This document shows, piece after piece, positions 1 to 64,000 of a stretch of DNA of 64,000 bases. Position numbers and translations under genes: made by a program. The number at the start of each line of letters is the position of its first letter. The stretch's first letter is position 1. This DNA is from Undibacterium sp. YM2 (GTDB lineage Bacteria; Pseudomonadota; Gammaproteobacteria; Burkholderiales; Burkholderiaceae_D). The stretch spans positions 1,054,001 to 1,118,000 of the forward strand of contig NZ_AP018441.1 of the NCBI RefSeq assembly GCF_009937975.1, in the 5' to 3' direction. The notes beneath the pieces are model-generated. The model ran no database searches. It saw only the letters and a list, made by a program, of their open reading frames with translations, and was not told where the DNA came from.

Positions 1-539
1 TCTTCCAATGTGGTAAACAAGTATTGGAATTCCTTGGACGCAGATGGGGATGACACAAATTTACCATCTACTACATCAAAAATGCTGACGCCCAGATGAT
101 CATGCGTAGGCATATCCCATTCGAAACCTGAGAAAATGGTTTTGTCTGCATAGCGACCAGATGCCTGCAAGGCTTTGATCCTGGGGATTTCATAGGATTC
201 CATGCCATACGCAAATGGTACCGGGTTTGTCAGGGTGGCACCGTTATTATCATATTTTGAGGAACGCAGGTGGTTCGTAATAGCCGTCCAGTCCAACCCA
301 TAGCTGGTAAATGCTTTATCTAGCACCAAATCCAATGTTTGTGTTGTGCGGGCGTCGTCGGACTGTATGGTGTGTACATGCAAGTCACCGGTTGTCCATC
401 CAGCAGATGAAGTGGCAGGCAGGTCAGGTTTTTGTGCTTGGGCGGTACTGTCAGACGAGCTACCGCAGCCATGCAGAAAAAAAACTGCGGATGGAATAAC
501 AAAAGAAATAACAATCAAACTCAAATAGCGGGGACGCAT
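1..539 (-). CDS. PHP-domain lipoprotein, N-terminal part (runs off left edge)
   Basis: The reading frame is open from the ATG at 539 to the window edge (about 179 codons), so the C-terminus is missing. The first 25 residues form a hydrophobic signal ending in a lipobox-like FLHGC, which suggests an exported lipoprotein. About 25 residues later comes GDLHVHTIQSDDA, the first metal-binding H-x-H motif of the PHP phosphoesterase fold. ITNH and a later GFEWDMPTHDH segment are further candidate metal ligands. PHP proteins of this exported type are usually annotated as DUF3604-like or phosphoesterase-like, and the substrate cannot be told from this fragment. A signal peptide plus metal site argues for a periplasmic or surface hydrolase. 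Confidence 0.75.
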   Translation of the reverse strand, partial: MRPRYLSLIVISFVIPSAVFFLHGCGSSSDSTAQAQKPDLPATSSAGWTTGDLHVHTIQSDDARTTQTLDLVLDKAFTSYGLDWTAITNHLRSSKYDNNGATLTNPVPFAYGMESYEIPRIKALQASGRYADKTIFSGFEWDMPTHDHLGVSIFDVVDGKFVSSPSASKEFQYLFTTLE

Positions 540-868
540 TGGAAATCCTTTTCTCTGGAGCGTATAAATTTATATACGGCAAATTAAATATATTTGTCGT
601 ATATGAGAGAATTGTAGGAATTGACTGTGACGCTGTAATTACAATCGATTTCATCAATGAGAAACCATCGCAATATGTAGAATGAGTTTTGGGATATACG
701 CACATGATCGGCGCGTCATGAGCTAAAAAACGAGTCATGCCCGCAATGGAGCTGAGCATTTAATTCGTGAAGAACACCTGAGCCCGCAGGGCTTTACGCG
801 GTTCTCAATGAAAAACGAGTCGCGTGTTCAGGTGAAAACCGTCAACAACGACTCGTCAAAGGCCGGGT
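540..868. other. gene-free stretch
   Basis: No convincing gene lies between the PHP lipoprotein start and the small gene that ends at 869. The part near 540-600 is AT-rich and probably holds the lipoprotein promoter. The right end carries the terminator-like inverted repeat listed separately. A frame of 99 codons on the minus strand (460-759) overlaps the lipoprotein start and shows no family features. Confidence 0.5.
811..856 (-). terminator. terminator-like inverted repeat after the small gene
   Basis: Read on the minus strand, 849-856 (ACGAGTCG) pairs with 815-822 (CGACTCGT) to give an 8-bp stem, followed at once by a run of T. The loop is long (26 nt) and could hold a second small stem, so this is a weaker candidate than a textbook terminator. 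It lies 13 bases downstream of the stop codon of the small gene at 869-1081. Confidence 0.4.
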
Positions 869-1081
869 TTAATGTGCCTTGGCGAAGCGCAGGGCAAATT
901 TCTTGAAATTGCGATAGCTGGCTCCCAGGTCTTGTAAGGCATCAATAGACTCAGCCATGGACGCACCTTGCTCGCTGAAATTGCTCTTGAATTCTTCAAA
1001 TGCGGCTTCCAGCACTGCAGCCAGTTGGTGGTTGTACATACGTCCAAAATTCAGATGACGTCTTTTTATGCGCATTTTCAT
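869..1081 (-). CDS. small basic protein of unknown function (70 aa)
   Basis: The 70-codon frame starts with ATG preceded by AAAGGAAACACC, a good ribosome-binding site. The product begins very basic (MKMRIKRRH) and continues as probable amphipathic helices rich in Ala, Glu and Phe, with no signal peptide or cysteines. I do not recognise a family. A terminator-like repeat follows it, and the regA gene lies about 120 bases upstream on the same strand, so it may be a separate short transcript. The SD and composition favour a real gene, but no function can be assigned. Confidence 0.5.
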   Translation of the reverse strand: MKMRIKRRHLNFGRMYNHQLAAVLEAAFEEFKSNFSEQGASMAESIDALQDLGASYRNFKKFALRFAKAH

Positions 1082-1202
1082 GGTGTTTCCTTTCAGTTGA
1101 AGGGCGGATTATAGAGTAATCCTTGTGAGCCCGGTATTTACTGCATTCCAATAGCCGTCGCCATTGTTTTTCTGGCCAAAAGAAAAATGGTGAATAGGCA
1201 AG

Positions 1203-1739
1203 CTATTTAATTCTTTGCTTTTCGAGCTTACGCGCCAGTGTGCGTCTGTGCATACCTAGCCTGCGCGCAGTTTCTGAGATATTGAAGTCGGTTTCTGCCA
1301 GTACTTCGTGGATTCTTTCCCACTCCAGGTTCTTGATGGAAGTCGAGCGATTCGTGATCTCTACATCTGCCGTGCCAGCGATATGCCCGAAGGCCGCTTC
1401 AATATCATCAGTATTGGAGGGTTTGGACAAGTATTGACATGCGCCCAGTTTGACTGCTTCCACCGCAGTCGCAATACTGGCAAATCCTGTGAGCACGACG
1501 ATCAACATGTCGGGATTGTGCTGATGTAAAAGCTGCACGCAGGCCAGGCCGGAGGAATGCCCATTCAATTTCAGATCAACCACAGCATAAGCGGGCGTAT
1601 GATCTGATAATAATTTTTCAGCATCTTCCTTGCTGCTCGCGTGCAGGACGGTATAGCCGCGCCGCTCAAACGAGCGGCCCAGTGTACGGGCAAAAGCAGT
1701 ATCGTCCTCAATAATGAGTAGCAGACGATTTTCTGGCAT
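1203..1739 (-). CDS. regA: RegA/PrrA-type response regulator
   Basis: Two-domain regulator of about 178 residues. The receiver domain has the acidic pair EDD near residue 12, the phosphoacceptor Asp near 55 in VVDLKL, a Thr in VLTGFAS and the Lys in YLSKPS. The C-terminus is a Fis-type helix-turn-helix (ISETARRLGMHRRTLARKL). This architecture and its position next to regB match the RegA/PrrA/ActR redox-response family, which controls respiratory and energy genes. I chose the ATG at 1739 (AGGA upstream) over a TTG 36 bases earlier. It lies downstream of regB and the cyo operon on the same strand, separated from regB by 138 bases, so it may be co-transcribed or have its own promoter. Confidence 0.85.
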   Translation of the reverse strand: MPENRLLLIIEDDTAFARTLGRSFERRGYTVLHASSKEDAEKLLSDHTPAYAVVDLKLNGHSSGLACVQLLHQHNPDMLIVVLTGFASIATAVEAVKLGACQYLSKPSNTDDIEAAFGHIAGTADVEITNRSTSIKNLEWERIHEVLAETDFNISETARRLGMHRRTLARKLEKQRIK

Positions 1740-1877
1740 AGTGAAACAATTCCTGAAGTTAAAGCTGTATTTCAATGAGGTGGAGCAGAGCGGCTATGCA
1801 AACTATTCCAGCTCTTGTGACATTGTAAAGTCTTTATTAATTTTCTTACCGGGGCAAATCTGCTTGATCAATGCTTC

Positions 1878-3239
1878 CTAAAGCATGATCGCCGAAAGTG
1901 GCAGACTCAATTGTACGATGGCACCGCCATCTCCGCGGTTCGATGCCGTGAATTGACCACCCAGTTTGCGTGCTACATTGACGACAAAGAATAGTCCCAG
2001 TCCGCTGCCGGGGCGGCCCTTGGTCGATTGATACGGCTCTCCTATGCGTGACAAAATCGCCGGATCAAAACCAGGCCCGCGGTCAACGACTGTCAATATC
2101 AGGTCATCACCCTGACGTCTGGCTTCCATGCTCAGCCAGTCTGGCGAAGCTTCCAGGGCATTATCAAGTACATTGCAGACCATCTGCTTCAAGGCAGTAT
2201 CAAAGACGATGGGAATATCATCCTGAATCTGGTTATCGAAACCAAAAGAGACGATAGTCCGGGTCGATGTAAATTCCGTGGTCAGATCATTCAGGAAGCT
2301 GTTGATGGTGGTTTTAACTGCCGATTCGCCACGGGCTTCTCCGGCGGACAGCAGGATGCCGCTGACTATGCTTTTACAGCGCTGCAACTGGGTTTCCATT
2401 TCGCTGATCTCTTCCAGCAACTCGGGGTTTTTCCTGAACTCCGGCATGCGCCGCCAGTCACCGAGGATGACAGACAGCGTAGCCAGTGGTGTGCCCAGTT
2501 CATGCGCTGCACCCGAAGCCAGCAGGCCCATGCGCACGATATGATCTTCTTCCACGGCGCGCTGGTGCAGGTCTGCCAGTTGTACATCCCGTGCATGCAG
2601 GTTGCGGCCTATGCGGGTGATAAAGAAAACCAGCAGGGCCGCATTGAGCATGAAGCAAATAATATAGCCAGCAACATACAGGCGTGATAGCCCGCCGTTT
2701 TCACCAGGCGGCAGAGATAAGGGTTCAGAGAACAGCGATAGTCCGGCCAGGCAGGCACTGGTGATGACGACGATAATCCAGGTGGACCAGGCTTCCAGCA
2801 AAACCGCACTTAAAATCACTTGCAACAGATACAGAAAAGCAAAGGGATTCGATGTGCCGCCACCGAAGTACAGCTGTGCCGTCAGGCTGAATACATCAAT
2901 CAGCAAGGCAAAAACAAGTTCGCCGTTGGTCACATACACACGCTCGTGCCAGCGTAAATGGCTGGCAATATTAAAGCCTATCAGGCAGATCAGCACGGCC
3001 AGCATTTTGACCAGAGGCAACTGTATGCCAAAGCCAAACATGACGATCAATATGGTCGATAACTGACCAAACACGGCAAGCCAGCGCAGCTGTATAAGCT
3101 GCAACATATTCTTGTGGCCTGCCGAGTTTTCGTAGGCTATCGCAATAGCAGACTGGTTTTCTGGTGTTTTTGTTGCTGTTTTTGCCACTATTCCTTGCCC
3201 GATACTATGAGGAAGTATTTTTCTTATCATGCTTGCCAT
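1878..3239 (-). CDS. regB: RegB/PrrB-type redox sensor histidine kinase
   Basis: Membrane sensor kinase of 453 residues. The N-terminal half contains about six membrane segments (roughly residues 50-210), and the segment near 127-133 reads GGTSNPF, the quinone-sensing GGxxNPF motif of RegB. The H-box is AAHELGTPLAT with the phosphorylated His near 246. Cys288 in QLQRCKS is placed like the redox-active cysteine of RegB. ATP-binding motifs follow (NVLDNALEAS, VDRGPGFD, GSGLGLFF). It probably signals quinone-pool redox state to RegA. Encoding it just downstream of the quinol oxidase operon fits that role. Confidence 0.9.
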   Translation of the reverse strand: MASMIRKILPHSIGQGIVAKTATKTPENQSAIAIAYENSAGHKNMLQLIQLRWLAVFGQLSTILIVMFGFGIQLPLVKMLAVLICLIGFNIASHLRWHERVYVTNGELVFALLIDVFSLTAQLYFGGGTSNPFAFLYLLQVILSAVLLEAWSTWIIVVITSACLAGLSLFSEPLSLPPGENGGLSRLYVAGYIICFMLNAALLVFFITRIGRNLHARDVQLADLHQRAVEEDHIVRMGLLASGAAHELGTPLATLSVILGDWRRMPEFRKNPELLEEISEMETQLQRCKSIVSGILLSAGEARGESAVKTTINSFLNDLTTEFTSTRTIVSFGFDNQIQDDIPIVFDTALKQMVCNVLDNALEASPDWLSMEARRQGDDLILTVVDRGPGFDPAILSRIGEPYQSTKGRPGSGLGLFFVVNVARKLGGQFTASNRGDGGAIVQLSLPLSAIML

Positions 3240-3312
3240 GTCCCGTTATTGTGCTTTTTAGTGCATGCTAACAGATCATGGGCGGTATATTAAATTTGCA
3301 ATTCCAGCCTGG

Positions 3313-4182
3313 TTATGCGGTATTCCCTGTCTTGGCGGCGTCGGTATTTTTTCTGTCCCGCATGACATATGACCAGGCTACTGCCGTCATGGCTGCCAGC
3401 GAGAACCAGACGACGGCATAAATCAAATGGTTATTGTGGAAATGAATCACGGTCAGGCCCGCGACAGGGGCGTTGGCTGAGGCTTCATTTTGCTGAGCAT
3501 TGAGCTTGCTGCTGGCCTGGTTTGCGTCGGCATCGATAAAGAAAGGGGCTGGCCTGGTCAAACCTGTTGCTACCGCAATGGCGCTCACATCGCGCGAATA
3601 CCAGCGCTTGCCAGCGGGATCGTTTTTCCTTAAAAAGCCTCCACCCGGCTCGGTCATGCGCAACAGGCCGGTGATCTGCATGGTGCCGGCAGCAGTTGTG
3701 GTGAGGCGATCTTTCTCTGGAGATGTCCGGTAAGATGCAGCCATTTTTTCCGGGATAAAACCACGGTTGATCAGTATCGTAGCGCCATCTGCTGTCGCCA
3801 GCGGCGTCATGACCCAAAAACCGCCTCCCAGTTCTGTCGTGGCTTGCGCCAGTATGGTTTTCTCATACAGAAAAACGCCACTGACCTGCACATGGCGGTA
3901 CTCGTCCGCACTGGCATTAATGTGTGGCCATAGTGAAAAACCGGGAATGGGGACTGGCTCTGCGTGTACGCGTTGTTCAACCCGCTCTATCAAATCGAGT
4001 TTCCATTGAAGGCGCAGTACCTGCCATGTACCCAGTGAAATGAAGCCTGCAAAGATGACTGCCATGCAGGCCGTGAAGCTCAGTCTGAATAAGCGGGAGT
4101 GACGGGGAGATGAGGGAGGCTGACCTGACTTTGGTGTCAGGTCAGCCGCTTTCCCGGCAATTCCTTGTTCCTGCTTTTTCAT
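3313..4182 (-). CDS. SURF1 family oxidase assembly protein
   Basis: A 289-residue protein with one membrane segment near residues 32-52 and another near the C-terminus (about 255-275) flanking a periplasmic domain, the usual SURF1/Shy1 topology. The signatures GTWQVLRLQWK after TM1 and INRGFIP in the middle are typical of the family. SURF1 proteins help insert heme into heme-copper oxidases. The start codon overlaps the cyoD stop (ATGA), so it is translationally coupled as the fifth gene of the cyo operon. The basic N-terminal extension of about 30 residues is longer than usual and contains no recognised motif. Confidence 0.88.
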   Translation of the reverse strand: MKKQEQGIAGKAADLTPKSGQPPSSPRHSRLFRLSFTACMAVIFAGFISLGTWQVLRLQWKLDLIERVEQRVHAEPVPIPGFSLWPHINASADEYRHVQVSGVFLYEKTILAQATTELGGGFWVMTPLATADGATILINRGFIPEKMAASYRTSPEKDRLTTTAAGTMQITGLLRMTEPGGGFLRKNDPAGKRWYSRDVSAIAVATGLTRPAPFFIDADANQASSKLNAQQNEASANAPVAGLTVIHFHNNHLIYAVVWFSLAAMTAVAWSYVMRDRKNTDAAKTGNTA

Positions 4183-4649
4183 TGCATGGATGGCATGGAC
4201 TTCATATTGTCCGCAGCAGGTTTGGACATGGGGGCGGCATTGATCGATTGCGGTTTTGTTTCTGTTTCATGCATCATGCCTGGCATCATATTGTGATTCA
4301 GGTGATACATGACCCACAGTGATCCGCTCATCATGATAAATACCAGCATGCCGGTAAACAGCAGGGCCAGCATGGTCCAGCCACCTTCGGATTTACTGTT
4401 CATGTGCAGGAAATACACCATGTGCACGACGATCTGTATCGCGGCAAATACCAGCAGGACCATGCCTGTGGTGCTCGATTTGTTCATGACTTTGCCCATG
4501 ACCAGCCAGAAGGGAATCGCAGTCAAAATCACTGCCAGGATAAATCCCATTGCATAGTCTTTCAGACTGCCATGACTGGCGTGCGTGTGCTCATGATGAT
4601 CATCGTGATGATCGTGGCCATGTGCCGTGTGTTCTTGGTGTGCACTCAT
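4179..4649 (-). CDS. cyoD: cytochrome bo3 ubiquinol oxidase subunit IV (CyoD)
   Basis: Small subunit of the quinol oxidase with three membrane helices (about residues 30-115), including the conserved segment [10 protein letters not shown]. The ATG at 4649 overlaps the cyoC stop as ATGA. The product (156 residues) is about 45 residues longer than E. coli CyoD as I recall it. It carries a His-rich N-terminus ([17 protein letters not shown]) and a Met-rich C-terminal tail with [10 protein letters not shown] and MKSMPSM. Both extensions resemble metal-binding tails, and their role is not known from the sequence. It stabilises the oxidase complex in the inner membrane. Confidence 0.92.
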
Positions 4650-5311
4650 GGCAAGACTCCCATCAAATAAACAAAGGTAAATACACCGATCCAGATCACG
4701 TCCAGGAAATGCCAGAACATCGACAGGCACATCAGTCTCCTGCCGTTCTCAGGCGTGAGGCCATGGCGGCCTATCTGGAACATCAGGGTAATCAGCCAGA
4801 TAATACCGAAAGTCACGTGCAGACCGTGCGTGCCTACCAGGGCAAAGAAGGAGGTCAGAAAGCCGCTGCGTTGTGGGCCCGCACCTTCGTGTATCAGGTG
4901 GGCAAATTCATACAGTTCCAGACTGATAAAACCTGCACCCAGCAAGCCGGTAATCGCCAGCCAGATCAAGGTAGCTTTGACACGCTTGCGCTGCATTTCC
5001 AGCATGGCAAAGCCATACGTGATCGACGATAACAGCAGCAGGGAGGTATTCACGGCTACCAGCGGCAGGTCAAACAATTCTGCACCGGTAGGGCCACCTG
5101 CATAGTTGCGGCCCAATACCGCATAGGTAGCAAACAGACAGGCGAAGATCAGGCAATCGCTCATCAGGTAAAGCCAGAAGCCGAGCAGGGTGCCGTTTTC
5201 CGGATGGTGTTCCTTGACATAGAAATCGCTGCTGGCAAAAGTGCGAGCCTGCGAAGTTGCGCTGGTATTCAAGTTCGTGCCCTCGTTAGGGATAGTTGCA
5301 GTATTAGACAT
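4646..5311 (-). CDS. cyoC: cytochrome bo3 ubiquinol oxidase subunit III (CyoC)
   Basis: Five-helix heme-copper oxidase subunit III of 221 residues. The first helix holds [17 protein letters not shown], and the conserved HGLHVTFG and [10 protein letters not shown] segments follow. I chose the ATG at 5311, which lies inside the last codons of cyoB (8-base overlap), over an upstream non-overlap-optimal frame extension of 24 residues. Tight overlaps on both sides show that it is translated as part of the cyoABCD operon. Subunit III is structural and has no redox cofactor. Confidence 0.94.
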
Positions 5312-7313
5312 GGGCGGCACCTGCCAGACGGCTGCGTTCTTCTTCTGTGCGGATAACATCAGCAACTGGGATGTAGTAATCACGCTTGTAATTAAAGGTG
5401 TGAACGATGATGGCAGCCATCATGGCGACAAAGCCCAGCACCGCTGGCAACCACATCTGCCAGATCAGGGCGAAGCCACAGGCTGCGCTCAGCAAGGCGA
5501 TGATGAAGCCAGCACCGGTATTCTTGGGCATATGGATAGGTACGAAACCATCTGTAGGCCTTTGGTATTGCTTGCTCTTCATATCAGCCCAGGCATCGTT
5601 GTCATACACTTTGGGTGTAAACGCAAAGTTGTAGTCTGCCGGTGGAGATGAGGTAGACCATTCCAGCGTACGGCCACCCCATGGGTCACCAGTGAAGTCA
5701 CGCAGTGATGCACGATTCTTGAAGCTGACATATAACTGGATGATGAAGGAAGCAATGCCCAGTGCAATCAGGACGGCACCAAAAGCGGCGATCTGGAACC
5801 AGATTTGCAGGGATGGGTCTTCAAAATGGCTCAGGCGACGGGTCACACCCATCAGGCCCAGTACATACAAGGGCATGAAGGCAAAATAGAAACCGATAGT
5901 CCAGAACCAGAAGCAGCATTTGCCCCAGAAATCATCAAGCTTGTAACCAAAAGCCTTGGGGAACCAGTAGTTGATACCCGCAAACATGCCAAACAACACT
6001 CCACCGATAATCACGTTATGGAAGTGGGCAATCAGGAATAGACTGTTGTGCAAGACAAAGTCAGCAGGCGGTACCGCCAGCAAGACACCGGTCATGCCAC
6101 CAATAACGAAAGTGATCATGAAACCCATGGTCCACAGCATCGGCAATTCAAAACGGATACGGCCACGGTACATCGTGAACAACCAGTTGAATATCTTCGC
6201 TCCGGTAGGGATAGAGATAATCATGGTGGTGATACCGAAGAAGGAATTGACACTCGCTCCCGACCCCATCGTGAAGAAGTGATGCAGCCACACCAGGTAG
6301 GACAGGATGGTGATCACCACGGTCGCATACACCATGGAGGTATAACCGAACAAGCGCTTGCTACAGAAAGTCGAGACGATTTCAGAGAACACACCAAATG
6401 CAGGCAAGACCAGGATATAAACCTCAGGGTGACCCCAGATCCAGATCAGGTTCACATACATCATGGAGTTGCCTCCCAGATCATTAGTGAAGAAATTGGT
6501 GCCAAACATACGATCAAGTGACAACATGCCGAGTACCGCAGTCAGCACAGGGAAGGCTGCAACGATGAGTACGTTGGTGCACAGCGCAGTCCAGGTAAAC
6601 ACCGGCATCTTCATCATCGTCATGCCAGGCGCGCGCATTTTGATGATGGTGGCGATCAGGTTGATACCCGACAGCAAAGTACCGACACCAGCAATCTGCA
6701 ATGACCAGATATAGTAGTCCACGCCTACATCCGGGCTGGACATGATGCCGGACAGCGGCGGATATGCGAGCCAGCCAGTGCGGGCAAATTCACCAACGAA
6801 CAGGGACACCATGACCAGGCCACCGCCAAATGCGGTCATCCAGAAACTGAAATTGTTCAGGAAAGGGAAGGCAACGTCGCGTGCACCGATTTGCAGTGGT
6901 ACCACATAGTTCATCAAACCTGTCACCAAAGGCATGGCCACGAAGAAAATCATGATCACGCCATGCGCGGTAAAGATCTGGTCGTAGTGATGCGGTGGCA
7001 GGAAACCTGCCGTATCACCAAAGGCAATTGCCTGTTGCAAGCGCATCATGAGGGCGTCAGCAAAGCCGCGCAGCAACATGACAATGGCAAAAATCACATA
7101 CATGATGCCTATCTTTTTATGGTCGATACTGGTGAACCAGTCGCGCCACAACATGCCCCACAGGCGGAAGTAGGTCAGCGCCCCAAGCAGCGCAATGCCA
7201 CCAAGCGCGACACCTGCGAAGGTTGCCAGCAAAATAGGTTCGTGAAAGGGAATCGCATCCCAGGAGAGACGGCCGAAGATCAGCTTCGTCAAATCGATAT
7301 GGTCTTGCATCAT
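5304..7313 (-). CDS. cyoB: cytochrome bo3 ubiquinol oxidase subunit I (CyoB)
   Basis: Catalytic subunit of 669 residues with about 15 membrane helices. It carries low-spin heme and binuclear-centre ligands in the expected order: [10 protein letters not shown] (heme b His), [12 protein letters not shown] (CuB His with the cross-linked Tyr), WLHHFFTMG (two CuB His) and [14 protein letters not shown] (heme o3 and heme b His). The length matches E. coli CyoB closely. It oxidises ubiquinol, reduces oxygen to water and pumps protons. It overlaps cyoA by four bases (ATGA) and cyoC by eight. Confidence 0.97.
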
Positions 7314-8410
7314 TTACTTCCAATGATAAGAGGGGGCACTTCGGGGAACGCTTTGGAGGACATTTCAGGAGATGCTTTACAAATGTCAGCGTCCAGATAG
7401 GCCAACAAGCGTGCTGTGCGAGCGGCGTTATCCTGTTCCAGGCGCTGCGTGAACAAATTACTGAAATCCATTTTCGCATCAGATGCGGCATAAGCCCTGG
7501 CATTTGCCTTTGCATCGCTCATCATCATCTTGTCCATGCAGACTTCACCTGTGGCAACGCAGCGATTCAAAATGGCATGATACAAATCCGCATCAACACT
7601 GGCGTAATGACGCACTGGCTCACGCTCACTCGGTTTTTCCAGTTTCAGATAAGTCGCACGGTCCAGTGTCTGCGTCTTGGCTTTGGCCGCTTGCACCCAT
7701 TGCTCAAAATTCTGCGTGCTCATGCCGTGGAATTTGAAGCGCATGTCAGAGAAACCTGCACCACTGTAATTGGCGGAAAAGCCATCAAATTCACCCGGCT
7801 TATTAATCACTGCATTGAGCGTTGTCTGCATGCCTGGCATGGCATAGATCTGACCAGCCAGTGCAGGGATGAAGAAGGAATTCATGACATTCGATGCGGT
7901 AATCTTGAAGCGCACAGGCACATCTACTGGTGCAGCCAACTCATTGACCGTGGCAATGCCAAGGTCAGGGTAAATAAACAGCCATTTCCAGTCCAGGGCC
8001 ACAACTTCAACGTTGAGTACCTTGGCGTCGGCAGGAAGAGGGCGGTTTTCGTCCAGGCGTGACAGCTTGCGGTAAGGGTCCAGCGTATGCGTACTGATCC
8101 AGGTGATCAGGCCCAGGGCGATGATGATCAGCAGCGGCGCTCCCCAGATCACGAGCTCAAGCTGGGTGGAATGATCCCAGTCAGGTTCGTACTTTGCTGA
8201 GGTGTTATTTTTTCTGTAACGCCAGGCAAATAATATGGTCAAAAAGATCACCGGTACGATGATCAGTAACATCAAGAGGGTGGACACCCATATCAGATGG
8301 CTTTGTTGAGCGGCGATATCACCTGAGGGATTCATTACCACCGTGTTGCAACCCGCCAACAAAATTGCAGAAAAAACAGCAAATCCGCGTCGTGCAAATG
8401 AGGGAATCAT
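7310..8410 (-). CDS. cyoA: cytochrome bo3 ubiquinol oxidase subunit II (CyoA)
   Basis: First gene of the cyo operon. The product starts with a lipoprotein signal ([16 protein letters not shown]), has two membrane helices, and carries a periplasmic cupredoxin-like domain ([37 protein letters not shown]). As expected for a quinol oxidase rather than a cytochrome c oxidase, I do not see a CuA ligand set of two Cys and Met. I prefer the ATG at 8410, which gives a standard-length signal peptide, over a TTG 15 bases upstream. The C-terminal extension of about 70 residues ([19 protein letters not shown]) is common in this subunit. The promoter should lie in the 157-base divergent gap up to the MHS transporter. 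Confidence 0.95.
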
Positions 8411-8567
8411 ATTGAGATAGGTCAATGATTATAGAAATTTGTGCTAATGTACCTTTACAAAAAGGCCTTGGCGATTGGACGTTTTGTCCTAGTTTTCAAA
8501 TAAGCATCAGAAATGAAGATCGCACAGGAGCCAGACTATAAATTTTGAGACAATTTGAGGGACCATC

Positions 8568-9917
8568 ATGGCCAGCATCAGCACCAATGAAAATGAACTG
8601 CCCTCCAGCTCCATGGCAGATACTGCAATCAGGAATATCAAAAACAGTCATTCCGATCATTCCTCCATTGCACCCGGCGAAATCGCCATCGGCGTCGTCA
8701 TAGGACGGGCCTCGGAATATTTTGACTTTTTTGTCTATGCACTGGCTTCAGTGCTGGTTTTCCCCCAGGTTTTCTTTCCATTTGAACAAAGACTGGAAGG
8801 CACACTGTATGCCTTCGTGATCTTTTCATTTGCTTTTCTGGCACGTCCGTTTGGCACAGTAGCTTTTATGGAAATCCAGAAGCGACTCGGACGTGAAGCC
8901 AAGCTCACCATCGCTCTGGTTTTATTGGGTGTATCTACTGCTGGCATTGCTTTCCTGCCAACCTATTCGCATCTGGGTGTAACTTCCATCGTCTTGTTGT
9001 CCTTGTTACGTATAGGGCAGGGGCTGGCGCTGGGTGGTTCCTGGGATGGTCTGCCTTCCTTGCTGGCCTTGAACGCACCCGAAAACAAGCGTGGCTGGTA
9101 TGCGATGCTGGGGCAGCTGGGTGCACCGGTAGGCTTCATGATCGCAGCGGGCCTGTTTGCCTACATGGTTGCCAATCTGTCGACTGAAGACTTCCTTGAA
9201 TGGGGCTGGCGTTATCCATTCTATGTCGCATTTGCAATCAATGTGGTTGCCCTGTTTGCCCGCTTGCGCCTGGTCTCAACTAATGAATACAAGCATTTGC
9301 TCGACGAGCGCGAGCTGGAGCCTACCAATATCATCGAAATGACCCGCTCACAAGGTCGTAACCTGCTGATAGGTGCGCTCGCAGCCCTGGCCAGTTACGC
9401 ACTGTTCCATCTTGTTACCGTGTTCCCCTTGTCCTGGATCACGATTTATTCCAAGCGTTCGCTGAGCGAGTTTTTGGAAATTCAGATGGTAGGTGCAGTA
9501 TTGATGATGCTGGGTATCGTTATTTCTGGCCTGATTGCCGACCGTATTGGCCGTCGCAAAATGTTATTTGCGCTGGCATTGATGATAGCCGTGCTGAGTG
9601 GCTTCGTTCCTGCCTTGATGGACGGTGGTGAGCTTGGTCAGGATATTTTTATTTTGCTGGGCTTTGGCGTACTGGGACTGTCGTACGGGCAGGCATCTGG
9701 TGCTGTGACCTCTAATTTTTCTCCCAAATACCGCTATACCGGCGCTGCCCTGACATCTGACCTGGCATGGCTGGTGGGTGCAGGTTTCGCTCCACTGGTG
9801 GCGCTGGGGCTGTCGTCCCATTTCGGGCTGGAATATGTCAGTCTCTACCTGTTGTCAGGCGCAGCATGTTCGGTAGCCGCACTGAGTTTGAATCGCGCTC
9901 TGGAAATCAGAAACTAA
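8568..9917 (+). CDS. MFS transporter, metabolite:H+ symporter (MHS) type
   Basis: A 449-residue membrane protein with 12 predicted helices after a hydrophilic N-terminal tail of about 45 residues. The segment GRASEYFDFFVYALASVLVF is the MHS-subfamily helix-1 signature with the charged ExxDFxxY motif. RPFGTVAFMEIQKRLGRE and DRIGRRKM are the two MFS loop motifs. Members carry carboxylates, proline/betaine, shikimate or alpha-ketoglutarate with protons, and the substrate here is not evident. It is transcribed away from cyoA and ends at a strong terminator, so it is probably monocistronic. Confidence 0.85.
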   Translation: MASISTNENELPSSSMADTAIRNIKNSHSDHSSIAPGEIAIGVVIGRASEYFDFFVYALASVLVFPQVFFPFEQRLEGTLYAFVIFSFAFLARPFGTVAFMEIQKRLGREAKLTIALVLLGVSTAGIAFLPTYSHLGVTSIVLLSLLRIGQGLALGGSWDGLPSLLALNAPENKRGWYAMLGQLGAPVGFMIAAGLFAYMVANLSTEDFLEWGWRYPFYVAFAINVVALFARLRLVSTNEYKHLLDERELEPTNIIEMTRSQGRNLLIGALAALASYALFHLVTVFPLSWITIYSKRSLSEFLEIQMVGAVLMMLGIVISGLIADRIGRRKMLFALALMIAVLSGFVPALMDGGELGQDIFILLGFGVLGLSYGQASGAVTSNFSPKYRYTGAALTSDLAWLVGAGFAPLVALGLSSHFGLEYVSLYLLSGAACSVAALSLNRALEIRN

Positions 9918-9949
9918 TATTCTTCTCATATCTACGCTTGACCAGAAAG

Positions 9950-9982
9950 GCAGCTATCCATCAATTTGATGGATAGCTGCTT
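9950..9982 (+). terminator. rho-independent terminator after the MHS transporter
   Basis: A perfect 13-bp stem (GCAGCTATCCATC with GATGGATAGCTGC) around a 5-base loop is followed by TTATT. It sits 33 bases after the transporter stop codon. Confidence 0.8.
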
Positions 9983-10171
9983 ATTCAAACGCCCAACAAC
10001 ACCGGGCAGATCAATATTTCAAACTCACAGCAGCCAGTCCAACCATGACTTCTGGCACTGTTGATCCCACAGTCCATCCCCTAAGCTAGCCTTGTTTTTG
10101 CAATCTGGCCTGGTGAGAAGGATTTTCGCCAGCGCGGCAAAAATCTTTCTTTCATCTTAGAGGATTCAACA

Positions 10172-10756
10172 ATGAAACGTATTTTCTGCTTACCCCTGGT
10201 TTTTGCAGCTACCTTGAGCAGTGCCAGTCATGCTCAGGATGTCTATGTCGGCGCCGCCGTCGGCAGAAGCTACTCCAGCAGTCTTAATTTTAATGACGCT
10301 GGCACGCAAAATGATTTCAGCAGCAAAGACAAGGCCATGCCCCTGAAGATTTTTGTTGGCTATGAGGCTAACCAGAATCTGGGAGTAGAGCTGGGTTATA
10401 AGAATTTTGGCAGAGCCACGATAGATCCTGTGCCTGGATCAGGCTCTACAGTGACTACCCGTGCCAATGCCTGGTATGTCGCAGCCAAGGGCAGCATGTC
10501 CCTGGCCGAGGACTGGTCGCTGTTTGGTAAGCTGGGTGCTACCCACATGAATACTCACTTTACTGGCGCGGGCGAGTTGCGTGCACTGAGTGCATCCACT
10601 GACAAGGCGGGTTTGTATGCCGCGCTAGGAACTGCTTATCAGCTCACCAAAAATCTTGCCCTGACACTGGAACTGGAAAGTTTTGGCATCGCAAAGGAAA
10701 AAAACATGAAGTTCAATATGAATGGATTGTCGGCTGGTATCCGTTACCAGTTTTAA
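10172..10756 (+). CDS. outer-membrane beta-barrel protein (OmpA/OmpW-like small porin fold)
   Basis: A 194-residue protein with a clear signal peptide (cleavage after SASHA) followed by an eight-stranded-type barrel pattern of alternating residues. It ends in the outer-membrane targeting sequence GIRYQF with C-terminal Phe. Segments such as VYVGAAVGRS, KIFVGYEANQNLGVELGYKNFG and FGKLGATHM are typical of the outer-membrane-protein beta-barrel domain (PF13505-like). It has a putative SD of AGAGGA upstream of the ATG. No OmpA peptidoglycan-binding domain is present. The specific function is unknown, and it could be an adhesin, a structural protein or a small pore. Confidence 0.8.
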   Translation: MKRIFCLPLVFAATLSSASHAQDVYVGAAVGRSYSSSLNFNDAGTQNDFSSKDKAMPLKIFVGYEANQNLGVELGYKNFGRATIDPVPGSGSTVTTRANAWYVAAKGSMSLAEDWSLFGKLGATHMNTHFTGAGELRALSASTDKAGLYAALGTAYQLTKNLALTLELESFGIAKEKNMKFNMNGLSAGIRYQF

Positions 10757-10776
10757 TCGCTAACGATAGCATCAGG

Positions 10777-10813
10777 ATTTCGTTGCAGGCAGAGCCGGGT
10801 CTTGCAACGAAAT
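10777..10813 (+). terminator. hairpin after the beta-barrel gene
   Basis: An 11-bp inverted repeat (ATTTCGTTGCA with TGCAACGAAAT) encloses 15 bases, 20 bases after the stop codon. No T-run follows on the plus strand, so it is either a weak or factor-assisted terminator or an mRNA 3' stabiliser. Confidence 0.45.
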
Positions 10814-10816
10814 AGT

Positions 10817-10858
10817 CACGAAGAAATAAGCACAAAGAAACAAGCACGAAGAAACAAG
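10817..10858 (+). repeat. three tandem 14-bp A-rich repeats
   Basis: Three consecutive near-identical 14-mers follow the pattern CACGAAGAAACAAG, with one or two differences between copies. They lie in the gap between the convergent beta-barrel and MipA-like genes. The role is unknown and the tract may simply have grown by slippage. Confidence 0.6.
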
Positions 10859-10868
10859 CATCCACAGC

Positions 10869-11624
10869 TCAATAGTGATAAGTCAGTGAGGTCAGCAAGC
10901 TGACAGTATTCGTTTTCGTTGTCAGCGGGCTGCTGGCGGCACTGCCCCATAATCGATTGATACCTATACGTGTGGAGAAATCATATTTCGGACTCAATTC
11001 CATATTCCAGCCCACTTGCAAAGAGGTGTTCTTGATGCCTGCTGTGGCGTTGTATGCAGGCAAGCCAGTGTACTGTGCTTGTTCGGGATTGATGCCAAAA
11101 TATGATTGCATATAGTGTTTATTCGACAGAGTCAGGCCCACTTCCGCTGACAGGCTCTGATGCGGTGCCAGAGGCATGTTGAACCAGCTTGCCAGATGCA
11201 GGCGTATGCCCTGACGCTGTGTGCCAGCGCCATAGTCCAGGCGCGAGCGTAAACCCAGGCGATGGTCGAGACGATAATTAAAGTAAGCACCCGGTGTAAA
11301 CACCAGTGATGAAGATGCATTTCGGTCAGCGCGATTTGTCTGCAATTCATAACTCAGCAAGGGACCGTATTGCAGATGTTGTGGTGAGGGCAGGCGCAGG
11401 CCAATTTCTCCAGGCGCGAGAAAAACGCCATTACTCCACACCACCGAAGCAAAGGGCAGCAAGTAAAATTTTTGCTTGTCGCTTCCTTCATAGCTGGGTG
11501 CGATGAGTGCCGCCATGCCCAGGTTGATGTCGGTAGAGCCTTCAGGCATCATGTCAGGGGTTTGCGCTTGCACCATGTGACATGAAATGCAGCAAAATAG
11601 CAGCAAGGCTTTTTTCTTGCTCAT
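10869..11624 (-). CDS. MipA/OmpV family outer-membrane protein
   Basis: About 251 residues with a signal peptide (cysteine-rich hydrophobic stretch ending VQAQ). The domain that follows starts with INLGMAALIAPSYEGSDKQK, the MipA/OmpV opening with PxYxGSD. The C-terminus ends SLTYHY, an aromatic outer-membrane signature. MipA scaffolds the lytic transglycosylase MltA in E. coli, while other members are porin-like or stress-induced. I chose the ATG at 11624 just after the regulator stop; a TTG 15 bases upstream would overlap it. The gene follows a two-component pair on the same strand with a 1-base gap, so all three are likely one transcription unit and this may be the pair's target. Confidence 0.82.
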   Translation of the reverse strand: MSKKKALLLFCCISCHMVQAQTPDMMPEGSTDINLGMAALIAPSYEGSDKQKFYLLPFASVVWSNGVFLAPGEIGLRLPSPQHLQYGPLLSYELQTNRADRNASSSLVFTPGAYFNYRLDHRLGLRSRLDYGAGTQRQGIRLHLASWFNMPLAPHQSLSAEVGLTLSNKHYMQSYFGINPEQAQYTGLPAYNATAGIKNTSLQVGWNMELSPKYDFSTRIGINRLWGSAASSPLTTKTNTVSLLTSLTYHY

Positions 11625-11625
11625 A

Positions 11626-12264
11626 TCAAATACAGCCAAGTTCTATACCACGCAAGGCGGCGCGCATGCGGTCACGTACAGCTAATTTGGACAAGATACT
11701 GGACACATGGTTTTTGATGGTTCCCTCTCCCAGGCCCATTGCCGTTGCAATTTCATGATTATTCAATCCTGCCGCCATCAGGGCCAGGGTTTCGATTTCA
11801 CGTTCTGTCAGGCTGTCACGTAGGCGTTTGTCTTCACTGGCTTTGGTGGTGCCTGGGGTTTCGTAGGATGCACGATTACGCTCTGTCAATGCAGGGCGGA
11901 ACAAGGTGGCACCCGTCGCGACACGACGTATGCCTTCGGCCAGTCTTTCCGGCGAAATATCCTTGAGCAAAAATCCCCTGGCACCTGCGCGCATGCCAGC
12001 AAACAGCACATCATCATCATCGAAAGTCGTCAGCAGTATGGTCGGGGGCAAGTCACTCTGGGTTTGCAGTAATTCTATGCCGGTACATACAGGCATGCGT
12101 ACATCGAGCAAGAGCACATCAGCCTGGGTTTGCCGGATGACGGCAATCGCTTCCTTGCCATTGGTAGCTTCAGCAACGACTCGGATATCGTCGGTCAGAT
12201 TCAGCAAGCCGCGTATGCCACTACGCACCAGCATCTGGTCATCGACCAGAATCACTTTTATCAT
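11626..12264 (-). CDS. NarL/LuxR-family response regulator
   Basis: A 212-residue regulator. The receiver domain has DDQ near residue 9, the phosphoacceptor Asp in LLLDVRMP, TTFDDDD and the LLKD lysine. The C-terminal LuxR-type helix-turn-helix is clear (LTEREIETLALMAAGLNN, then GTIKNHVSSILSKL). It overlaps the upstream sensor kinase by four bases (ATGA), so the two form a translationally coupled pair. The signal sensed is not evident. Confidence 0.9.
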   Translation of the reverse strand: MIKVILVDDQMLVRSGIRGLLNLTDDIRVVAEATNGKEAIAVIRQTQADVLLLDVRMPVCTGIELLQTQSDLPPTILLTTFDDDDVLFAGMRAGARGFLLKDISPERLAEGIRRVATGATLFRPALTERNRASYETPGTTKASEDKRLRDSLTEREIETLALMAAGLNNHEIATAMGLGEGTIKNHVSSILSKLAVRDRMRAALRGIELGCI

Positions 12265-13556
12265 GCCGGCGTCCTTTCATTGGGTATATTGATCTTCAGC
12301 ATGAAGCCAGCTTCGGGATGATTCGTGGCGAGCAAGCTGCCGCCAAGTTCTGCAATTCTTTCGCGCATGCCTTGCAAACCATTGCCTTCTTTTAATTGCT
12401 GGCAGCCCTGGCCATTGTCATGTATCAGGACTTGTATTGCTTTCCCACTTTCATTCGACGTCAGGTCTATGCGCATGTCAGTGGCGAGCGAATGACGCAT
12501 GGTATTGCTGATGGATTCTTGTATGCAGCAAAACAAGGTATGCGCGCCGGCAGGCGTGTGCAGCTTGAGTGCTCCGGTAAAACTCAGTTGTATCTTGGGT
12601 TGCGGAATACCTGCGCACAAGCTCTCCAGTGCATGGCGCAAATCTATGTCCTGTTCGCGCCTTTCATTGCTAACGATATCCCTGACCTCGGCCAGCAAAC
12701 TACCCGCCAGTTCTGAAGACAGGTTCAGTGACTCCAGCCTGGCTTCTTCTGTTTGTCGCAAGGCCAGGTTCAGATGCAGGTTCAGGGCTGTCAGGTGGTG
12801 CCCGACAATGTCATGCAAATCACGGGCTATGCGCATGCGTTCAGAGACGCGCACAGTTTCTGTCAGCAAGGATTGTGTTGCCAATAATTCTGCATTGGCT
12901 TTGGCCAGTTGCAAACGGCCACGCCGCTCCAGTACGCTGACATGGCATGCTGCAAACACCATGATTTGCAAGACCAGTTCACCACCCTGATACAGCAGGA
13001 AGATACGCATATTTGCATCTGTATCGATGACAGCAGCGGCAGACCAGATGGCAATGCCTGCATGCAGCAGCATTTGTATAAGCAGCCACAGCAAGCTTTT
13101 CCTGAGTGGATAGAGAAAAGCCAGTTCAGCGGCGACTATATATAAAAAAGCAGAATTGACGCCCAGCCCTATAGCCAGCTGCAATGACAGCGATATCGTA
13201 TCTGCGGCCCTGGCGGGCTTATCTGCTGCAAGGAGATGGACATGGCGGGTGCGCACCCATAGCAAGACCGCAAACCCGAGACTGAATAGCGTATAGCTGT
13301 AGAAAAATAAAGAATGAATCAGCTCATTTCTGTCTGATCCGGCCCTGGTCAGGCTGGGCGCTGGGCTAAATTGTGTGGCTGTCCAGATTGCGGCTTGACC
13401 AAGCAGGCTGTGCATGTCGTCGGCCTGTGCACCGCGTAGCCACAATAGCAGGCTTTCCAGACCTGCAATGAAAAGGCTCAACGCTACACCCGCAATGACT
13501 GCGCGATGGCGAGCAAACTTGAGTATGACTTTCTTCAATGAGGGCCTTGTGATCAA
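12261..13556 (-). CDS. NarX/DesK-type sensor histidine kinase
   Basis: A 431-residue membrane kinase of the HisKA_3 class. The N-terminal half has about six membrane segments. The H-box RMRIARDLHDIVGHHLTAL contains the phosphorylated His near residue 245. The ATP-binding part shows the G-box HDNGQGC and the NGLQGMRERIAELGG segment. No periplasmic sensor domain of note is present, which suggests sensing within the membrane, as in DesK-like kinases. It is the first gene of a three-gene unit with a NarL-type regulator and a MipA/OmpV-like protein. Confidence 0.88.
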   Translation of the reverse strand: MITRPSLKKVILKFARHRAVIAGVALSLFIAGLESLLLWLRGAQADDMHSLLGQAAIWTATQFSPAPSLTRAGSDRNELIHSLFFYSYTLFSLGFAVLLWVRTRHVHLLAADKPARAADTISLSLQLAIGLGVNSAFLYIVAAELAFLYPLRKSLLWLLIQMLLHAGIAIWSAAAVIDTDANMRIFLLYQGGELVLQIMVFAACHVSVLERRGRLQLAKANAELLATQSLLTETVRVSERMRIARDLHDIVGHHLTALNLHLNLALRQTEEARLESLNLSSELAGSLLAEVRDIVSNERREQDIDLRHALESLCAGIPQPKIQLSFTGALKLHTPAGAHTLFCCIQESISNTMRHSLATDMRIDLTSNESGKAIQVLIHDNGQGCQQLKEGNGLQGMRERIAELGGSLLATNHPEAGFMLKINIPNERTPA

Positions 13557-13747
13557 GAGCGACTGAAACTACGACTGAATTTGCTTGCCAGGGCATGTGG
13601 GTGAGCGGCGCAATTTTACGCTAAGCGATACCTCATGGGGAGTGCCAGAAGTCATGGTTTGAAAATTCCCTTTCAAGCCCGGCGTAATTGAATCGGGATG
13701 CTCTAGAATGCACGCTTTGGCCCCAGTGCTGCTCTGCCTGCTCTTTG

Positions 13748-14488
13748 ATGAAGTATTACCTGTTATTACTCCTTGCCGCAATCCCTGGCCAGATCATTGC
13801 TGAAGAAGTTCAGCAAGTGGAAATTGCCGCACTACGCAATGCAGAGTGGGGTAGTTATCGCCATGCCTACAAAGCCTATAATTTCTTTGCGACTTATACT
13901 CGCGACCGGCCCTTGATACAGGCGCATATGCAACTGCGTCCCTCGGCAAATGCCAGGGATATCTCGATGACTGGTTTGCGGCTTCAACTCAGTGGAGAAA
14001 AGACCAGACTAGATATTGCGGTGGATGCCATGGGCCGCGTCAGCATGCCCATGTTGAAACAGGCTTATGATGAAGATGCCGTCTTGCGTCTGAATCGTCC
14101 GCAAGGGCAGTTTTACTTCAGCGGACGCTATTCCATCAAGGAGCGCGAAGATGGTATTTACGATCTTGCAGAACTGCGTACTGCCTGCGAACAGTTGATC
14201 AGCGCCCAGCGCGAATCGGGGTATCGCATACGCTTGATAGGCAAGAAGTGTGCTGGCATCAAGTTCATCTATGCACTCAATGACAACAAAAATGATAGCA
14301 AGATTGCCATCAGCTTCAGAGATGCTGTACAGCAACCGCGTGATTTGCCTCTGAGTGAAGGCCAGCCATTTGAAGATGACTCCATGGGCAAGTACAGGGT
14401 AGCTCTCTACAAGTTTTCTGACTGGCCAGCGTCAGGAAAAATCATCGCGACCAGCAAGCCGCTGGCCATAGGGACCTTGTACGATTAG
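13748..14488 (+). CDS. exported protein of unknown function
   Basis: A 246-residue product when read from the ATG at 13748, which places a clean signal peptide at the start (MKYYLLLLLAAIPGQIIAEE). The longer frame from 13688 would put 20 polar residues ahead of it and is less likely. The mature part is mixed alpha/beta with two cysteines (RTACEQL and GKKCAG) that could form a disulfide. I do not recognise a family; the segment RDISMTGLRLQLSGEKTRLD and a Tyr-rich central region are its notable parts. It stands alone between divergent and convergent neighbours. Confidence 0.65.
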   Translation: MKYYLLLLLAAIPGQIIAEEVQQVEIAALRNAEWGSYRHAYKAYNFFATYTRDRPLIQAHMQLRPSANARDISMTGLRLQLSGEKTRLDIAVDAMGRVSMPMLKQAYDEDAVLRLNRPQGQFYFSGRYSIKEREDGIYDLAELRTACEQLISAQRESGYRIRLIGKKCAGIKFIYALNDNKNDSKIAISFRDAVQQPRDLPLSEGQPFEDDSMGKYRVALYKFSDWPASGKIIATSKPLAIGTLYD

Positions 14489-14498
14489 TCTGAGGATA

Positions 14499-15680
14499 TC
14501 AGCGCCAGCCAAACATCATCTGTTCTGCCAGCATGCGTTTTGCTGGCTTCACCATATCCAGCGCACCCAGCCCCAGGCCCAGCAAGGTCTGGCTGAACGA
14601 ACCATCAGGGCTGCTGGCAAATACGCGGGCCATGCTGTCGGTGATGCGTATGGTCAGTTTTCTGTCGGCCTGGCGTTCTGCCTGATAGGCTTGCAAGGCC
14701 CCTGCAGGATCGCTGCTGGCCGTGTCATGCAAATGCCGTGTCAGTGATCGTGCCAATACCATGCTGTCACGCAAGCCCAGGTTCAAACCTTGTCCCGCTA
14801 CCGGGTGCAGGGTTTGCGCGGCATTGCCGATAGCAACTGTGCGTGCCGTTGCATGCGCCTGGGCGTTCAGGCCCAGCGGGTAAGACAAGCGTGCCGAGGT
14901 TTTGATGAAGTTGCCAAGGCGATGGCCAAAGGCAGTTTGCAGGGCTTGTTTGAAACCCTGCTCATCCAGTGCCAGCAAATGCTCAGCCTGCTCAGGGCGT
15001 ACACACCAGACCAGGGCATAGCCATCTTCTTGCGGCAACAAGGCCAGCGGGCCTTGCTCGGTAAAGCGTTCAAATGCGCGCCCTGCTATCTGAGCATCGG
15101 TATTGACGTGGGCGATGATGGCGGTTTGCTGATAATCATGGCGCTGGCTACGCTGTTCCTGATCACCAAAAGTACCGCCTTCCGCCTGTATCACGATGCT
15201 GGCGCTGACATGGCTGGTTTCTCCAGTGTCTGCATGGATTAGTGTCAGGCGCACATGGTCAGCAGCTTCTTCGATATTGCTGACACTTGCCGGCCTCTGT
15301 ATGCGTATGCCACTTTTGCTGATGGCTGCCTGCAGTGGCCGTATGATGTCGCCATAGCGTGCTACATACCCCAGGTCAGGCACTGCATAGTCAGCAGCCC
15401 GCATCATGCTACGGCCAAAATGGCCGCGGCGTGAAACATGGATTTCCTGTATCGCTGTGGCCCTGACCGGCCATGCACCAGCCGCCTGCAGGATTTGCCT
15501 GCTGCCATAGGAAATGGCAATGGAGCGTGCATCCTGTTCTGCCTGTTCGCTAGTCTTGGCATCGTAGAGAGCAATGCGCTCAGCCGCATAACCCTGCTGT
15601 TGCAATAACAAGGCCAGAGCCTGGCCAGCAGGGCCTGCGCCACAAATCGCTATATCGACATCATTGATGGTGTGAGTCAT
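14499..15680 (-). CDS. UbiH/UbiF/COQ6-family FAD-dependent hydroxylase
   Basis: A 393-residue flavoprotein monooxygenase. The FAD-binding GAGPAGQALALLLQ motif is at residues 14-28, DARSIAISYGS is the UbiH-family arginine motif, and GNAAQTLHPVAGQGLNLGLRD is the second FAD motif and the family hallmark. These enzymes add hydroxyl groups to the ubiquinone ring, and which carbon this one modifies cannot be told from the sequence. It is the most downstream gene of a minus-strand run with amgK, murU and pepP, 14 bases after pepP. The ubiH-pepP pairing is well known in proteobacteria. Confidence 0.9.
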   Translation of the reverse strand: MTHTINDVDIAICGAGPAGQALALLLQQQGYAAERIALYDAKTSEQAEQDARSIAISYGSRQILQAAGAWPVRATAIQEIHVSRRGHFGRSMMRAADYAVPDLGYVARYGDIIRPLQAAISKSGIRIQRPASVSNIEEAADHVRLTLIHADTGETSHVSASIVIQAEGGTFGDQEQRSQRHDYQQTAIIAHVNTDAQIAGRAFERFTEQGPLALLPQEDGYALVWCVRPEQAEHLLALDEQGFKQALQTAFGHRLGNFIKTSARLSYPLGLNAQAHATARTVAIGNAAQTLHPVAGQGLNLGLRDSMVLARSLTRHLHDTASSDPAGALQAYQAERQADRKLTIRITDSMARVFASSPDGSFSQTLLGLGLGALDMVKPAKRMLAEQMMFGWR

Positions 15681-15694
15681 TTAATTCAGCACTT

Positions 15695-17044
15695 TCAGCG
15701 CGCACGCATTTCTGCTTCAATTTCAGCCACTGTTTTTGGGGTGTCACGGCTCAGATTCAAATGCCCGTCTGCCGTGATCAGGATATCGTCTTCTATGCGT
15801 ATCCCTGTGTTCCAGTATTCTTCCGGCACGCCTTCTGCAGGGCGCACATAGATGCCCGGCTCTATGGTGATGACCATGCCAGGCTGCAGTTGGCGATACG
15901 CCCGGGTATCGCCAGTTTTCAGTGCTTCTCGATAGTCACCAACATCATGCACATCCAGACCCAGCCAGTGGCCGGTACCATGCATGTAGAACTGACGGAA
16001 GGCGGCACTGGCAATCGCATCGTCAAGACTGCCGACCTTGTTCTTGTCCAGCAAGCCAGTATCGAGCATGCCCTGAGTCAGCACGCGTACTGCTGCATGG
16101 TGACCATTCATATACACAGAACCTGGTCGTGCACATTCCAGCGCGGCCTGCTGTGACGCCAGCACGATTTCGTACAGGCGTTTTTGTGCAGGGCTGAACT
16201 TGCCATTGGCAGGGAAGGTGCGGGTGATGTCGGATGCATAGCTGTCAAATTCGCAGCCGGCGTCAATCAATACCAGATCACCATCTTTGATCTGCGCCTG
16301 ATTGCTCTGGTAATGCAAAATGCAGGCATTGGCACCGGTAGCAACGATGGAACCATAGGCCGGTGCCTGCGCACCATTGCGGCGGAATTCATAGAGTAAT
16401 TCTGCTTCCAGTTCGTATTCAAATTTGCCTGGCCTGGCGCTGCGCATGGCGCGTGCGTGTGCTTCGGCAGAAATACTGGCAGCGCGTTGCATCAGCGCGA
16501 TTTCTGTCGCATCCTTGAACAGGCGCATTTCATCGACGAGTGCGCGTACATCAACTGTAATGCCTGGTGCCCTGATGCCACTGCGACCTTTGTCACGCAC
16601 GGCTTGCAGGCTCTGTTGTACCTGGCTGTCTATGTGCGGTTCCTGCGCGGTGCTGTAAAACAATGTGCGTGCATCACTGAGTAATTCTGGCAGTTTGTCT
16701 GCCAGAATGTCTATGGGGTAAGCTGCATCGAAGGCAAATTCTTTGGCGGCTGCCTCTGGCCCAAAACGAAAGCCATCCCAGATTTCACGTTCAGGATTTT
16801 TTTCGCGGCAAAACAAAATCGATTCTTGTTTGTCCGCAGTGGCGACAAGCACGAGCACCGCTTCCGGTTCAGTGAAACCGGATAGATAATAAAAATAACT
16901 GTCGTGGCGGAAGGGAAAGTGATTGTCGTTATTACGTATCCATTCACGGGCAGTTGGTATGACTGCCACACCACCACCTTGCGCCTGCATCTGCGCCATC
17001 AGTTGCTGGCGACGTGCAGAATAGTCAGTGGCGGTGTTGTTCAT
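15695..17044 (-). CDS. pepP: Xaa-Pro aminopeptidase (AMP-binding-independent M24B family)
   Basis: A 449-residue metallopeptidase. The N-terminal AMP_N domain is followed by the pita-bread M24 domain. The metal ligands are visible as LIDAGCEFDSYASDITRTFP (two Asp), MHGTGHWLGLDVHDVG (His), ITIEPGIYV (Glu) and GIRIEDDILI (Glu). It removes N-terminal residues next to proline in the cytoplasm. The start has an excellent SD (AAAGGATAAGC). It begins two bases after murU. Confidence 0.95.
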   Translation of the reverse strand: MNNTATDYSARRQQLMAQMQAQGGGVAVIPTAREWIRNNDNHFPFRHDSYFYYLSGFTEPEAVLVLVATADKQESILFCREKNPEREIWDGFRFGPEAAAKEFAFDAAYPIDILADKLPELLSDARTLFYSTAQEPHIDSQVQQSLQAVRDKGRSGIRAPGITVDVRALVDEMRLFKDATEIALMQRAASISAEAHARAMRSARPGKFEYELEAELLYEFRRNGAQAPAYGSIVATGANACILHYQSNQAQIKDGDLVLIDAGCEFDSYASDITRTFPANGKFSPAQKRLYEIVLASQQAALECARPGSVYMNGHHAAVRVLTQGMLDTGLLDKNKVGSLDDAIASAAFRQFYMHGTGHWLGLDVHDVGDYREALKTGDTRAYRQLQPGMVITIEPGIYVRPAEGVPEEYWNTGIRIEDDILITADGHLNLSRDTPKTVAEIEAEMRAR

Positions 17045-17046
17045 GC

Positions 17047-17760
17047 TTATCCTTTGAAATTCAATGGTGCGTTCAGTGCTTCGAGCTGATCTGGTGTGCC
17101 CAGATTATGCCATTCGCCACGGTACAGCTCGCCGCCTATGCGGCCTGCATCTATGTATTCGCGCAGCAAAGGGCCAAGCTTGGCATGGTCACCCGGGCGT
17201 ATCGATGCAAACATTTCAGGGCGATACACGCCTATATTGCCAAAGGTGAGTCTTGGCGTGCCTTCATTCGACAAACCCATCAGTGTCATGGCAAAGTCAC
17301 CAGTCGGATGGAAGCTGGGGTTTTTCACCATATACAACCAGGCAATATCGCGTTTGTCTGCAGGATGTGGATTACCCCAGGGGTCATTTTCTTCCAGGGT
17401 ATTGAGGCATTCCGCAAAATTGAAGTGGGGGATATAGATATCGCCGGATACCACGATAAAGGGATCTTCACCCAGCAAGTGCAGGGCCTTGGTAATACCG
17501 CCTGCGGTTTCCAGCGCCTGTTCTTCGGCTGAGTATTGTATCTTTGCCCCAAAGCGTGAACCGTCACCGAGAGCATCTTCTATCATGTGGCCGAGGTGGG
17601 CATGATTGATGACCATCTCGGTGATACCTGCTTTGACCAGGTTCAGGATATGCCAGACTATCAGCGGCCTGCCGCGCACCTTCAACAAAGGCTTGGGGCA
17701 GGCATCGGTTAATGGACGCATACGTTCGCCGCGCCCGGCGGCAAGTAACATGGCTTTCAT
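17047..17760 (-). CDS. murU: N-acetylmuramate alpha-1-phosphate uridylyltransferase (MurU)
   Basis: A 237-residue nucleotidyltransferase. The N-terminal signature MLLAAGRGERMRPLTDACPK is the sugar-nucleotidyltransferase loop, followed by PLLKVRGRPLI and the metal-site VVSGDIYI. Pairing with the kinase AmgK, 18 bases upstream on the same strand, identifies it as MurU of the anabolic peptidoglycan-recycling route described in Pseudomonas. There, AmgK phosphorylates MurNAc at C1 and MurU makes UDP-MurNAc, bypassing de novo synthesis and lowering fosfomycin sensitivity. Without that context it would read as a generic mannose-1-phosphate guanylyltransferase-like protein. Confidence 0.9.
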   Translation of the reverse strand: MKAMLLAAGRGERMRPLTDACPKPLLKVRGRPLIVWHILNLVKAGITEMVINHAHLGHMIEDALGDGSRFGAKIQYSAEEQALETAGGITKALHLLGEDPFIVVSGDIYIPHFNFAECLNTLEENDPWGNPHPADKRDIAWLYMVKNPSFHPTGDFAMTLMGLSNEGTPRLTFGNIGVYRPEMFASIRPGDHAKLGPLLREYIDAGRIGGELYRGEWHNLGTPDQLEALNAPLNFKG

Positions 17761-17778
17761 GATTTTTATTGCTCCGCC

Positions 17779-18843
17779 TTAGAAGGTGTAGCCAACTTGC
17801 GGCGCATTGTCTTCCAGTTCATCCAGCAGGCGCAACAGCGGGATCAGTTCCTTGTAGCGATGCGAAGTCTTGCGCACATATTCCATGACAGTCGGAATAT
17901 CAGCGATGTAATGGTGCTTGCCATCACGGTGTGACAGGCGGGCGAAAATGCCAAGGATTTTGAGGTGGCGCTGCAAGCCCATCCATTCAAAATCGCGGTA
18001 GAAACTGTCGATGTCCGGTGCTACCGGCAAGCCTGCACGGCGGGCTTTTTCCCAGTAACGTATGGCCCAGTCGAGCACGATTTCTTCATCCCACTGTACA
18101 TAGGCGTCGCGCAACAGCGACACCAGATCATAGGTGATCGGGCCATATACGGCATCCTGGAAATCGATGATGCCGGGATTGCCCTTGTCCATCCACATCA
18201 GGTTGCGTGAGTGATAGTCGCGGTGCACATATACTTGTGGCTGTGCCAGTGCGCTGGCCAGCAAATGATCAAATACCTTGTCCAGTGTGGCAGTTTGCGC
18301 ATCGGTGAGCGTGACACCCAGGTGCTTGCCTACATACCACTCCTTGAAAATATTCAATTCACGCAGCAGGAAAGGTCTGTCATATTCAGGCAGGACATCG
18401 GCCTGGCTCTGCGCCTGAAACAGGATCAGGCTGTCTATCGCATCCAGATACAGTTTGTGGGCATTGTCGCTGTTCAAGATCTGGCCATAGGTGTGCATGC
18501 CCATATCGGTGACCAGCATGAAACCCTGCTCCAGATCGTGTGCCAGTACTTCAGGCACAGTCAGGTTGATACTTTTCAAAAGATTCGCCATCTTGATAAA
18601 GGCTGCGGTATTCTCGGTCGCGGGCGGTGCATCGACAGCGATCAGGCTGCTACCATCTTCAGTGTCAATTCTATAATATTGGCGAAAGCTGGCATCGGCA
18701 GATGCTGCACGCATGCTGTCCAGCTTCATGGCATGCCCATTCAGGCGGGCAAGCCAGGTTTGCAGCGTTTGCTTGCGTTGCTCTTTTTCGGGGGAGATCG
18801 CTGCAGATGCTGCAGAATTCCCTGGGATTGCTGTAGAAGACAT
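17779..18843 (-). CDS. amgK: N-acetylmuramate/N-acetylglucosamine kinase (AmgK)
   Basis: A 354-residue aminoglycoside-phosphotransferase-fold kinase. The catalytic loop is YVHRDYHSRNLMW with Asp and Asn in HxDxxxxN, and the metal-binding motif is GIIDFQDAVYGP. ADASFRQYYRI near the start is the glycine-rich-loop region typical of AmgK. I chose the ATG at 18843; an upstream extension adds 19 residues without family features. It starts the amgK-murU-pepP-ubiH run and is divergent from lptD, an arrangement seen in many beta- and gammaproteobacteria. Confidence 0.92.
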   Translation of the reverse strand: MSSTAIPGNSAASAAISPEKEQRKQTLQTWLARLNGHAMKLDSMRAASADASFRQYYRIDTEDGSSLIAVDAPPATENTAAFIKMANLLKSINLTVPEVLAHDLEQGFMLVTDMGMHTYGQILNSDNAHKLYLDAIDSLILFQAQSQADVLPEYDRPFLLRELNIFKEWYVGKHLGVTLTDAQTATLDKVFDHLLASALAQPQVYVHRDYHSRNLMWMDKGNPGIIDFQDAVYGPITYDLVSLLRDAYVQWDEEIVLDWAIRYWEKARRAGLPVAPDIDSFYRDFEWMGLQRHLKILGIFARLSHRDGKHHYIADIPTVMEYVRKTSHRYKELIPLLRLLDELEDNAPQVGYTF

Positions 18844-18990
18844 GTATAAATAGTAATGGAAGTTAGTTTGTCTGCATACTTCAAGTGGTTTTGCCAGCAT
18901 TTAACCTATAATAGGCGACTGATTTCTGGCATATTGTCTGTATGACATCGTCCAGCATTGTTGGCAAAACGCTTATTGACCACTGAATTC

Positions 18991-21321
18991 ATGCGCAGGA
19001 AACCCGTATTATCTCACTCACCGCTGTTGTTTCCTACTATCCCGGCAATTCTGGTGTCGGTTTTGGTGCCCGCCTACTTTTCTCAGGCGATGGCTCAGAA
19101 CGTCGTCACAGCCAAGCCGGATGAAGTTCAGGCTCCAACACAGCTGGCAACCCCTATACCGTCACCACTGCAAACTCAGACCGACGACAAGTCGTCCAAA
19201 GAGTCTCTGCCCAGCCAGAAGCAACTGGAGAAGCTGAGCGAAAAGCAAAAGCAGGATGACAAAAATGCACCTGTGACTGTCCGGGCCGGTAATTTCTCTG
19301 GGATGCCAGAGCGCTATATCAAGTTTGAGCATGATGTAGAAGTCGTCAAAGGCGGCACCCGCATCAATGCAGATGAGGCGATGTACCGCAATCTCGAAGA
19401 CGAAGTTGAAGCCAGCGGTAAAGTCCGCATGACACGTTACGGCGACTGCTATAAGGGTGATGCCTTGCGCATGCAGCTTGATGCCAGTTCCGGCTATGTC
19501 GCCAATCCCATCTATAAACTCTTGCGCAATAATGCCCAGGGACACGCCGCACGCATCGATTTTCAGGATGAAGAGCGTTCCCTGATCACGCGCGGTACCT
19601 ACAGCACATGCGAAGGCCTGGACCCTGACTGGTATCTGCAATCAGATACCCTGAGCCTTGATACAGGCCTCGACAAGGGCGTGGCTGGCAAGTCAGTGTT
19701 GTATTTCAAAGGCATGCCTATCCTGGCGACGCCCTCGTTGACCTTCCCTTTGTCGGGCGCACGTCATTCCGGTTTGCTGCCGCCGATACTGGGGGCGTCA
19801 TCCAAGGGCGGCCCTGAAATCACACTTCCTTATTATTTTAATATTGCACCTAACCGTGATTTGACGCTCTACCCCAAAATGATCGCCAGGCGCGGCCTGC
19901 AACTCGGGATAGAGGGGCGTTATCTGGGTGAGACCTATGCCGGTGAAACCAGTGTCGAAGGTTTGCTCAGTGACCGTGTCACAGGCACTAACCGTTATGC
20001 GGTCGCCTCCATACACCAGCAAAAATTACTGCCGCAACTGGAACTTTCCTGGAATATCAACTCAGCATCTGACGATGATTACCCGGCAGATTTCTCACGC
20101 ACGATAACCAAGACTGCGCAACGCCTGCTGTTGCGCGAAGCCAATCTGACTTATTACGGTTCTTTCTGGAGCCTGGCACTCAGGACCTCAAATTACCAGG
20201 TCTTGCAGGATCTGGCTGCGCCGATAGCGCGCCCCTATGACAGGCTGCCGCAATTGCAATTGCATGCCGAGCAACACGATATTGCCGGGCTGGACTGGTC
20301 CATGGACAGCATATTGACGCGCTTCTGGCATCCGACCTTGGTGCGTGGTGACAGGGCAGTGTTCAATCCCCAGATTTCTGTGCCTCTGGTGCAGGCTGGT
20401 GGTTTTGTCATCCCGAAAATCTCTTTCCATGCGACAAACTATCATCTGGTGAATCCTGAACCAGGCAAGGAAGCTGATTTCCATCGCGTAGTACCAACTT
20501 TCTCGGTGGATAGCGGGCTGGTGTTTGAACGCAAGACCGAGATGCTTGGCAAGGCACTGACCCAGACGCTGGAGCCCAGGCTGTTTTATGTGAATACCCC
20601 TTACCGCGACCAGTCGCGCATGCCCAACTTTGACAGCGCGGTCGCCGACTTTAATTTCGCCCAGATTTTCAGTGAAAACCGCTTTACCGGCCAGGACAGG
20701 ATAGGCGACTCCAACCAGATTACTGCCGCCCTGATTTCCCGCTTTATCGAAGGCAATGGGGACGAAAGCCTGAAACTGGCAATAGGCCAGCGCTTCTATT
20801 TCAATACGCAAAAAGTCACGCTCGACAATACCGTCAGCCCCAGCCGCTCAGATTTGCTGCTGGCGGCAACTGGCAAACTGTCATCGACACTGAGTGGCGA
20901 GATGGCTTTGCAACTGAGTCAGACCGACAGGCAGTCAGTACGTGCCAACTACGGCGTGCACTGGCAGCCTTCACCGAAAAAAGTACTGAACCTCGAATAC
21001 CGTTATCAGCGTAACAGCCTGGAACAGGTCGATGTCTCAGCTCAATGGCCAGTGGCGGACCGCTGGTACATGGTAGGCAGAAGCAATTACTCCATGATGG
21101 ACAAGAAGATGGTAGATGGCTTGCTGGGCTTTGAATACAAGGCTGACTGCTGGTCATTGCGCTTCCTGGCACAAAGGTTTGCCACCAATAGCGTTAACAA
21201 TACATCGGGCTTTTCCATACAGCTGGAGTTGAATGGTCTGGCCAGGCTGGGCTTTGGTGCCAACCCGATTGATGCTTTGAGAAAGAATATTTCAGGCTAC
21301 CAGTCTGGCAGTGAGCGCTAG
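18991..21321 (+). CDS. lptD: LPS-assembly protein LptD
   Basis: A 776-residue outer-membrane protein read from the ATG at 18991 (a TTG 33 bases upstream is possible). The signal peptide ends near SQAMAQ. A low-complexity Gln/Lys/Ser linker precedes the periplasmic OstA-like jellyroll (VEVVKGGTRINADEAMYRN, then YGDCYKGDALRM). The C-terminal two thirds form the large LptD barrel. Cysteines occur in YGDCYK, YSTCEGLDPDW and YKADCWSLRF. The E. coli Cys-Cys pair near the C-terminus is a single Cys here. LptD with LptE inserts LPS into the outer leaflet. It heads lptD-surA-pdxA-rsmA. Confidence 0.95.
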   Translation: MRRKPVLSHSPLLFPTIPAILVSVLVPAYFSQAMAQNVVTAKPDEVQAPTQLATPIPSPLQTQTDDKSSKESLPSQKQLEKLSEKQKQDDKNAPVTVRAGNFSGMPERYIKFEHDVEVVKGGTRINADEAMYRNLEDEVEASGKVRMTRYGDCYKGDALRMQLDASSGYVANPIYKLLRNNAQGHAARIDFQDEERSLITRGTYSTCEGLDPDWYLQSDTLSLDTGLDKGVAGKSVLYFKGMPILATPSLTFPLSGARHSGLLPPILGASSKGGPEITLPYYFNIAPNRDLTLYPKMIARRGLQLGIEGRYLGETYAGETSVEGLLSDRVTGTNRYAVASIHQQKLLPQLELSWNINSASDDDYPADFSRTITKTAQRLLLREANLTYYGSFWSLALRTSNYQVLQDLAAPIARPYDRLPQLQLHAEQHDIAGLDWSMDSILTRFWHPTLVRGDRAVFNPQISVPLVQAGGFVIPKISFHATNYHLVNPEPGKEADFHRVVPTFSVDSGLVFERKTEMLGKALTQTLEPRLFYVNTPYRDQSRMPNFDSAVADFNFAQIFSENRFTGQDRIGDSNQITAALISRFIEGNGDESLKLAIGQRFYFNTQKVTLDNTVSPSRSDLLLAATGKLSSTLSGEMALQLSQTDRQSVRANYGVHWQPSPKKVLNLEYRYQRNSLEQVDVSAQWPVADRWYMVGRSNYSMMDKKMVDGLLGFEYKADCWSLRFLAQRFATNSVNNTSGFSIQLELNGLARLGFGANPIDALRKNISGYQSGSER

Positions 21322-21476
21322 CTTGTTGCTGTATATAAATAATTTGCTGTACTAACAATACACATGCTGTACATGCTCTGCTTGGCAGTTTATGAAACCG
21401 GAGCGAACGTGTATATTGCAACTTTTGCCCGCTTTGATGCTCTCACGGGAATGGCTTAACAGGATTTTGGACCAAT

Positions 21477-22853
21477 ATGCGACCTTTATTGCAAATGAAA
21501 CAAAGTAATTTATTCACAGTACTGGCAGTGTCTGCTGGCCTGCTCATCAGCTCGACAGCCTGGTCGCAAGTCAAACTCAGCCCTATTGCTGTTCCCAAGA
21601 CGCAAAACAGCAAGGCGCAAAAGGTCAACAGCATCGTTGTTGTGGTCAATGATGAAGTAATTACCCGGCAGGAACTGGATGCACGCATGCTGGAAATAGA
21701 AATGCAGCTCAAAAAGCAGGGCACACCCTTGCCTGACCGCGCCGTGTTGCAAAAGCAATTGCTGGAACGCATGATCACTGACCGCGCCCAAATGCAGCTG
21801 GCCAAAGAAAATGGCATGCGGGTAGATGATGTCATGCTCGACCGCACCATGTTGCGCCTGGCAGAGCAAAACAAGATGAGCTTGCAAGAGTTCCGTAACC
21901 AGATCGAGCGTGAAGGCACTTCGTATGCGAAGTTCCGTGAACAGATTCGTGACGATATCATCATGCAACGCATACGTGAGCGTGAAGTCGATAGCAAGAT
22001 ACAGGTATCTGAAACCGAGATCGATAACTACCTGGCAGCCGAAGCCAACAACAAGGCAGCCGCCAAGCAGGAATTGAATCTGGCACATATCCTGATCAGC
22101 ATTCCTGAAAAAGCCTCTGCTGAACAAATCGCCGCACGTCGCGCCCGCGCTGACGAAGTCTTGAAAAAATTGCGTGAAGGCGCAGATTTTGGCAAGACCG
22201 CCGTCACTTACTCAGACAGCTCAGAAGCCTTGAAAGGCGGCGACATAGGCTGGCGCGAGCAAGACCGTTTGCCGCAATTGTTTGTCGATGCCATCAGCAA
22301 GGTCAAGGTGGGTGAATTCTCTGATATCGTGCGCAGCCCGAATGGTTTTCATATCGTCAAAGTCAATGGCAAGCGTGCCATGAACGACACCAAGGCTGCC
22401 GCTGCTGAACAGCAAAGCCATGTGCGCCACATTCTCATCAAGGTCAGCCAGATTGTGACTGCAGATGAGGCACGCAAGAAATTGCTGGAATTCAAGCGCA
22501 AGATAGAAGCCAAGGAAGCCACTTTTGAAGACCTGGCCAAGACCCACTCTGCAGATGGTTCTGCCTCCAAAGGTGGTGACCTGGGCTGGTTGTACCCTGG
22601 TTCCACTTTGCCTGAGTTTGAGCAAGCCATGGACAAGCTTGCCATCAATCAGATCAGTGAACCGGTGACCACACAATTTGGTGTGCACCTGATCCAGGTG
22701 ACAGAGCGCAAGGCCGATGAATTGTCGAAAGACAGGCAACGTATCGCTGCCCGCCAGGCTGTGCGCGAGCGCAAATCAGATGAAGCGCTGCAAGACTGGC
22801 TGCGCGAAATCCGCGACCGTGCCTATGTTGATTTCCGCCTGGAAGAAAAATAA
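21477..22853 (+). CDS. surA: periplasmic chaperone and peptidyl-prolyl isomerase SurA
   Basis: A 458-residue protein with a signal peptide (cleavage near STAWSQ). The N-terminal SurA domain carries [15 protein letters not shown], and two parvulin rotamase domains follow (about residues 200-290 and 310-400). Each parvulin domain shows the family pattern, for instance [17 protein letters not shown] and [19 protein letters not shown]. SurA folds outer-membrane proteins, LptD among them, which explains the conserved lptD-surA pairing. The stop codon overlaps the pdxA start (TAATG). Confidence 0.96.
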
Positions 22854-23893
22854 TGCCACAGCCCAGTTTGCCGGTCATCGCGGTAACCGTAGGCGAACCG
22901 GCTGGCATAGGGCCTGAAATTGCGATACGGGCTGCCTGGCAGTTAAGGCATGAAGTCAGGTCGGTATTGATAGGTGATGCTGCCTATCTGTCCATGCTGG
23001 CAGCCGAGCTTGATCCTGCCATCAGCATGATGGGTGTGTCCCTGCAAGCCTTGCGGCACCAGGGCCTGCCTGCCTCTGGCAATGAACGCCTGACCATTAT
23101 CGATTGTCCTCTGAGTGCGTTTGTGATTGCCGGTCAGCTGGACCCGCGCAATGGCCGTGCCGTTTTGCATACCCTGGATGTGTCTATTGAAAGCGTGCAG
23201 CGCAAATGGTGTGAAGCCGTAGTTACTGCCCCTTTGCAAAAAAGCACCATCAATGACGCTGGTGTAGCTTTTAGCGGTCATACCGAATATTTCGCCGAGA
23301 AAACCTATACTGGCCGCGTTGTCATGATGCTGGCCAGTGAAGCCAATGAGCATTTGCCGCAAGCCCTGCGGGTGGCGCTGGCAACCACGCATTTGCCACT
23401 TCGTAAAGTTGCTGATGCCATACAGTTTGATGACCTGTGGAAGACTCTGGAAATCATCCATGCCGACTTGCGCAGCAAATTTGGCATAGAAAATCCACGC
23501 ATCCTGGTGGCTGGCCTGAATCCGCACGCGGGTGAAAACGGTTACCTGGGCATGGAAGAAATTGAAGTCATCACGCCCGTCATCAAAAAAGCGCAAGAAG
23601 CTGGCATGCAGGTCAGCGGCCCTTATCCAGCAGATACCCTGTTCCAGCAAAAATATCTGGAGCAGGCAGACTGCATACTGGCGATGTACCATGACCAGGG
23701 CTTACCGGTGCTCAAGCATGCGAGTTTTGGGCTGGGAGTGAATATCACACTTGGTCTGCCGCTGATACGCACCTCGGTCGATCATGGTACAGCCCTTGAC
23801 CTGGCGGCCAAAGGCACGGGGCATGCTGATGTCAGCAGCATGTTGGTGGCGATACGTGTTGCGGCCAGTATGGTCAACAAGCAAGAAAAATAA
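22853..23893 (+). CDS. pdxA: 4-hydroxythreonine-4-phosphate dehydrogenase PdxA
   Basis: A 346-residue enzyme of pyridoxal-phosphate biosynthesis. It opens with [14 protein letters not shown]. The metal ligand regions [22 protein letters not shown] and [19 protein letters not shown] are all present. It oxidises 4-phosphooxy-threonine to a product that PdxJ condenses with deoxyxylulose phosphate. It is translationally coupled to surA by a one-base overlap. Its last codons form the first unit of an A-rich repeat running up to rsmA. Confidence 0.96.
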
Positions 23894-23931
23894 GTAAGCA
23901 GAAAATAAGCAAGAAAATACGCAAGAAAAAT
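23881..23931 (+). repeat. A-rich repeats between pdxA and rsmA
   Basis: Four imperfect units beginning GCAAGAAAA or GCAGAAAA follow one another from the last pdxA codons to the rsmA ATG. The tract replaces a clear SD for rsmA, although it is purine-rich. A similar A-rich tandem tract lies at 10817-10858. Confidence 0.5.
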
Positions 23932-24714
23932 ATGAAACATATCCCTCGTAAACGTTTTGGCCAGAATTTCCTGACCGATGAACTGGTCTTGAGCAATATC
24001 ACGCGTGTCATCAACCCGCGCCCTGGTCAAACCATGGTCGAGATAGGCCCGGGCCTGGCTGCCATGACGCGCCAGTTGCTCGATGGACTTACACAATTGC
24101 ACGTGGTGGAGCTGGACCGCGATCTGGTCGCCCGCCTGAAGAAAAATTTTTCGCCAGAAAAACTCATCATCCACGAAGGTGATGCCCTGCAATTTGATTT
24201 TGCCTCCATCCCTGTGCCTGAAGGCCAGAAGTTGCGCGTGGTGGGCAACCTGCCTTACAACATCTCCAGCCCCTTGCTGTTTCACCTGGCCGAGATAGCA
24301 CCGCTGGTCGAAGACCAGCATTTCATGCTGCAGAAAGAAGTGGTCGAGCGCATGGTTGCGGAGCCAGGCAGCAAGACTTATGGCCGTCTGTCGGTCATGC
24401 TGCAGGTGCGCTATCACATGGAATTGATGTTCATCGTGCCGCCAGAGGCATTTGACCCGCCACCACGGGTAGAATCGGCCATCGTACGCATGATACCCAA
24501 GCCGGGCGCTTTGCCTTGTGATATCAAAAAACTGGAAGAAGTCGTCACCAAGGCATTTTCGCAAAGACGCAAGGTAGTGCGCAATTGCGTTGCCGGTTTA
24601 TTGTCAGAAGCAGATTTGATTGCTTGTGGTGTTGATCCGCAACTGCGCCCGGAAACCATTTCGCTGGAAGCCTATGTCGCCATGGCTAATCTGTTGAGCT
24701 CTCGTCAGGCCTGA
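23932..24714 (+). CDS. rsmA: 16S rRNA dimethyladenosine transferase RsmA (KsgA)
   Basis: A 260-residue rRNA methyltransferase. N-terminal KRFGQNFL is the family start. [11 protein letters not shown] binds S-adenosylmethionine, and [17 protein letters not shown] carries the NLPY catalytic motif. It dimethylates two adjacent adenosines in helix 45 of 16S rRNA during late 30S assembly. It closes the conserved lptD-surA-pdxA-rsmA run. Confidence 0.96.
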
Positions 24715-24745
24715 TACTGTTTTACTGTTCCACCATTTTGTACAA

Positions 24746-25192
24746 TTACAAAAGGCCTGTGTTACGCCAGGCTTTCCTGCGGTCTATCAGGGTCTTCAAT
24801 TGCTTGTGGGATTTTGTCACGGAATAATTGATGGATTGCAGCAGGGTAGCGGGATTGAAGGGCTTGACGATAAAGCCATTTGCCCCTGCCTTGATGGCTT
24901 TGACCACAGTCTCTTTATTATTGCTACCCGTGACCATCAGCACCACGGTATCAGGCGAAACTTTCTTGATATGCTCGAGTATCTCCAGCCCGCTGATGTC
25001 CGGCATCATCACGTCCAGACACACTACTTCAGGTATGGTTTTTTCCAGCCAGTCCAGCGCCGCCACGCCGCTGGAAGCTTCGCCTATGACATTAAACGCT
25101 TCGCTATGCAGGATATGCTTCAGCATGGAGCGGCTGATATCATTATCATCCACGATAAAGATGCCTATGTCTCGCCTGTCCAACATGTTCAT
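24746..25192 (-). CDS. single-domain CheY-like response regulator
   Basis: A 148-residue receiver domain with a short C-terminal tail and no output domain. Key residues are DDND near residue 17, the phosphoacceptor in VVCLDVMMPDISG, the Thr of MVTGSNN and the Lys in FIVKPFNP. The ATG has a strong SD (GGGGAAACAG). The basic C-terminus (KQLKTLIDRRKAWRN) may be an interaction helix. No kinase or chemotaxis gene is adjacent, so its partner is encoded elsewhere. Confidence 0.88.
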   Translation of the reverse strand: MNMLDRRDIGIFIVDDNDISRSMLKHILHSEAFNVIGEASSGVAALDWLEKTIPEVVCLDVMMPDISGLEILEHIKKVSPDTVVLMVTGSNNKETVVKAIKAGANGFIVKPFNPATLLQSINYSVTKSHKQLKTLIDRRKAWRNTGLL

Positions 25193-25388
25193 CTGTTTCC
25201 CCTGATAGTCAGATAAATACCAGTCCCTGAATTTGGCTTAATTCGTTTACGATAATTGCAGATCAGGTTTTTGTCTGCAAAAATCTAAATAAGTTAATTA
25301 ATGTTTATTTTAGCAATAAACAAGCTGGCAACATGCATAATTGTGTAGCCTATAATCTGAGGCAAGAGACAGACAAACCAGGAATAAC

Positions 25389-27035
25389 ATGAACATTACC
25401 CACACTCCCGAATGGCAGGCCCTGCTGGCACATCAACAAAGGCTGGAGCAACAGCATTTGCGCGAGTTGTTTGCCGCCGACAGTGACAGGTTCAGGCATT
25501 TTTCGGTAGAACTGGATGGCTTGCTGGTGGATTATTCCAAGCAGCGCATAGACCAGCCCGCCCTGGATAGCCTGATTGCCCTGGCACGCCTGTCCAAAGT
25601 GGAAGGCTGGCGCGACCGCATGTTTGCCGGCGAAAAAATCAATATCAGTGAAGACCGCGCGGTCTTGCACACTGCCTTGCGGCATACGGATTTCACGCCC
25701 TTCCCGAACGAGGCAGAAGATGTCATGCCCAAGGTCAGGGCAGTGCGCAAGCAGATGCGCGATATTGTCGAGCGGGTGCGCAGCGGTTTGTGGCGCGGCT
25801 TCAAGGGCGATGCGATACAGACTATCGTCAATATAGGCATAGGCGGTTCTGACCTTGGCCCCAAGCTGGCGACGCGTGCCTTGTCGGCCTACCAGCATCC
25901 CGGCCTGGACTTCTATTATGTTTCTAACCTCGACAGCGCCCACCTCGCACCCTTGCTGGAAAAGCTGGACCCGCGCACGACTTTGTTCATCGTCGCTTCC
26001 AAGACTTTCACGACGCAAGAAACCAGCATCAATGCCCAGACCGCACGCACCTGGTTGATGGCGGCTGCGATGGAAGAATGGGCTGTCAGCAAGCACTTCA
26101 TTGCCGTCACTTCCAGCCCCGGCAAGGCACATGAATTCGGCATCCCTGACGCAAATATCTTGGAAATCTGGGATTGGGTGGGCGGACGTTACTCGCTGTG
26201 GTCGGCGGTCGGCTTGTCGGTGGCGCTGGCAATAGGCATGAATGGTTTTGAGCGCCTGCTGGTCGGGGCCGAAACCATGGACAAGCATTTCTGTAACGCG
26301 CCGCTGGAAAAGAATCTGCCTGTCTTGCTGGCCCTGATCTCAATCTGGAATACCAACTTCCTCGGTGCCGAGACTACGGCTATCCTGCCATATAACGAAT
26401 CAATACGCCATTTGCCAGCCTTCTTGCAGCAACTGGAGATGGAGTCGAATGGCAAGGCGGTAGGCCGTGATGGTGAAGCGCTGAGCTGCCGGGCCAACCC
26501 CATCGTCTGGGGTGAGATAGGGGTGAATGGCCAGCATGCTTTCTTCCAGCTGTTGCATCAGGGTGGCTGGTTGATACCCTGTGATTTTGTGGTGGCTGCC
26601 TCCAGTGATTATCCTCTGCCAGGTCACCAGGCACCCTTGCTGGCAAATTGTCTGGCGCAGAGTGCGGCCCTGGCCTTTGGCAAGACCGAGGCACAGGCGC
26701 GTGAAGAGTTGTCACAGGCTGGCCTCAGCGATGCCAATATCGCGAGGTTGCTGCCACATAAGGTATTTGCCGGTAACCAGCCATCGACCACCATACTCAT
26801 GCCCAGCCTTGATCCTTTTCAGCTCGGCATGTTGCTGGCCCTGTATGAACACAAGGTTTTTGTCCAGGGCGTGATCTGGGGCATCAATTCCTTTGACCAA
26901 TGGGGTGTGGAGCTGGGCAAGCAACTGGCGAACCGCCTGTTGCCAGCGATTCTGGGCAACCAGGAATATGATTCGCATCTGGACACGTCGACCAATGGCC
27001 TGATTGCGTACTTCCGCAGGCATGGTCACGTTTGA
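25389..27035 (+). CDS. pgi: glucose-6-phosphate isomerase
   Basis: A 548-residue enzyme of full family length. Signatures present are NIGIGGSDLGPKLAT, FIVASKTFTTQET, GGRYSLWSAVGLS (PGI signature 1 region) and GVIWGINSFDQWGVELGK (signature 2). The catalytic Glu lies in the segment before QLEMESNGKAV, and the His in GWLIPCD-flanking QLLHQGG. It interconverts glucose 6-phosphate and fructose 6-phosphate in the cytoplasm. A good SD (CCAGGAATAAC) precedes the ATG. Confidence 0.97.
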   Translation: MNITHTPEWQALLAHQQRLEQQHLRELFAADSDRFRHFSVELDGLLVDYSKQRIDQPALDSLIALARLSKVEGWRDRMFAGEKINISEDRAVLHTALRHTDFTPFPNEAEDVMPKVRAVRKQMRDIVERVRSGLWRGFKGDAIQTIVNIGIGGSDLGPKLATRALSAYQHPGLDFYYVSNLDSAHLAPLLEKLDPRTTLFIVASKTFTTQETSINAQTARTWLMAAAMEEWAVSKHFIAVTSSPGKAHEFGIPDANILEIWDWVGGRYSLWSAVGLSVALAIGMNGFERLLVGAETMDKHFCNAPLEKNLPVLLALISIWNTNFLGAETTAILPYNESIRHLPAFLQQLEMESNGKAVGRDGEALSCRANPIVWGEIGVNGQHAFFQLLHQGGWLIPCDFVVAASSDYPLPGHQAPLLANCLAQSAALAFGKTEAQAREELSQAGLSDANIARLLPHKVFAGNQPSTTILMPSLDPFQLGMLLALYEHKVFVQGVIWGINSFDQWGVELGKQLANRLLPAILGNQEYDSHLDTSTNGLIAYFRRHGHV

Positions 27036-27151
27036 AGAGAAATAGTGATTGAAAGAAATGGTTAAAACTTCTCGAAAGCATATTGGCAAAGTTGACGCAA
27101 AGAATCTTGCTTGATATAAAGTAAGCTCTTAAATCAATCTAGGATGCGTCT

Positions 27152-27259
27152 ATGTGGACAGGAATTTTTGGCGTTGTCTCGGTCGTCATCGTCGTCAGCA
27201 TGGTGGTGTTGATACGTGCCATGAATAAAGAAGCGCGCCGCGCTGATCATCAGAATTGA
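27152..27259 (+). CDS. 35-residue single-pass membrane protein
   Basis: A short frame starts with ATG eight bases after an AGGATG SD-like sequence and ends 4 bases before a very strong terminator. The product has one hydrophobic helix (FGVVSVVIVVSMVVLIR) followed by a basic cytoplasmic-type tail (NKEARRADHQN). The combination of SD, one ideal transmembrane segment with positive-inside flank, and dedicated terminator supports a real small gene. I do not recognise a family. It resembles small accessory membrane proteins in size only. Confidence 0.65.
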   Translation: MWTGIFGVVSVVIVVSMVVLIRAMNKEARRADHQN

Positions 27260-27262
27260 AAT

Positions 27263-27292
27263 AAAAAACGCAGACCATGGTCTGCGTTTTTT
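27263..27292. terminator. bidirectional rho-independent terminator
   Basis: A perfect palindrome centred on ACGCAGACCATGGTCTGCGT is flanked by A6 on the left and T7 on the right, so it works on both strands. It ends the small membrane-protein transcript on the plus strand and gloA on the minus strand. Confidence 0.92.
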
Positions 27293-27308
27293 TATGGCTA
27301 GCTCCTGA

Positions 27309-27728
27309 TTACCAGTTGCCTGTATTTGGCATCGAAGCCCAGGGTTCAGTCGGTGCCAGCGGCTCACCCTGTTGCAGCAACTCTATCGAAATATTGTCTG
27401 GTGAACGCACAAAAGCCATGTGACCATCGCGTGGCGGGCGATTGATGGTGACACCGTGATCAGCGAGGCGCTGGCAAAGTTCATAGATGTTCTCTACACG
27501 GTAAGCCAGATGGCCAAAATTGCGGCCACCAGTATATTCTTCCGGGTCCCAGTTATAGGTCAGTTCTACCTGGGCATCATGGTCGCCAGGCGCTGCCAGA
27601 TACACCAGAGTGAAGCGGCCGTTGGGATATTCTTTCTGATGTACCAGTTCCAGCCCCAGTGCATCACGGTAAAAACGCAGGGAGGCCTCAAGGTCGGTGA
27701 CGCGCACCATGGTGTGCAGATATTTCAT
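27309..27728 (-). CDS. gloA: lactoylglutathione lyase (glyoxalase I)
   Basis: A 139-residue glyoxalase-fold enzyme. The metal ligands appear in order as His in YLHTMVRV, Glu in AQVELTYN, His in NFGHLAYRV and Glu in ISIELLQ. It converts the hemithioacetal of methylglyoxal and glutathione to S-lactoylglutathione. The length and ligand set match the Ni-dependent bacterial GloA group. It is monocistronic, ending at the shared bidirectional terminator. Confidence 0.94.
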
Positions 27729-27823
27729 GTTTGCTTTCGAAAAAATCCTGCCTGAGCGTGCTTACCATGCGTACTCAGAGCAGTACAGAAGATAGGCAGG
27801 ATTTTAGCTGATTTTGCAAAAAA

Positions 27824-30196
27824 CTATTTTATGCAAACGATTCTGACCTGCTTCATATCCGTTAATCCGGAAAGAACTTTTTCTATACCGTCCATTTTCA
27901 GGGTCAGCATCCCATCTGCCAGTGCGGCAGTCAGCAATTCAGAGACGCGGGCATGGTCTTGTATGAGCTTTTTGATCATGTCGTTTGCTACCATCAGTTC
28001 ATGCAAACCTAGCCTGCCTTTATAACCTTTTGAGCAATGCTCGCATCCCACAGCCTTGTATAAAGTGAATTTGCCGGCCTTGTCGGCATATTGAGTCTGC
28101 CAAGTGGTGAACACCTTTTTCCTGGCTTCTATGGGATTTTTGACGAAATTCTCGGTGTTCAGCAATTCCTGGCAATATTCATCCAGCAACTCCATCATCT
28201 CTTCTTTGCCTGGATGATAGGCTTCCTTGCACTTGCCGCACAGGCGCTTGGTCAGGCGTTGCGCCAGTATGCCCAGCAAGGCATCGGCGAAATTGAAGGG
28301 GTCCATGCCCATGTCCAGCAAACGGACGATGGATTCCGGGGCGCTATTGGTATGCAGGGTGGCAAATACCAGATGGCCGGTCAGCGAAGCTTCCAGGCCT
28401 ATCGAGACGGTTTCCTTGTCGCGCATCTCGCCAACCATGATGATGTCAGGATCAGCCCGCAAAAAAGCTCGCATGACGGTGGCAAAGTCCATGCCGGACT
28501 TGCGGTTGACCTGAACCTGGCGCAAGCCTTTCTGGGTGATTTCCACCGGGTCTTCGGCTGTCCAGATCTTGGTCTCAGGCGTGTTCAGATGACTCAGCAC
28601 TGAATGCAGTGTCGTGGTCTTGCCTGAACCGGTAGGGCCGCAAACAAAGAACAGGCCATAGGGTTTGCTGACCACATTTTTCAGGCGTTCAAGGTTGTAG
28701 GGCAATACGCCCAGCTTATCGATAGGGATAGGCTCACCGGCAGCCAGTATGCGCATGACTACGTCTTCCATACCGCCAGAAGACGGGATGGTGGCGACGC
28801 GTAATTCTATGTCATAGGGGCCATATTTTTTGAACTTGATCTTGCCATCCTGCGGTTTGCGGCGTTCAGAAATATCCAGGTCACACATGATCTTGATACG
28901 CGCCAGCAGGGCGCTGCGGTAACTGGCCGGTATTTCAATATACGGTGACAGTGAACCATCCTTGCGAAAGCGTATCAGGGTTTTTTCCTTGCCTGGCCGT
29001 GGTTCTATATGGATGTCTGAGGCGCCTTGCTGATAAGCATCGATGATGATCTTGTTGATCAGTTTGACGAGCTCATTCTCCACTGCAGCAGATACTTCAA
29101 CAGTGGCCTGCCCACTGTTTTCTTCGTCCTCATCATCGAGGCCTGACAGCAGTTCATCGACTGAGCCGCCATCCGAGACGGTACCAAAGAACTGGTCTAT
29201 GGTTTGCAGGAATTCTTTCCTGGTGGTGACCCGGTAATTGATCTTGGAAGTTGCAAACACATGGTTGACGACATGCGTGGTATTGGTATGTTCAGGATCT
29301 ATGGCCAGCACGGTCAGGCCATTCTGGTCTTCCATGATGGGCAGCCAGGAATTCTGTTCCACGTACTGGCGCTTGAGTTTTTTGACCAGATCAACGGGGA
29401 TGATACGCTCGGCCTTATAGGGCTCATAGGCAACGCGGAAGTATCTGGATAAGGCCTGCCCCAGACTGGCGATGGGAATTTTAAAATCTTCCGCCAGGAC
29501 CTCTTCCAGGTCCAGCAGATTGCGTCTTGCCGCCCTGACAGCGAGCTCCATTTCCTGTGCAGACAGGATCGCTTCCGACACCAGAAAATCAAACTTGGTA
29601 CGTGGCGTATTGGTTGGCAGTACCTTGCTTTTTTGGGTAAAGGCGACTGCCAGGGTTTCACACAAGGCCTGCACGCCTTCGGCGGCAATGGCATTGAAAG
29701 CATCGCCCAGTTTGTGATTAATGAATTGCACCACGCCCAGCAGCTCATTACTTTGTGCTTCGACGATGGGTGCCACCAGCATTTGCTTGGTGCGGTAACC
29801 GGTACGCTGATCAACCGCACTCTGGAACTTCAGGGTAGGTGAGTGTGAGCGCAATTCCTCTTCATCATACACATCACGCAGGCTGATCATGGTCTTGGTC
29901 AGGGCAACGTGACCGGCGATACTTTGGTCGGAAATGGACAGGCGCAAGTCCTTGAAAGAATTCAGGCCAGTCTTGATCTTGGAAATCAGGGTGACCTTGT
30001 CCTGGGCCACGACATAAATCGTCAGGCGGTCACATTCAAACAGATTGCAGATGTCAGGCGAGACATCGAGCATGATCTGGTCCAGGGCCTCTGCACCATG
30101 TATCTTGTTGGTCAGGGTTTGCAGGCGTTTAAAGAATTGCAGCCTGTGATCCAGACCTTCCTTGGAAGCATTTGCGGCTTGAGCAGTTACAACCAT
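27824..30196 (-). CDS. GspE/PilB-family secretion ATPase with N-terminal GAF domain
   Basis: A 790-residue protein. Residues about 15-190 form a GAF domain, about 200-330 an MshEN/GspE N-terminal domain, and about 370-780 the secretion ATPase. Walker A is GPTGSGKTTT near 520-529, Walker B and the catalytic Glu are in DPDIIMVGEMRD, and the Asp-box EDPVEITQKG and His-box LVFATLHTNSAPE are intact. Two CxxC pairs (RLCGKCKEAY and VGCEHCSKGY) match the GspE zinc motif. The GAF fusion is unusual for the family and no other pilus or type II secretion gene is nearby. It may power a pilus encoded elsewhere or act as a regulatory ATPase. The SD is AAAGGAAAACG. Confidence 0.9.
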   Translation of the reverse strand: MVVTAQAANASKEGLDHRLQFFKRLQTLTNKIHGAEALDQIMLDVSPDICNLFECDRLTIYVVAQDKVTLISKIKTGLNSFKDLRLSISDQSIAGHVALTKTMISLRDVYDEEELRSHSPTLKFQSAVDQRTGYRTKQMLVAPIVEAQSNELLGVVQFINHKLGDAFNAIAAEGVQALCETLAVAFTQKSKVLPTNTPRTKFDFLVSEAILSAQEMELAVRAARRNLLDLEEVLAEDFKIPIASLGQALSRYFRVAYEPYKAERIIPVDLVKKLKRQYVEQNSWLPIMEDQNGLTVLAIDPEHTNTTHVVNHVFATSKINYRVTTRKEFLQTIDQFFGTVSDGGSVDELLSGLDDEDEENSGQATVEVSAAVENELVKLINKIIIDAYQQGASDIHIEPRPGKEKTLIRFRKDGSLSPYIEIPASYRSALLARIKIMCDLDISERRKPQDGKIKFKKYGPYDIELRVATIPSSGGMEDVVMRILAAGEPIPIDKLGVLPYNLERLKNVVSKPYGLFFVCGPTGSGKTTTLHSVLSHLNTPETKIWTAEDPVEITQKGLRQVQVNRKSGMDFATVMRAFLRADPDIIMVGEMRDKETVSIGLEASLTGHLVFATLHTNSAPESIVRLLDMGMDPFNFADALLGILAQRLTKRLCGKCKEAYHPGKEEMMELLDEYCQELLNTENFVKNPIEARKKVFTTWQTQYADKAGKFTLYKAVGCEHCSKGYKGRLGLHELMVANDMIKKLIQDHARVSELLTAALADGMLTLKMDGIEKVLSGLTDMKQVRIVCIK

Positions 30197-30410
30197 TCGT
30201 TTTCCTTTGTTACACGTTCTGCAGCATGAAGCAAGACGTAAAGTCAGAAGCTAATTATCAGCTTTAATATGATGCGCATTGCAAGATACTGTAAATTATT
30301 ATTCTCTTAAGTCAATTTTTACAAAAATGTATCACGGAAGTCGAATGTCTGACCACAAAGTCAACTCTTTATAGCGTAAAGCGACAAATTAGCCTATCTT
30401 CAGGGAAGGA

Positions 30411-30470
30411 ATGATGCAGAAGGTATTCTTGTCTTCAAAGAAAGTGTTAAGCTTGCCCGGAGACCGGTAG
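30411..30470 (+). CDS. possible 19-residue leader peptide
   Basis: Two adjacent ATG codons follow a strong purine-rich SD (AGGGAAGGA) and open a 19-codon frame (MMQKVFLSSKKVLSLPGDR). Its stop codon falls at the end of the left arm of a stable hairpin. The layout resembles a translated leader upstream of the phosphodiesterase-like gene, but such short frames arise often by chance. Confidence 0.2.
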   Translation: MMQKVFLSSKKVLSLPGDR

Positions 30471-30488
30471 GCGGGTAATGCCGGTCTC
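30460..30488 (+). promoter_or_regulatory. inverted repeat in the leader of the phosphodiesterase-like gene
   Basis: GAGACCGG (30460-30467) pairs with CCGGTCTC (30481-30488) around a 13-base loop, and with a bulge the stem can extend by three more GC pairs. No T-run follows, so it is not a standard terminator. It lies 50 bases before the ATG and could be a regulatory RNA element or an operator. Confidence 0.35.
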
Positions 30489-30537
30489 GGGATAACAAAG
30501 CCCCTGGTTGGACAGAGGCACACTATTTTTTGTCTTT

Positions 30538-31302
30538 ATGAACTTACAAATTCTTGGCTGTGCAGGTGGGATAGGCGGCAATGAACCCTACACCACCAGC
30601 TTACTGATAGACGATGATGTCTTGCTCGACGCAGGCACTGGTTTGTCGCGGCTCAGCATAGAACAACTGGTGGCGATAGATCATGTGTTTATCAGCCACA
30701 GTCATCTCGATCATGTGGCTGGTCTGGCCCTGCTGATGGATGCCGTCTTTGGCAAAAGGAGCAAGCCAGTCACCGTACATGCCACGCCTGAAGTCTTGCA
30801 TGCACTGAAAAACCATATCTTCAACTGGAGTATCTGGCCAGATTTCAGCACTTTGCCGAATATCGATCATCCATCCATGCAATATGAAGAGATGCAACCC
30901 GGCACGACTTTGATGCTGGGTGAGCGCACGATTACTTCACATTTGGTCGATCATGTACCCGGCTCAGTTGCGTACTGGGTACGCTCTGCTGGAAAAGGAT
31001 TTTTGTTTACCGGTGACATGGCGAGTACGCCCGCACTGTGGAAAAACCTGGGCGGGCAGGCCGCTTTGGATATGGTGATAGTGGATTGTTCTTTTCCTGA
31101 TGCAGAAGCTGAGCTGGCCCAGCTTTCCAAACATTTTTGTCCCGCAGCCCTGGTCAAAGACATCGCTGCGGTACCTGCCAGTGTAGTGTTTTATATCTAT
31201 CACCTGAAACCCGGGCAAGAAGCACATATCATGGCAGAACTGGAGCAAAATAAGGACAGGAAATTTAAAGCGCTCAAAATTACTGATAATTTCAGTTTTT
31301 GA
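30538..31302 (+). CDS. metallo-beta-lactamase-fold protein, class II cyclic-nucleotide phosphodiesterase-like
   Basis: A 254-residue protein when read from the ATG at 30538. The metal-binding motif HSHLDHVAGLALL at residues 54-66 fits the class II phosphodiesterase pattern HxHLDHxxG. Further ligands are likely the His in LVDHVPGS, the Asp in FTGDMAS and a late His in YIYHLKPGQE. Class II enzymes hydrolyse 3',5'-cyclic nucleotides. An adenylate cyclase gene 2.6 kb downstream on the same strand supports that reading. A generic ribonuclease-Z-like or other hydrolase of the fold remains possible. No signal peptide is seen, so it is cytoplasmic. Confidence 0.8.
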   Translation: MNLQILGCAGGIGGNEPYTTSLLIDDDVLLDAGTGLSRLSIEQLVAIDHVFISHSHLDHVAGLALLMDAVFGKRSKPVTVHATPEVLHALKNHIFNWSIWPDFSTLPNIDHPSMQYEEMQPGTTLMLGERTITSHLVDHVPGSVAYWVRSAGKGFLFTGDMASTPALWKNLGGQAALDMVIVDCSFPDAEAELAQLSKHFCPAALVKDIAAVPASVVFYIYHLKPGQEAHIMAELEQNKDRKFKALKITDNFSF

Positions 31303-31410
31303 AATGCAGGGGCTCCTTGCATACCCTGTTCACAGGGCTGAAATAATGAAGCATCAGTATGGACATCTGCGCTTAAGCAAGAATTTGGATACGATCTGGA
31401 GAAAGTGATT

Positions 31411-33051
31411 ATGACTGCACTAAGCAGTAGCGAAATTGCACAACGCCTGGAAAAGCTGACGGAATTAAGCCTGGAGCTGAGCAATAATCACGACACACCA
31501 TTATTGCTCGAAAATATACTGCGCTCGGCAAAAAGTATCACTTATGCCGACGGTGGCACCCTCTACCGTACCAGCAAAGACAAACAAAGCCTGTGCTTCA
31601 ATATTTCCCTCAATGACACCCTGAACATGTATCAGGGCGGAGTGAGAGGTCATACGGTAGACATACCCAACATCCCCCTGATTGATGCCAATGGCAACCG
31701 GAATTTGAATGCCGTGGCAGCCTATGCCGCCAACTATAAAATCTCGGTGAATATTCAGGACGTGTACACCGTTGGGGTTTTCAATTTTTCTGGTACCCGC
31801 AATTTTGACCAGCAGTTCAATTACAAAACCAAATCCCTGCTGACCGTGCCCATGCACGATCATGAAGGTGAACTCATCGGTGTCTTGCAACTCATCAATG
31901 CCAAGGACCCGGAGACTGGCGAGCTCTGCTCCTTTACCGAAACCGATCAGCGCTTTATCGAAGCCCTGGCTTCGCAGGCTGCCATCGCGCTGACCAACCA
32001 GCAATTGATATCACAACTGGAAAACCTGTTTGTCTCGCTGGTACACCTTATCAATATTGGCATTGATGAAAAATCTCCGCATACAGGCAGACACTGCCAG
32101 CATGTGCCCGAGCTGACCATGTTGCTGGCGAATGCCGTGCATGAAACGCGCGAAGGGCCGCTGGCACATTTTTCCATGACCGACAAAGACCGCAAGGAAT
32201 TGTGGATGGCTGGCATCCTGCATGACTGCGGCAAGATTTCCACACCTGTGCATGTAGTAGAAAAATCCACCAAGCTGGAAACCATTTTTGACCGCATACA
32301 CTTGCTCGATACCCGTTTTGAAGTCTTGAAACGCGATGCAGAAATCAAGGTGTTGAAAAGTAAATGTGCCCTGTACCAGGCCAGCGTCAATAATGAAAAC
32401 CTGATCGCCGAGCTGGAGCAGGGTTTGCAGGATGAGCTGGCGAAAATCGAAGAGGCAAGAAACTTCTTGCGTAAATTGAATATAGGCTCGGAAAGAACCA
32501 GTCCTGAAGACTTGCAGCGGGTGAACGATATCGCGGCATGGCAATGGACTGATGCCAGTGGCGCAGCCCAGCCCTTCCTGAATGCCGACGAAGTAGAAAA
32601 CCTGTCCGTGCGTGCCGGAACTCTGAATGCGCAAGAGCGCGCCATCATCAATAATCATATTTCCACCACCATCAAGATGCTGGAAGCCCTGCCCTGGCCC
32701 AAGCATTTGCAAAACGTGCCTGAATATGCCGGTGGCCACCATGAACGCATGGATGGCAAAGGTTATCCACGCGGCTTGCGTGGTGAACAAATGTCAGTGC
32801 AGGCCAAGATCATGGCAATAGCCGATATCTTTGAAGCACTGACCGCCAAAGACCGGCCCTACAAAGATGGCAAGACCCTGACAGAGTCACTGCACATCCT
32901 CGGCAGCTTTGCCCTGAATGGCCATATTGATCCAGACTTGTTCAATATCTTCGTCAAGAAAAAAGTTTATCTGACTTATGCTGAACGCTTCATGGACAAG
33001 AGCCAGATCGATGATGTTGATCTGAGCAAGGTACCAGGTTACCGTAGTTGA
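31411..33051 (+). CDS. GAF domain/HD-GYP domain protein, probable c-di-GMP phosphodiesterase
   Basis: A 546-residue protein. A GAF domain covers about residues 15-195, followed by an HD-GYP domain. Metal ligands are HTGRHCQHV (about 224), the HD pair in ILHDCGK (271-272) and GGHHERMDGKGYPRGL (442-456), so the catalytic set looks complete. The distance between HD and GYP is about 175 residues, much longer than usual. The insert is helical, probably coiled coil (about 300-360), with a loop rich in Asp and Ser. HD-GYP enzymes hydrolyse c-di-GMP. The start is taken at ATG 31411 with SD GGAGA. It sits between the phosphodiesterase-like protein and the cyclase. Confidence 0.88.
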   Translation: MTALSSSEIAQRLEKLTELSLELSNNHDTPLLLENILRSAKSITYADGGTLYRTSKDKQSLCFNISLNDTLNMYQGGVRGHTVDIPNIPLIDANGNRNLNAVAAYAANYKISVNIQDVYTVGVFNFSGTRNFDQQFNYKTKSLLTVPMHDHEGELIGVLQLINAKDPETGELCSFTETDQRFIEALASQAAIALTNQQLISQLENLFVSLVHLINIGIDEKSPHTGRHCQHVPELTMLLANAVHETREGPLAHFSMTDKDRKELWMAGILHDCGKISTPVHVVEKSTKLETIFDRIHLLDTRFEVLKRDAEIKVLKSKCALYQASVNNENLIAELEQGLQDELAKIEEARNFLRKLNIGSERTSPEDLQRVNDIAAWQWTDASGAAQPFLNADEVENLSVRAGTLNAQERAIINNHISTTIKMLEALPWPKHLQNVPEYAGGHHERMDGKGYPRGLRGEQMSVQAKIMAIADIFEALTAKDRPYKDGKTLTESLHILGSFALNGHIDPDLFNIFVKKKVYLTYAERFMDKSQIDDVDLSKVPGYRS

Positions 33052-33153
33052 GTGTCATATCCAGACTTCCTGCTGCCGATGTTGAAAGACACGGAGTGGC
33101 AGGAAAATTTTCCGGCTTAAGCACTACCTGAAACCGAGTTTGTGGAGGAAAGC

Positions 33154-35420
33154 TTGCAGAAGCACATCAACAAACTGACACGCTGGGGCATCTGCGTGCT
33201 GCTGATCCTCATGGCTGCCTTGCAGGCAAATGGTAATTTGCCGACCACCCTCATAGAAAAAGTCGATTACTTTATCTATGACCTGCGCATGAGATGGGAA
33301 CCAACGACCTTCAACCCCGACATTGTCATCGTCAATATCGATGAAAAAAGTTTGCAGGAGGTAGGGCAGTGGCCCTGGAACAGGGGAGTCGTCGCTGATC
33401 TGATAGAAAGACTGACCGACGATTACCATGTCAGGGCAGTGGGGCTGGATATCGTCTTTTCAGAACCGGACAACAGCACCGGCATACAGGTGCTGGAAGG
33501 CTTGGCGCAAAAAGAGTTAAAGGAAAATCCTGGCTTTGTAGCGCAAATGCCTGCACTCAGAAAAGAACTCGATTTTGACGACAGGCTGGCAAAGACTTTA
33601 GCAGGGCGCCCTGTGGTTTTGGGTTATGTGTTTTCAAATACTCCGGACGACAGTTCAAAAGGCCTGCTGCCCCCCCCGCCTTTGTTGATGCTGACCTAGG
33701 CGAACGCAGTTTTGAATCTGCCATCTACACCAAATACACCGCCAATTTGCCAGAGCTGCAAAAAGCGGCGATTGCCGGTGGATTTTTCAATCCCTCGCCA
33801 GATGCCGATGGGGTGATACGGGGCATTCCCTTGCTGGCAAAATATGGTACTGGCTACTATGAAGCACTATCACTGGCAACAGCACGTATTGCCCTGAATG
33901 CCAGCAAAGTAAAACCAGTGTTTCTGCAGGCTGATGGCATCAATTCTCAAAGTTTTTTGAATAATTATGGCTCGATAGAAGCGATCAAGCTTAACTCCAC
34001 ACCCAACAAACGCATACCCGTAGAACCATTGCTAACTGCGCTGATCCACTATAAAAGCAAGGGTGGGCCAAATGGTGGCGGGTTTGCCTATGTGTCAGCC
34101 TCGGATGTGATCAAGAAGCACCTTGCTGTCGATAAGCTCAAAGAGAAAATCATCTTGATAGGGACGACGGCAGCGGGGCTCAAGGACTTGCGTACGGCGC
34201 CGCTTGGACTGGATTACCCAGGCGTGGAAATGCACGCGAATGTGATCGCTTCGATACTGGATGGCGATGTCAAGCAACGCTCTGACAGCACGCGCGGCTT
34301 TGAAGTCATACAGGTATGCCTGATCGGTTTATTGCTCAGTTTTGCACTGTCGCGTTTCAAGGCGCTGGCAGCCGTGCTGTGCACTACGGCAATGCTGGCA
34401 CTGGTGATCGCCTTCAACTACTGGATGTATCAGTCCTTCAACCTCGTCCAGCCGCTGGCAACAGTGCTGCTATTGATTGTTGCCCTGTTTGTGTTCAATA
34501 TCACCTGGGGTTATCTGGTTGAGTCGAGAAAGCTGCGCGGCGTGGTCAGACGCTTTGGTGAATATGTAGCACCGGAACTGGTTGCCGTCATGGCAGAAGA
34601 ACCTGACAGCTACACCATGGAAGGTGAGATCCGCGAGCTGACAGTGATGTTCTCTGATGTGCGCGGTTTCACGACTATTTCCGAAAGCATGAGTGCAGCA
34701 GACTTGCGAGAATACATCAATATCTACCTGACCGCGATGTCAGAAGAAATTCGCGGCAATCGCGGCACACTCGATAAATACATAGGTGACTGCGTCATGG
34801 CTTTCTGGGGGGCACCGGTGCGCCTGGAAGATCATGCCAGGCTGGCCGTTGCCAGTGCGCTGAAAATGCAATCCATCGCGCAAGGCCTGAGTGTCGATTT
34901 TGTCAAGCGTGGCTGGCCTGCCTTGAAGATAGGAGTAGGCTTGAACACAGGTGAAGTGCGCGTAGGTGACATGGGTTCCAAGATCAGGCTCGCCTATACT
35001 GTCATGGGTGATGCGGTGAATCTGTCTTCACGCCTGGAAGGTATTACCAAGGTATATGGTGTCGGCGTCGTGGTTGGTGAAGCGACAAAAAATGCGGCGG
35101 CAGAATTTGCCTATCGTGAGCTGGACAGGGTCAGGGTCAAAGGCAAGACCAGGCCCATCTCGATTTTTGAACCGGTTGCCATCGCAACGGATATAGACGA
35201 TGTTCAGTCTGCCTTGCTGGAACTATGGCATCAGGCACTCGATGATTTTCGCGCGCAGCAGTGGGATGTTGCCGAAAAATCTTTCCGCTCATATCTGGAA
35301 GTCCGTGCAGAAGACCTGGCAGCCCAGGTCTTTCTGGAGCGTATCGCCCACTACCGGCAAAACCCATTGCCTGCCGACTGGGACGGGGTAGCGACCTTTG
35401 TCAGCAAGTTCAGTGAATAA
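33154..35420 (+). pseudogene. CHASE2-adenylate cyclase, frame broken at a C8 tract
   Basis: The gene is split. The N-part (to the TAG ending at 33699) has one membrane helix and the start of a CHASE2 sensor domain (FNPDIVIVNIDEKSLQEVGQWPWNRG). The reading frame continues one phase over, from 33678 to 35420, with the rest of CHASE2, about three membrane helices, and a class III cyclase domain. The cyclase shows both metal Asp (MFSDVRGFT and DKYIGDCVMAFWG) and the ATP-type Lys and Asp (TLDKYIGD; VMGDAVNLSSRLE). One extra C would restore a protein of about 756 residues. The TTG at 33154 is preferred over a GTG at 33142 because GGAGGA lies at the right distance. It may be a sequencing error, a real mutation, phase variation or a frameshift signal. 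Confidence 0.85.
33670..33677 (+). repeat. run of eight C at the cyclase frameshift
   Basis: The run follows GGCCTGCTG and precedes GCCTTTGTTGATG. In the upstream frame it leads to a TAG 8 codons later. With nine C the frame reads through as GLLPPPAFVDADLGER into the cyclase. With seven C the frame meets a TGA at once. A minus-one ribosomal slip on C-CCC-CCC would also give the full-length protein. Confidence 0.85.
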
Positions 35421-35432
35421 AACTGACAAGTG

Positions 35433-36686
35433 TCATTTGACTTTTACGCGTAGCAAGTAATAGCTGATCACGCCAAGCACTATGCCCCAGCAGGCTGAAC
35501 CCAATCCCAGCAAGCTGATATTCGATGCTGTAACGATAAAAGTGATCAGCGCAGCTTCACGTTCTGTCGTTTCTTGCATGGCATTCACGAGACCATTCTG
35601 AATTGCGCCCAGCAGTGCCAGACCAGCTACCGTGGTGACAAGCGCATGTGGCAGGTGCAGGAACAAGGCAGTCAGGGAACCAGCAAAACTACCTATCAAC
35701 AAATAGAAACCACCGCAGGCTACACCGGCAACCCAGCGTTTTTCTGCTTGCTGGTGTGCTTCTGGCCCGGTGCAAATCGCCGCAGTAATCGCCGCCAGGT
35801 TAACGCCATGTGAACCAAAAGGTGCCAGCAAGATACTGACAAAGCCAGTAGCACTGACCAGCTTGCTGGTGGGGGCATGTTCATAACCAGCGGCGCGCAT
35901 GACAGCCACACCCGGTACTTGCTGGCCAGTCAGGCATAGCAGCGCCAATGGCAAGCCCAGACTGATGATGGCACTCAAAGAAAATTCAGGCGCGGTCCAG
36001 ACTGGCATCGTCAAACCCAGTCGTACAGCAATAGACTGCCCCTGATTGGAATCACCCCAGCCCAGGACACTCCAGAGCACGACACCGCTGAGCAAGGTCA
36101 GGACGATGGCATAGCGTGCGCTACGGCGCTTGAATATCAGGTAAGCCGCGAACATGGCTGTCACCAGCCAGGGAGCGCCTGCAACATCGCTACGGGTATT
36201 GGCAAATACATCAACCCCAAAGCGAAACAGGATACCTGCCAGCATGGCCGCACACAAACTCTTGGGTATTTTTGCCATGAGTTTTTCAAAGATACCGGTA
36301 ATGCCTATCAGCCATATTGCTGCTGCCGCAACCAGGTAGGCACCTATGGCCTGGTGATAAGGCACCGTCGCCAGGCCCGTTACCAGCAAGGCAGCACCCG
36401 GCGTGTTCCAGGCACAAATCACCGGTATCTTGTGCCGCCAGCTCATCCATACGCCTACCAGGCCCGAACCTATCGAGATCGCCCATATCCATGAGCTGGT
36501 TTGCGCTGTTGTCAGTTTTGCGCTTTGTGCTGCCTGTAATATCAACAGCATGGGGCCAGCATAAGAGATCAGGACGGCAATCAGGCCAGCCAGCACCGCA
36601 GGAAAAAAATCTGCCGCCTTAGCGGCAAAACCCGGCTTGATGGCATTTGCCGGGGCAAGGAGAGAGGGAGAGTGTGGTGTATTCAT
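35433..36686 (-). CDS. benE: BenE-family benzoate/H+ symporter
   Basis: A 417-residue membrane protein with about 12 helices. The BenE signatures ICAWNTPGAALL, LTGQQVPGVAVMRAAGYE and PFGSHGVNLAAITAAICTGP are present. Characterised members import benzoate, and no benzoate-degradation gene is nearby, so the substrate here is only family-inferred. It is convergent with the broken cyclase gene and divergent from a MocR-type regulator, which may control it. Confidence 0.9.
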   Translation of the reverse strand: MNTPHSPSLLAPANAIKPGFAAKAADFFPAVLAGLIAVLISYAGPMLLILQAAQSAKLTTAQTSSWIWAISIGSGLVGVWMSWRHKIPVICAWNTPGAALLVTGLATVPYHQAIGAYLVAAAAIWLIGITGIFEKLMAKIPKSLCAAMLAGILFRFGVDVFANTRSDVAGAPWLVTAMFAAYLIFKRRSARYAIVLTLLSGVVLWSVLGWGDSNQGQSIAVRLGLTMPVWTAPEFSLSAIISLGLPLALLCLTGQQVPGVAVMRAAGYEHAPTSKLVSATGFVSILLAPFGSHGVNLAAITAAICTGPEAHQQAEKRWVAGVACGGFYLLIGSFAGSLTALFLHLPHALVTTVAGLALLGAIQNGLVNAMQETTEREAALITFIVTASNISLLGLGSACWGIVLGVISYYLLRVKVK

Positions 36687-36732
36687 GCATCCAGTCTAGT
36701 TCAGTGCAGGCCAGCGTTTACTTACAGTAGTG

Positions 36733-36754
36733 ATCTGTCTTATGCTATACAGAT
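36733..36754. promoter_or_regulatory. dyad in the benE/mocR divergent region
   Basis: ATCTGT and ACAGAT lie as inverted arms separated by 10 bases, 20 bases before the MocR start codon. Its place in an 88-base divergent gap fits an operator for the MocR-type regulator. The arms are short, so it could be chance. Confidence 0.3.
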
Positions 36755-36774
36755 TCACATTTAAGGTATCTGTT

Positions 36775-38211
36775 ATGCAGCACAGTTACAGGCAACTGGC
36801 AGACGCCATCGGTGCAGATATCCGGGCCAGCCGCTATCAGGTAGGTGAGCGCCTGCCATCGGTGCGTTTGATTGCAGAAACGCAGCACGTCAGTGTTTCT
36901 ACTGCGATACGCTGTTACCGTTACCTTGAAAGCCAGGGCCTGGTAGAAGCGCGCAACAAGTCGGGCATCTATGTCGCTGACTGGAAAACCAGGCAAACGA
37001 CAAGTGCAATTGCGCAGAAAAAAGCCAGTCAGGCTGCGCCAGCAGTTGAATACGACAAGCTGATGTCCCTGCAGCACAGGATGACGGAACTGTATTCGCT
37101 GACGGCGCAACCCCTGCATCTGGGGCTGCATCTCGCCAGCGCTGCGCCAGAATGGTATCCCTGTGAAGTCCTGGCCAAGATCGCCCAGCGCCTGCTGCGG
37201 CAAGACCCCATGCTGATCGGTGTGTATCCCGGCGGTACGGGTTTGCCAGCCCTGAAAACCAGCCTCATACACTGGCTGAAAAACGCAGGCATGGATTTGC
37301 AGGCAAACGATTTGCTTATCACCAATGGCAGCACAGAAGCCTTGAGTGTCGCCCTGCGTGCGGTTGCCCAGCCAGGTGATGCTGTCATCGTTGAATCGCC
37401 AGTCTATTTTGGCTTGTTGCAAATGCTGGAAAATCTGGGTATCAAAGCCATAGAAATCCCTTGCGTGCCAGGCCAGGGCATCAGCCTGGAAGCGCTGGAA
37501 TATGCGCTTGAACATCAGAGCACGGTACGTGCCATTGTCGCTATGCCGAATTTCCAGAATCCCCTCGGTTGCGCCATGCCGGATAAAAACAAGAAGCGCC
37601 TGCTACGCCTGGTTGAGCAATATGACCTTGCCTTGATAGAAGACGATGTCTTCGGTGATCTTTCGCACCAGCAGGAAAGGCCGCAAGCCATCAAGGCCTG
37701 GGACAAGCAGGGCAGGGTCATCTATTGCGGCTCTTGCAGCAAAAGCCTGGCCCCGGCATTTCGTATAGGCTGGATAGCGGGTGGGCGATATCAGGCCAGG
37801 ATCAATTCATTGAAGCTGAGTGCATCCCTGATCACGCCCTTGTTTGAGCAGGCGGTATTGGCTGAATTTATACAATCGGGTGCCTTGCCATCCCACTTGC
37901 GTAAGTTGCGGGAGCGCCTGGCGGCGAATATCCCGCTGGCGACTGCTGCCATAGCGCGCTATTTTCCCTTGGGCACCCAAGTCATCAGCCCTGCAGGTGG
38001 CTGGTGGTTATGGCTGGAATTGTCTGAACATATTGATAGCCTGGCTTTGCTGCGTCAGGCAGTAGCAAAAGGCATTGCATTTACACCAGGCAGTCTGTTT
38101 TCTGGCTCAGGCAAATACGCAAATTATCTGCGCATGAATATAGGGCGGCCTTGGGGGCGCGAGATGGAGCAAGGTATCAAAACCTTGGGCAGGCTGGTCT
38201 CTGAAATGTAA
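36775..38211 (+). CDS. MocR/PdxR-type GntR regulator with aminotransferase-like domain
   Basis: A 478-residue protein. A GntR winged helix-turn-helix covers about residues 5-70 (GERLPSVRLIAETQHVSVST). A fold-type I aminotransferase domain follows, with the PLP-binding Lys in GSCSKSLAPAFRIGW and the Asp in ALIEDDVFGDL. Such regulators bind pyridoxal phosphate and often an amino-acid or amine ligand. I chose the ATG at 36775 (AAGG upstream) rather than an upstream frame extension of 15 residues. It is divergent from the BenE-type transporter, a plausible target. Confidence 0.88.
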   Translation: MQHSYRQLADAIGADIRASRYQVGERLPSVRLIAETQHVSVSTAIRCYRYLESQGLVEARNKSGIYVADWKTRQTTSAIAQKKASQAAPAVEYDKLMSLQHRMTELYSLTAQPLHLGLHLASAAPEWYPCEVLAKIAQRLLRQDPMLIGVYPGGTGLPALKTSLIHWLKNAGMDLQANDLLITNGSTEALSVALRAVAQPGDAVIVESPVYFGLLQMLENLGIKAIEIPCVPGQGISLEALEYALEHQSTVRAIVAMPNFQNPLGCAMPDKNKKRLLRLVEQYDLALIEDDVFGDLSHQQERPQAIKAWDKQGRVIYCGSCSKSLAPAFRIGWIAGGRYQARINSLKLSASLITPLFEQAVLAEFIQSGALPSHLRKLRERLAANIPLATAAIARYFPLGTQVISPAGGWWLWLELSEHIDSLALLRQAVAKGIAFTPGSLFSGSGKYANYLRMNIGRPWGREMEQGIKTLGRLVSEM

Positions 38212-38223
38212 TGCAGACGAGGC

Positions 38224-38862
38224 TTACTTTTTAAGCCGGTCAAATAAATTTTTGACTATCTTGTCTGCATTTTGCTCTTCAGTTTGTTCTTCTGTTTTGC
38301 TCACAGGTGGTTGCTGGCGTTTGGCAAACCTGGACAAGATGCCCGCTTTTCTTGTACGGATTTTCAGTAAAACGAAAGGGATGATGCGCCAGGCTACCAC
38401 ACCATCCAAAGGTTTCACTGGGATTAAATTGAAGGCGATGATGATCAGATTGGTTTTGGTCAAAACGTCGAACACCGGGGACAATTGAAACATCCATATG
38501 GGTGAGAAATGGAACAACAGATATTGCACGATCACCGTCAACACTAGCAGCAACAACTGCGCAAGCACGCCTCCCCAGGCAATTAAAATATCCTCTGATT
38601 CATAATACGGTGTCTCATGCGTGCATTCACCATGCATCAAAAATAGCTTGATGGCATAAACCTTGGTATCTGTATATCTTGCAGCAATCGCGTGACCAAA
38701 TTCATGGAAGAGCAGGATGGTGATGAATGCCAGAAAGGTCGGGAACAGCCAGACCAGCTTCATTCCCTGTATCAAAGCCCAGGGAAACCAAAGCAGGATA
38801 GTCCAATGCGCATAAACTGGTATCCTCTTCCAGTGCGCGAGCTTCCAGTAACCTGAATCCAT
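38224..38862 (-). CDS. M50-type (site-2 protease fold) membrane metalloprotease
   Basis: A 212-residue membrane protein with about five helices. The zinc motif HEFGH lies in helix 2 (LLFHEFGHAIAARYTD), and the second ligand motif is FNLIPVKPLDG with the Asp. The C-terminal 45 residues form a charged Gln/Glu/Lys tail. The family cleaves transmembrane helices of regulators such as anti-sigma factors, but no candidate substrate is next door. It is convergent with the MocR gene. Confidence 0.85.
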   Translation of the reverse strand: MDSGYWKLAHWKRIPVYAHWTILLWFPWALIQGMKLVWLFPTFLAFITILLFHEFGHAIAARYTDTKVYAIKLFLMHGECTHETPYYESEDILIAWGGVLAQLLLLVLTVIVQYLLFHFSPIWMFQLSPVFDVLTKTNLIIIAFNLIPVKPLDGVVAWRIIPFVLLKIRTRKAGILSRFAKRQQPPVSKTEEQTEEQNADKIVKNLFDRLKK

Positions 38863-38893
38863 AAGGCATGTCTGTATTGATTAATACTCTATT

Positions 38894-39832
38894 TTACAAG
38901 AGCCCGGCAGCGAGCAATGCCTTATCCCATTCCGGCACAGGCTGATACTCTTCCAACAGAAAATCAATCAGCGCCCGCACCTTGGGGCTGACCTTGCGGG
39001 TGGCTGGGTAAAGCGCGGTGAAGTCATTCAAAGGCAAGGTCCAGTCTGGTAAAACTGTTACCAGCCGACCATCAATTAAATCACGCCATGCCAGAAAAGT
39101 CGTGTCATAGACTATCCCCAGCCCCCGCAGGGCAGCCTGGTGCAAGACCTTGCCATTGTTGGAGGCAAAACCGGGCGTGATATCGACCGCAAGGGTTTCG
39201 CCATCGCGCTCAAAATGCCAGGTATTGCCCTGGGTAAGATGGCTGAAGTGCAGGCAGCGATGCCGGTTCAATTCTGTAGGGTGTGCTGGCATGCCATGCT
39301 CTGCCAGGTAAGCCGGACTGGCACACAACAGGCCACGGCAAGGTGCCAACCTGCGTGCATGCAAGCCGGGGCTGTCAGGTATGCCACCAACCCGTATGCT
39401 GAGGTCAAAGCCATGCTTGAACGGGTCGAGCAGATTGTCATCCACATGCAGGGTGGGTTGCAGCATGGGGTGTAGCAGGGTAAAGCGGGCCAGTGCATCT
39501 GCCAGCCATTCGCTGCCAAAGCTATTTGGAGCCTGTATGCGTATGCCACCGGCCAGATCATTGCCCGCCTGGCTGACCACCAGCCGCGCCTGCCGTGCAT
39601 GCTCTACACTGGCGCTGCAAGGTTCCAGGTAAGTCTGGCCTAGCTCAGTCAGGCTGACTTCACGGGTCGATCTGTGCAGCAGCCGAGCGCCCAGTTCAGC
39701 TTCCAGTTGCATGATGTGCTTGCTGACCATGGCACGGCTGATACCCAGATTGCGTCCGGCCGCGCTAAAACTGCGTTGCCTTGCCACTTCGACGAAGATT
39801 TCCATTGCTTTTAGTTGATCCATGAAAGCCAT
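38894..39832 (-). CDS. LysR-family transcriptional regulator
   Basis: A 312-residue regulator. The N-terminal helix-turn-helix is clear (RSFSAAGRNLGISRAMVSKHIMQLEAELG, residues about 19-48), followed by the LysR effector-binding domain. It belongs to the group that includes DsdC- or AaeR-like regulators of aromatic or small-molecule genes. Two starts (39832 and 39823) are possible and neither has a clear SD. It is divergent from a phytanoyl-CoA dioxygenase-like gene, its likely target. Confidence 0.92.
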   Translation of the reverse strand: MAFMDQLKAMEIFVEVARQRSFSAAGRNLGISRAMVSKHIMQLEAELGARLLHRSTREVSLTELGQTYLEPCSASVEHARQARLVVSQAGNDLAGGIRIQAPNSFGSEWLADALARFTLLHPMLQPTLHVDDNLLDPFKHGFDLSIRVGGIPDSPGLHARRLAPCRGLLCASPAYLAEHGMPAHPTELNRHRCLHFSHLTQGNTWHFERDGETLAVDITPGFASNNGKVLHQAALRGLGIVYDTTFLAWRDLIDGRLVTVLPDWTLPLNDFTALYPATRKVSPKVRALIDFLLEEYQPVPEWDKALLAAGLL

Positions 39833-39839
39833 TGTCTAT

Positions 39840-39855
39840 AGATTGGATACAATCT
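39840..39855. promoter_or_regulatory. palindrome in the LysR/dioxygenase divergent region
   Basis: AGATTG and CAATCT are perfect inverted arms around GATA, directly upstream of the LysR start. LysR-type sites are often such dyads in divergent promoters, and this one could allow autoregulation and control of the dioxygenase operon. Confidence 0.4.
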
Positions 39856-39977
39856 GTCAATCATTGTGGGTATTGTGCGCAACAAATGAAATTCGCTACA
39901 CTTGATGCAGATCAAGCAAAGGCGTCAAGATAGGTGATTGTCTTTTGCTTCCACTGCATTCACAGCCAGGAGTCAGC

Positions 39978-40817
39978 ATGCTCAACGCACAACAAATCCA
40001 GCAATTTCAGCAAGACGGCTACGTCGTCATCCCCAATTTCAAAAATGCAGATGAAATAGCTGCCCTGCGTGAGCGTGCAGCCAAAATCGTTGATGAATTT
40101 GATCCAGCTTCCTCCAAATCCATCTTCACGACCAAGGAGCAGGAAAAAAAGGTAGATCATTACTTCCTGAATTCGGCCAATAACATCAGTTGTTTTTTTG
40201 AAGAAGAAGCCTTTGATGAACAAGGCAATCTGCGCCAGGCCAAGTCCCTGTCCATCAATAAGATAGGTCATGCGATACATGATCTTGATCCCGTCTTCAG
40301 CGCGTTTTCGCGTGGTACTGCACTGGCGAAAGTGGCAGAGCAACTGGGCTTGCTGCAGCCACAGATTTACCAGTCCATGTATATATTCAAGCAGCCTGGC
40401 ATTGGTGGTGAAGTGCGCTGGCATCAGGACGCAACTTATTTTGAAACCGATCCTGTCAGTGTCACTACCTTCTGGTTCGCCCTCGAAGATGCGACACTGG
40501 AAAATGGCTGTATGTGGGCAGAACCGGGTGGTCATCGCACGCCCATGCGTGAGCGCTTCGTACGTGAAGGTGATCAGGTACGGGTAGAAAAGCTCGACAG
40601 CATGCCCTGGCCAGATGACAGCACAGCTATTCCACTGGAAGTCAAGGCGGGTAGTCTGGTGTGCTTCCATGGCCTGTTGCCACATTACAGCGCACCGAAT
40701 CGCTCGGCAGTTTCACGTCATGCCTACACCCTGCATGTGACCGATGGAACGACCAATTATTCACCACAAAACTGGATACAGCGCGACGCCAGTTTCCCTG
40801 TACGTGGTTTTGTCTGA
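39978..40817 (+). CDS. phytanoyl-CoA dioxygenase family protein
   Basis: A 279-residue 2-oxoglutarate/Fe(II) dioxygenase. The iron-binding facial triad is visible as the HxD in RWHQDATYFETDP and the distal His in LLPHYSAPNRS, followed by an Arg suited to 2-oxoglutarate. The ATG at 39978 has a strong SD (AGGAG, 7 bases). The next gene, a sugar-isomerase-like protein, starts 8 bases downstream, so they form a two-gene operon opposite a LysR regulator. The substrate cannot be told. Confidence 0.88.
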   Translation: MLNAQQIQQFQQDGYVVIPNFKNADEIAALRERAAKIVDEFDPASSKSIFTTKEQEKKVDHYFLNSANNISCFFEEEAFDEQGNLRQAKSLSINKIGHAIHDLDPVFSAFSRGTALAKVAEQLGLLQPQIYQSMYIFKQPGIGGEVRWHQDATYFETDPVSVTTFWFALEDATLENGCMWAEPGGHRTPMRERFVREGDQVRVEKLDSMPWPDDSTAIPLEVKAGSLVCFHGLLPHYSAPNRSAVSRHAYTLHVTDGTTNYSPQNWIQRDASFPVRGFV

Positions 40818-40824
40818 GTAGCTC

Positions 40825-41652
40825 ATGATGAATTCTGAAGTATTGATTTTCGCCCCGCACTGGGGCAATGCACACCTGAGTCGTGAAGCTTTCATTGCCA
40901 AGGTGCTGGAAGCTGGTTTTGATGGCATAGAAATGTCTTTGCCTATGGATGTGGCTGAACGCGATGCCTGGACAGCAGCGATTGCGGACGCCGGTCTGCA
41001 GCTGATCGCCCAGCAATGGGAGACGGTCTTTCACAGCGATTTTGCCGCGCACAAGCAAGCGTTGAATAACTTGCTACGCAATGCCAGCGCCGCAAAACCC
41101 CTGTTCGTGAACACCCATACCGGCAAAGACTTTTACACCCAGGCGCAAAACAATGAATTGCTGAATCTGGCTGACGAGATAGCTGCCGAAACCGGTATCC
41201 CCATCGTCCATGAAATCCATCGCAGCCGCTTCAGTGGACATCCCATGTTGCTCTTACCCTATTTGAAGCAGCGCCCACAATTGCAACTCAATGCAGACCT
41301 CTCACACTGGTGTTGTGCCTGTGAATCCCTGCTCGAAGACCAGGCGCATATACTGGAAAAAGTGTTCCCGTATGTGCGCCACATCCATGCCCGCGTCGGC
41401 CATAGCCAGGGGCCGCAAGTCAATGATTTCCGTGCGCCTGAACATGCAGCCGCCTTGCAACAACATTTATCCTGGTGGGATACCATCATCATCCAACAGC
41501 GTGCGTCAGGCAAACAGCAGATCACATTGACACCAGAGTTTGGACCATCACCTTATACGCCAAGCCTGCCTTACACAAACCAGGTCGTATCAGATGCCTG
41601 GGAATTGAATGTGGCGATGATGCAGTTATTGCGTTCTCGATATCAAAAATGA
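40825..41652 (+). CDS. sugar phosphate isomerase/epimerase-like TIM-barrel protein
   Basis: A 275-residue protein of the xylose-isomerase-like TIM-barrel family (AP_endonuc_2). Segments LEAGFDGIEMSLPM, TGIPIVHEIHRSRFSGH, LQLNADLSHWCC and VRHIHARVGHSQGP carry the expected Glu, His, Asp and His metal ligands. It starts two codons after the dioxygenase ends, so they are translationally linked. A joint role in processing a small polyol or sugar-like compound is an inference. Confidence 0.85.
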   Translation: MMNSEVLIFAPHWGNAHLSREAFIAKVLEAGFDGIEMSLPMDVAERDAWTAAIADAGLQLIAQQWETVFHSDFAAHKQALNNLLRNASAAKPLFVNTHTGKDFYTQAQNNELLNLADEIAAETGIPIVHEIHRSRFSGHPMLLLPYLKQRPQLQLNADLSHWCCACESLLEDQAHILEKVFPYVRHIHARVGHSQGPQVNDFRAPEHAAALQQHLSWWDTIIIQQRASGKQQITLTPEFGPSPYTPSLPYTNQVVSDAWELNVAMMQLLRSRYQK

Positions 41653-41732
41653 ATTGAAGTTGTGGCAAGTATCTATCTGTGACATCATGCGTGCCTGAAG
41701 CTAATATTGCATGCCGGATCCGGCTCCTGGAT

Positions 41733-42818
41733 ATGATGAAAACTGTGCCCGAAACTTATGTGTTCACCTGGAAGAAAAATCAATATTCCTGGATATTATT
41801 GCTGTTGCTATCCGCGCTTACAATGAGCCTGTTCGCTGGGCTTTTTGGGCTCAAATATTGGGACTTGGTAAAGCTCGGAGATTACAAGAAGATAGCTCCA
41901 CAATCACTAATTCCTTTGGCTGCTCTTCCCTTGGGCTTTGCCTTTCATTTTGCGATGCAGAAGTTCTTTCGTTCCGCCAGATTAATTGTGGATAGCTCCG
42001 GTGTACGTCTGGAGCAACTGCCTGGTCAAGGTCCGGCAATAATGAAATTCCTTGAAAGAAAAATTCTCTGGGCTGACGTGAAGAGTGTCACCTATCTGTC
42101 AAGTTTCGAGCTCATTCATTTGCGCTCAACACCGACAATGCAGCCTATGAGTATCAGAGTAAAGGAATGGCAGTTACAAAAGCCGGATATCACTCTCAAC
42201 GCCAGGAATGCTGAGCCTGATTTGATCAAGCTGTTTCGCGAGTTGGAAGTCTTTGAATCTTTTTCCAAAGATAACAGTTTTGATGCGGCTACCTTTGATT
42301 TAATGAAACACCCTGCAACAAAAAAATTGCTATTGCTGAATGGCGGCCTGGTGATATACAGCTTCCTGGATAGCATGCTGCAACACGAAGGCTATGCTTT
42401 TTTCAAGCCCGGCCCACATGAATTGGCAGCCATGTCCGCTGCGGCGATTGTGGCTGGTTTGTTACTCAAGGCCAGAGTGCGGGATTATATTCCCTCGGGT
42501 ATCGTTGCTGGGCTGGCGATGATGGCTGCGATAACATTTGGTGTCGCCAGTTATGTTGGAGGTGTACGCATTAATCAACTTGCAGGTGGTCCCTTGCTGG
42601 AAGCCAAATACCATCGGGATGAAAAATGTCTGAAATTACTGCCGGAAGATAAAAGTCTTCCAGTGGTTGAATATACCGAAATGACCACGGATTATTGGTG
42701 CAGCAGGGGCATTGATGAAGTCCAGACCGTCAGGGTGCGCAAAGGTTTGTTTAACTCTTATCAATTTGATTTACGAGAGCAGACAAAGGCAATTCGCGAT
42801 TACAAACAAAAATCCTGA
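41733..42818 (+). CDS. membrane protein of unknown function, paralogue 1
   Basis: About 361 residues. Two membrane helices lie near residues 25-75, then a cytoplasmic beta-rich stretch with a PH-like look (LIVDSSGVRLEQLPGQ, then ILWADVKSVTYLSSFELIHL). Two to three further helices and a C-terminal extracytoplasmic tail with two cysteines follow (DEKCLKLL and DYWCSRG). It is clearly homologous to the next gene (shared KHPATKKLL, DSMLQHEGYAFF, INQLAGGPLLEAKYHRD), so the two arose by tandem duplication. I do not recognise a named family. An adjacent ATG three bases on could be the start. Confidence 0.7.
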   Translation: MMKTVPETYVFTWKKNQYSWILLLLLSALTMSLFAGLFGLKYWDLVKLGDYKKIAPQSLIPLAALPLGFAFHFAMQKFFRSARLIVDSSGVRLEQLPGQGPAIMKFLERKILWADVKSVTYLSSFELIHLRSTPTMQPMSIRVKEWQLQKPDITLNARNAEPDLIKLFRELEVFESFSKDNSFDAATFDLMKHPATKKLLLLNGGLVIYSFLDSMLQHEGYAFFKPGPHELAAMSAAAIVAGLLLKARVRDYIPSGIVAGLAMMAAITFGVASYVGGVRINQLAGGPLLEAKYHRDEKCLKLLPEDKSLPVVEYTEMTTDYWCSRGIDEVQTVRVRKGLFNSYQFDLREQTKAIRDYKQKS

Positions 42819-42951
42819 TACTGGTTGCCATTGGGTGTGCAGCAAATGCCTGCTCTTGAAATTCATACTACTGAGGCCAGTGTCTGCACCATCAGATACA
42901 GAAACAGCTGGTTCAAATGTAAATCTTCAACGATAGAACAATATATCAACC

Positions 42952-44043
42952 ATGCCTGCTAGTTATGTATTCGTCCAGAAGCAAGATAAGCATACCTGGG
43001 TCAAGCGTTTGTTATTTGGCACACTGTTATTGTTTCCTTTTATCGCATTTTTTCTTTGGATGTTTTATCAGAATTTGCTAAAATCGGAAATGCTTATTCG
43101 CATTCTGGCTGATTCGTCATTTCCTCCGGTATTTGTCCTTGCTCTTATAGCAGCGATTGTCTCCGATGATGTAGCAAAAATCTTTTATCGCTCCACCAGT
43201 TTGCACATAGACGATGTGGGTGTGCGTTTAAAACTGCCGCCAAAGAGTAGATGGGCTATCCTTGGCTTTCTTGAAAAAGATATAGCTTGGACAGAACTCA
43301 AAGATGCAACTTATGTTGAGCGTTTTCAGCTTGTTCAGTTACGCCCCCAATCTGGCGCACGTTTCCTGAATATCAGGCTTAAAGATTGGCAGTTGCAAAA
43401 TACAGTCAGTAATTTGAATAGTGGGAATGCTGAGCCAGACTTGTTGACAGTTTTTCGTGAATTAAAAATCCTGGAAAAATACCCGGCCAATAGTCAGCTT
43501 GTAGAAGCAAATTTCGATTTGACGAAACATCCCGCAACAAAAAAATTATTGTTTGGAATTGCAATTTTGATCGCCTACAGCTTCGTCGATACGATGTTGC
43601 AACATGAAGAATATGCCTTCTTTAACCTCCATTATTTTTTGCCACATATTGTTTTTGGCGCGACTTTTGCGGTCGTGCTGATGGGCTTAATGTTCAAGGC
43701 AAGCAAACACGCTTTCATCCCGCGTAGTAATGTCATTGGCTTGGCGATCCTGAGCGGGCTGGTGTTTGGCGTTAGCAGCTATGTAGGCGGTATTCGCATT
43801 AATCAACTGGTGGGCGGTCCTTTGCTGGAAGCCAGATATCATCGCGATGCGAGTTGCCTCAATTTGCTGCCTGAAGACAAGAATCTTCCCGTGATTGAAT
43901 ATCCTTACCATGCCAGAAAGTACTGGTGCAGCAAAAATATTGATGAAGTCCTGACTGTAAAAGTTCGTCAAGGTCTGTTTGATCTGTATCAGCTTGATCT
44001 CGGAGAGTGGAATAAGGCAATCGGTCACTTTAAGAAGTCCTGA
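42952..44043 (+). CDS. membrane protein of unknown function, paralogue 2
   Basis: A 363-residue paralogue of the preceding product with the same order: two helices, a PH-like cytoplasmic segment (DDVGVRLKLPPKSRWA), two or three helices and a tail carrying two conserved cysteines (DASCLNLL and KYWCSKN). Shared blocks include TKHPATKKLLFG, DTMLQHEEYAFF and INQLVGGPLLEARYHRD. The 133-base gap between the genes has no terminator, so both may be transcribed together. Possible PH-like membrane regulators, function unknown. Confidence 0.7.
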   Translation: MPASYVFVQKQDKHTWVKRLLFGTLLLFPFIAFFLWMFYQNLLKSEMLIRILADSSFPPVFVLALIAAIVSDDVAKIFYRSTSLHIDDVGVRLKLPPKSRWAILGFLEKDIAWTELKDATYVERFQLVQLRPQSGARFLNIRLKDWQLQNTVSNLNSGNAEPDLLTVFRELKILEKYPANSQLVEANFDLTKHPATKKLLFGIAILIAYSFVDTMLQHEEYAFFNLHYFLPHIVFGATFAVVLMGLMFKASKHAFIPRSNVIGLAILSGLVFGVSSYVGGIRINQLVGGPLLEARYHRDASCLNLLPEDKNLPVIEYPYHARKYWCSKNIDEVLTVKVRQGLFDLYQLDLGEWNKAIGHFKKS

Positions 44044-44067
44044 TGCCGGTTGCGTTCCTGAGATGAT

Positions 44068-45300
44068 TTAATCTTCAAAAGCAAACCGGAACTCGCCCGG
44101 TGGCAGCATCAATTTAGGCGGCGTTTTTCCTGCTTGCACCATCACTACATCGGCAGGCATGCCATCTGCCGGTTCTGACTTGTGGTAGGCATAGATCAGG
44201 CGGCGCCCTGTGACCGGTAGTAATTCTTTTGGAATCTCTGTGGCTGTAAAACCCGCCAGTGTCCCCAGCCAACTGGCTCTGCCAGTGACGGTGTTGGTGG
44301 AATATGCAGGGTAAATGACCTGCATATCGACGAGCTTATTGTCGATGCCCAGTTTCAAATATTGTTGCCCGCCAGATTTGAGAACAAAGGGTTTATCTTG
44401 CACCATCCTGGCAACAGCAGCTTTATACAACTTGCTTTGCCGTGTTGAATCAACATGCTCATACATGGCGGTCTGGTCTATCGTCAGTGGATTGATACCC
44501 GTCAGCCTTTTTAATTGCGCCGCCATTTTGGATTTGTCATCATCAGTTTCTGTTACCGGAAATTCATAGGCGTGACCATAGCCTACATAGATGAGGACTT
44601 TTGCCTTTGGGTCTTGCCTGAAGATTTTTTGCACCAGGTTCTTCGCCATGCCTGATTCACGCGGTCCATTAACTGGCTCGTAGCTGACAAACTTCCATTG
44701 ATCGTGCATGGCATCTCGCAAGAAATTAGCATACGTGGATTCTTTAGTTAAAATTCCCGCCTTTTCGCTGACGTATTGTTTTTGCAAAGGGAAGTCGTCA
44801 TACATATAGAAAGCTTCACAGGCCAGGTAGGTGTAACCTGCTTTCTTTAATTCCCGTGCCAGCTTCATTGCAAATGCTCTATGCATGGGCACATGATGTG
44901 CTTCGTTTAAAATGACTACCTGTGTTTTTTGGGCTTCGCGGACGATGGCGGTAATAGCATCTTCAGCCTTAGCATTATTGATGCTGTCGAATTCACTGCT
45001 TGTCGCTGGAGCGTCTTCAACAGGCATTCGATTGAATGCAGCAACCGCACCATCAATATCACCCACCATTGAGCGCATCAATCCTAAAGTCATATATCTG
45101 GAATTAAGCGTTAAACGTTTCGCTTTATCATCGCGGTAAGTTTTGACCTCAGCTTCCCGTAGTTCAGTTTCTGCTGCTGTTAGTTGTTTTAAGCGTGTTG
45201 CATTTGCCGTTGCGGTATCGCTGCCGCCTGCTTGTGCACATAAATGGACCAGGAAAAACAGTCCGGCTAAACACTTCAATTTGAATTGATTGACGACCAT
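44068..45300 (-). CDS. exported protein with erythromycin-esterase/ChaN-like core
   Basis: About 410 residues from the ATG at 45300, with a signal peptide (cleavage near LCAQAGG). Residues about 120-270 resemble the EreA/ChaN fold: VVILNEAHHVPMHRAFAMKL places a conserved Glu/His pair, and TYLACEAFY and VLIYVGYGHAYEFP place further acidic and His residues. ChaN-like proteins bind heme or metal, and EreA-like ones hydrolyse esters. The N-terminal part may be TPR-like (RYMTLGLMRSMVGDIDGAVAAF). The assignment to this superfamily is from motif shape only. Confidence 0.6.
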   Translation of the reverse strand: MVVNQFKLKCLAGLFFLVHLCAQAGGSDTATANATRLKQLTAAETELREAEVKTYRDDKAKRLTLNSRYMTLGLMRSMVGDIDGAVAAFNRMPVEDAPATSSEFDSINNAKAEDAITAIVREAQKTQVVILNEAHHVPMHRAFAMKLARELKKAGYTYLACEAFYMYDDFPLQKQYVSEKAGILTKESTYANFLRDAMHDQWKFVSYEPVNGPRESGMAKNLVQKIFRQDPKAKVLIYVGYGHAYEFPVTETDDDKSKMAAQLKRLTGINPLTIDQTAMYEHVDSTRQSKLYKAAVARMVQDKPFVLKSGGQQYLKLGIDNKLVDMQVIYPAYSTNTVTGRASWLGTLAGFTATEIPKELLPVTGRRLIYAYHKSEPADGMPADVVMVQAGKTPPKLMLPPGEFRFAFED

Positions 45301-45377
45301 GCCTGGCAAACTCCTGGTGTAAAAATGGCAGATATCCACTGAGGTTTTATCCGACGCAACCTATTGCGTCTATCCTC

Positions 45378-45950
45378 TCAATGACATTCTGCCATCTTCT
45401 TGTACATCACGTCAGTACGCAAGACATATTTGATGCCAGCATCAATAGCAGCGCCCTGATGCGGTATCAAGTGAGGGAAAAGCAGCGCCATGCCAGCTTC
45501 AGGTTTGATGTCGGCAAAGCGGAATGCAGTATGGCCGCCTGCATAATCTGCATTCAGATAAATCAACAAGGTAAAGAAGCTGCTTTCGGCTTCTGTTCTT
45601 TTGAAATTGAGATCATGATGCCATTTGAAATACTGGCCAGCTTGATAGCGATAAAAACGGAAGCGCTCATTCAGGCCTGACAACTTCCATTCCTTTAATT
45701 GCGCCGGCAACATCATGCGGGCGCGTTCAAAAATCGACGCTGCAAGCATGGTGTCGTCGAAAATGATGCGGTCATTATTGCGCACCTGATCTTTCCCGCT
45801 TATCCCGGTTTTGACCTGTATAGCAGCTTTTTCATACTGCATTTGCTCGCTGCAAGCTATCATGCGCCTGCATTCTTCTTCAGTCAAAAAGCCTTTGATG
45901 CTATGCACGCCTGAACCATGGTCATGCACTTCCATGTGATTGCCTGCCAT
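45378..45950 (-). CDS. 2OG-Fe(II) oxygenase, PKHD/prolyl-4-hydroxylase type (paralogue B)
   Basis: A 190-residue enzyme. The iron and 2-oxoglutarate set is the HxD in YFKWHHDLNF, the distal His in IPHQGAAIDAG and the Arg in YVLRTDVMYK. The ERFRFYRY segment is family-typical. It is a tandem paralogue of the next upstream gene, overlapping its stop by one base (TAATG). The N-terminus may start at the ATG five codons later, which matches the paralogue better. The substrate is unknown, with protein Pro, Lys or Arg all possible. Confidence 0.8.
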   Translation of the reverse strand: MAGNHMEVHDHGSGVHSIKGFLTEEECRRMIACSEQMQYEKAAIQVKTGISGKDQVRNNDRIIFDDTMLAASIFERARMMLPAQLKEWKLSGLNERFRFYRYQAGQYFKWHHDLNFKRTEAESSFFTLLIYLNADYAGGHTAFRFADIKPEAGMALLFPHLIPHQGAAIDAGIKYVLRTDVMYKKMAECH

Positions 45951-46519
45951 TATGCTGCAGGTGCATTTGTAGCTGCAGCCTTGCGGTACATGACATCCGT
46001 GCGCAAGACATATTTGACGCCGCTTTCCACAGGGGCACCCTGATGCAACATCATGTGCGGGAAAACCAGCGCCATACCTTTTTCTGGCTGTATGGTTTCC
46101 CAGCGAAAGGATGTGCTGCCGCCAGTGTAGTCACCATTGAGATAAATCAGCAGAGTTAAAAAGCTGACTTCATCTTCATTGCGGGCATAATTGCCATCCT
46201 TATGCCATTTAAAATACTGCCCCTCTTCATACCGGTAAAAGCGAAAACGCTCATTCAGGCCCAGCAAAGTCCATTCCTTTAATTCTGCAGGCAGGAACAG
46301 TTTTGCTCTTTCAAAGATCGCTGCTGCCAGGATTTTGTCATCAAAGATGACGCGGTCATTATTGCGCACATCTTTATACATACGCATGCCTGTGCCAGTC
46401 TGTATCATGGCTTCTTCATAGCCCATTTGTTCACTGGTAAAGATCATGCGTTCGCATTCTTCTTCAGTGATAAAGTTTTTGATGCCAAATACGCCTGCAC
46501 CGTAGTTATTGAGTTCCAT
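45950..46519 (-). CDS. 2OG-Fe(II) oxygenase, PKHD/prolyl-4-hydroxylase type (paralogue A)
   Basis: A 189-residue enzyme with the same layout as its neighbour: HxD in YFKWHKDGNYA, distal His in MLHQGAPVES and Arg in YVLRTDVMYRK. FLTEEEC/FITEEECERMI is the conserved opening of both. It is divergent from the NrtR-like regulator with a 156-base gap holding an inverted repeat, so this pair may be that regulator's target. Two overlapping near-identical oxygenases point to a recent tandem duplication. Confidence 0.8.
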   Translation of the reverse strand: MELNNYGAGVFGIKNFITEEECERMIFTSEQMGYEEAMIQTGTGMRMYKDVRNNDRVIFDDKILAAAIFERAKLFLPAELKEWTLLGLNERFRFYRYEEGQYFKWHKDGNYARNEDEVSFLTLLIYLNGDYTGGSTSFRWETIQPEKGMALVFPHMMLHQGAPVESGVKYVLRTDVMYRKAAATNAPAA

Positions 46520-46578
46520 ATCGTTCTCGGTTTTGTTTCGTCCTGACTATAATATAAGATACTTTGTTGTAAATTTCA

Positions 46579-46611
46579 ACTAAGTTAGTTTTAAATATTT
46601 ACGAACTTAGT
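46579..46611. promoter_or_regulatory. inverted repeat between the oxygenases and the NrtR-like gene
   Basis: ACTAAGTT (46579-46586) and AACTTAGT (46604-46611) are perfect 8-bp arms separated by 17 bases in an AT-rich divergent region. NrtR-type regulators bind dyads in such promoters. The sequence fits an operator but does not match a consensus I can vouch for. Confidence 0.45.
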
Positions 46612-46675
46612 GACGGATTTGTACTAAATCCAGCTATCGCTTACAATGGCGGTATTGAATACTCAGGGGAAAAGC

Positions 46676-47428
46676 ATGGCGACTGCTAAGCAAAGCGAAA
46701 AAGAATTTCTGCTCAATTACAATATCCATGACTATGATGTGCCTTTGACGAGTGTGGATCTGGTGATTTTCACGATCAGGGACCAGGCTCTGCAAGTCTT
46801 GCTGGTCAAACGTGGCGATCATCCCTGCAAGGGGCAGTGGAGTTTGCCTGGTGGCTTTATTGATATCCACAATGATGTCGATCTTGATGGTGCTGCTTTG
46901 CGCAAGCTCAAGGAAAAAACCGGGGTGGAGGCGCCTTATCTTGAGCAACTCCAGGGCTTTGGCAGCCGCAACCGTGATCCGCGTGGCTGGTCTACTACCT
47001 TTGCTTACTTTGCCCTGATTTCTTCTGACCGCATCACGCTCAGCCATGGCGGCAATGCTGATGCTGTGCGCTGGTGCCCGGTCGATTCGGATGAGGGCCT
47101 GCCCAAGCTGGCCTTTGATCATGCGCAGATACTCGATGTGGCAGTCCAGCGCCTGCGCAACAAGGTGGAATACACATCCCTTCCTGCGCATTTGTTGCCG
47201 GAAGAGTTCACGCTGTCTGAGCTGCAGCGTGTGTACCAGGTCTTGCTAGGGCGACTGGTCGATAAGAGCGCGTTTCGCAAGCGCATCCGGGAAGGTGATT
47301 TCCTCGAAGAGTTGCCAGGCAAATGGCGTCTGGGCAGCAATCGCCCGGCTCAACTGTATGGCTTGCGCAAAGGTCAGGGTACGGTCTATTTCAATCGCCT
47401 CATGACGGGTGAAGTCGGAGCAAAATAG
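46676..47428 (+). CDS. NrtR-like Nudix-related transcriptional regulator
   Basis: A 250-residue protein. The N-terminal Nudix-like domain (about residues 20-150) contains LPGGFIDIHNDVDLDGAAL and LRKLKEKTGV, where the catalytic Glu residues of the Nudix box are partly replaced, as in NrtR regulators. The C-terminal half has a winged-helix DNA-binding region (TLSELQRVYQVLLGRLVDKSAF). NrtR senses ADP-ribose and usually represses NAD-salvage genes. Here the adjacent genes are 2OG oxygenases, which is unusual. The ATG at 46676 has a strong SD (AGGGGAAAAGC), so the frame start 30 bases upstream was rejected. Confidence 0.85.
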   Translation: MATAKQSEKEFLLNYNIHDYDVPLTSVDLVIFTIRDQALQVLLVKRGDHPCKGQWSLPGGFIDIHNDVDLDGAALRKLKEKTGVEAPYLEQLQGFGSRNRDPRGWSTTFAYFALISSDRITLSHGGNADAVRWCPVDSDEGLPKLAFDHAQILDVAVQRLRNKVEYTSLPAHLLPEEFTLSELQRVYQVLLGRLVDKSAFRKRIREGDFLEELPGKWRLGSNRPAQLYGLRKGQGTVYFNRLMTGEVGAK

Positions 47429-47445
47429 TTTTTCCTCCATCTTTA

Positions 47446-47476
47446 GTTTGGGGCGTTTTGAACTAATGCCCCAAAC
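47446..47476 (+). terminator. hairpin after the NrtR-like gene
   Basis: GTTTGGGGC and GCCCCAAAC form a 9-bp stem around 13 bases, 18 bases after the regulator stop. No T-run follows on the plus strand, so termination is only likely. Confidence 0.45.
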
Positions 47477-47483
47477 CAACATC

Positions 47484-47529
47484 GTCAAGTTTTGTCAAAA
47501 GTGCACTTCTGCACGCATCTAAACTTGAC
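47484..47529. promoter_or_regulatory. inverted repeat upstream of the catalase-LodA gene
   Basis: GTCAAGTTT (47484-47492) and AAACTTGAC (47521-47529) are perfect 9-bp arms with a 28-base spacer that itself holds GTGCA-CTTC-TGCAC. It lies about 185 bases upstream of the catalase-LodA start codon and is a candidate operator or attenuator for that gene. Confidence 0.4.
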
Positions 47530-47711
47530 GAAAATTTAATATTATCAAATAATCATCCTGCATTCCTGATTTTCATGTTTGCCCGTAATTTAAAACAATG
47601 AGCATTGCTGCGCGTTGTGGTGAGTTGCGGGCAAATGTCCGCATCAATAATGCGCACCAGCCAAAACTAAAGCTGGCAATTGCGCATTCAGTACAAAAAG
47701 GGAGACAGTGT

Positions 47712-50663
47712 ATGAGCAAAGATCAAGACCCCATTCCGCCATGTTTTGACCAGGCCAATCAGGCACCTGAGCGCTTGACCGAGATGTTCGTTGGGATAGC
47801 ACAGGGAAACCGTATCAGACTCGGCCAGCGTCCGGCGGAGCGTGCGGTGTTCCGTAAATTGCATGGGGTTGCCAGCGCCAGGCTGGTCATGGAAAAGAAG
47901 ATACCTGCCAAACTCAAGGTCGGCGTTTTTGCGCATGAGAGCCTGGACGCCTGGGTCAGGTTTTCCAGTGACACCACACCAACTTCACCTGACCTATATT
48001 CGACTTTGGGGATAGGTATCAAACTGTTTGGCGTGCCCGGCCCCAAGGCGCTGGGTGATGATGGCGACACGGCTGACTTCATCATGCAAAACTTCCCGGT
48101 CTTCTTTGTCGATAATGCCAAGGAGATGGTGGAGTTTACTTATGCTGGCGTGGTTGCGCAGGATTATCCCGGCTATCTGAAAAAACATCCCAAGACTGCA
48201 AAAATACTGGACCAGATGGAAAAGGTCGAGGGCAGTACCCTGACCACGACTTACTGGGCCATTCTGCCTTTCCAGGCCGGGAAAAAAGAATACGTCAAAT
48301 ACCGCTTGGAGCCAGTGACACCACCAGAGAATGTGCCGAATGATGAACGCGATTACCTGGCCGTTGATATGTGCAATCGCCTGGCCAAGCGTGAATACCA
48401 GTTCCGCTTCATGGTGCAACTGCGTACCAATCCCAAGACCATGCCGCTGGATGAAGCAACGGTGGAATGGCCAGAATCAGAAAGCCCTTTCATTCATGTC
48501 GCCACTCTGATCTTGCCGCAGCAGGATATCAGCGTGCGTGGACAGTCTGAATATGGCCAGGGCCTGGCCTTCAATATCTGGCGCGTGCCGCCAGAGCAGG
48601 CACCAGTGGGTTCCATCGCTGAAGCCCGCAAGGTCGTGTATGCAGCAGGTGCAGATGCCAGGCATGAAGCCAATGGGCAAAGCCTGCAAGACCCGCGTGA
48701 ACCGCGTTCCCCGACTGCGGGCTGCCCCTTTCACGCAGTAGCGCAGGCAAAAGCAGAACCAGTCGTCAAAGACACTTGCATCGTCAAGGCCGTGATTTAT
48801 CCCTCCATAGGCGTCGCACGTGTAGGCACCAGTGAGAAGGAATGGTTTTTGGGGCCAGAAGTACCTTATCCAAAACCAGAGGCACCAGGCTATTACCGTG
48901 ACGCCCATAAAAAACTCAAACGCCAGGGTGCCAGGTTCCGAGTGTATGGTGTGAATGCCAAAGGCGAGATCGTCAAGGAACTGAATGCCGACAATGCAAA
49001 AGTAGAGTGGCAGGTGCAACTCGCCAATACCAAGTCAGCATGGTATGGCTTCCAGCTGGCGCTGGATATTCCAGAAGCCGCATCTGCACCGCAAACCACC
49101 TTGCGCAATGCGGCAGTGCCCGACAGGACCATGTTGTCCATTACGCCCAAGCAAAGAAAAGTCAGCGGTAAAAAATCCAAACCGCAGCGTTTTGATGATG
49201 GCAAATTCATGGGCAAGCCTGTATATCTGGGCGAGGCTTTCACTGATGAGCAAGGTCGTTTGATTGTACTGGGTGGGCATGGTGTATCAGCCTCTTACGA
49301 TAATAGCCGCGCCATCACCTTTGCCAATAATGAAGGCTGGCATGATGATACTTCTGACGGACCCATCAATGCCAAGGTTGTCTATGAAGGTCTGGAATTG
49401 ATGGTGGAGCCGTCCTGGGTCGTGGTTGCTCCTCCCAACTATGCGCCACAAAGAAAATCCGTGCGTACCATGTGGGACTTGATGCGCGATGTTGCCATCA
49501 CTGCCGGTACCTTGCCCAAACCAAAGCGGCCCAGCTTTACTTTCGATATCCTGCCCCTGTTTGAGCGCCTGCATGGTTTGCAATGGGTGAATGCTGGCTT
49601 CAATGCAGGTTTTGGCTGGAAGGGCATGGTGGACCTCACGAGTGCGCAGGCATTGTCGCGCCTGGCGAGTACCAATACCGCCTATGTAGAATTGCGCCGT
49701 ACCATCGCCAACCAGTTCCGCAACTATGAAGTCGATGCCTGGTCACCCAAGCCCTGGCCGTGGTTGTATGGTGATGCCATGGCTATCCCCGCTGCGCAAA
49801 CGCCAAGGCAAAATGCCTCGCTGACGGCGACTCAACTGGCCATGCTGATGGAATGGGCAGAAGGCAATTTTGTAGAAGACTACGACCCTGATCGCAAACA
49901 TGCTGAACGTATAGACCAGGTGCCGCTGGAGCAGCAAGGCGACACCCTGACGCAGGCAGCGCTGGACTTTTGTCTGGCCGATGCCTTTCACCCAGGTTGT
50001 GAAATGACTTGGCCAGTGCGTGCCAGCACCATGTATATGGCACCCTTCCGCTTTGCTCATGCCGTCGATGGCTGGATTGCGCCTGGCCTGGGTGAGATAC
50101 TGACCAGCGATGGCGTTACTATACCTAATGGCCCCTTGTACGGCCAGCAGGCGGGCGGCATCACACGCTGGATGGCTGTGCCATGGCAGACGGATACTGC
50201 AAGCTGCCGCTCTGGTTACGATAAGTCTTATGACCCTTATGTACCGAGCTTCTGGCCAGCCCGCGTGCCCAATCAGGTTTTGACCAAGCAAAACTATGCC
50301 GTCGTCATGGATGAGAAAAAACCGCTGGGTGAAAGGCTGGCCGCATTCGCCAACCGTGCCTCGTGGATCAACCCGCTGGGCAGCACCAGTTATACCGACC
50401 AGATCAATAATATGATTCATCATTTTGATCATCTCGGTGTGGTGGAAGTGCATCCCGGCCCATCTGATCATGCACACTTCCCGGCGGAGTTTGAAGTCGA
50501 AGACCAGCACATACCTATCGCCGACATGCCTGCACCAAATGCTCAGCATGTCGCACATGATGAGCATGCAAGGGTAGGGGCGGCAGAAGTGACGAATGCT
50601 GAATCTGTCGATATCATGACGATAGAAAAAGTACGCCGCTTCCCGCGTGGCCTGCATCGTTAG
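47712..50663 (+). CDS. catalase-like heme domain fused to LodA-type CTQ amino-acid oxidase
   Basis: A 983-residue protein in two parts, read from the ATG at 47712 with SD GGGAGACAG. Residues about 10-345 resemble small catalase-family heme proteins: His51 in RKLHGVAS is the catalytic His, Asn127 in MQNFPVFFV the conserved Asn, and RKVVY (306-310) the RxxxY heme-ligand motif. Residues about 350-920 match LodA/GoxA quinoprotein oxidases, with LDFCLADAFHPGCEMTW and TRWMAVPWQTD. Cys754 and Trp820 are the best candidates for the cysteine tryptophylquinone cross-link, spaced 66 residues; Cys763/Trp825 is the alternative. LodA enzymes oxidise amino acids (lysine, glycine) and release hydrogen peroxide, which the fused domain could use or remove. 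No signal peptide is seen. It is followed by its LodB-like partner two bases later. Confidence 0.85.
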   Translation: MSKDQDPIPPCFDQANQAPERLTEMFVGIAQGNRIRLGQRPAERAVFRKLHGVASARLVMEKKIPAKLKVGVFAHESLDAWVRFSSDTTPTSPDLYSTLGIGIKLFGVPGPKALGDDGDTADFIMQNFPVFFVDNAKEMVEFTYAGVVAQDYPGYLKKHPKTAKILDQMEKVEGSTLTTTYWAILPFQAGKKEYVKYRLEPVTPPENVPNDERDYLAVDMCNRLAKREYQFRFMVQLRTNPKTMPLDEATVEWPESESPFIHVATLILPQQDISVRGQSEYGQGLAFNIWRVPPEQAPVGSIAEARKVVYAAGADARHEANGQSLQDPREPRSPTAGCPFHAVAQAKAEPVVKDTCIVKAVIYPSIGVARVGTSEKEWFLGPEVPYPKPEAPGYYRDAHKKLKRQGARFRVYGVNAKGEIVKELNADNAKVEWQVQLANTKSAWYGFQLALDIPEAASAPQTTLRNAAVPDRTMLSITPKQRKVSGKKSKPQRFDDGKFMGKPVYLGEAFTDEQGRLIVLGGHGVSASYDNSRAITFANNEGWHDDTSDGPINAKVVYEGLELMVEPSWVVVAPPNYAPQRKSVRTMWDLMRDVAITAGTLPKPKRPSFTFDILPLFERLHGLQWVNAGFNAGFGWKGMVDLTSAQALSRLASTNTAYVELRRTIANQFRNYEVDAWSPKPWPWLYGDAMAIPAAQTPRQNASLTATQLAMLMEWAEGNFVEDYDPDRKHAERIDQVPLEQQGDTLTQAALDFCLADAFHPGCEMTWPVRASTMYMAPFRFAHAVDGWIAPGLGEILTSDGVTIPNGPLYGQQAGGITRWMAVPWQTDTASCRSGYDKSYDPYVPSFWPARVPNQVLTKQNYAVVMDEKKPLGERLAAFANRASWINPLGSTSYTDQINNMIHHFDHLGVVEVHPGPSDHAHFPAEFEVEDQHIPIADMPAPNAQHVAHDEHARVGAAEVTNAESVDIMTIEKVRRFPRGLHR

Positions 50664-50665
50664 AC

Positions 50666-51769
50666 GTGGGAACTTTGCAGATAGATGCCTTGGTACTGGG
50701 GGCAGGGCCTGCGGGCTCTGCCTTTGCCCTGAACCTGGCGCCATTTCAAAAAGTAGTGATGCTGGAAGCATCACCAGCAGCAGCCATGCGCATAGGTGAA
50801 TCCCTGCCAGCCGCAGCCGGTAAGCTGCTGGCTGACATGGGATTGTATGAAGCATTTTTGCAGCAAGGCCATCAGCCTGCGCATTTGAATATCAGTCAAT
50901 GGGGCAGTGATCTGGCAACAGAGCAGGATGCCATGCGCAATCTCGATGGGCATGGTTGGTATCTCGATCGCCACCGTTTTGATTGCTGGTTGCAGGATGT
51001 CGCGCAAGAGCGGGGTGCAGCTTTGCTGAGGCAAAGCAAGCTGCTGTCTTTTGCACCGGCAAAAAGCAATGCTGAATATTGGGATGCTGTCATCGCCGTG
51101 CAAGGCAAGACGGTGCAGGTAGAAACTAAAATGCTGATCGATGCCAGCGGCAGAAAGTCACTACTGACACGGCAACTGGGCATAGCCCGCAAAGCCACGG
51201 ATAAACTGGTGTGCAGCTGGCTGGTAGGCAGGGACACTGACAATACAGCAGGCTCAAGCCACATCAGTGCCGAAGCTGGCGGCTGGTGGTATAGCTCATC
51301 CTTGCCAGGGCAGGGCCGCATTGTGGCGTTCTACACTGATGCCGATTTACCAGCAGCGGCAGCCTGCAATCATCAGCAAGGGCTATTGCAGCGTCTGCGT
51401 CAGAATCCGCAATTGACAGCCTGTCTTGATGAATATGGTTTTGTACCGGGACAGCAGCATGGATATTGTGCTGCCCATACTGCAGTGCTGGAACAGTTTG
51501 CCGGTTCCAATTGGCTGGCTATCGGCGATGCCGCGCTGAGTTTTGATCCTCTATCTTCACAGGGCATTTTTAATGCTTTGTACACCGGTCTCGCTGCAGC
51601 AGAAGCTGTGTCTCATTATGATGCTGACGCACAAGCTGGCTATATAGCTGAACTGAACTCCATACAGGCTGCCTATCTGCATCATCTGCGTGTGTGGTAC
51701 GAGCAAGAGCAGCGCTGGGCTGATCAGCCATTCTGGCAACGCCGCAATACTTCTTTAACGCCTGCCTGA
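50666..51769 (+). CDS. LodB-like FAD-dependent maturation flavoprotein
   Basis: A 367-residue flavoprotein starting at GTG 50666, two bases after the LodA-fusion stop. The FAD-binding motif GAGPAGSAFAL is at residues 12-22. GESLPAAAGKLL and DRHRFDCWL follow, and IGDAALSFDPLSSQGIFNAL is the second FAD motif, as in the tryptophan-halogenase/LodB group. LodB proteins are required to form the CTQ cofactor in LodA, so immediate adjacency makes this its maturation partner. The halogenase WxWxIP motif is absent, which fits a hydroxylase-type function rather than halogenation. A TTG nine bases later is an alternative start. Confidence 0.85.
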   Translation: MGTLQIDALVLGAGPAGSAFALNLAPFQKVVMLEASPAAAMRIGESLPAAAGKLLADMGLYEAFLQQGHQPAHLNISQWGSDLATEQDAMRNLDGHGWYLDRHRFDCWLQDVAQERGAALLRQSKLLSFAPAKSNAEYWDAVIAVQGKTVQVETKMLIDASGRKSLLTRQLGIARKATDKLVCSWLVGRDTDNTAGSSHISAEAGGWWYSSSLPGQGRIVAFYTDADLPAAAACNHQQGLLQRLRQNPQLTACLDEYGFVPGQQHGYCAAHTAVLEQFAGSNWLAIGDAALSFDPLSSQGIFNALYTGLAAAEAVSHYDADAQAGYIAELNSIQAAYLHHLRVWYEQEQRWADQPFWQRRNTSLTPA

Positions 51770-51857
51770 ATTTCCTGGTTGCAAAATTGTAAGCAGACGT
51801 GAAGCGTCTGTATGCAATAAAACCCCTCAGCTAGAATTGTCGCTTTCTTTGTCTGGG

Positions 51858-52796
51858 ATGGTGTCAGTGTCTTATTTCTTGCGATGCATATTATTGTCCA
51901 TGCTCTTGTTTGCGACTGCCTGTTCCAAGACAGAATATGCCGATACTCTGGAGCCTGAGGCGCTGATGAAGCTGGTTTTCAAAGGCTGGCAAAAAGAGGG
52001 GAAAAACTCCATCGTCAAACCACCCATATTGAAAATCCAGGATGGTGACATCTCAAAGAAAGGCATGGAGCTGGAGCCGGTAAAGGTTTTTAAACTGGCT
52101 GAAGACAGGGCAATGATGCTGGTCAAGGCGACACCGACCAGTGTCGATCAGGTCAGCCGCGACGTACTTGCTGCCTACTGGTTCAAGCGCGACGGAGAAA
52201 AATGGTTGCTCGAAGCCAGGCAGGATGAGATTGATACCCTGTTGTCCAAGCATGAAATCAAGCTTGTTAAACTTGTTGATCTGGCGACATCCACGCAAGG
52301 GCTGCTGCTTGAATATGGTGGCCACCAGCATCAGGAAAAAAGTGCATGGACCAGGTTGTACAAATTGGGACAACATCAGCTCATCAGCATGCTGGCTGAA
52401 AATGAGGATTTTTTATCTTCCATAAATGCGTTCAATAATGCAGATTGTCTTGCGCGCATGAAGAAGGGCTTAGGTAAACCTGAACGCCTGCGCCTGAATG
52501 ACAGGGATGGGAAGTCCGGTAATTGCCTGGATATCAAAGTCAAACTCCAGATCAAGCCAGGAAAATCCATGCCCGGTGAAATCGTATTGAGTTCAAATGC
52601 AAGGATGGTTGAGTACCGTGAAATTGCGCATGAAGAAATCTCCAGTGCTGATGAAGGTGGTGAGCCTTATACAACTTATGAAGTCATTCCCAGTACGCCA
52701 CGCTCAAGTATGGTGTATCGCTTTGATGAAGCCAAAGGCAAGTATCAGTTAGTCAGCGGTAGCAAGACTTTCTTGCCGGACTGGTATCGCGAATAA
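51858..52796 (+). CDS. lipoprotein of unknown function
   Basis: A 312-residue protein with a lipobox-type signal (SMLLFATACSK), read from the ATG at 51858. The mature part is charged and mixed alpha/beta. Two further cysteines (NADCLARM and SGNCLDIK) could form a disulfide. I do not recognise a family. It follows the LodB-like gene by 88 bases on the same strand, so it may be in the same unit, but no functional link is visible. A strong hairpin follows it. Confidence 0.65.
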   Translation: MVSVSYFLRCILLSMLLFATACSKTEYADTLEPEALMKLVFKGWQKEGKNSIVKPPILKIQDGDISKKGMELEPVKVFKLAEDRAMMLVKATPTSVDQVSRDVLAAYWFKRDGEKWLLEARQDEIDTLLSKHEIKLVKLVDLATSTQGLLLEYGGHQHQEKSAWTRLYKLGQHQLISMLAENEDFLSSINAFNNADCLARMKKGLGKPERLRLNDRDGKSGNCLDIKVKLQIKPGKSMPGEIVLSSNARMVEYREIAHEEISSADEGGEPYTTYEVIPSTPRSSMVYRFDEAKGKYQLVSGSKTFLPDWYRE

Positions 52797-52802
52797 AGCA
52801 TG

Positions 52803-52831
52803 ACAAGCCCGGTTATTGACACCGGGCTTGT
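52803..52831. terminator. hairpin between convergent genes
   Basis: ACAAGCCCGGT and ACCGGGCTTGT form an 11-bp stem around a 7-base loop, 6 bases after the lipoprotein stop. No clear T-run follows on either strand, but its stability and place between convergent genes suggest a terminator. Confidence 0.6.
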
Positions 52832-52857
52832 GAACTGCTGCTTAATTAAACCGCATA

Positions 52858-54051
52858 TCAGACTGCATCCAGCGCAGACTGCAAATCCTGCCTCAAGTCT
52901 TCCACATCTTCTATGCCTACCGACAGGCGTATGAATGAATCTGTAATGCCCAGCTTGGCTCTTTGTTCTGCCGGGATCGTTGCATGCGTCATGATGGCCG
53001 GATGTTCTATCAGGCTTTCCACGCCGCCCAGGCTCTCAGCCAGAGCGAATACTTCGCAACGTTCGAGGAAGCGGCGTGCGCCTGCCAGATCGGTATCAAG
53101 TTCTATGGAAATGATGCCGCCAAAGCCATCCATCTGCTGCTTGGCCAGTTCATGTTGCGGGTGGCTTTCCAGACCTGGGTAATACACCTTCTTGACCTTG
53201 GGCTGTTTTTCCAGCCAGCGTGCCAGGTCCAGGCCATTTGAGTTATGGCGTTCAACGCGGATATTGAGGGTCTTGATGCCACGCAAGGCCAGGAAGCTGT
53301 CGAAGGGGCCGGCGATCGCACCAACGGAGTTTTGCAAAAAGCCCAGACGCTCGCGCCAGTCAGCCTGATGTGCTTCGCCACCAACGATGGCAACACCACC
53401 GATGATGTCCGAGTGGCCATTCAGGTATTTGGTCATGGAATGGACGACGATATCGAAACCCAGTTCCAGCGGACGTTGTACCTTGGGGCTGGCAAAGGTA
53501 TTGTCAGCTACGGCGATGATATTGTGTTCGCGGCAGATTTTTGCAATCGCCCGCAGATCAGCCAGTTTCAGCATGGGGTTGGTTGGTGTTTCTACCCACA
53601 GCATCTTGGTGTCAGGGCGTATCGCAGCCAGCACTTCTTCTGGCTTGGTCATATCCACATACGTGAACTGCAGGCCAGCGCTGCGTTTGCGTACGCGTTC
53701 AAACAGGCGGTAGCTGCCGCCATACATATCATCGCCGGCGATGATATGAGCGCCACTGTCGACGATTTCCAGCACCGTGGCAATCGCTGCCAGGCCAGAG
53801 GCAAAGGCAAATGCCTGCGCGCCGCCTTCTAGGTCAGCTACGGCACGTTCCAGCGCCCAGCGGGTAGGATTGTGCGAGCGGCCATAGTCCAGGCCCTTGT
53901 GGACGCCAGGGCTGTCCTGCACGAAGGTGGATGTCGCATAGATAGGCGGCATGATGGCGCCGGTAACCGGGTCGGGGAATTGCCCGGCGTGGATGACACG
54001 CGTGCCAAAGGCTTGCGGATGGGTAGGCTTCTTGTATTCGGGATAGCTCAT
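52858..54051 (-). CDS. cystathionine gamma-lyase/gamma-synthase-type PLP enzyme
   Basis: A 397-residue Cys/Met-metabolism PLP enzyme. The PLP Lys is in HSMTKYLNGHSDIIGG, the phosphate-binding segment is ASGLAAIATVLEI, and the C-terminal SLGGVESLIEHPAIMTHA is family-typical. It overlaps the cystathionine beta-synthase gene by four bases (ATGA), so reverse transsulfuration to cysteine (gamma-lyase activity) is more likely than synthase activity. Sequence alone does not separate the two. Confidence 0.88.
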   Translation of the reverse strand: MSYPEYKKPTHPQAFGTRVIHAGQFPDPVTGAIMPPIYATSTFVQDSPGVHKGLDYGRSHNPTRWALERAVADLEGGAQAFAFASGLAAIATVLEIVDSGAHIIAGDDMYGGSYRLFERVRKRSAGLQFTYVDMTKPEEVLAAIRPDTKMLWVETPTNPMLKLADLRAIAKICREHNIIAVADNTFASPKVQRPLELGFDIVVHSMTKYLNGHSDIIGGVAIVGGEAHQADWRERLGFLQNSVGAIAGPFDSFLALRGIKTLNIRVERHNSNGLDLARWLEKQPKVKKVYYPGLESHPQHELAKQQMDGFGGIISIELDTDLAGARRFLERCEVFALAESLGGVESLIEHPAIMTHATIPAEQRAKLGITDSFIRLSVGIEDVEDLRQDLQSALDAV

Positions 54052-55433
54052 GAAAGTGTCCTGCGCATATGGTTAAGAAGGTCAAAGCGGGTAATCAGGC
54101 CATAAAACTGCTTTTCCGGTTTATCGGCTGCAATGATGGCGACCAGGCCGCGGCCCAGTGTTGCGCGTAATGCAGCGATGCTGGCATCTGGTGCCAGGGT
54201 TTCTATCTGGCTGGTCATGGTGTCTTCCACTGCACTGCGGAACAGGCTGGCATCGGCAGATACTTTCAACAGCAGGTCTGATTCATCAATGATACCGATA
54301 ATCGCGCCATCGCGTATGACAGGCAGTTGTGATATATCGGCACTGCGCATGCGGTTGAAAGCCACCATCAGGGTGTCGCTGGCGTTCACGCTGATGACGC
54401 CGCCTTCATCGTAACGGCGGCTGATGATATCGCGCAGGTCGTGATAGTTTTTACGCTTGAGCAAGCCCTGGTCTGTCATCCAGTTGTCGTTATACACCTT
54501 GGACAGATAGCGTGTGCCAGTGTCGCAGACAAAAGTGACCACGCGCTTGGGTGTGGTCTGGGTGCGGCAATAGCGCAGGGCGGCGGCCAGCAGGGTGCCA
54601 GTCGAAGAGCCTGCCAGTATGCCTTCTGCGCGCAGCAGTTCACGTGCCGTACCAAAGCTCTCTGCATCATCAATCGTATAGGCATGCTTGACCGAACTCA
54701 TGTCGGCAATGCCGGGGATGAAATCTTCACCTATGCCTTCGACCGCCCAGGAGCCGCTGACTTCATTGACATTGCCTGTTTCTATGTACTCGGCAAGGAT
54801 GGAACCCTTGGGGTCGGCCAGCACGAATTCCAGTTCAGGCTGGACCTTGTTGAAATAACGTGTCAGGCCCGTCAGGGTACCGGCAGAGCCTACGCCAACG
54901 ACGATGGCATCGACTTTATGGTCAGTCTGTGCCCAGATTTCTGGCCCCGTCGTGGTTTCATGCGCTAGCGGATTGGCTGGATTATTGAACTGGTCGGCAA
55001 AGAAGGAGCCGGGTATCTCTTTGGCCAGGCGGGCCGCATAGTCCTGGTAATACTCAGGGTGGCCCTTGCCTACATCCGAGCGGGTGATGTGGACTTCTGC
55101 ACCCATGGCTTTCAAATGCAGGATTTTTTCTGTGGACATCTTGTCTGGTACCACCAGCACCACGCGGTAACCCTTGGCGCGTGCTACCAGTGCGAGGCCC
55201 AGGCCAGTATTGCCAGCCGTTGCCTCGATTACGGTGCCACATGCCTGCAAGCGGCCTTCGCGTTCTGCAGTTTCTATCATGGACCTGCCTATGCGGTCCT
55301 TGATGGAGCCGCCAGGGTTTTGTGATTCCAGTTTGAGGAATAATTCACATGGCCCTGTATCAAAGCGGGTAACCTTGACCATGGGCGTATTGCCAATCAA
55401 CGCAAGTACTGCGGGATCAGTTTGTTTTGTCAT
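54048..55433 (-). CDS. cystathionine beta-synthase with C-terminal CBS domains
   Basis: A 461-residue PLP enzyme. The catalytic domain has NPGGSIKDRIGRS with the PLP Lys, ATAGNTGLGLALVA and GSSTGTLLAAALRY. Two CBS domains (about residues 340-455) follow, for instance INASDTLMVAFNRMRS-like and AIIGIIDESDLLL. It condenses serine and homocysteine to cystathionine. No heme-binding N-terminal extension, as in the animal enzyme, is present. The ATG at 55433 has AGGAG ten bases upstream. It forms an operon with the next enzyme of the pathway. Confidence 0.9.
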   Translation of the reverse strand: MTKQTDPAVLALIGNTPMVKVTRFDTGPCELFLKLESQNPGGSIKDRIGRSMIETAEREGRLQACGTVIEATAGNTGLGLALVARAKGYRVVLVVPDKMSTEKILHLKAMGAEVHITRSDVGKGHPEYYQDYAARLAKEIPGSFFADQFNNPANPLAHETTTGPEIWAQTDHKVDAIVVGVGSAGTLTGLTRYFNKVQPELEFVLADPKGSILAEYIETGNVNEVSGSWAVEGIGEDFIPGIADMSSVKHAYTIDDAESFGTARELLRAEGILAGSSTGTLLAAALRYCRTQTTPKRVVTFVCDTGTRYLSKVYNDNWMTDQGLLKRKNYHDLRDIISRRYDEGGVISVNASDTLMVAFNRMRSADISQLPVIRDGAIIGIIDESDLLLKVSADASLFRSAVEDTMTSQIETLAPDASIAALRATLGRGLVAIIAADKPEKQFYGLITRFDLLNHMRRTLS

Positions 55434-55829
55434 CTTAGTGTGCTCCTGGGTGCATACGATATGTTGCGACAGGTTTAGCATTTGTTTATGAGGCAGCTAT
55501 GCTAGCTATTTCATCTCCTGAGGCTAAGGAATTTTTCCAACTAAGCATAGTTGGAAAATGATTTACTTGCATTTGGGTAAAACTAGTTTTGAGGTCAAAG
55601 TGGCAAGTATGGGGATAGTATAGCCATAGTTTGGAAAATTGCTGGGGTATATGCGGTTTGCTTATATCGAGGCTTTGAGTATTTATGTTTGTGCAATGGG
55701 GGGCTGGTTGAGGCACTAAGGATTATTGTGGTTTTATGTTATTCGTCAAATCGCTCTGATTTGAAGTCGAAGAGCGTCTGGCTTCATTTGGCTGATTGAG
55801 CAGCGCATGACTGCAATCTATATAACGTC

Positions 55830-55854
55830 ATTCCAGCGTGCTTTTGGCTGGAAT
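55830..55854. repeat. REP-like palindromic element
   Basis: ATTCCAGC and GCTGGAAT pair around 9 bases inside the phrase CGTCATTCCAGCGTGC. Extragenic hairpins beginning GTCATTCC with a GGAATCCAGTG right end are common dispersed repeats in betaproteobacteria. Only one copy is in this window, so its repeat nature is inferred. Confidence 0.5.
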
Positions 55855-56281
55855 CCAGTGGCGTTCGTAGTGTACCGAGAGGTCTATTAATTTCAGGTTT
55901 GAGGGATTTTATGGATTAGATTTTTTAAATCCGCATACGTAATTTGCGATTGCAGGCCGGTGGTAGACCGGCAGCTACACACCTTTTTGCTTCGCCAAAA
56001 GGCGACCCAGGCGTCGATTCCACTGCGCCGCTTGCAAGCGGCTTAGATGTTGTCAGCGCAAAGCATGTTGCACGAAACCCCTGCTACACTTCAAACAGCG
56101 GCCCTTCTTAATCCATTTTCTGTACCGCACAAACGGCATCGACACATGCGAACTGCGGACAGTCAAACCCAACTGCAACGTCAAACCCAGCAGCAACATC
56201 AATGCGACCTTGATTTATATTCGTGAATGCACGGCGAATCGTCTAATGTCAGATGAGTTCATCCGGTCTATCCACAGCCCA

Positions 56282-56310
56282 AAAAAATAAATGCCGCGCA
56301 AGGCGGCATT
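56282..56310 (-). terminator. rho-independent terminator of the MFS gene
   Basis: On the minus strand an 8-bp stem (AATGCCGC with GCGGCATT) around a 5-base loop is followed by TATTTTTTT. It lies about 75 bases past the MFS transporter stop codon. Confidence 0.82.
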
Positions 56311-56384
56311 GAAAGTGGGGGACTTGTTACTTTAAAGCGTGAACGGTTGGGACGAGCCGCCTTTATTTTGTTGTGTACTGCATG

Positions 56385-57719
56385 TCAGTTTTCTGTTTGC
56401 CCTTCTTTATGATGGAAGGGCGCAAACCAGCATACCGCAAATGAGGGGATAGTGGCCAGCATGACGAAGATGAAATAATTTGTATATCCCAGTAATTGCT
56501 GCAAGTGGCCACTGATGACGCCGGTGACCATCATACACAGGCCCATGAGGCCGGTGCCGAAGGCGTAGTGTGTCGTCGTGTATTTACCGGGGGCTAACTG
56601 CTGCATCAGGTAGATCATGAAACCGACGGAGCCAAAGCCAAAGAAGAATTTTTCGATAGCAACGCCAGCGGTGATTAGCCAAAGGCTTTCTGGCTGGAAG
56701 ATGCTCATGACCAAAAAGCTGGCATTCGGGATATTCACTGCACAGCAGAGTATGAAAAGCGTCGGTTGCAAACCACGCTTGGCGACAAACCAGCCGCCGA
56801 GCAAGGAGCCGAGCAAAACGGCGATCAGGCCATACGTGCCATAGGTCAGCCCCAGCATTTCATTCGATAAACCCAGTCCACCCTTGCTGACGGGATCGAC
56901 CATGAAGAAAGGGCCGATTTTTTCCAGGAAGCCTATACTGAGACGGAACAGGAAGGCGAAAGCGATCATCAGCCAGACATCGCGTTTCTGGAAAAAGGTG
57001 ATGAAAGAGTCGCGCAAGATGAACAGGGCTTCACCCACATTGGCAGGTGTGTTTTCTGCCTTCGCACCGTCTGGCATGGTGCGCAGATGCCATGCTGCCA
57101 TCAGGGCCATGACTCCAGCGACGATGAGGAAAATGATGCGCCAGGCATCCATCCAGTCTGCACCAAATACCTTGGGGTCATGATGGAAAAAATCGGTATG
57201 CAACTTGCCACTCAAATACACCAGGCCACCTGCCGCCACGATGGGGCCTATATTCCAGCTCAGACTCTGGATGCCGCAATACAGGGACTGTGCCTTGCTG
57301 TTCAGTGAGGTGACATACACGCCGTCAGCCGCAATATCCTGGGTGGCTCCGAGGAAGGAAATGATCCAGAACAGGCTCATCAGTATCAGCATGTAGTTCG
57401 GCAGTGACATGACCAGCGCGACACCGACAAAGCCGACGGCTATGATCAGTTGCGTGCAAATGACAAAGAATTTCTTGGTCTTGTACATTTCTACAAAAGA
57501 CGCAAACAGAGGCTTGATGGTATAGGCGAGAATCAGGTAACTCGCATATTCAGCGGCCTTGCCATTGTCCATGCCCATGTTCTTGAACATGATGGCGCTG
57601 ACATTGGTCAGCATCATATAGGCCAGCGCCATCGTAAAGTAAGTGGTTGGCACCCAGTACAAGGGCGACCTTCTGACCGGATTTACCGGCGGAATATTGA
57701 CTTCTGTCTCAGTAATCAT
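56385..57719 (-). CDS. AmpG-like MFS transporter, probable sugar importer
   Basis: A 444-residue, 12-helix protein. The N-terminus PLYWVPTTYFTMALAYMML, the segment GATQDIAADGVYVTSLN and the closing helices are AmpG/SLC33-like. AmpG itself imports muropeptides, but the neighbouring beta-glucosidase and TonB receptor suggest a beta-glucoside or oligosaccharide here. I chose the ATG at 57719; a GTG three codons upstream is possible. A LacI-type palindrome lies 206 bases upstream of its start, and a terminator follows it. Confidence 0.8.
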   Translation of the reverse strand: MITETEVNIPPVNPVRRSPLYWVPTTYFTMALAYMMLTNVSAIMFKNMGMDNGKAAEYASYLILAYTIKPLFASFVEMYKTKKFFVICTQLIIAVGFVGVALVMSLPNYMLILMSLFWIISFLGATQDIAADGVYVTSLNSKAQSLYCGIQSLSWNIGPIVAAGGLVYLSGKLHTDFFHHDPKVFGADWMDAWRIIFLIVAGVMALMAAWHLRTMPDGAKAENTPANVGEALFILRDSFITFFQKRDVWLMIAFAFLFRLSIGFLEKIGPFFMVDPVSKGGLGLSNEMLGLTYGTYGLIAVLLGSLLGGWFVAKRGLQPTLFILCCAVNIPNASFLVMSIFQPESLWLITAGVAIEKFFFGFGSVGFMIYLMQQLAPGKYTTTHYAFGTGLMGLCMMVTGVISGHLQQLLGYTNYFIFVMLATIPSFAVCWFAPFHHKEGQTEN

Positions 57720-57924
57720 GGGCTGCACGCTTCTTTATAAGTAGGCGGCATGCCTGCCGGTTTTCCTTTCTGCATAGCCCGTCATGGAGCGATGCATGAA
57801 ATGATGCTCACTTGTTATCTGCCAGTACAGAATCCTCTTTGTGGAGGATATGACCAGTCATGAATGACAAATGAGTTGGCAGGCTGTCTCGTTAATAGTT
57901 TTAATTGGAACCGGTCATCATTTA

Positions 57925-57938
57925 TGAAAACCTTTTCA
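57925..57938. promoter_or_regulatory. LacI-family-type operator 1 (near MFS gene)
   Basis: TGAAAACCTTTTCA has two perfect arms (TGAAAA and TTTTCA) around CC instead of the usual central CG. It is about 206 bases upstream of the transporter ATG. Confidence 0.65.
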
Positions 57939-58292
57939 AGCGCAGAATAACATGAATTTTTAAAACGGAGCATTGCATTCGCAAAAAAATATAAACGGAT
58001 ACTGAAAATCTTCCCGGATTGATAGCTTGATTCCTATGGAGAACGTCTTGTTTACAGCGTCAGCCGGGCAATGGTGACTCAGGTATTTGAATTGAAATCG
58101 TGTTGTATTCTCAGCAGAGAAACAGGGGGTTACGAGTGAAATTGATTTCAGTGCAGACATTGGAGATATGCAGCATGCGGCATGACAAAATCTGCATTTT
58201 TGAAGCTGGTTCACAATTTTATAGAGGGATGAATACAGTTTGCGAAAGTCTGGCGTTGACAGCCTACATATCCGGTGATAAATTCCCATTTG

Positions 58293-58306
58293 TGAAAACG
58301 TTTTCA
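58293..58306. promoter_or_regulatory. LacI-family-type operator 2
   Basis: TGAAAACGTTTTCA is a perfect 14-bp palindrome with central CG, as bound by LacI/GalR-family repressors. It lies midway between the two divergent genes. Confidence 0.75.
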
Positions 58307-58408
58307 ATAATTTGTTCAAATAATCTTCATGTTGATTGTTTTGAGGTGTGAGCAGCGATTTTCGTTTCTACCTTGATTAATGAGCAAAAAATCATTTTTT
58401 ACGATAAT

Positions 58409-58424
58409 TTGAAAACGGTTTCAA
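58409..58424. promoter_or_regulatory. LacI-family-type operator 3 (near beta-glucosidase)
   Basis: TTGAAAACGGTTTCAA is a 16-bp dyad with central CG and one mismatched pair. It is about 154 bases upstream of the glucosidase ATG and 103 bases from operator 2, a spacing that could allow looping or joint binding. Confidence 0.75.
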
Positions 58425-58577
58425 ATAAATGCATGCTGCATTGACACCTGGGTTTGGGCCCGGTGTTTGCAAGAGGACGGCTTGTAGTCAATTCCTGAGC
58501 AATGAAGCATGACAACTTATAAGAACAGTATGCATGCTTGCCACAAGCAGCATGCAAATTTATCCAAAAAAGAGACC

Positions 58578-59915
58578 ATGACTAATCCATCAACGATGCC
58601 CGAGTTTTCCCCTGCTTTTACCTGGGGCGTTGCCACCAGTGCCTATCAGATAGAAGGGGCCGCAGCCACTGATGGCCGTGGCCCTTCCATCTGGGATACC
58701 TTTACCCACACGCCTGGGACTATCATTGACGGCAGCACCGGCGACGTGGCTTGTGACCATTACCATCGCTATGCTGAAGACGTAGGTATCATTGCCGGCC
58801 TGGGCTTGAAGGCTTATCGTTTTTCCGTATCCTGGTCACGGGTGCAGCCCCTGGGTTATGGTGACTGGAATGAAAAAGGCTTCGAATTTTATTCCCGCTT
58901 GCTGGATAAGCTGGAAGAGCATGGCATAGCGGCCCACCTGACTTTGTATCACTGGGATTTGCCCCAGGGCTTGCAAGACCTGGGTGGCTGGCTCAACCGC
59001 GATACTTGCCTGCGCTTTGCCGAATATGCAGCAGAAATTGCGCGCCGCTATGGTCATCGCCTTGCCAGCATCGCTACTCATAATGAACCCTGGTGTACTG
59101 CCAATCTTGGTTATGGCAATGCTCAGTTCGCACCCGGCGTGGCGGATACTGCACTATCGATACAGGTGTCGCACCATCTTTTGCTGTCGCATGGCCTGGC
59201 TCTGCAAGCCATGCGCGCCATCAATTGTCCGGCCAAGCTAGGCATAGTCCTGAATCAGTGGCCAGCTATGCCAGCCACCGACTCAACTGCGGACATTGCC
59301 CAGGCAGAATGGGAATATGCACGTTCTGTACAATGGTTCATGGACCCGATCTTCAAAGGAACTTATCCACAAAAGGCGCTGGACCGCATGGATATGAGCA
59401 AGTTTCATGTGCATGCAGAAGACATGGATATCATTCGCCAGCCTCTGGATTTTCTTGGTGTGAATTATTATTTCCGTGCTTTTGTCAGTACCGACAATCC
59501 ACCCAAGCAGCCGGAAGGCAAGCTCGGTTTCAGTGATATGGGCTGGGAAGTTTACCCCTCAGGCATGACAGATTTATTGTTGAAACTGCGTGCCGAATAT
59601 CCGGCCTTGCCACCGATTTACATCACTGAAAACGGCATGGCCGTTGCTGACAAACTGGAGAATGGCAAAGTGCATGATGAGCAGCGCATCAAATACCTGC
59701 AATTACACTTCCAGGCCATGCATGATGCAATCGCCGGAGGTGTTGATGTGCAAGGCTATTTTTACTGGAGTTTGCTGGATAATTTTGAGTGGAATTCAGG
59801 CTATGCGAAGCGCTTTGGCCTGGTGTATCTGGATTACGCAACTCAGCAGCGTACCCTGAAAGACAGCGCATACTGGTATCGTGATTTTGTCAGCAAGCAG
59901 TTGCAAAGCAAATGA
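58578..59915 (+). CDS. GH1 beta-glucosidase
   Basis: A 445-residue glycoside hydrolase of family 1. The opening FTWGVATSAYQIEGA is the GH1 N-terminal signature. The acid/base Glu170 is in THNEPW and the nucleophile Glu351 in YITENGM. NYYFR and WSLLDNFEWNSGYAKRFGLVY are further hallmarks. The length is typical. I chose the ATG at 58578 with SD AGAG; an upstream frame extension of 23 residues lacks conservation. It cleaves terminal beta-glucosyl residues, probably in the cytoplasm as no signal peptide is seen. Its promoter region carries LacI-type operators. Confidence 0.95.
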   Translation: MTNPSTMPEFSPAFTWGVATSAYQIEGAAATDGRGPSIWDTFTHTPGTIIDGSTGDVACDHYHRYAEDVGIIAGLGLKAYRFSVSWSRVQPLGYGDWNEKGFEFYSRLLDKLEEHGIAAHLTLYHWDLPQGLQDLGGWLNRDTCLRFAEYAAEIARRYGHRLASIATHNEPWCTANLGYGNAQFAPGVADTALSIQVSHHLLLSHGLALQAMRAINCPAKLGIVLNQWPAMPATDSTADIAQAEWEYARSVQWFMDPIFKGTYPQKALDRMDMSKFHVHAEDMDIIRQPLDFLGVNYYFRAFVSTDNPPKQPEGKLGFSDMGWEVYPSGMTDLLLKLRAEYPALPPIYITENGMAVADKLENGKVHDEQRIKYLQLHFQAMHDAIAGGVDVQGYFYWSLLDNFEWNSGYAKRFGLVYLDYATQQRTLKDSAYWYRDFVSKQLQSK

Positions 59916-60009
59916 GTTACAGAGCATTTTCCCATCAAAAGTAAATAGCCAGAACTGGATTTTCCTGTTAATTTCAGGTTTTCAAAAAACAAGAAAACCT
60001 GAATTTCGT

Positions 60010-60756
60010 ATGAGCGAAGAACTGGATGAATTCGACGAGCTCGATTGCGCTCAACATGGTAAGGCACATACAACTTACGTATGTGAACACCTGATCGCCG
60101 AACCCGTGCAGAAGTGGCATTGCGATTATCCTGATGCCGACAACCCTTGGCCGGATGCGTGGTGTGCGGTATGTGATGCCCATTACCAGACTGCAGGAGA
60201 ATGGAATGAGAGCAACGAAAACCTCGTGCCCATCAAATTGCTTTGTCACAGCTGCTATGAAGATGCCCGTTCTGCCAGTCTGGGCAGGATGAATGGGGAG
60301 CTTCTCACAAAATGGAACGATTTCCTTGATACCTGCTATGAAGACTTGCAAAAGAAAAATGCGCAGCTGAATCAAGAATTTGACCTGGGATCTCACAAGC
60401 GTTATGACTGGGATCAGGCCAGTGGCGAACTGGTGTTTTCCAATAATGGTGTAGCCGCTGTCATTGCCAAAATAGATTTCATAGGTTCTTATTCATCGAA
60501 GACTGATACCTGGCTGTGGGCCTGGGCGAATTTTCATTTACTTGAAAATGTCAGGACCAGCGTGCAGGCAGTACGTGACTTTGGTGAATTGCATGACTAC
60601 CCATGCCTGACCACGCCCAAATGGGCAGCAGAAAAAGTGAATGCCTGGGAAATGGCTGCGGTTGCAGCCTGTGTGCTTAATGCCAGAGGCGTATACCAAA
60701 GTCCTTTTGAAGGCGGTGCCAGCTTTCTACTGATACGTGAAATCTCATCAGCCTGA
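60010..60756 (+). CDS. DUF6882-like protein with cysteine-rich N-terminus
   Basis: A 248-residue protein read from the ATG at 60010, where the acidic start (MSEELDEFDELD) is followed by a Cys/His-rich segment (CAQHGKAHTTYVCEHL, WCAVCDAHY, LLCHSCYED) that could bind zinc. Residues from about 115 onward (ELVFSNNGVAAVIAKIDFIG, SKTDTWLWAWANFHL) resemble DUF6882. The function of that domain is unknown. A good SD is not obvious. The upstream frame to 59881 overlaps the glucosidase end and was rejected. Confidence 0.65.
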   Translation: MSEELDEFDELDCAQHGKAHTTYVCEHLIAEPVQKWHCDYPDADNPWPDAWCAVCDAHYQTAGEWNESNENLVPIKLLCHSCYEDARSASLGRMNGELLTKWNDFLDTCYEDLQKKNAQLNQEFDLGSHKRYDWDQASGELVFSNNGVAAVIAKIDFIGSYSSKTDTWLWAWANFHLLENVRTSVQAVRDFGELHDYPCLTTPKWAAEKVNAWEMAAVAACVLNARGVYQSPFEGGASFLLIREISSA

Positions 60757-60775
60757 GGCAGTCCGCGATAAGAAT

Positions 60776-60805
60776 GCTGAGGCAGGTTTCCGTGCGTGCC
60801 TCAGC
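60776..60805. terminator. hairpin between convergent genes
   Basis: GCTGAGGCA and TGCCTCAGC form a 9-bp stem around 12 bases between the DUF6882-like gene and the cache protein. No T-run follows, so it may be a factor-assisted terminator. Confidence 0.5.
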
Positions 60806-60814
60806 AGGACACCG

Positions 60815-61291
60815 CTACTTATAAATACCGCAACCTATCAAGACATCGCCTACGCGCTCAATGTAGGTCGATTTAGGCTCCATTTGCTTGGTCGTCGGAT
60901 TCGGCCATTTGTAATCGACCCAGCCATGACCTGTTTTGCTGTTGGCAACATCGAGAAAACTTTTGACAATGGGCATGCCATCGGCGTCTTTTAATTCCAG
61001 CAAATTCTTGCCCACCATCTTGGCATTCGCACCATGGGCACGGTTGATGCCGTCGCCATTGGTGTTGTACACAAAAACATATAAATCCTTGACGACAAAT
61101 TGCCCGGTGGGATTATTGAACTCGGCAAAGGCTTTGTCCTTGCCATTTTCTTTGAGATAAGCTGCTGCTCTTTTTACCAGGGCGATTGCTTCATCAGCAC
61201 TTCCCTTGTCTGCGGCAGCAGAGATCTGGCTCAATGCCAGCATGGAAAAACCGACAAGCGCAAGCAAGGATTTGATAAATATTCTTCGCAT
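60815..61291 (-). CDS. exported single-cache-domain protein
   Basis: A 158-residue protein with a signal peptide (cleavage near ISAAAD) and a single cache_2-type domain: AVKRAAAYLKENGKDKAFAE-like helix, KDLYVFVYNTNGDGINRAHG and GHGWVDYKWPNP. Such soluble cache proteins bind small ligands in the periplasm, often organic acids, and some serve as partners of chemoreceptors or kinases. No receptor is next door. It lies near the TonB receptor with its own presumed promoter. Confidence 0.8.
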   Translation of the reverse strand: MRRIFIKSLLALVGFSMLALSQISAAADKGSADEAIALVKRAAAYLKENGKDKAFAEFNNPTGQFVVKDLYVFVYNTNGDGINRAHGANAKMVGKNLLELKDADGMPIVKSFLDVANSKTGHGWVDYKWPNPTTKQMEPKSTYIERVGDVLIGCGIYK

Positions 61292-61444
61292 CTTGATCTC
61301 CTGTTATTAAAAAATACATGGCAAGGGGGAAGCTTTATACTGCTGAGCCAAAATTCATTTTAATGGCGAATTTACGTAATGCAATGTTTGTGATTTGCAC
61401 TTGTGTTAAACAATGCTAAAACGTCTGTTTTCCGGGCGAACAAA

Positions 61445-61476
61445 GAAAAACCCCGGGCCACTTGCGTGGGCCGGGG
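61445..61476 (-). terminator. rho-independent terminator of the TonB receptor gene
   Basis: On the minus strand CCCCGGCCCAC pairs, with one mismatch, with GTGGCCCGGGG, followed by TTTTTC. It lies 31 bases past the receptor stop codon. Confidence 0.8.
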
Positions 61477-61506
61477 CATATATTGCCAGTTTGATTCTAT
61501 GCGCTT

Positions 61507-63936
61507 TTAGAAATCAATGCCGACATTGACGCCAAAGGTGCGTGGTGGCAAGTACTGCGCTTGCCATGGCCCATTGGCATTCATGGCACTTGTCTTGACT
61601 TTGTTGTCACCAACATTGCGGACAAAGAAGTCTGCATACCAGCCAGCTTTGCCTGTGGATTGATAGCGCAAGCCCAAGTCAGCGCGGGAATAGGCTTCCT
61701 GCTTGTCACCATCGCCATAGTTGAAAACGCTGAGCCAGGTTTCAGTCTCGTAATGCAGGCTGATGCGTGGGGTCAGTGTGCCTTCATTCAAATGGAAGGT
61801 ATGCTGATACAAAACCTGGGCAGAGAACTTCGGTGTATGTGGCATGGTATTGCCAGATACATCCAGGCAATTGCTGATGCCAGGTATTTTGCAGGCCGGC
61901 AAGGCATAGTCATTCGAGCCGCCGATCAAACTTCCCAAAGTAGCCTTGGCGATGGCGATAGTGACCTGCAACTTGTCATCCTTGCTCAGTTTTGCTGCTA
62001 ACTCGGATTCAAAGCCATACACTTTTGCGCCGTCAGCATTCGATGTCTGCAATCCACGGGTGCCATCTGGAGCTGTCACTGGGGCACTGAACTGGAAGTC
62101 CTTGAACTTGCCATAGTACAGGGCGTTATTCCACCTGACAGCGCCGCCCATCAAAGTGCTCTTGGAACCAAGCTCGAAGTTGGTCAGGGTTTCCGGGCCA
62201 TAGGTTTTACCACCATCTTGCAAGCCACCAGATTTGTAACCGGTGGAGATGCTGCCATACACCATATTGTCTTTGTCTATGTCATGCGAGATGCGCAGCA
62301 GGCCAGTGACCTTGTTGCCGCTGTAGCTGCCATCATTGAAAGAGTAAGCAGCAAAATTCGAATCGGCAGACGCTGGATTGACATTCGGTGTGATGGCCGA
62401 CTGGCTGAGTTCGGGTTTGCCGGAAAAACCGTAGCCACGCCCGCCAACATTCGTGCGTTTGTCCTGGGTGTAACGCAGGCCGCCAGTGATATGTGTGTCA
62501 TTGCTGGCATTCCAGGTTGCCTGGCCAAAGGCGGCAGCTGTTTCTACTGTTTCTTTAGGCTGAATAAAGGAACCCTGCCAGCCTACCGTACCCTGGTAAG
62601 TACCATTCAGGATAGGAATATCAAAACGGATATCATTGGTTTCTGAACCATAGTATAAACCCAGTTGCCAATCTACATCACGCGTGCCCATGGATTGCAG
62701 TTCTACTTCATGGCTAAAGTTTTTATAGTTGGATGAAACGGTATTGTTTGCCTGCATACTGCCACCAGAGGTAAAGCTGGTAGGTGCATTGGCACCACCG
62801 TCCTGATCAAAGCGGGACGAACCACTGAACTTGGAATAACCACCGATGTAAGTCAGTTGCATATCCTTGTTTACGGCATATTCTATGCGGCCCCGGATAG
62901 CATCGCTGTCGCGTTCAGTGAAGGGCGCTGTATCGATCAGGGCTGACCAGTGGCTTTGTCCTGCGCGCGGCGTTTGCAACAGGTTCATGGATGGTGTACC
63001 ACGGTCTATGAATTTCTCATAAGACAGATCGATCTTGGTGGCCGCGTTTGGCTTCCACAACATGCTGATACGTGCCGCAGTCTGGTCTTGTGCACCATAT
63101 TTAGGGCCATCCTGCACGAACAAGGCATAGTTGATAGGCTGGAAGGGAACTACCGTGCCACCGTTTTTGAGGTAAGTGGCAAAGGCTGCCTTCTGGCTAT
63201 CCAGTGACAACATAGTCGGCGTTTGATAATCGACATAGCCATCATGCTTTTCATGCGCATAGGCAAAGCGCAGTGCCATTTCATTGCTGACCGGGATATT
63301 GAATGCGCCACGGGTGCCAAAGCGCTTGTAGCTGCCCAGGCCGCCTTCTACTGAGCCAGAACTTTCACCGATTTTTGGTTTGGCGGTTTGCATATTGACT
63401 GCGCCAACTGTGGCATTACGTCCCCACAAAGTACCTTGCGGGCCGCGCAATACTTCTATGCCTTCCAGGTCAAACAGCAGGGAGGTTGCGCCTTCAGGGC
63501 GGGGTGCATAGATGCCGTCGATAAACAGGGCAACTTCAGGATCGGCGTACTCGGTTTTGGCGCTGTCGTTGCCGATACCACGCATGGTCATTGTGATGAC
63601 GCCGTGATCACCCTGGCCGGTAGCCTGGAAGCCTGGCACCAGATTAACGACGTCCTGCACGTTTTGCACATGGGCGTCTTCGAGTGCTGCGGCATTGATG
63701 GCGGTGATCGCTACCGGGGTTTTTTGCAGTGACGTGGCACGCTTGGTACCGGTGACGATCACTTCAGAAATGGTCGTGCTTTCGCTATTTGCCTTGGCTT
63801 GGCTGGCGCTTGTTGGTGCTGGAGCAGGCGCTTGTGTTTGCGCGTGGGCAGCGCCCATGCTGGTGATCAGGGTAATGATCGCCAGTTGTATAGGTGTGGT
63901 CGCGACTTTACGAGTCGCAAGATTGCGGATTTTCAT
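61507..63936 (-). CDS. TonB-dependent outer-membrane receptor
   Basis: An 809-residue receptor. A long signal peptide (cleavage near GAAHAQ) precedes a Pro/Ala linker and the TonB-box region EVIVTGTKR. A plug domain (VPGFQATGQGDHGVITMTMRGIGN, then LRGPQGTLWGRNATVGAVNM) is followed by the 22-strand barrel. The protein ends GVNVGIDF with C-terminal Phe. It takes up a ligand with energy from TonB/ExbBD. Beside a GH1 glucosidase and an MFS transporter, a beta-glucoside or plant-derived glycoside is a plausible ligand, though iron-siderophore use cannot be excluded. The gene start is near the right edge, so most upstream control is outside the window. Confidence 0.9.
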   Translation of the reverse strand: MKIRNLATRKVATTPIQLAIITLITSMGAAHAQTQAPAPAPTSASQAKANSESTTISEVIVTGTKRATSLQKTPVAITAINAAALEDAHVQNVQDVVNLVPGFQATGQGDHGVITMTMRGIGNDSAKTEYADPEVALFIDGIYAPRPEGATSLLFDLEGIEVLRGPQGTLWGRNATVGAVNMQTAKPKIGESSGSVEGGLGSYKRFGTRGAFNIPVSNEMALRFAYAHEKHDGYVDYQTPTMLSLDSQKAAFATYLKNGGTVVPFQPINYALFVQDGPKYGAQDQTAARISMLWKPNAATKIDLSYEKFIDRGTPSMNLLQTPRAGQSHWSALIDTAPFTERDSDAIRGRIEYAVNKDMQLTYIGGYSKFSGSSRFDQDGGANAPTSFTSGGSMQANNTVSSNYKNFSHEVELQSMGTRDVDWQLGLYYGSETNDIRFDIPILNGTYQGTVGWQGSFIQPKETVETAAAFGQATWNASNDTHITGGLRYTQDKRTNVGGRGYGFSGKPELSQSAITPNVNPASADSNFAAYSFNDGSYSGNKVTGLLRISHDIDKDNMVYGSISTGYKSGGLQDGGKTYGPETLTNFELGSKSTLMGGAVRWNNALYYGKFKDFQFSAPVTAPDGTRGLQTSNADGAKVYGFESELAAKLSKDDKLQVTIAIAKATLGSLIGGSNDYALPACKIPGISNCLDVSGNTMPHTPKFSAQVLYQHTFHLNEGTLTPRISLHYETETWLSVFNYGDGDKQEAYSRADLGLRYQSTGKAGWYADFFVRNVGDNKVKTSAMNANGPWQAQYLPPRTFGVNVGIDF

Positions 63937-63992
63937 ATGTCTCCTGTTACAGGTTGGATTGGTTTTTTTGCTCTGATTAAACCATGACGTTT

Positions 63993-64000
63993 TTGAAAAC
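63993..64000. promoter_or_regulatory. possible LacI-type operator half-site at the window edge
   Basis: The last eight bases TTGAAAAC match the left half of the operators at 58293 and 58409. The right half lies beyond the window. The position, about 60 bases upstream of the receptor ATG, is typical for an operator. Confidence 0.4.

Follow-up and report, generated by a model that had tools for sequence, protein, structure and literature searches.

Proteins that carry a catalase-like domain ahead of a LodA-type oxidase have been catalogued before, and Table 3 of Campillo-Brocal et al. (2015) lists 21 pfam00199-LodA fusions of 963-1072 aa, including a 979-aa protein of Massilia timonae, all of them in LodA group III and none characterised in the portion of that paper considered here (PMC4417212). 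In that portion the domain is described as catalase or y4iL-like heme, and a loss of the distal histidine, split operons and a single origin are not reported (PMC4417212). The Undibacterium protein described here shares the domain order and size of these fusions, about 1000 aa in one chain (PMC4417212). The order of domains, taken as undescribed in the initial annotation, was thus already on record in 2015 (PMC4417212). Among described oxidases, LodA and GoxA, the CTQ lysine and glycine oxidases, both share with the fusion the LodA_N and LodA_C regions, the Asp-Cys-Trp cofactor residues and a LodB-type gene. In corals, the catalase-related domain of AOS-LOX metabolises hydroperoxides, and the AOS- and HPL-lipoxygenases combine, as the fusion does, a catalase-like heme domain with a C-terminal peroxide-forming enzyme, according to the excerpted text of the source (PMC5617202).

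The window, a stretch of 64,000 nucleotides from Undibacterium sp. YM2, holds the fusion gene and an adjoining LodB-like gene, with the following features:

47712..50663, plus strand: catalase-like-LodA fusion gene, an open frame of 983 codons with no stop
47712..48722, plus strand: catalase-fold heme domain, residues 1-337, from the AlphaFold model and PDB fold matches
48702..48785, plus strand: variable linker, residues 331-358, from amino acid identity in six pairs
48798..49427, plus strand: LodA_N, residues 363-572 (Pfam PF17990, E 1.2e-81)
49794..50255, plus strand: LodA_C, residues 695-848 (Pfam PF18417, E 1.7e-39)
50666..51769, plus strand: LodB/GoxB-like flavoprotein, putative CTQ maturase (NCBIfam)

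The single continuous frame described in the initial annotation is confirmed and is open throughout, with no stop. An alternative upstream start, ATG 47598, would give 1021 codons; a GGGAG at 47700-47704 favours ATG 47712. A second genome of the same genus carries a near-identical intact gene, with an open frame of 1020 codons and 99% identity in the N half, and this argues against an artefact from a frameshift. That sequencing or assembly fused two separate genes is vanishingly improbable, being refuted by the copies with a single open frame in 29 of the 33 loci of one scan, from three phyla, and disfavoured by the sister genome, which encodes nearly the same protein. Amino acid identity over six pairs is 0.38-1.00 in the linker versus 0.77-0.97 in both halves, and dN/dS of the N half is 0.024-0.089 in the five of six pairs for which it was computable. 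Purifying selection acts on both halves.

The N-terminal domain is modelled with confidence by AlphaFold (residues 1-337, mean pLDDT 93.0, pTM 0.92), and the 50 PDB matches listed in a fold search with this model comprise only catalases and one catalase-related protein. The top match among those listed is 3e4y, a mycobacterial catalase-related protein, followed by true catalases. This protein of Mycobacterium avium subsp. paratuberculosis (3e4w/3e4y; profile E 9.5e-10, fold E 1.1e-16) shares 18% identity with the domain; it measures 33 kDa and, unlike the fusion, has no oxidase domain. The catalase-family assignment of the initial annotation stands on fold, by the AlphaFold model and PDB matches, and not on the PF00199 score, which lies below the cut-off of 25 bits for the whole protein (13.6 bits) and for the N domain (16.2 bits). 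With the limit set at E 1, PF00199 is recognised in 18 of the 21 related N domains, the strongest match having E 4e-9. A catalase-like gene of plasmid pNGR234a, recorded as 'catalase' and which we take to be y4iL, shows homology across 91% of the query with 30.7% identity (E 2e-27), but it keeps His at the distal position, where the fusion domain has Phe. Relatives of the heme domain also occur fused to animal-type heme peroxidases.

Residue equivalences were taken from an alignment to E. coli HPII in three MAFFT modes, which gave the pairs F47-H128, Q126-N201, R44-R125, R83-R165, Y310-Y415 and R317-R422. The putative heme-site residues are:

47841..47843, plus strand: Arg44, counterpart of the heme-binding Arg R125 of HPII
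47850..47852, plus strand: Phe47, aligned with the catalytic distal His of HPII (His128)
47862..47864, plus strand: His51, second His of the relatives' H-x-K-x-H-G motif, from alignment
48087..48089, plus strand: Gln126, aligned with the distal Asn of HPII (Asn201)
48639..48641, plus strand: Tyr310, aligned with the proximal heme ligand of HPII (Tyr415), alongside Arg306 and Arg317

The initial annotation had named His51, Asn127 and an RxxxY at 306-310 as catalase landmarks. All are present, and Tyr310 does align with the ligand tyrosine of HPII; in the same alignment, however, His51 does not fall at the distal His, nor Asn127, which pairs with HPII Asn202, at the distal Asn, and both assignments were rejected. 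The functions assigned to Phe47, Gln126 and His51 in this way are inferred from alignment. Phe occupies the distal position in 43/43 LodA-linked domains, a set with many near copies in which the replacement counts as one tree event and not as 43 independent cases, versus 0/70 domains not linked to LodA, meaning those with no LodA match on the locus examined (often about 4 kb) and including five fused to heme peroxidases. These 70 have His (63), Asn (6) or Gln (1) there. Gln at the Gln126 position is likewise found in 43/43 linked versus 4/70 unlinked domains, and His51 in 43/43 versus 35/70; Arg44, Arg83, Tyr310 and Arg317 are kept in all 43. The 43 include L083, with an interrupted LodA part, and L085, a part gene. 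Six partial, broken or duplicate loci were dropped before counting (L081, L082, L084, L091, L101 and L102), and the residue count left out L205 and L051 as duplicates and L195, which is gapped at that position. Phe is also seen in L166, L167 and L171, which were read by eye and lie outside the 43. Relatives matching under 60 bits were excluded from one search, and several searches covered only matches with retrieved loci. A literature search on HPII His128 found no paper, and one on catalase folds without the distal His gave no relevant title among the matches listed. The loss of the distal His is also compatible with a heme module without catalysis.

The residues predicted to form the CTQ cofactor of the C-terminal half are:

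50193..50195, plus strand: Asp828, counterpart of GoxA Asp678 by alignment
50205..50207, plus strand: Cys832, CTQ cysteine by alignment with the GoxA chain (18/18)
50253..50255, plus strand: Trp848, CTQ tryptophan by alignment, GoxA chain position 697 (18/18)

Together with LodA_N, LodA_C and the adjoining LodB-like gene, these residues bear out the LodA/GoxA-type half of the initial annotation. The peptides quoted there are present (LDFCLAD at 751, TRWMAV at 818), but they flank the cofactor residues, and we rejected these motifs as the CTQ site since the alignment puts the cofactor at Cys832 and Trp848. In the full-length model the CTQ loop is poor (pLDDT < 50 for residues 831-854); its PDB search returned only LodA/GoxA chains among the 50 matches listed. 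The fusion scores far under the equivalog cut-offs, with 428 of 750 bits for GoxA and 156 of 600 bits for LodA, and the LodB-like gene is also below its cut-off of 400 (NCBIfam LodB 238 bits, GoxB 228 bits). His760 is the counterpart of GoxA His583. The stretch with GoxA Tyr766/His767 is an insertion missing from the fusion, and the substrate of the fusion therefore probably differs from that of GoxA.

A LodB homologue follows 27 of 29 one-frame fusions, and in the other two the available sequence ends first. Two genomes of one Bacteroidota family (L079 and L146) have split operons of the form catalase-like-lodA-lodB, in which the domain is encoded on its own, immediately upstream of lodA; L097-L099 were left out of this analysis. 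The split operons support functional coupling of the heme domain and the oxidase, and, with both halves placed side by side upstream of lodB, they agree with the coupling proposed in the initial annotation. LodA-linked domains fall in one clade (support 100/100), within which the split pair is basal, and the LodA tree gives the same order for these groups. Judged from the tree, the LodA-linked class without the catalytic His has one origin and spans several phyla. Some close relatives keep lodA and lodB without the N domain, which the oxidase can thus do without; these unfused clades fall among or beside the fused ones, and no separate catalase-like gene was found beside their lodA in the stretches examined. 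When conserved neighbours were sought in 28 loci, the clusters common to at least six loci, besides LodB, looked by coordinates and letters like antisense or shadow frames of both genes. The NrtR-like gene upstream of the fusion has a counterpart only in the sister genome among the 20 loci searched. The linker contains a CPF motif that was weighed as a possible heme-regulatory element, an idea dropped because L002 does not have the motif. Several of these proteins are annotated as 'LodA/GoxA family CTQ-dependent oxidase'.

The domain make-up, predicted fold, residue replacement and operon coupling are computational results from which a function may be proposed. The C-terminal domain would oxidise amines or amino acids by means of CTQ, with the adjoining LodB-like flavoprotein serving in its maturation, and, by analogy with its family, would release H2O2. 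The N-terminal domain would hold a presumed Tyr-ligated b-type heme in a catalase fold that no longer serves as a catalase, the fixed Phe-Gln pair replacing distal His-Asn and the heme ligand and heme-binding arginines being kept. Because it is without the histidine that catalases need, this domain is probably not a catalase. Most likely it would take the oxidase-made H2O2, or an organic hydroperoxide, to oxidise or rearrange a bound substrate; the acid-base role would then fall to the substrate or to another residue, for which His51 is a candidate. We tentatively favour such a two-domain enzyme, in which a CTQ oxidase releases H2O2 and a non-catalase, Tyr-ligated heme domain uses H2O2 or hydroperoxide on a bound substrate, while rating it at somewhat below an even chance. 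A more specific version, in which a heme peroxygenase or hydroperoxide-converting enzyme built on a catalase scaffold supplies its own peroxide, the Phe-Gln heme using H2O2 from the CTQ oxidase, perhaps on the oxidase's own product, is rather doubtful. The coral enzyme retains distal His67, Thr66 and Asn137 where the fusion has Phe47, Val46 and Gln126 (Val46-Phe47 and Thr66-His67 being matched via HPII by position in the R-x-x-H motif, with cAOS not aligned over this stretch), and since cAOS keeps the distal His, it is, as far as the excerpted source goes, an imperfect model for the fusion (PMC5617202).

The initial annotation had also offered removal of the peroxide in situ. On that reading the N domain would be an altered catalase or peroxidase, relying on a different distal residue to remove the H2O2 that the LodA domain makes. 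The physical link to a domain predicted to make H2O2 would suit such a scavenger, as would a host genome that has no second catalase-like gene and in which nothing matches PF00199 with an E of 0.001 or lower, a threshold that the fusion itself also fails to reach. The option is weakened because Phe holds the catalytic His position in 43/43 LodA-linked domains, the substitution that PDB 3hb6 describes as inactive in its title ('Inactive mutant H54F of Proteus mirabilis catalase'); moreover, the host encodes a 749-codon frame with two PF00141 matches that is probably a KatG catalase-peroxidase. We consider in situ scavenging decidedly unlikely. The replacement of both distal positions, and the absence of the domain from unfused clades among or beside the fused ones, would instead fit a heme module that is structural, regulatory or a sensor (for example, one through which heme, NO or peroxide controls the oxidase) and that lost the catalytic His as unneeded. 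Strong purifying selection argues against a non-catalytic module, as does the fixation, without drift, of Phe47, Gln126 and His51 in all 43 domains, and we hold it to be unlikely.

A further proposal, made by analogy, is that the heme accepts electrons from the CTQ cofactor or helps to build it, and MauG and quinohemoprotein amine dehydrogenase are analogues for such a partner. Both predicted cofactors lie in one chain, and the LodB-like gene follows 27/27 one-frame fusions for which sequence is available, as this role might lead one to expect. However, the close unfused relatives keep the Asp, Cys and Trp residues and the LodB-like gene without any N domain, and ferric heme with a Tyr ligand accepts electrons poorly, leaving a role in maturation or electron transfer very improbable.

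The fusion architecture was known before; what is added here is a LodA-linked class without the catalytic His that appears, from the tree, to have arisen once and to span several phyla. A vague annotation thereby becomes a direct question, namely the role of a catalase fold with Phe in place of His beside a source of peroxide. Slow feeding of H2O2 is a standing problem in biocatalysis, and the protein would be relevant to that field if it carries out peroxygenation. If the peroxygenase reading is true, the family would put the catalase fold to a new use and would provide, in a single chain, a natural enzyme that both makes and uses peroxide.

The gene at 47712-50663 (+) is an uninterrupted reading frame of 983 codons, as the initial annotation proposed, with a Shine-Dalgarno-like GGGAG at 47700-47704 ahead of its ATG at 47712. 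A near-identical gene is unbroken in a sister genome of the same genus (99% identity over the N-terminal half, residues 1-337), and a scan of named genomes found a 99% identical copy in Undibacterium pigrum. In a Pfam search, the oxidase half matched LodA_N (363-572) and LodA_C (695-848); the match of the protein to PF00199 was weak. The gene 3' of the fusion (50666-51769) matches LodB and GoxB maturase models about equally, both under the equivalog cut-offs. Directly upstream is a gene for an NrtR-type Nudix regulator (46646-47428, +), also found in the sister genome, which could control the fusion gene. A tandem pair of similar 2OG-Fe(II) oxygenase genes lies at 45378-46519 (-), with a nearby homologue only in the sister genome among 20 loci searched.

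The initial annotation knew of no described enzyme with this domain order, but the fusion is already published as sequence. The accessible text of Campillo-Brocal et al. 2015 (PMC4417212) tabulates 21 LodA-like proteins that carry a pfam00199 domain at the N terminus, including a 979-aa protein of Massilia timonae, and assigns all of them to group III; a match to CDD CD08152 (y4iL-like) is also mentioned, and the authors were aware of no characterised group III protein as of 2015. We recognised no description of an activity for a catalase-like-LodA fusion among the literature matches listed, in which subscription journals are thinly covered. A different arrangement occurs at L050:5767-9534 (-), where a 1256-aa LodA homologue carries Haem_oxygenas_2 (PF14518) on the C-terminal side of LodA; in the pfam14518-LodA fusions listed in that text, the domain is described as N-terminal.

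Modelled alone with AlphaFold from 46 input sequences, the N-terminal half gave a mean pLDDT of 93.0 and a pTM of 0.92. A fold search with this model returned 184 PDB matches at E <= 0.001, the best 50 of which were catalases or the catalase-related protein 3e4w/3e4y; the predicted fold is thus that of a catalase. The full-length model (mean pLDDT 77, pTM 0.63) leaves the mutual orientation of the two halves unfixed. Alignment of the N-terminal half with E. coli catalase HPII in three MAFFT modes gave the following correspondences:

Arg44, aligned with HPII Arg125
Val46, aligned with HPII Val127
Phe47, aligned with HPII His128
His51, without an HPII partner
Arg83, aligned with HPII Arg165
Gln126, aligned with HPII Asn201
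Asn127, aligned with HPII Asn202
Arg306, aligned with HPII Arg411
Tyr310, aligned with HPII Tyr415
Arg317, aligned with HPII Arg422

We take HPII His128 and Asn201 to be the distal pair. By this alignment the RxxxY motif (306-310) stands, but His51 and Asn127, initially read as the distal residues, would not hold those positions, which are occupied by Phe47 and Gln126. His51 is instead the second His of an H-x-K-x-H-G motif found in relatives not linked to LodA. In coral allene oxide synthase (AOS), the residues with equivalent roles are given in the available text of PMC5617202 as Arg64, Thr66, His67, Arg102, Asn137, Tyr353, and Arg360.

The distal Phe-Gln replacement is a trait of the LodA-linked class. 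Among 43 heme domains fused to LodA or encoded next to it (duplicates L051 and L205 excluded), all have Phe at 47 and Gln at 126, all retain Arg44, His51, Arg83, Arg306, Tyr310, and Arg317, and 41 keep Asn127. Of 70 relatives with no LodA match on the examined locus, 63 have His at residue 47, six have Asn, and one has Gln, and four have Gln at residue 126; the Phe/His contrast was first noticed in a smaller set of 39 and 25 rows. Phe is also present in three further linked plasmid copies (L166, L167, and L171). Two of these, L166 and L167 on Sinorhizobium plasmids, are decaying, with the catalase-like frame open and the LodA part broken. The catalase-like gene of pNGR234a, taken as y4iL, has His at the distal position. 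The survey covered the best matches in 1,947 genomes plus one scan of a named collection, and further loci may hold catalase-like proteins that have a distal Phe but do not belong to the linked class. Six not-linked relatives (L086, L087, L156, L206, L208, and L209) form a subfamily with Asn at this position, in a GNTK or GNTE motif, apparently a second, independent loss of the catalytic His in the catalase fold. In Proteus mirabilis catalase, the distal His is presumably His54. An entry in the fold-search PDB list, 3hb6, bears the title 'Inactive mutant H54F of Proteus mirabilis catalase'; with Phe47 fixed, the linked class has therefore fixed a type of substitution that an engineered catalase, going by that title, does not survive.

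Both halves share a single open frame in 29 of 33 loci of the named-genome scan, spanning Pseudomonadota, Actinomycetota, and Myxococcota; the other four comprise one split, one fragment, and two interrupted loci. Bacteroidota searches added five fusions (L157-L161). The catalase-like gene of Paraflavitalea pollutisoli (L079) stops at TAA; 20 bases on, lodA begins with an ATG of its own, and lodB comes next. A second genome of that family (L146) has the same order, with 84% and 79% identity to L079. Of 57 heme domains placed in a tree, those linked to LodA group in a single clade (100/100), in which this split pair is basal. A 39-row LodA tree agrees with this order, and clades lacking the fusion are interspersed with or adjacent to fused ones, as if the heme domain had been lost there. 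The number of such losses is unsure because the fork that joins the Bacteroidota fusions to one of the unfused clades is supported at 92/85 and the tree comes with a long-branch warning. No separate catalase-like copy was found in the 10.6-18 kb surrounding close unfused lodA genes. Within the family of Undibacterium sp. YM2, LodA_N occurs in 27 of 245 genomes and the fusion in at least four (30 loci examined). Both halves look maintained by selection, with dN/dS of 0.024-0.089 for the N-terminal half and 0.032-0.088 for the LodA half in five of six pairs each (one pair saturated for either half); the linker and tail are less constrained in the same pairs.

In the oxidase half, Asp828, Cys832, and Trp848 are unchanged in all 18 aligned LodA domains (alignment numbering is the fusion residue minus 354). 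The LodA motifs noted in the initial annotation are present, but adjoin the CTQ residues Cys832 and Trp848 rather than hold them. Counted by hand along an alignment to solved GoxA chains, Asp828 pairs with Asp678, Cys832 with the Cys at chain position 682, Trp848 with position 697, and His760 with His583; the CTQ loop is of low quality in the full-length predicted model. According to PDB titles, GoxA Asp678, Phe316, His583, Tyr766, and His767 have been mutated and studied. Tyr766 and His767 lie within an insertion that the fusion protein lacks, so its substrate is probably not glycine.

At E <= 0.001, PF00199 has no match in the host genome, a threshold that the fusion itself also misses, and no second catalase-like gene was found there. 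One host frame has two PF00141 matches and is probably KatG, so the cell probably does not depend on the heme domain alone for defense against peroxide.

Similar domains have other partners. Five not-linked catalase-like domains (L104:5795-8623 (+), L227, L228, L230, and L215) are fused to an animal-type heme peroxidase (PF03098); the catalase-like part precedes the peroxidase in four of them and follows it in one, and these retain the distal His. Coral has a fusion of lipoxygenase with a catalase-related domain, as described in the available text of PMC5617202. Together, these fusions suggest that the catalase scaffold has been recruited repeatedly beside peroxide- or hydroperoxide-forming enzymes. 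Coupling to LodA and conservation of the heme ligands speak for a functional heme, and loss of the distal pair argues against catalase activity. The main rival reading is a heme module without catalysis. Because of the coupling, the kept ligands, the lost distal pair, and the recruitment pattern, we consider it most likely that the domain, with its predicted heme, would serve the LodA oxidase as a peroxide- or hydroperoxide-using partner and not as a catalase.
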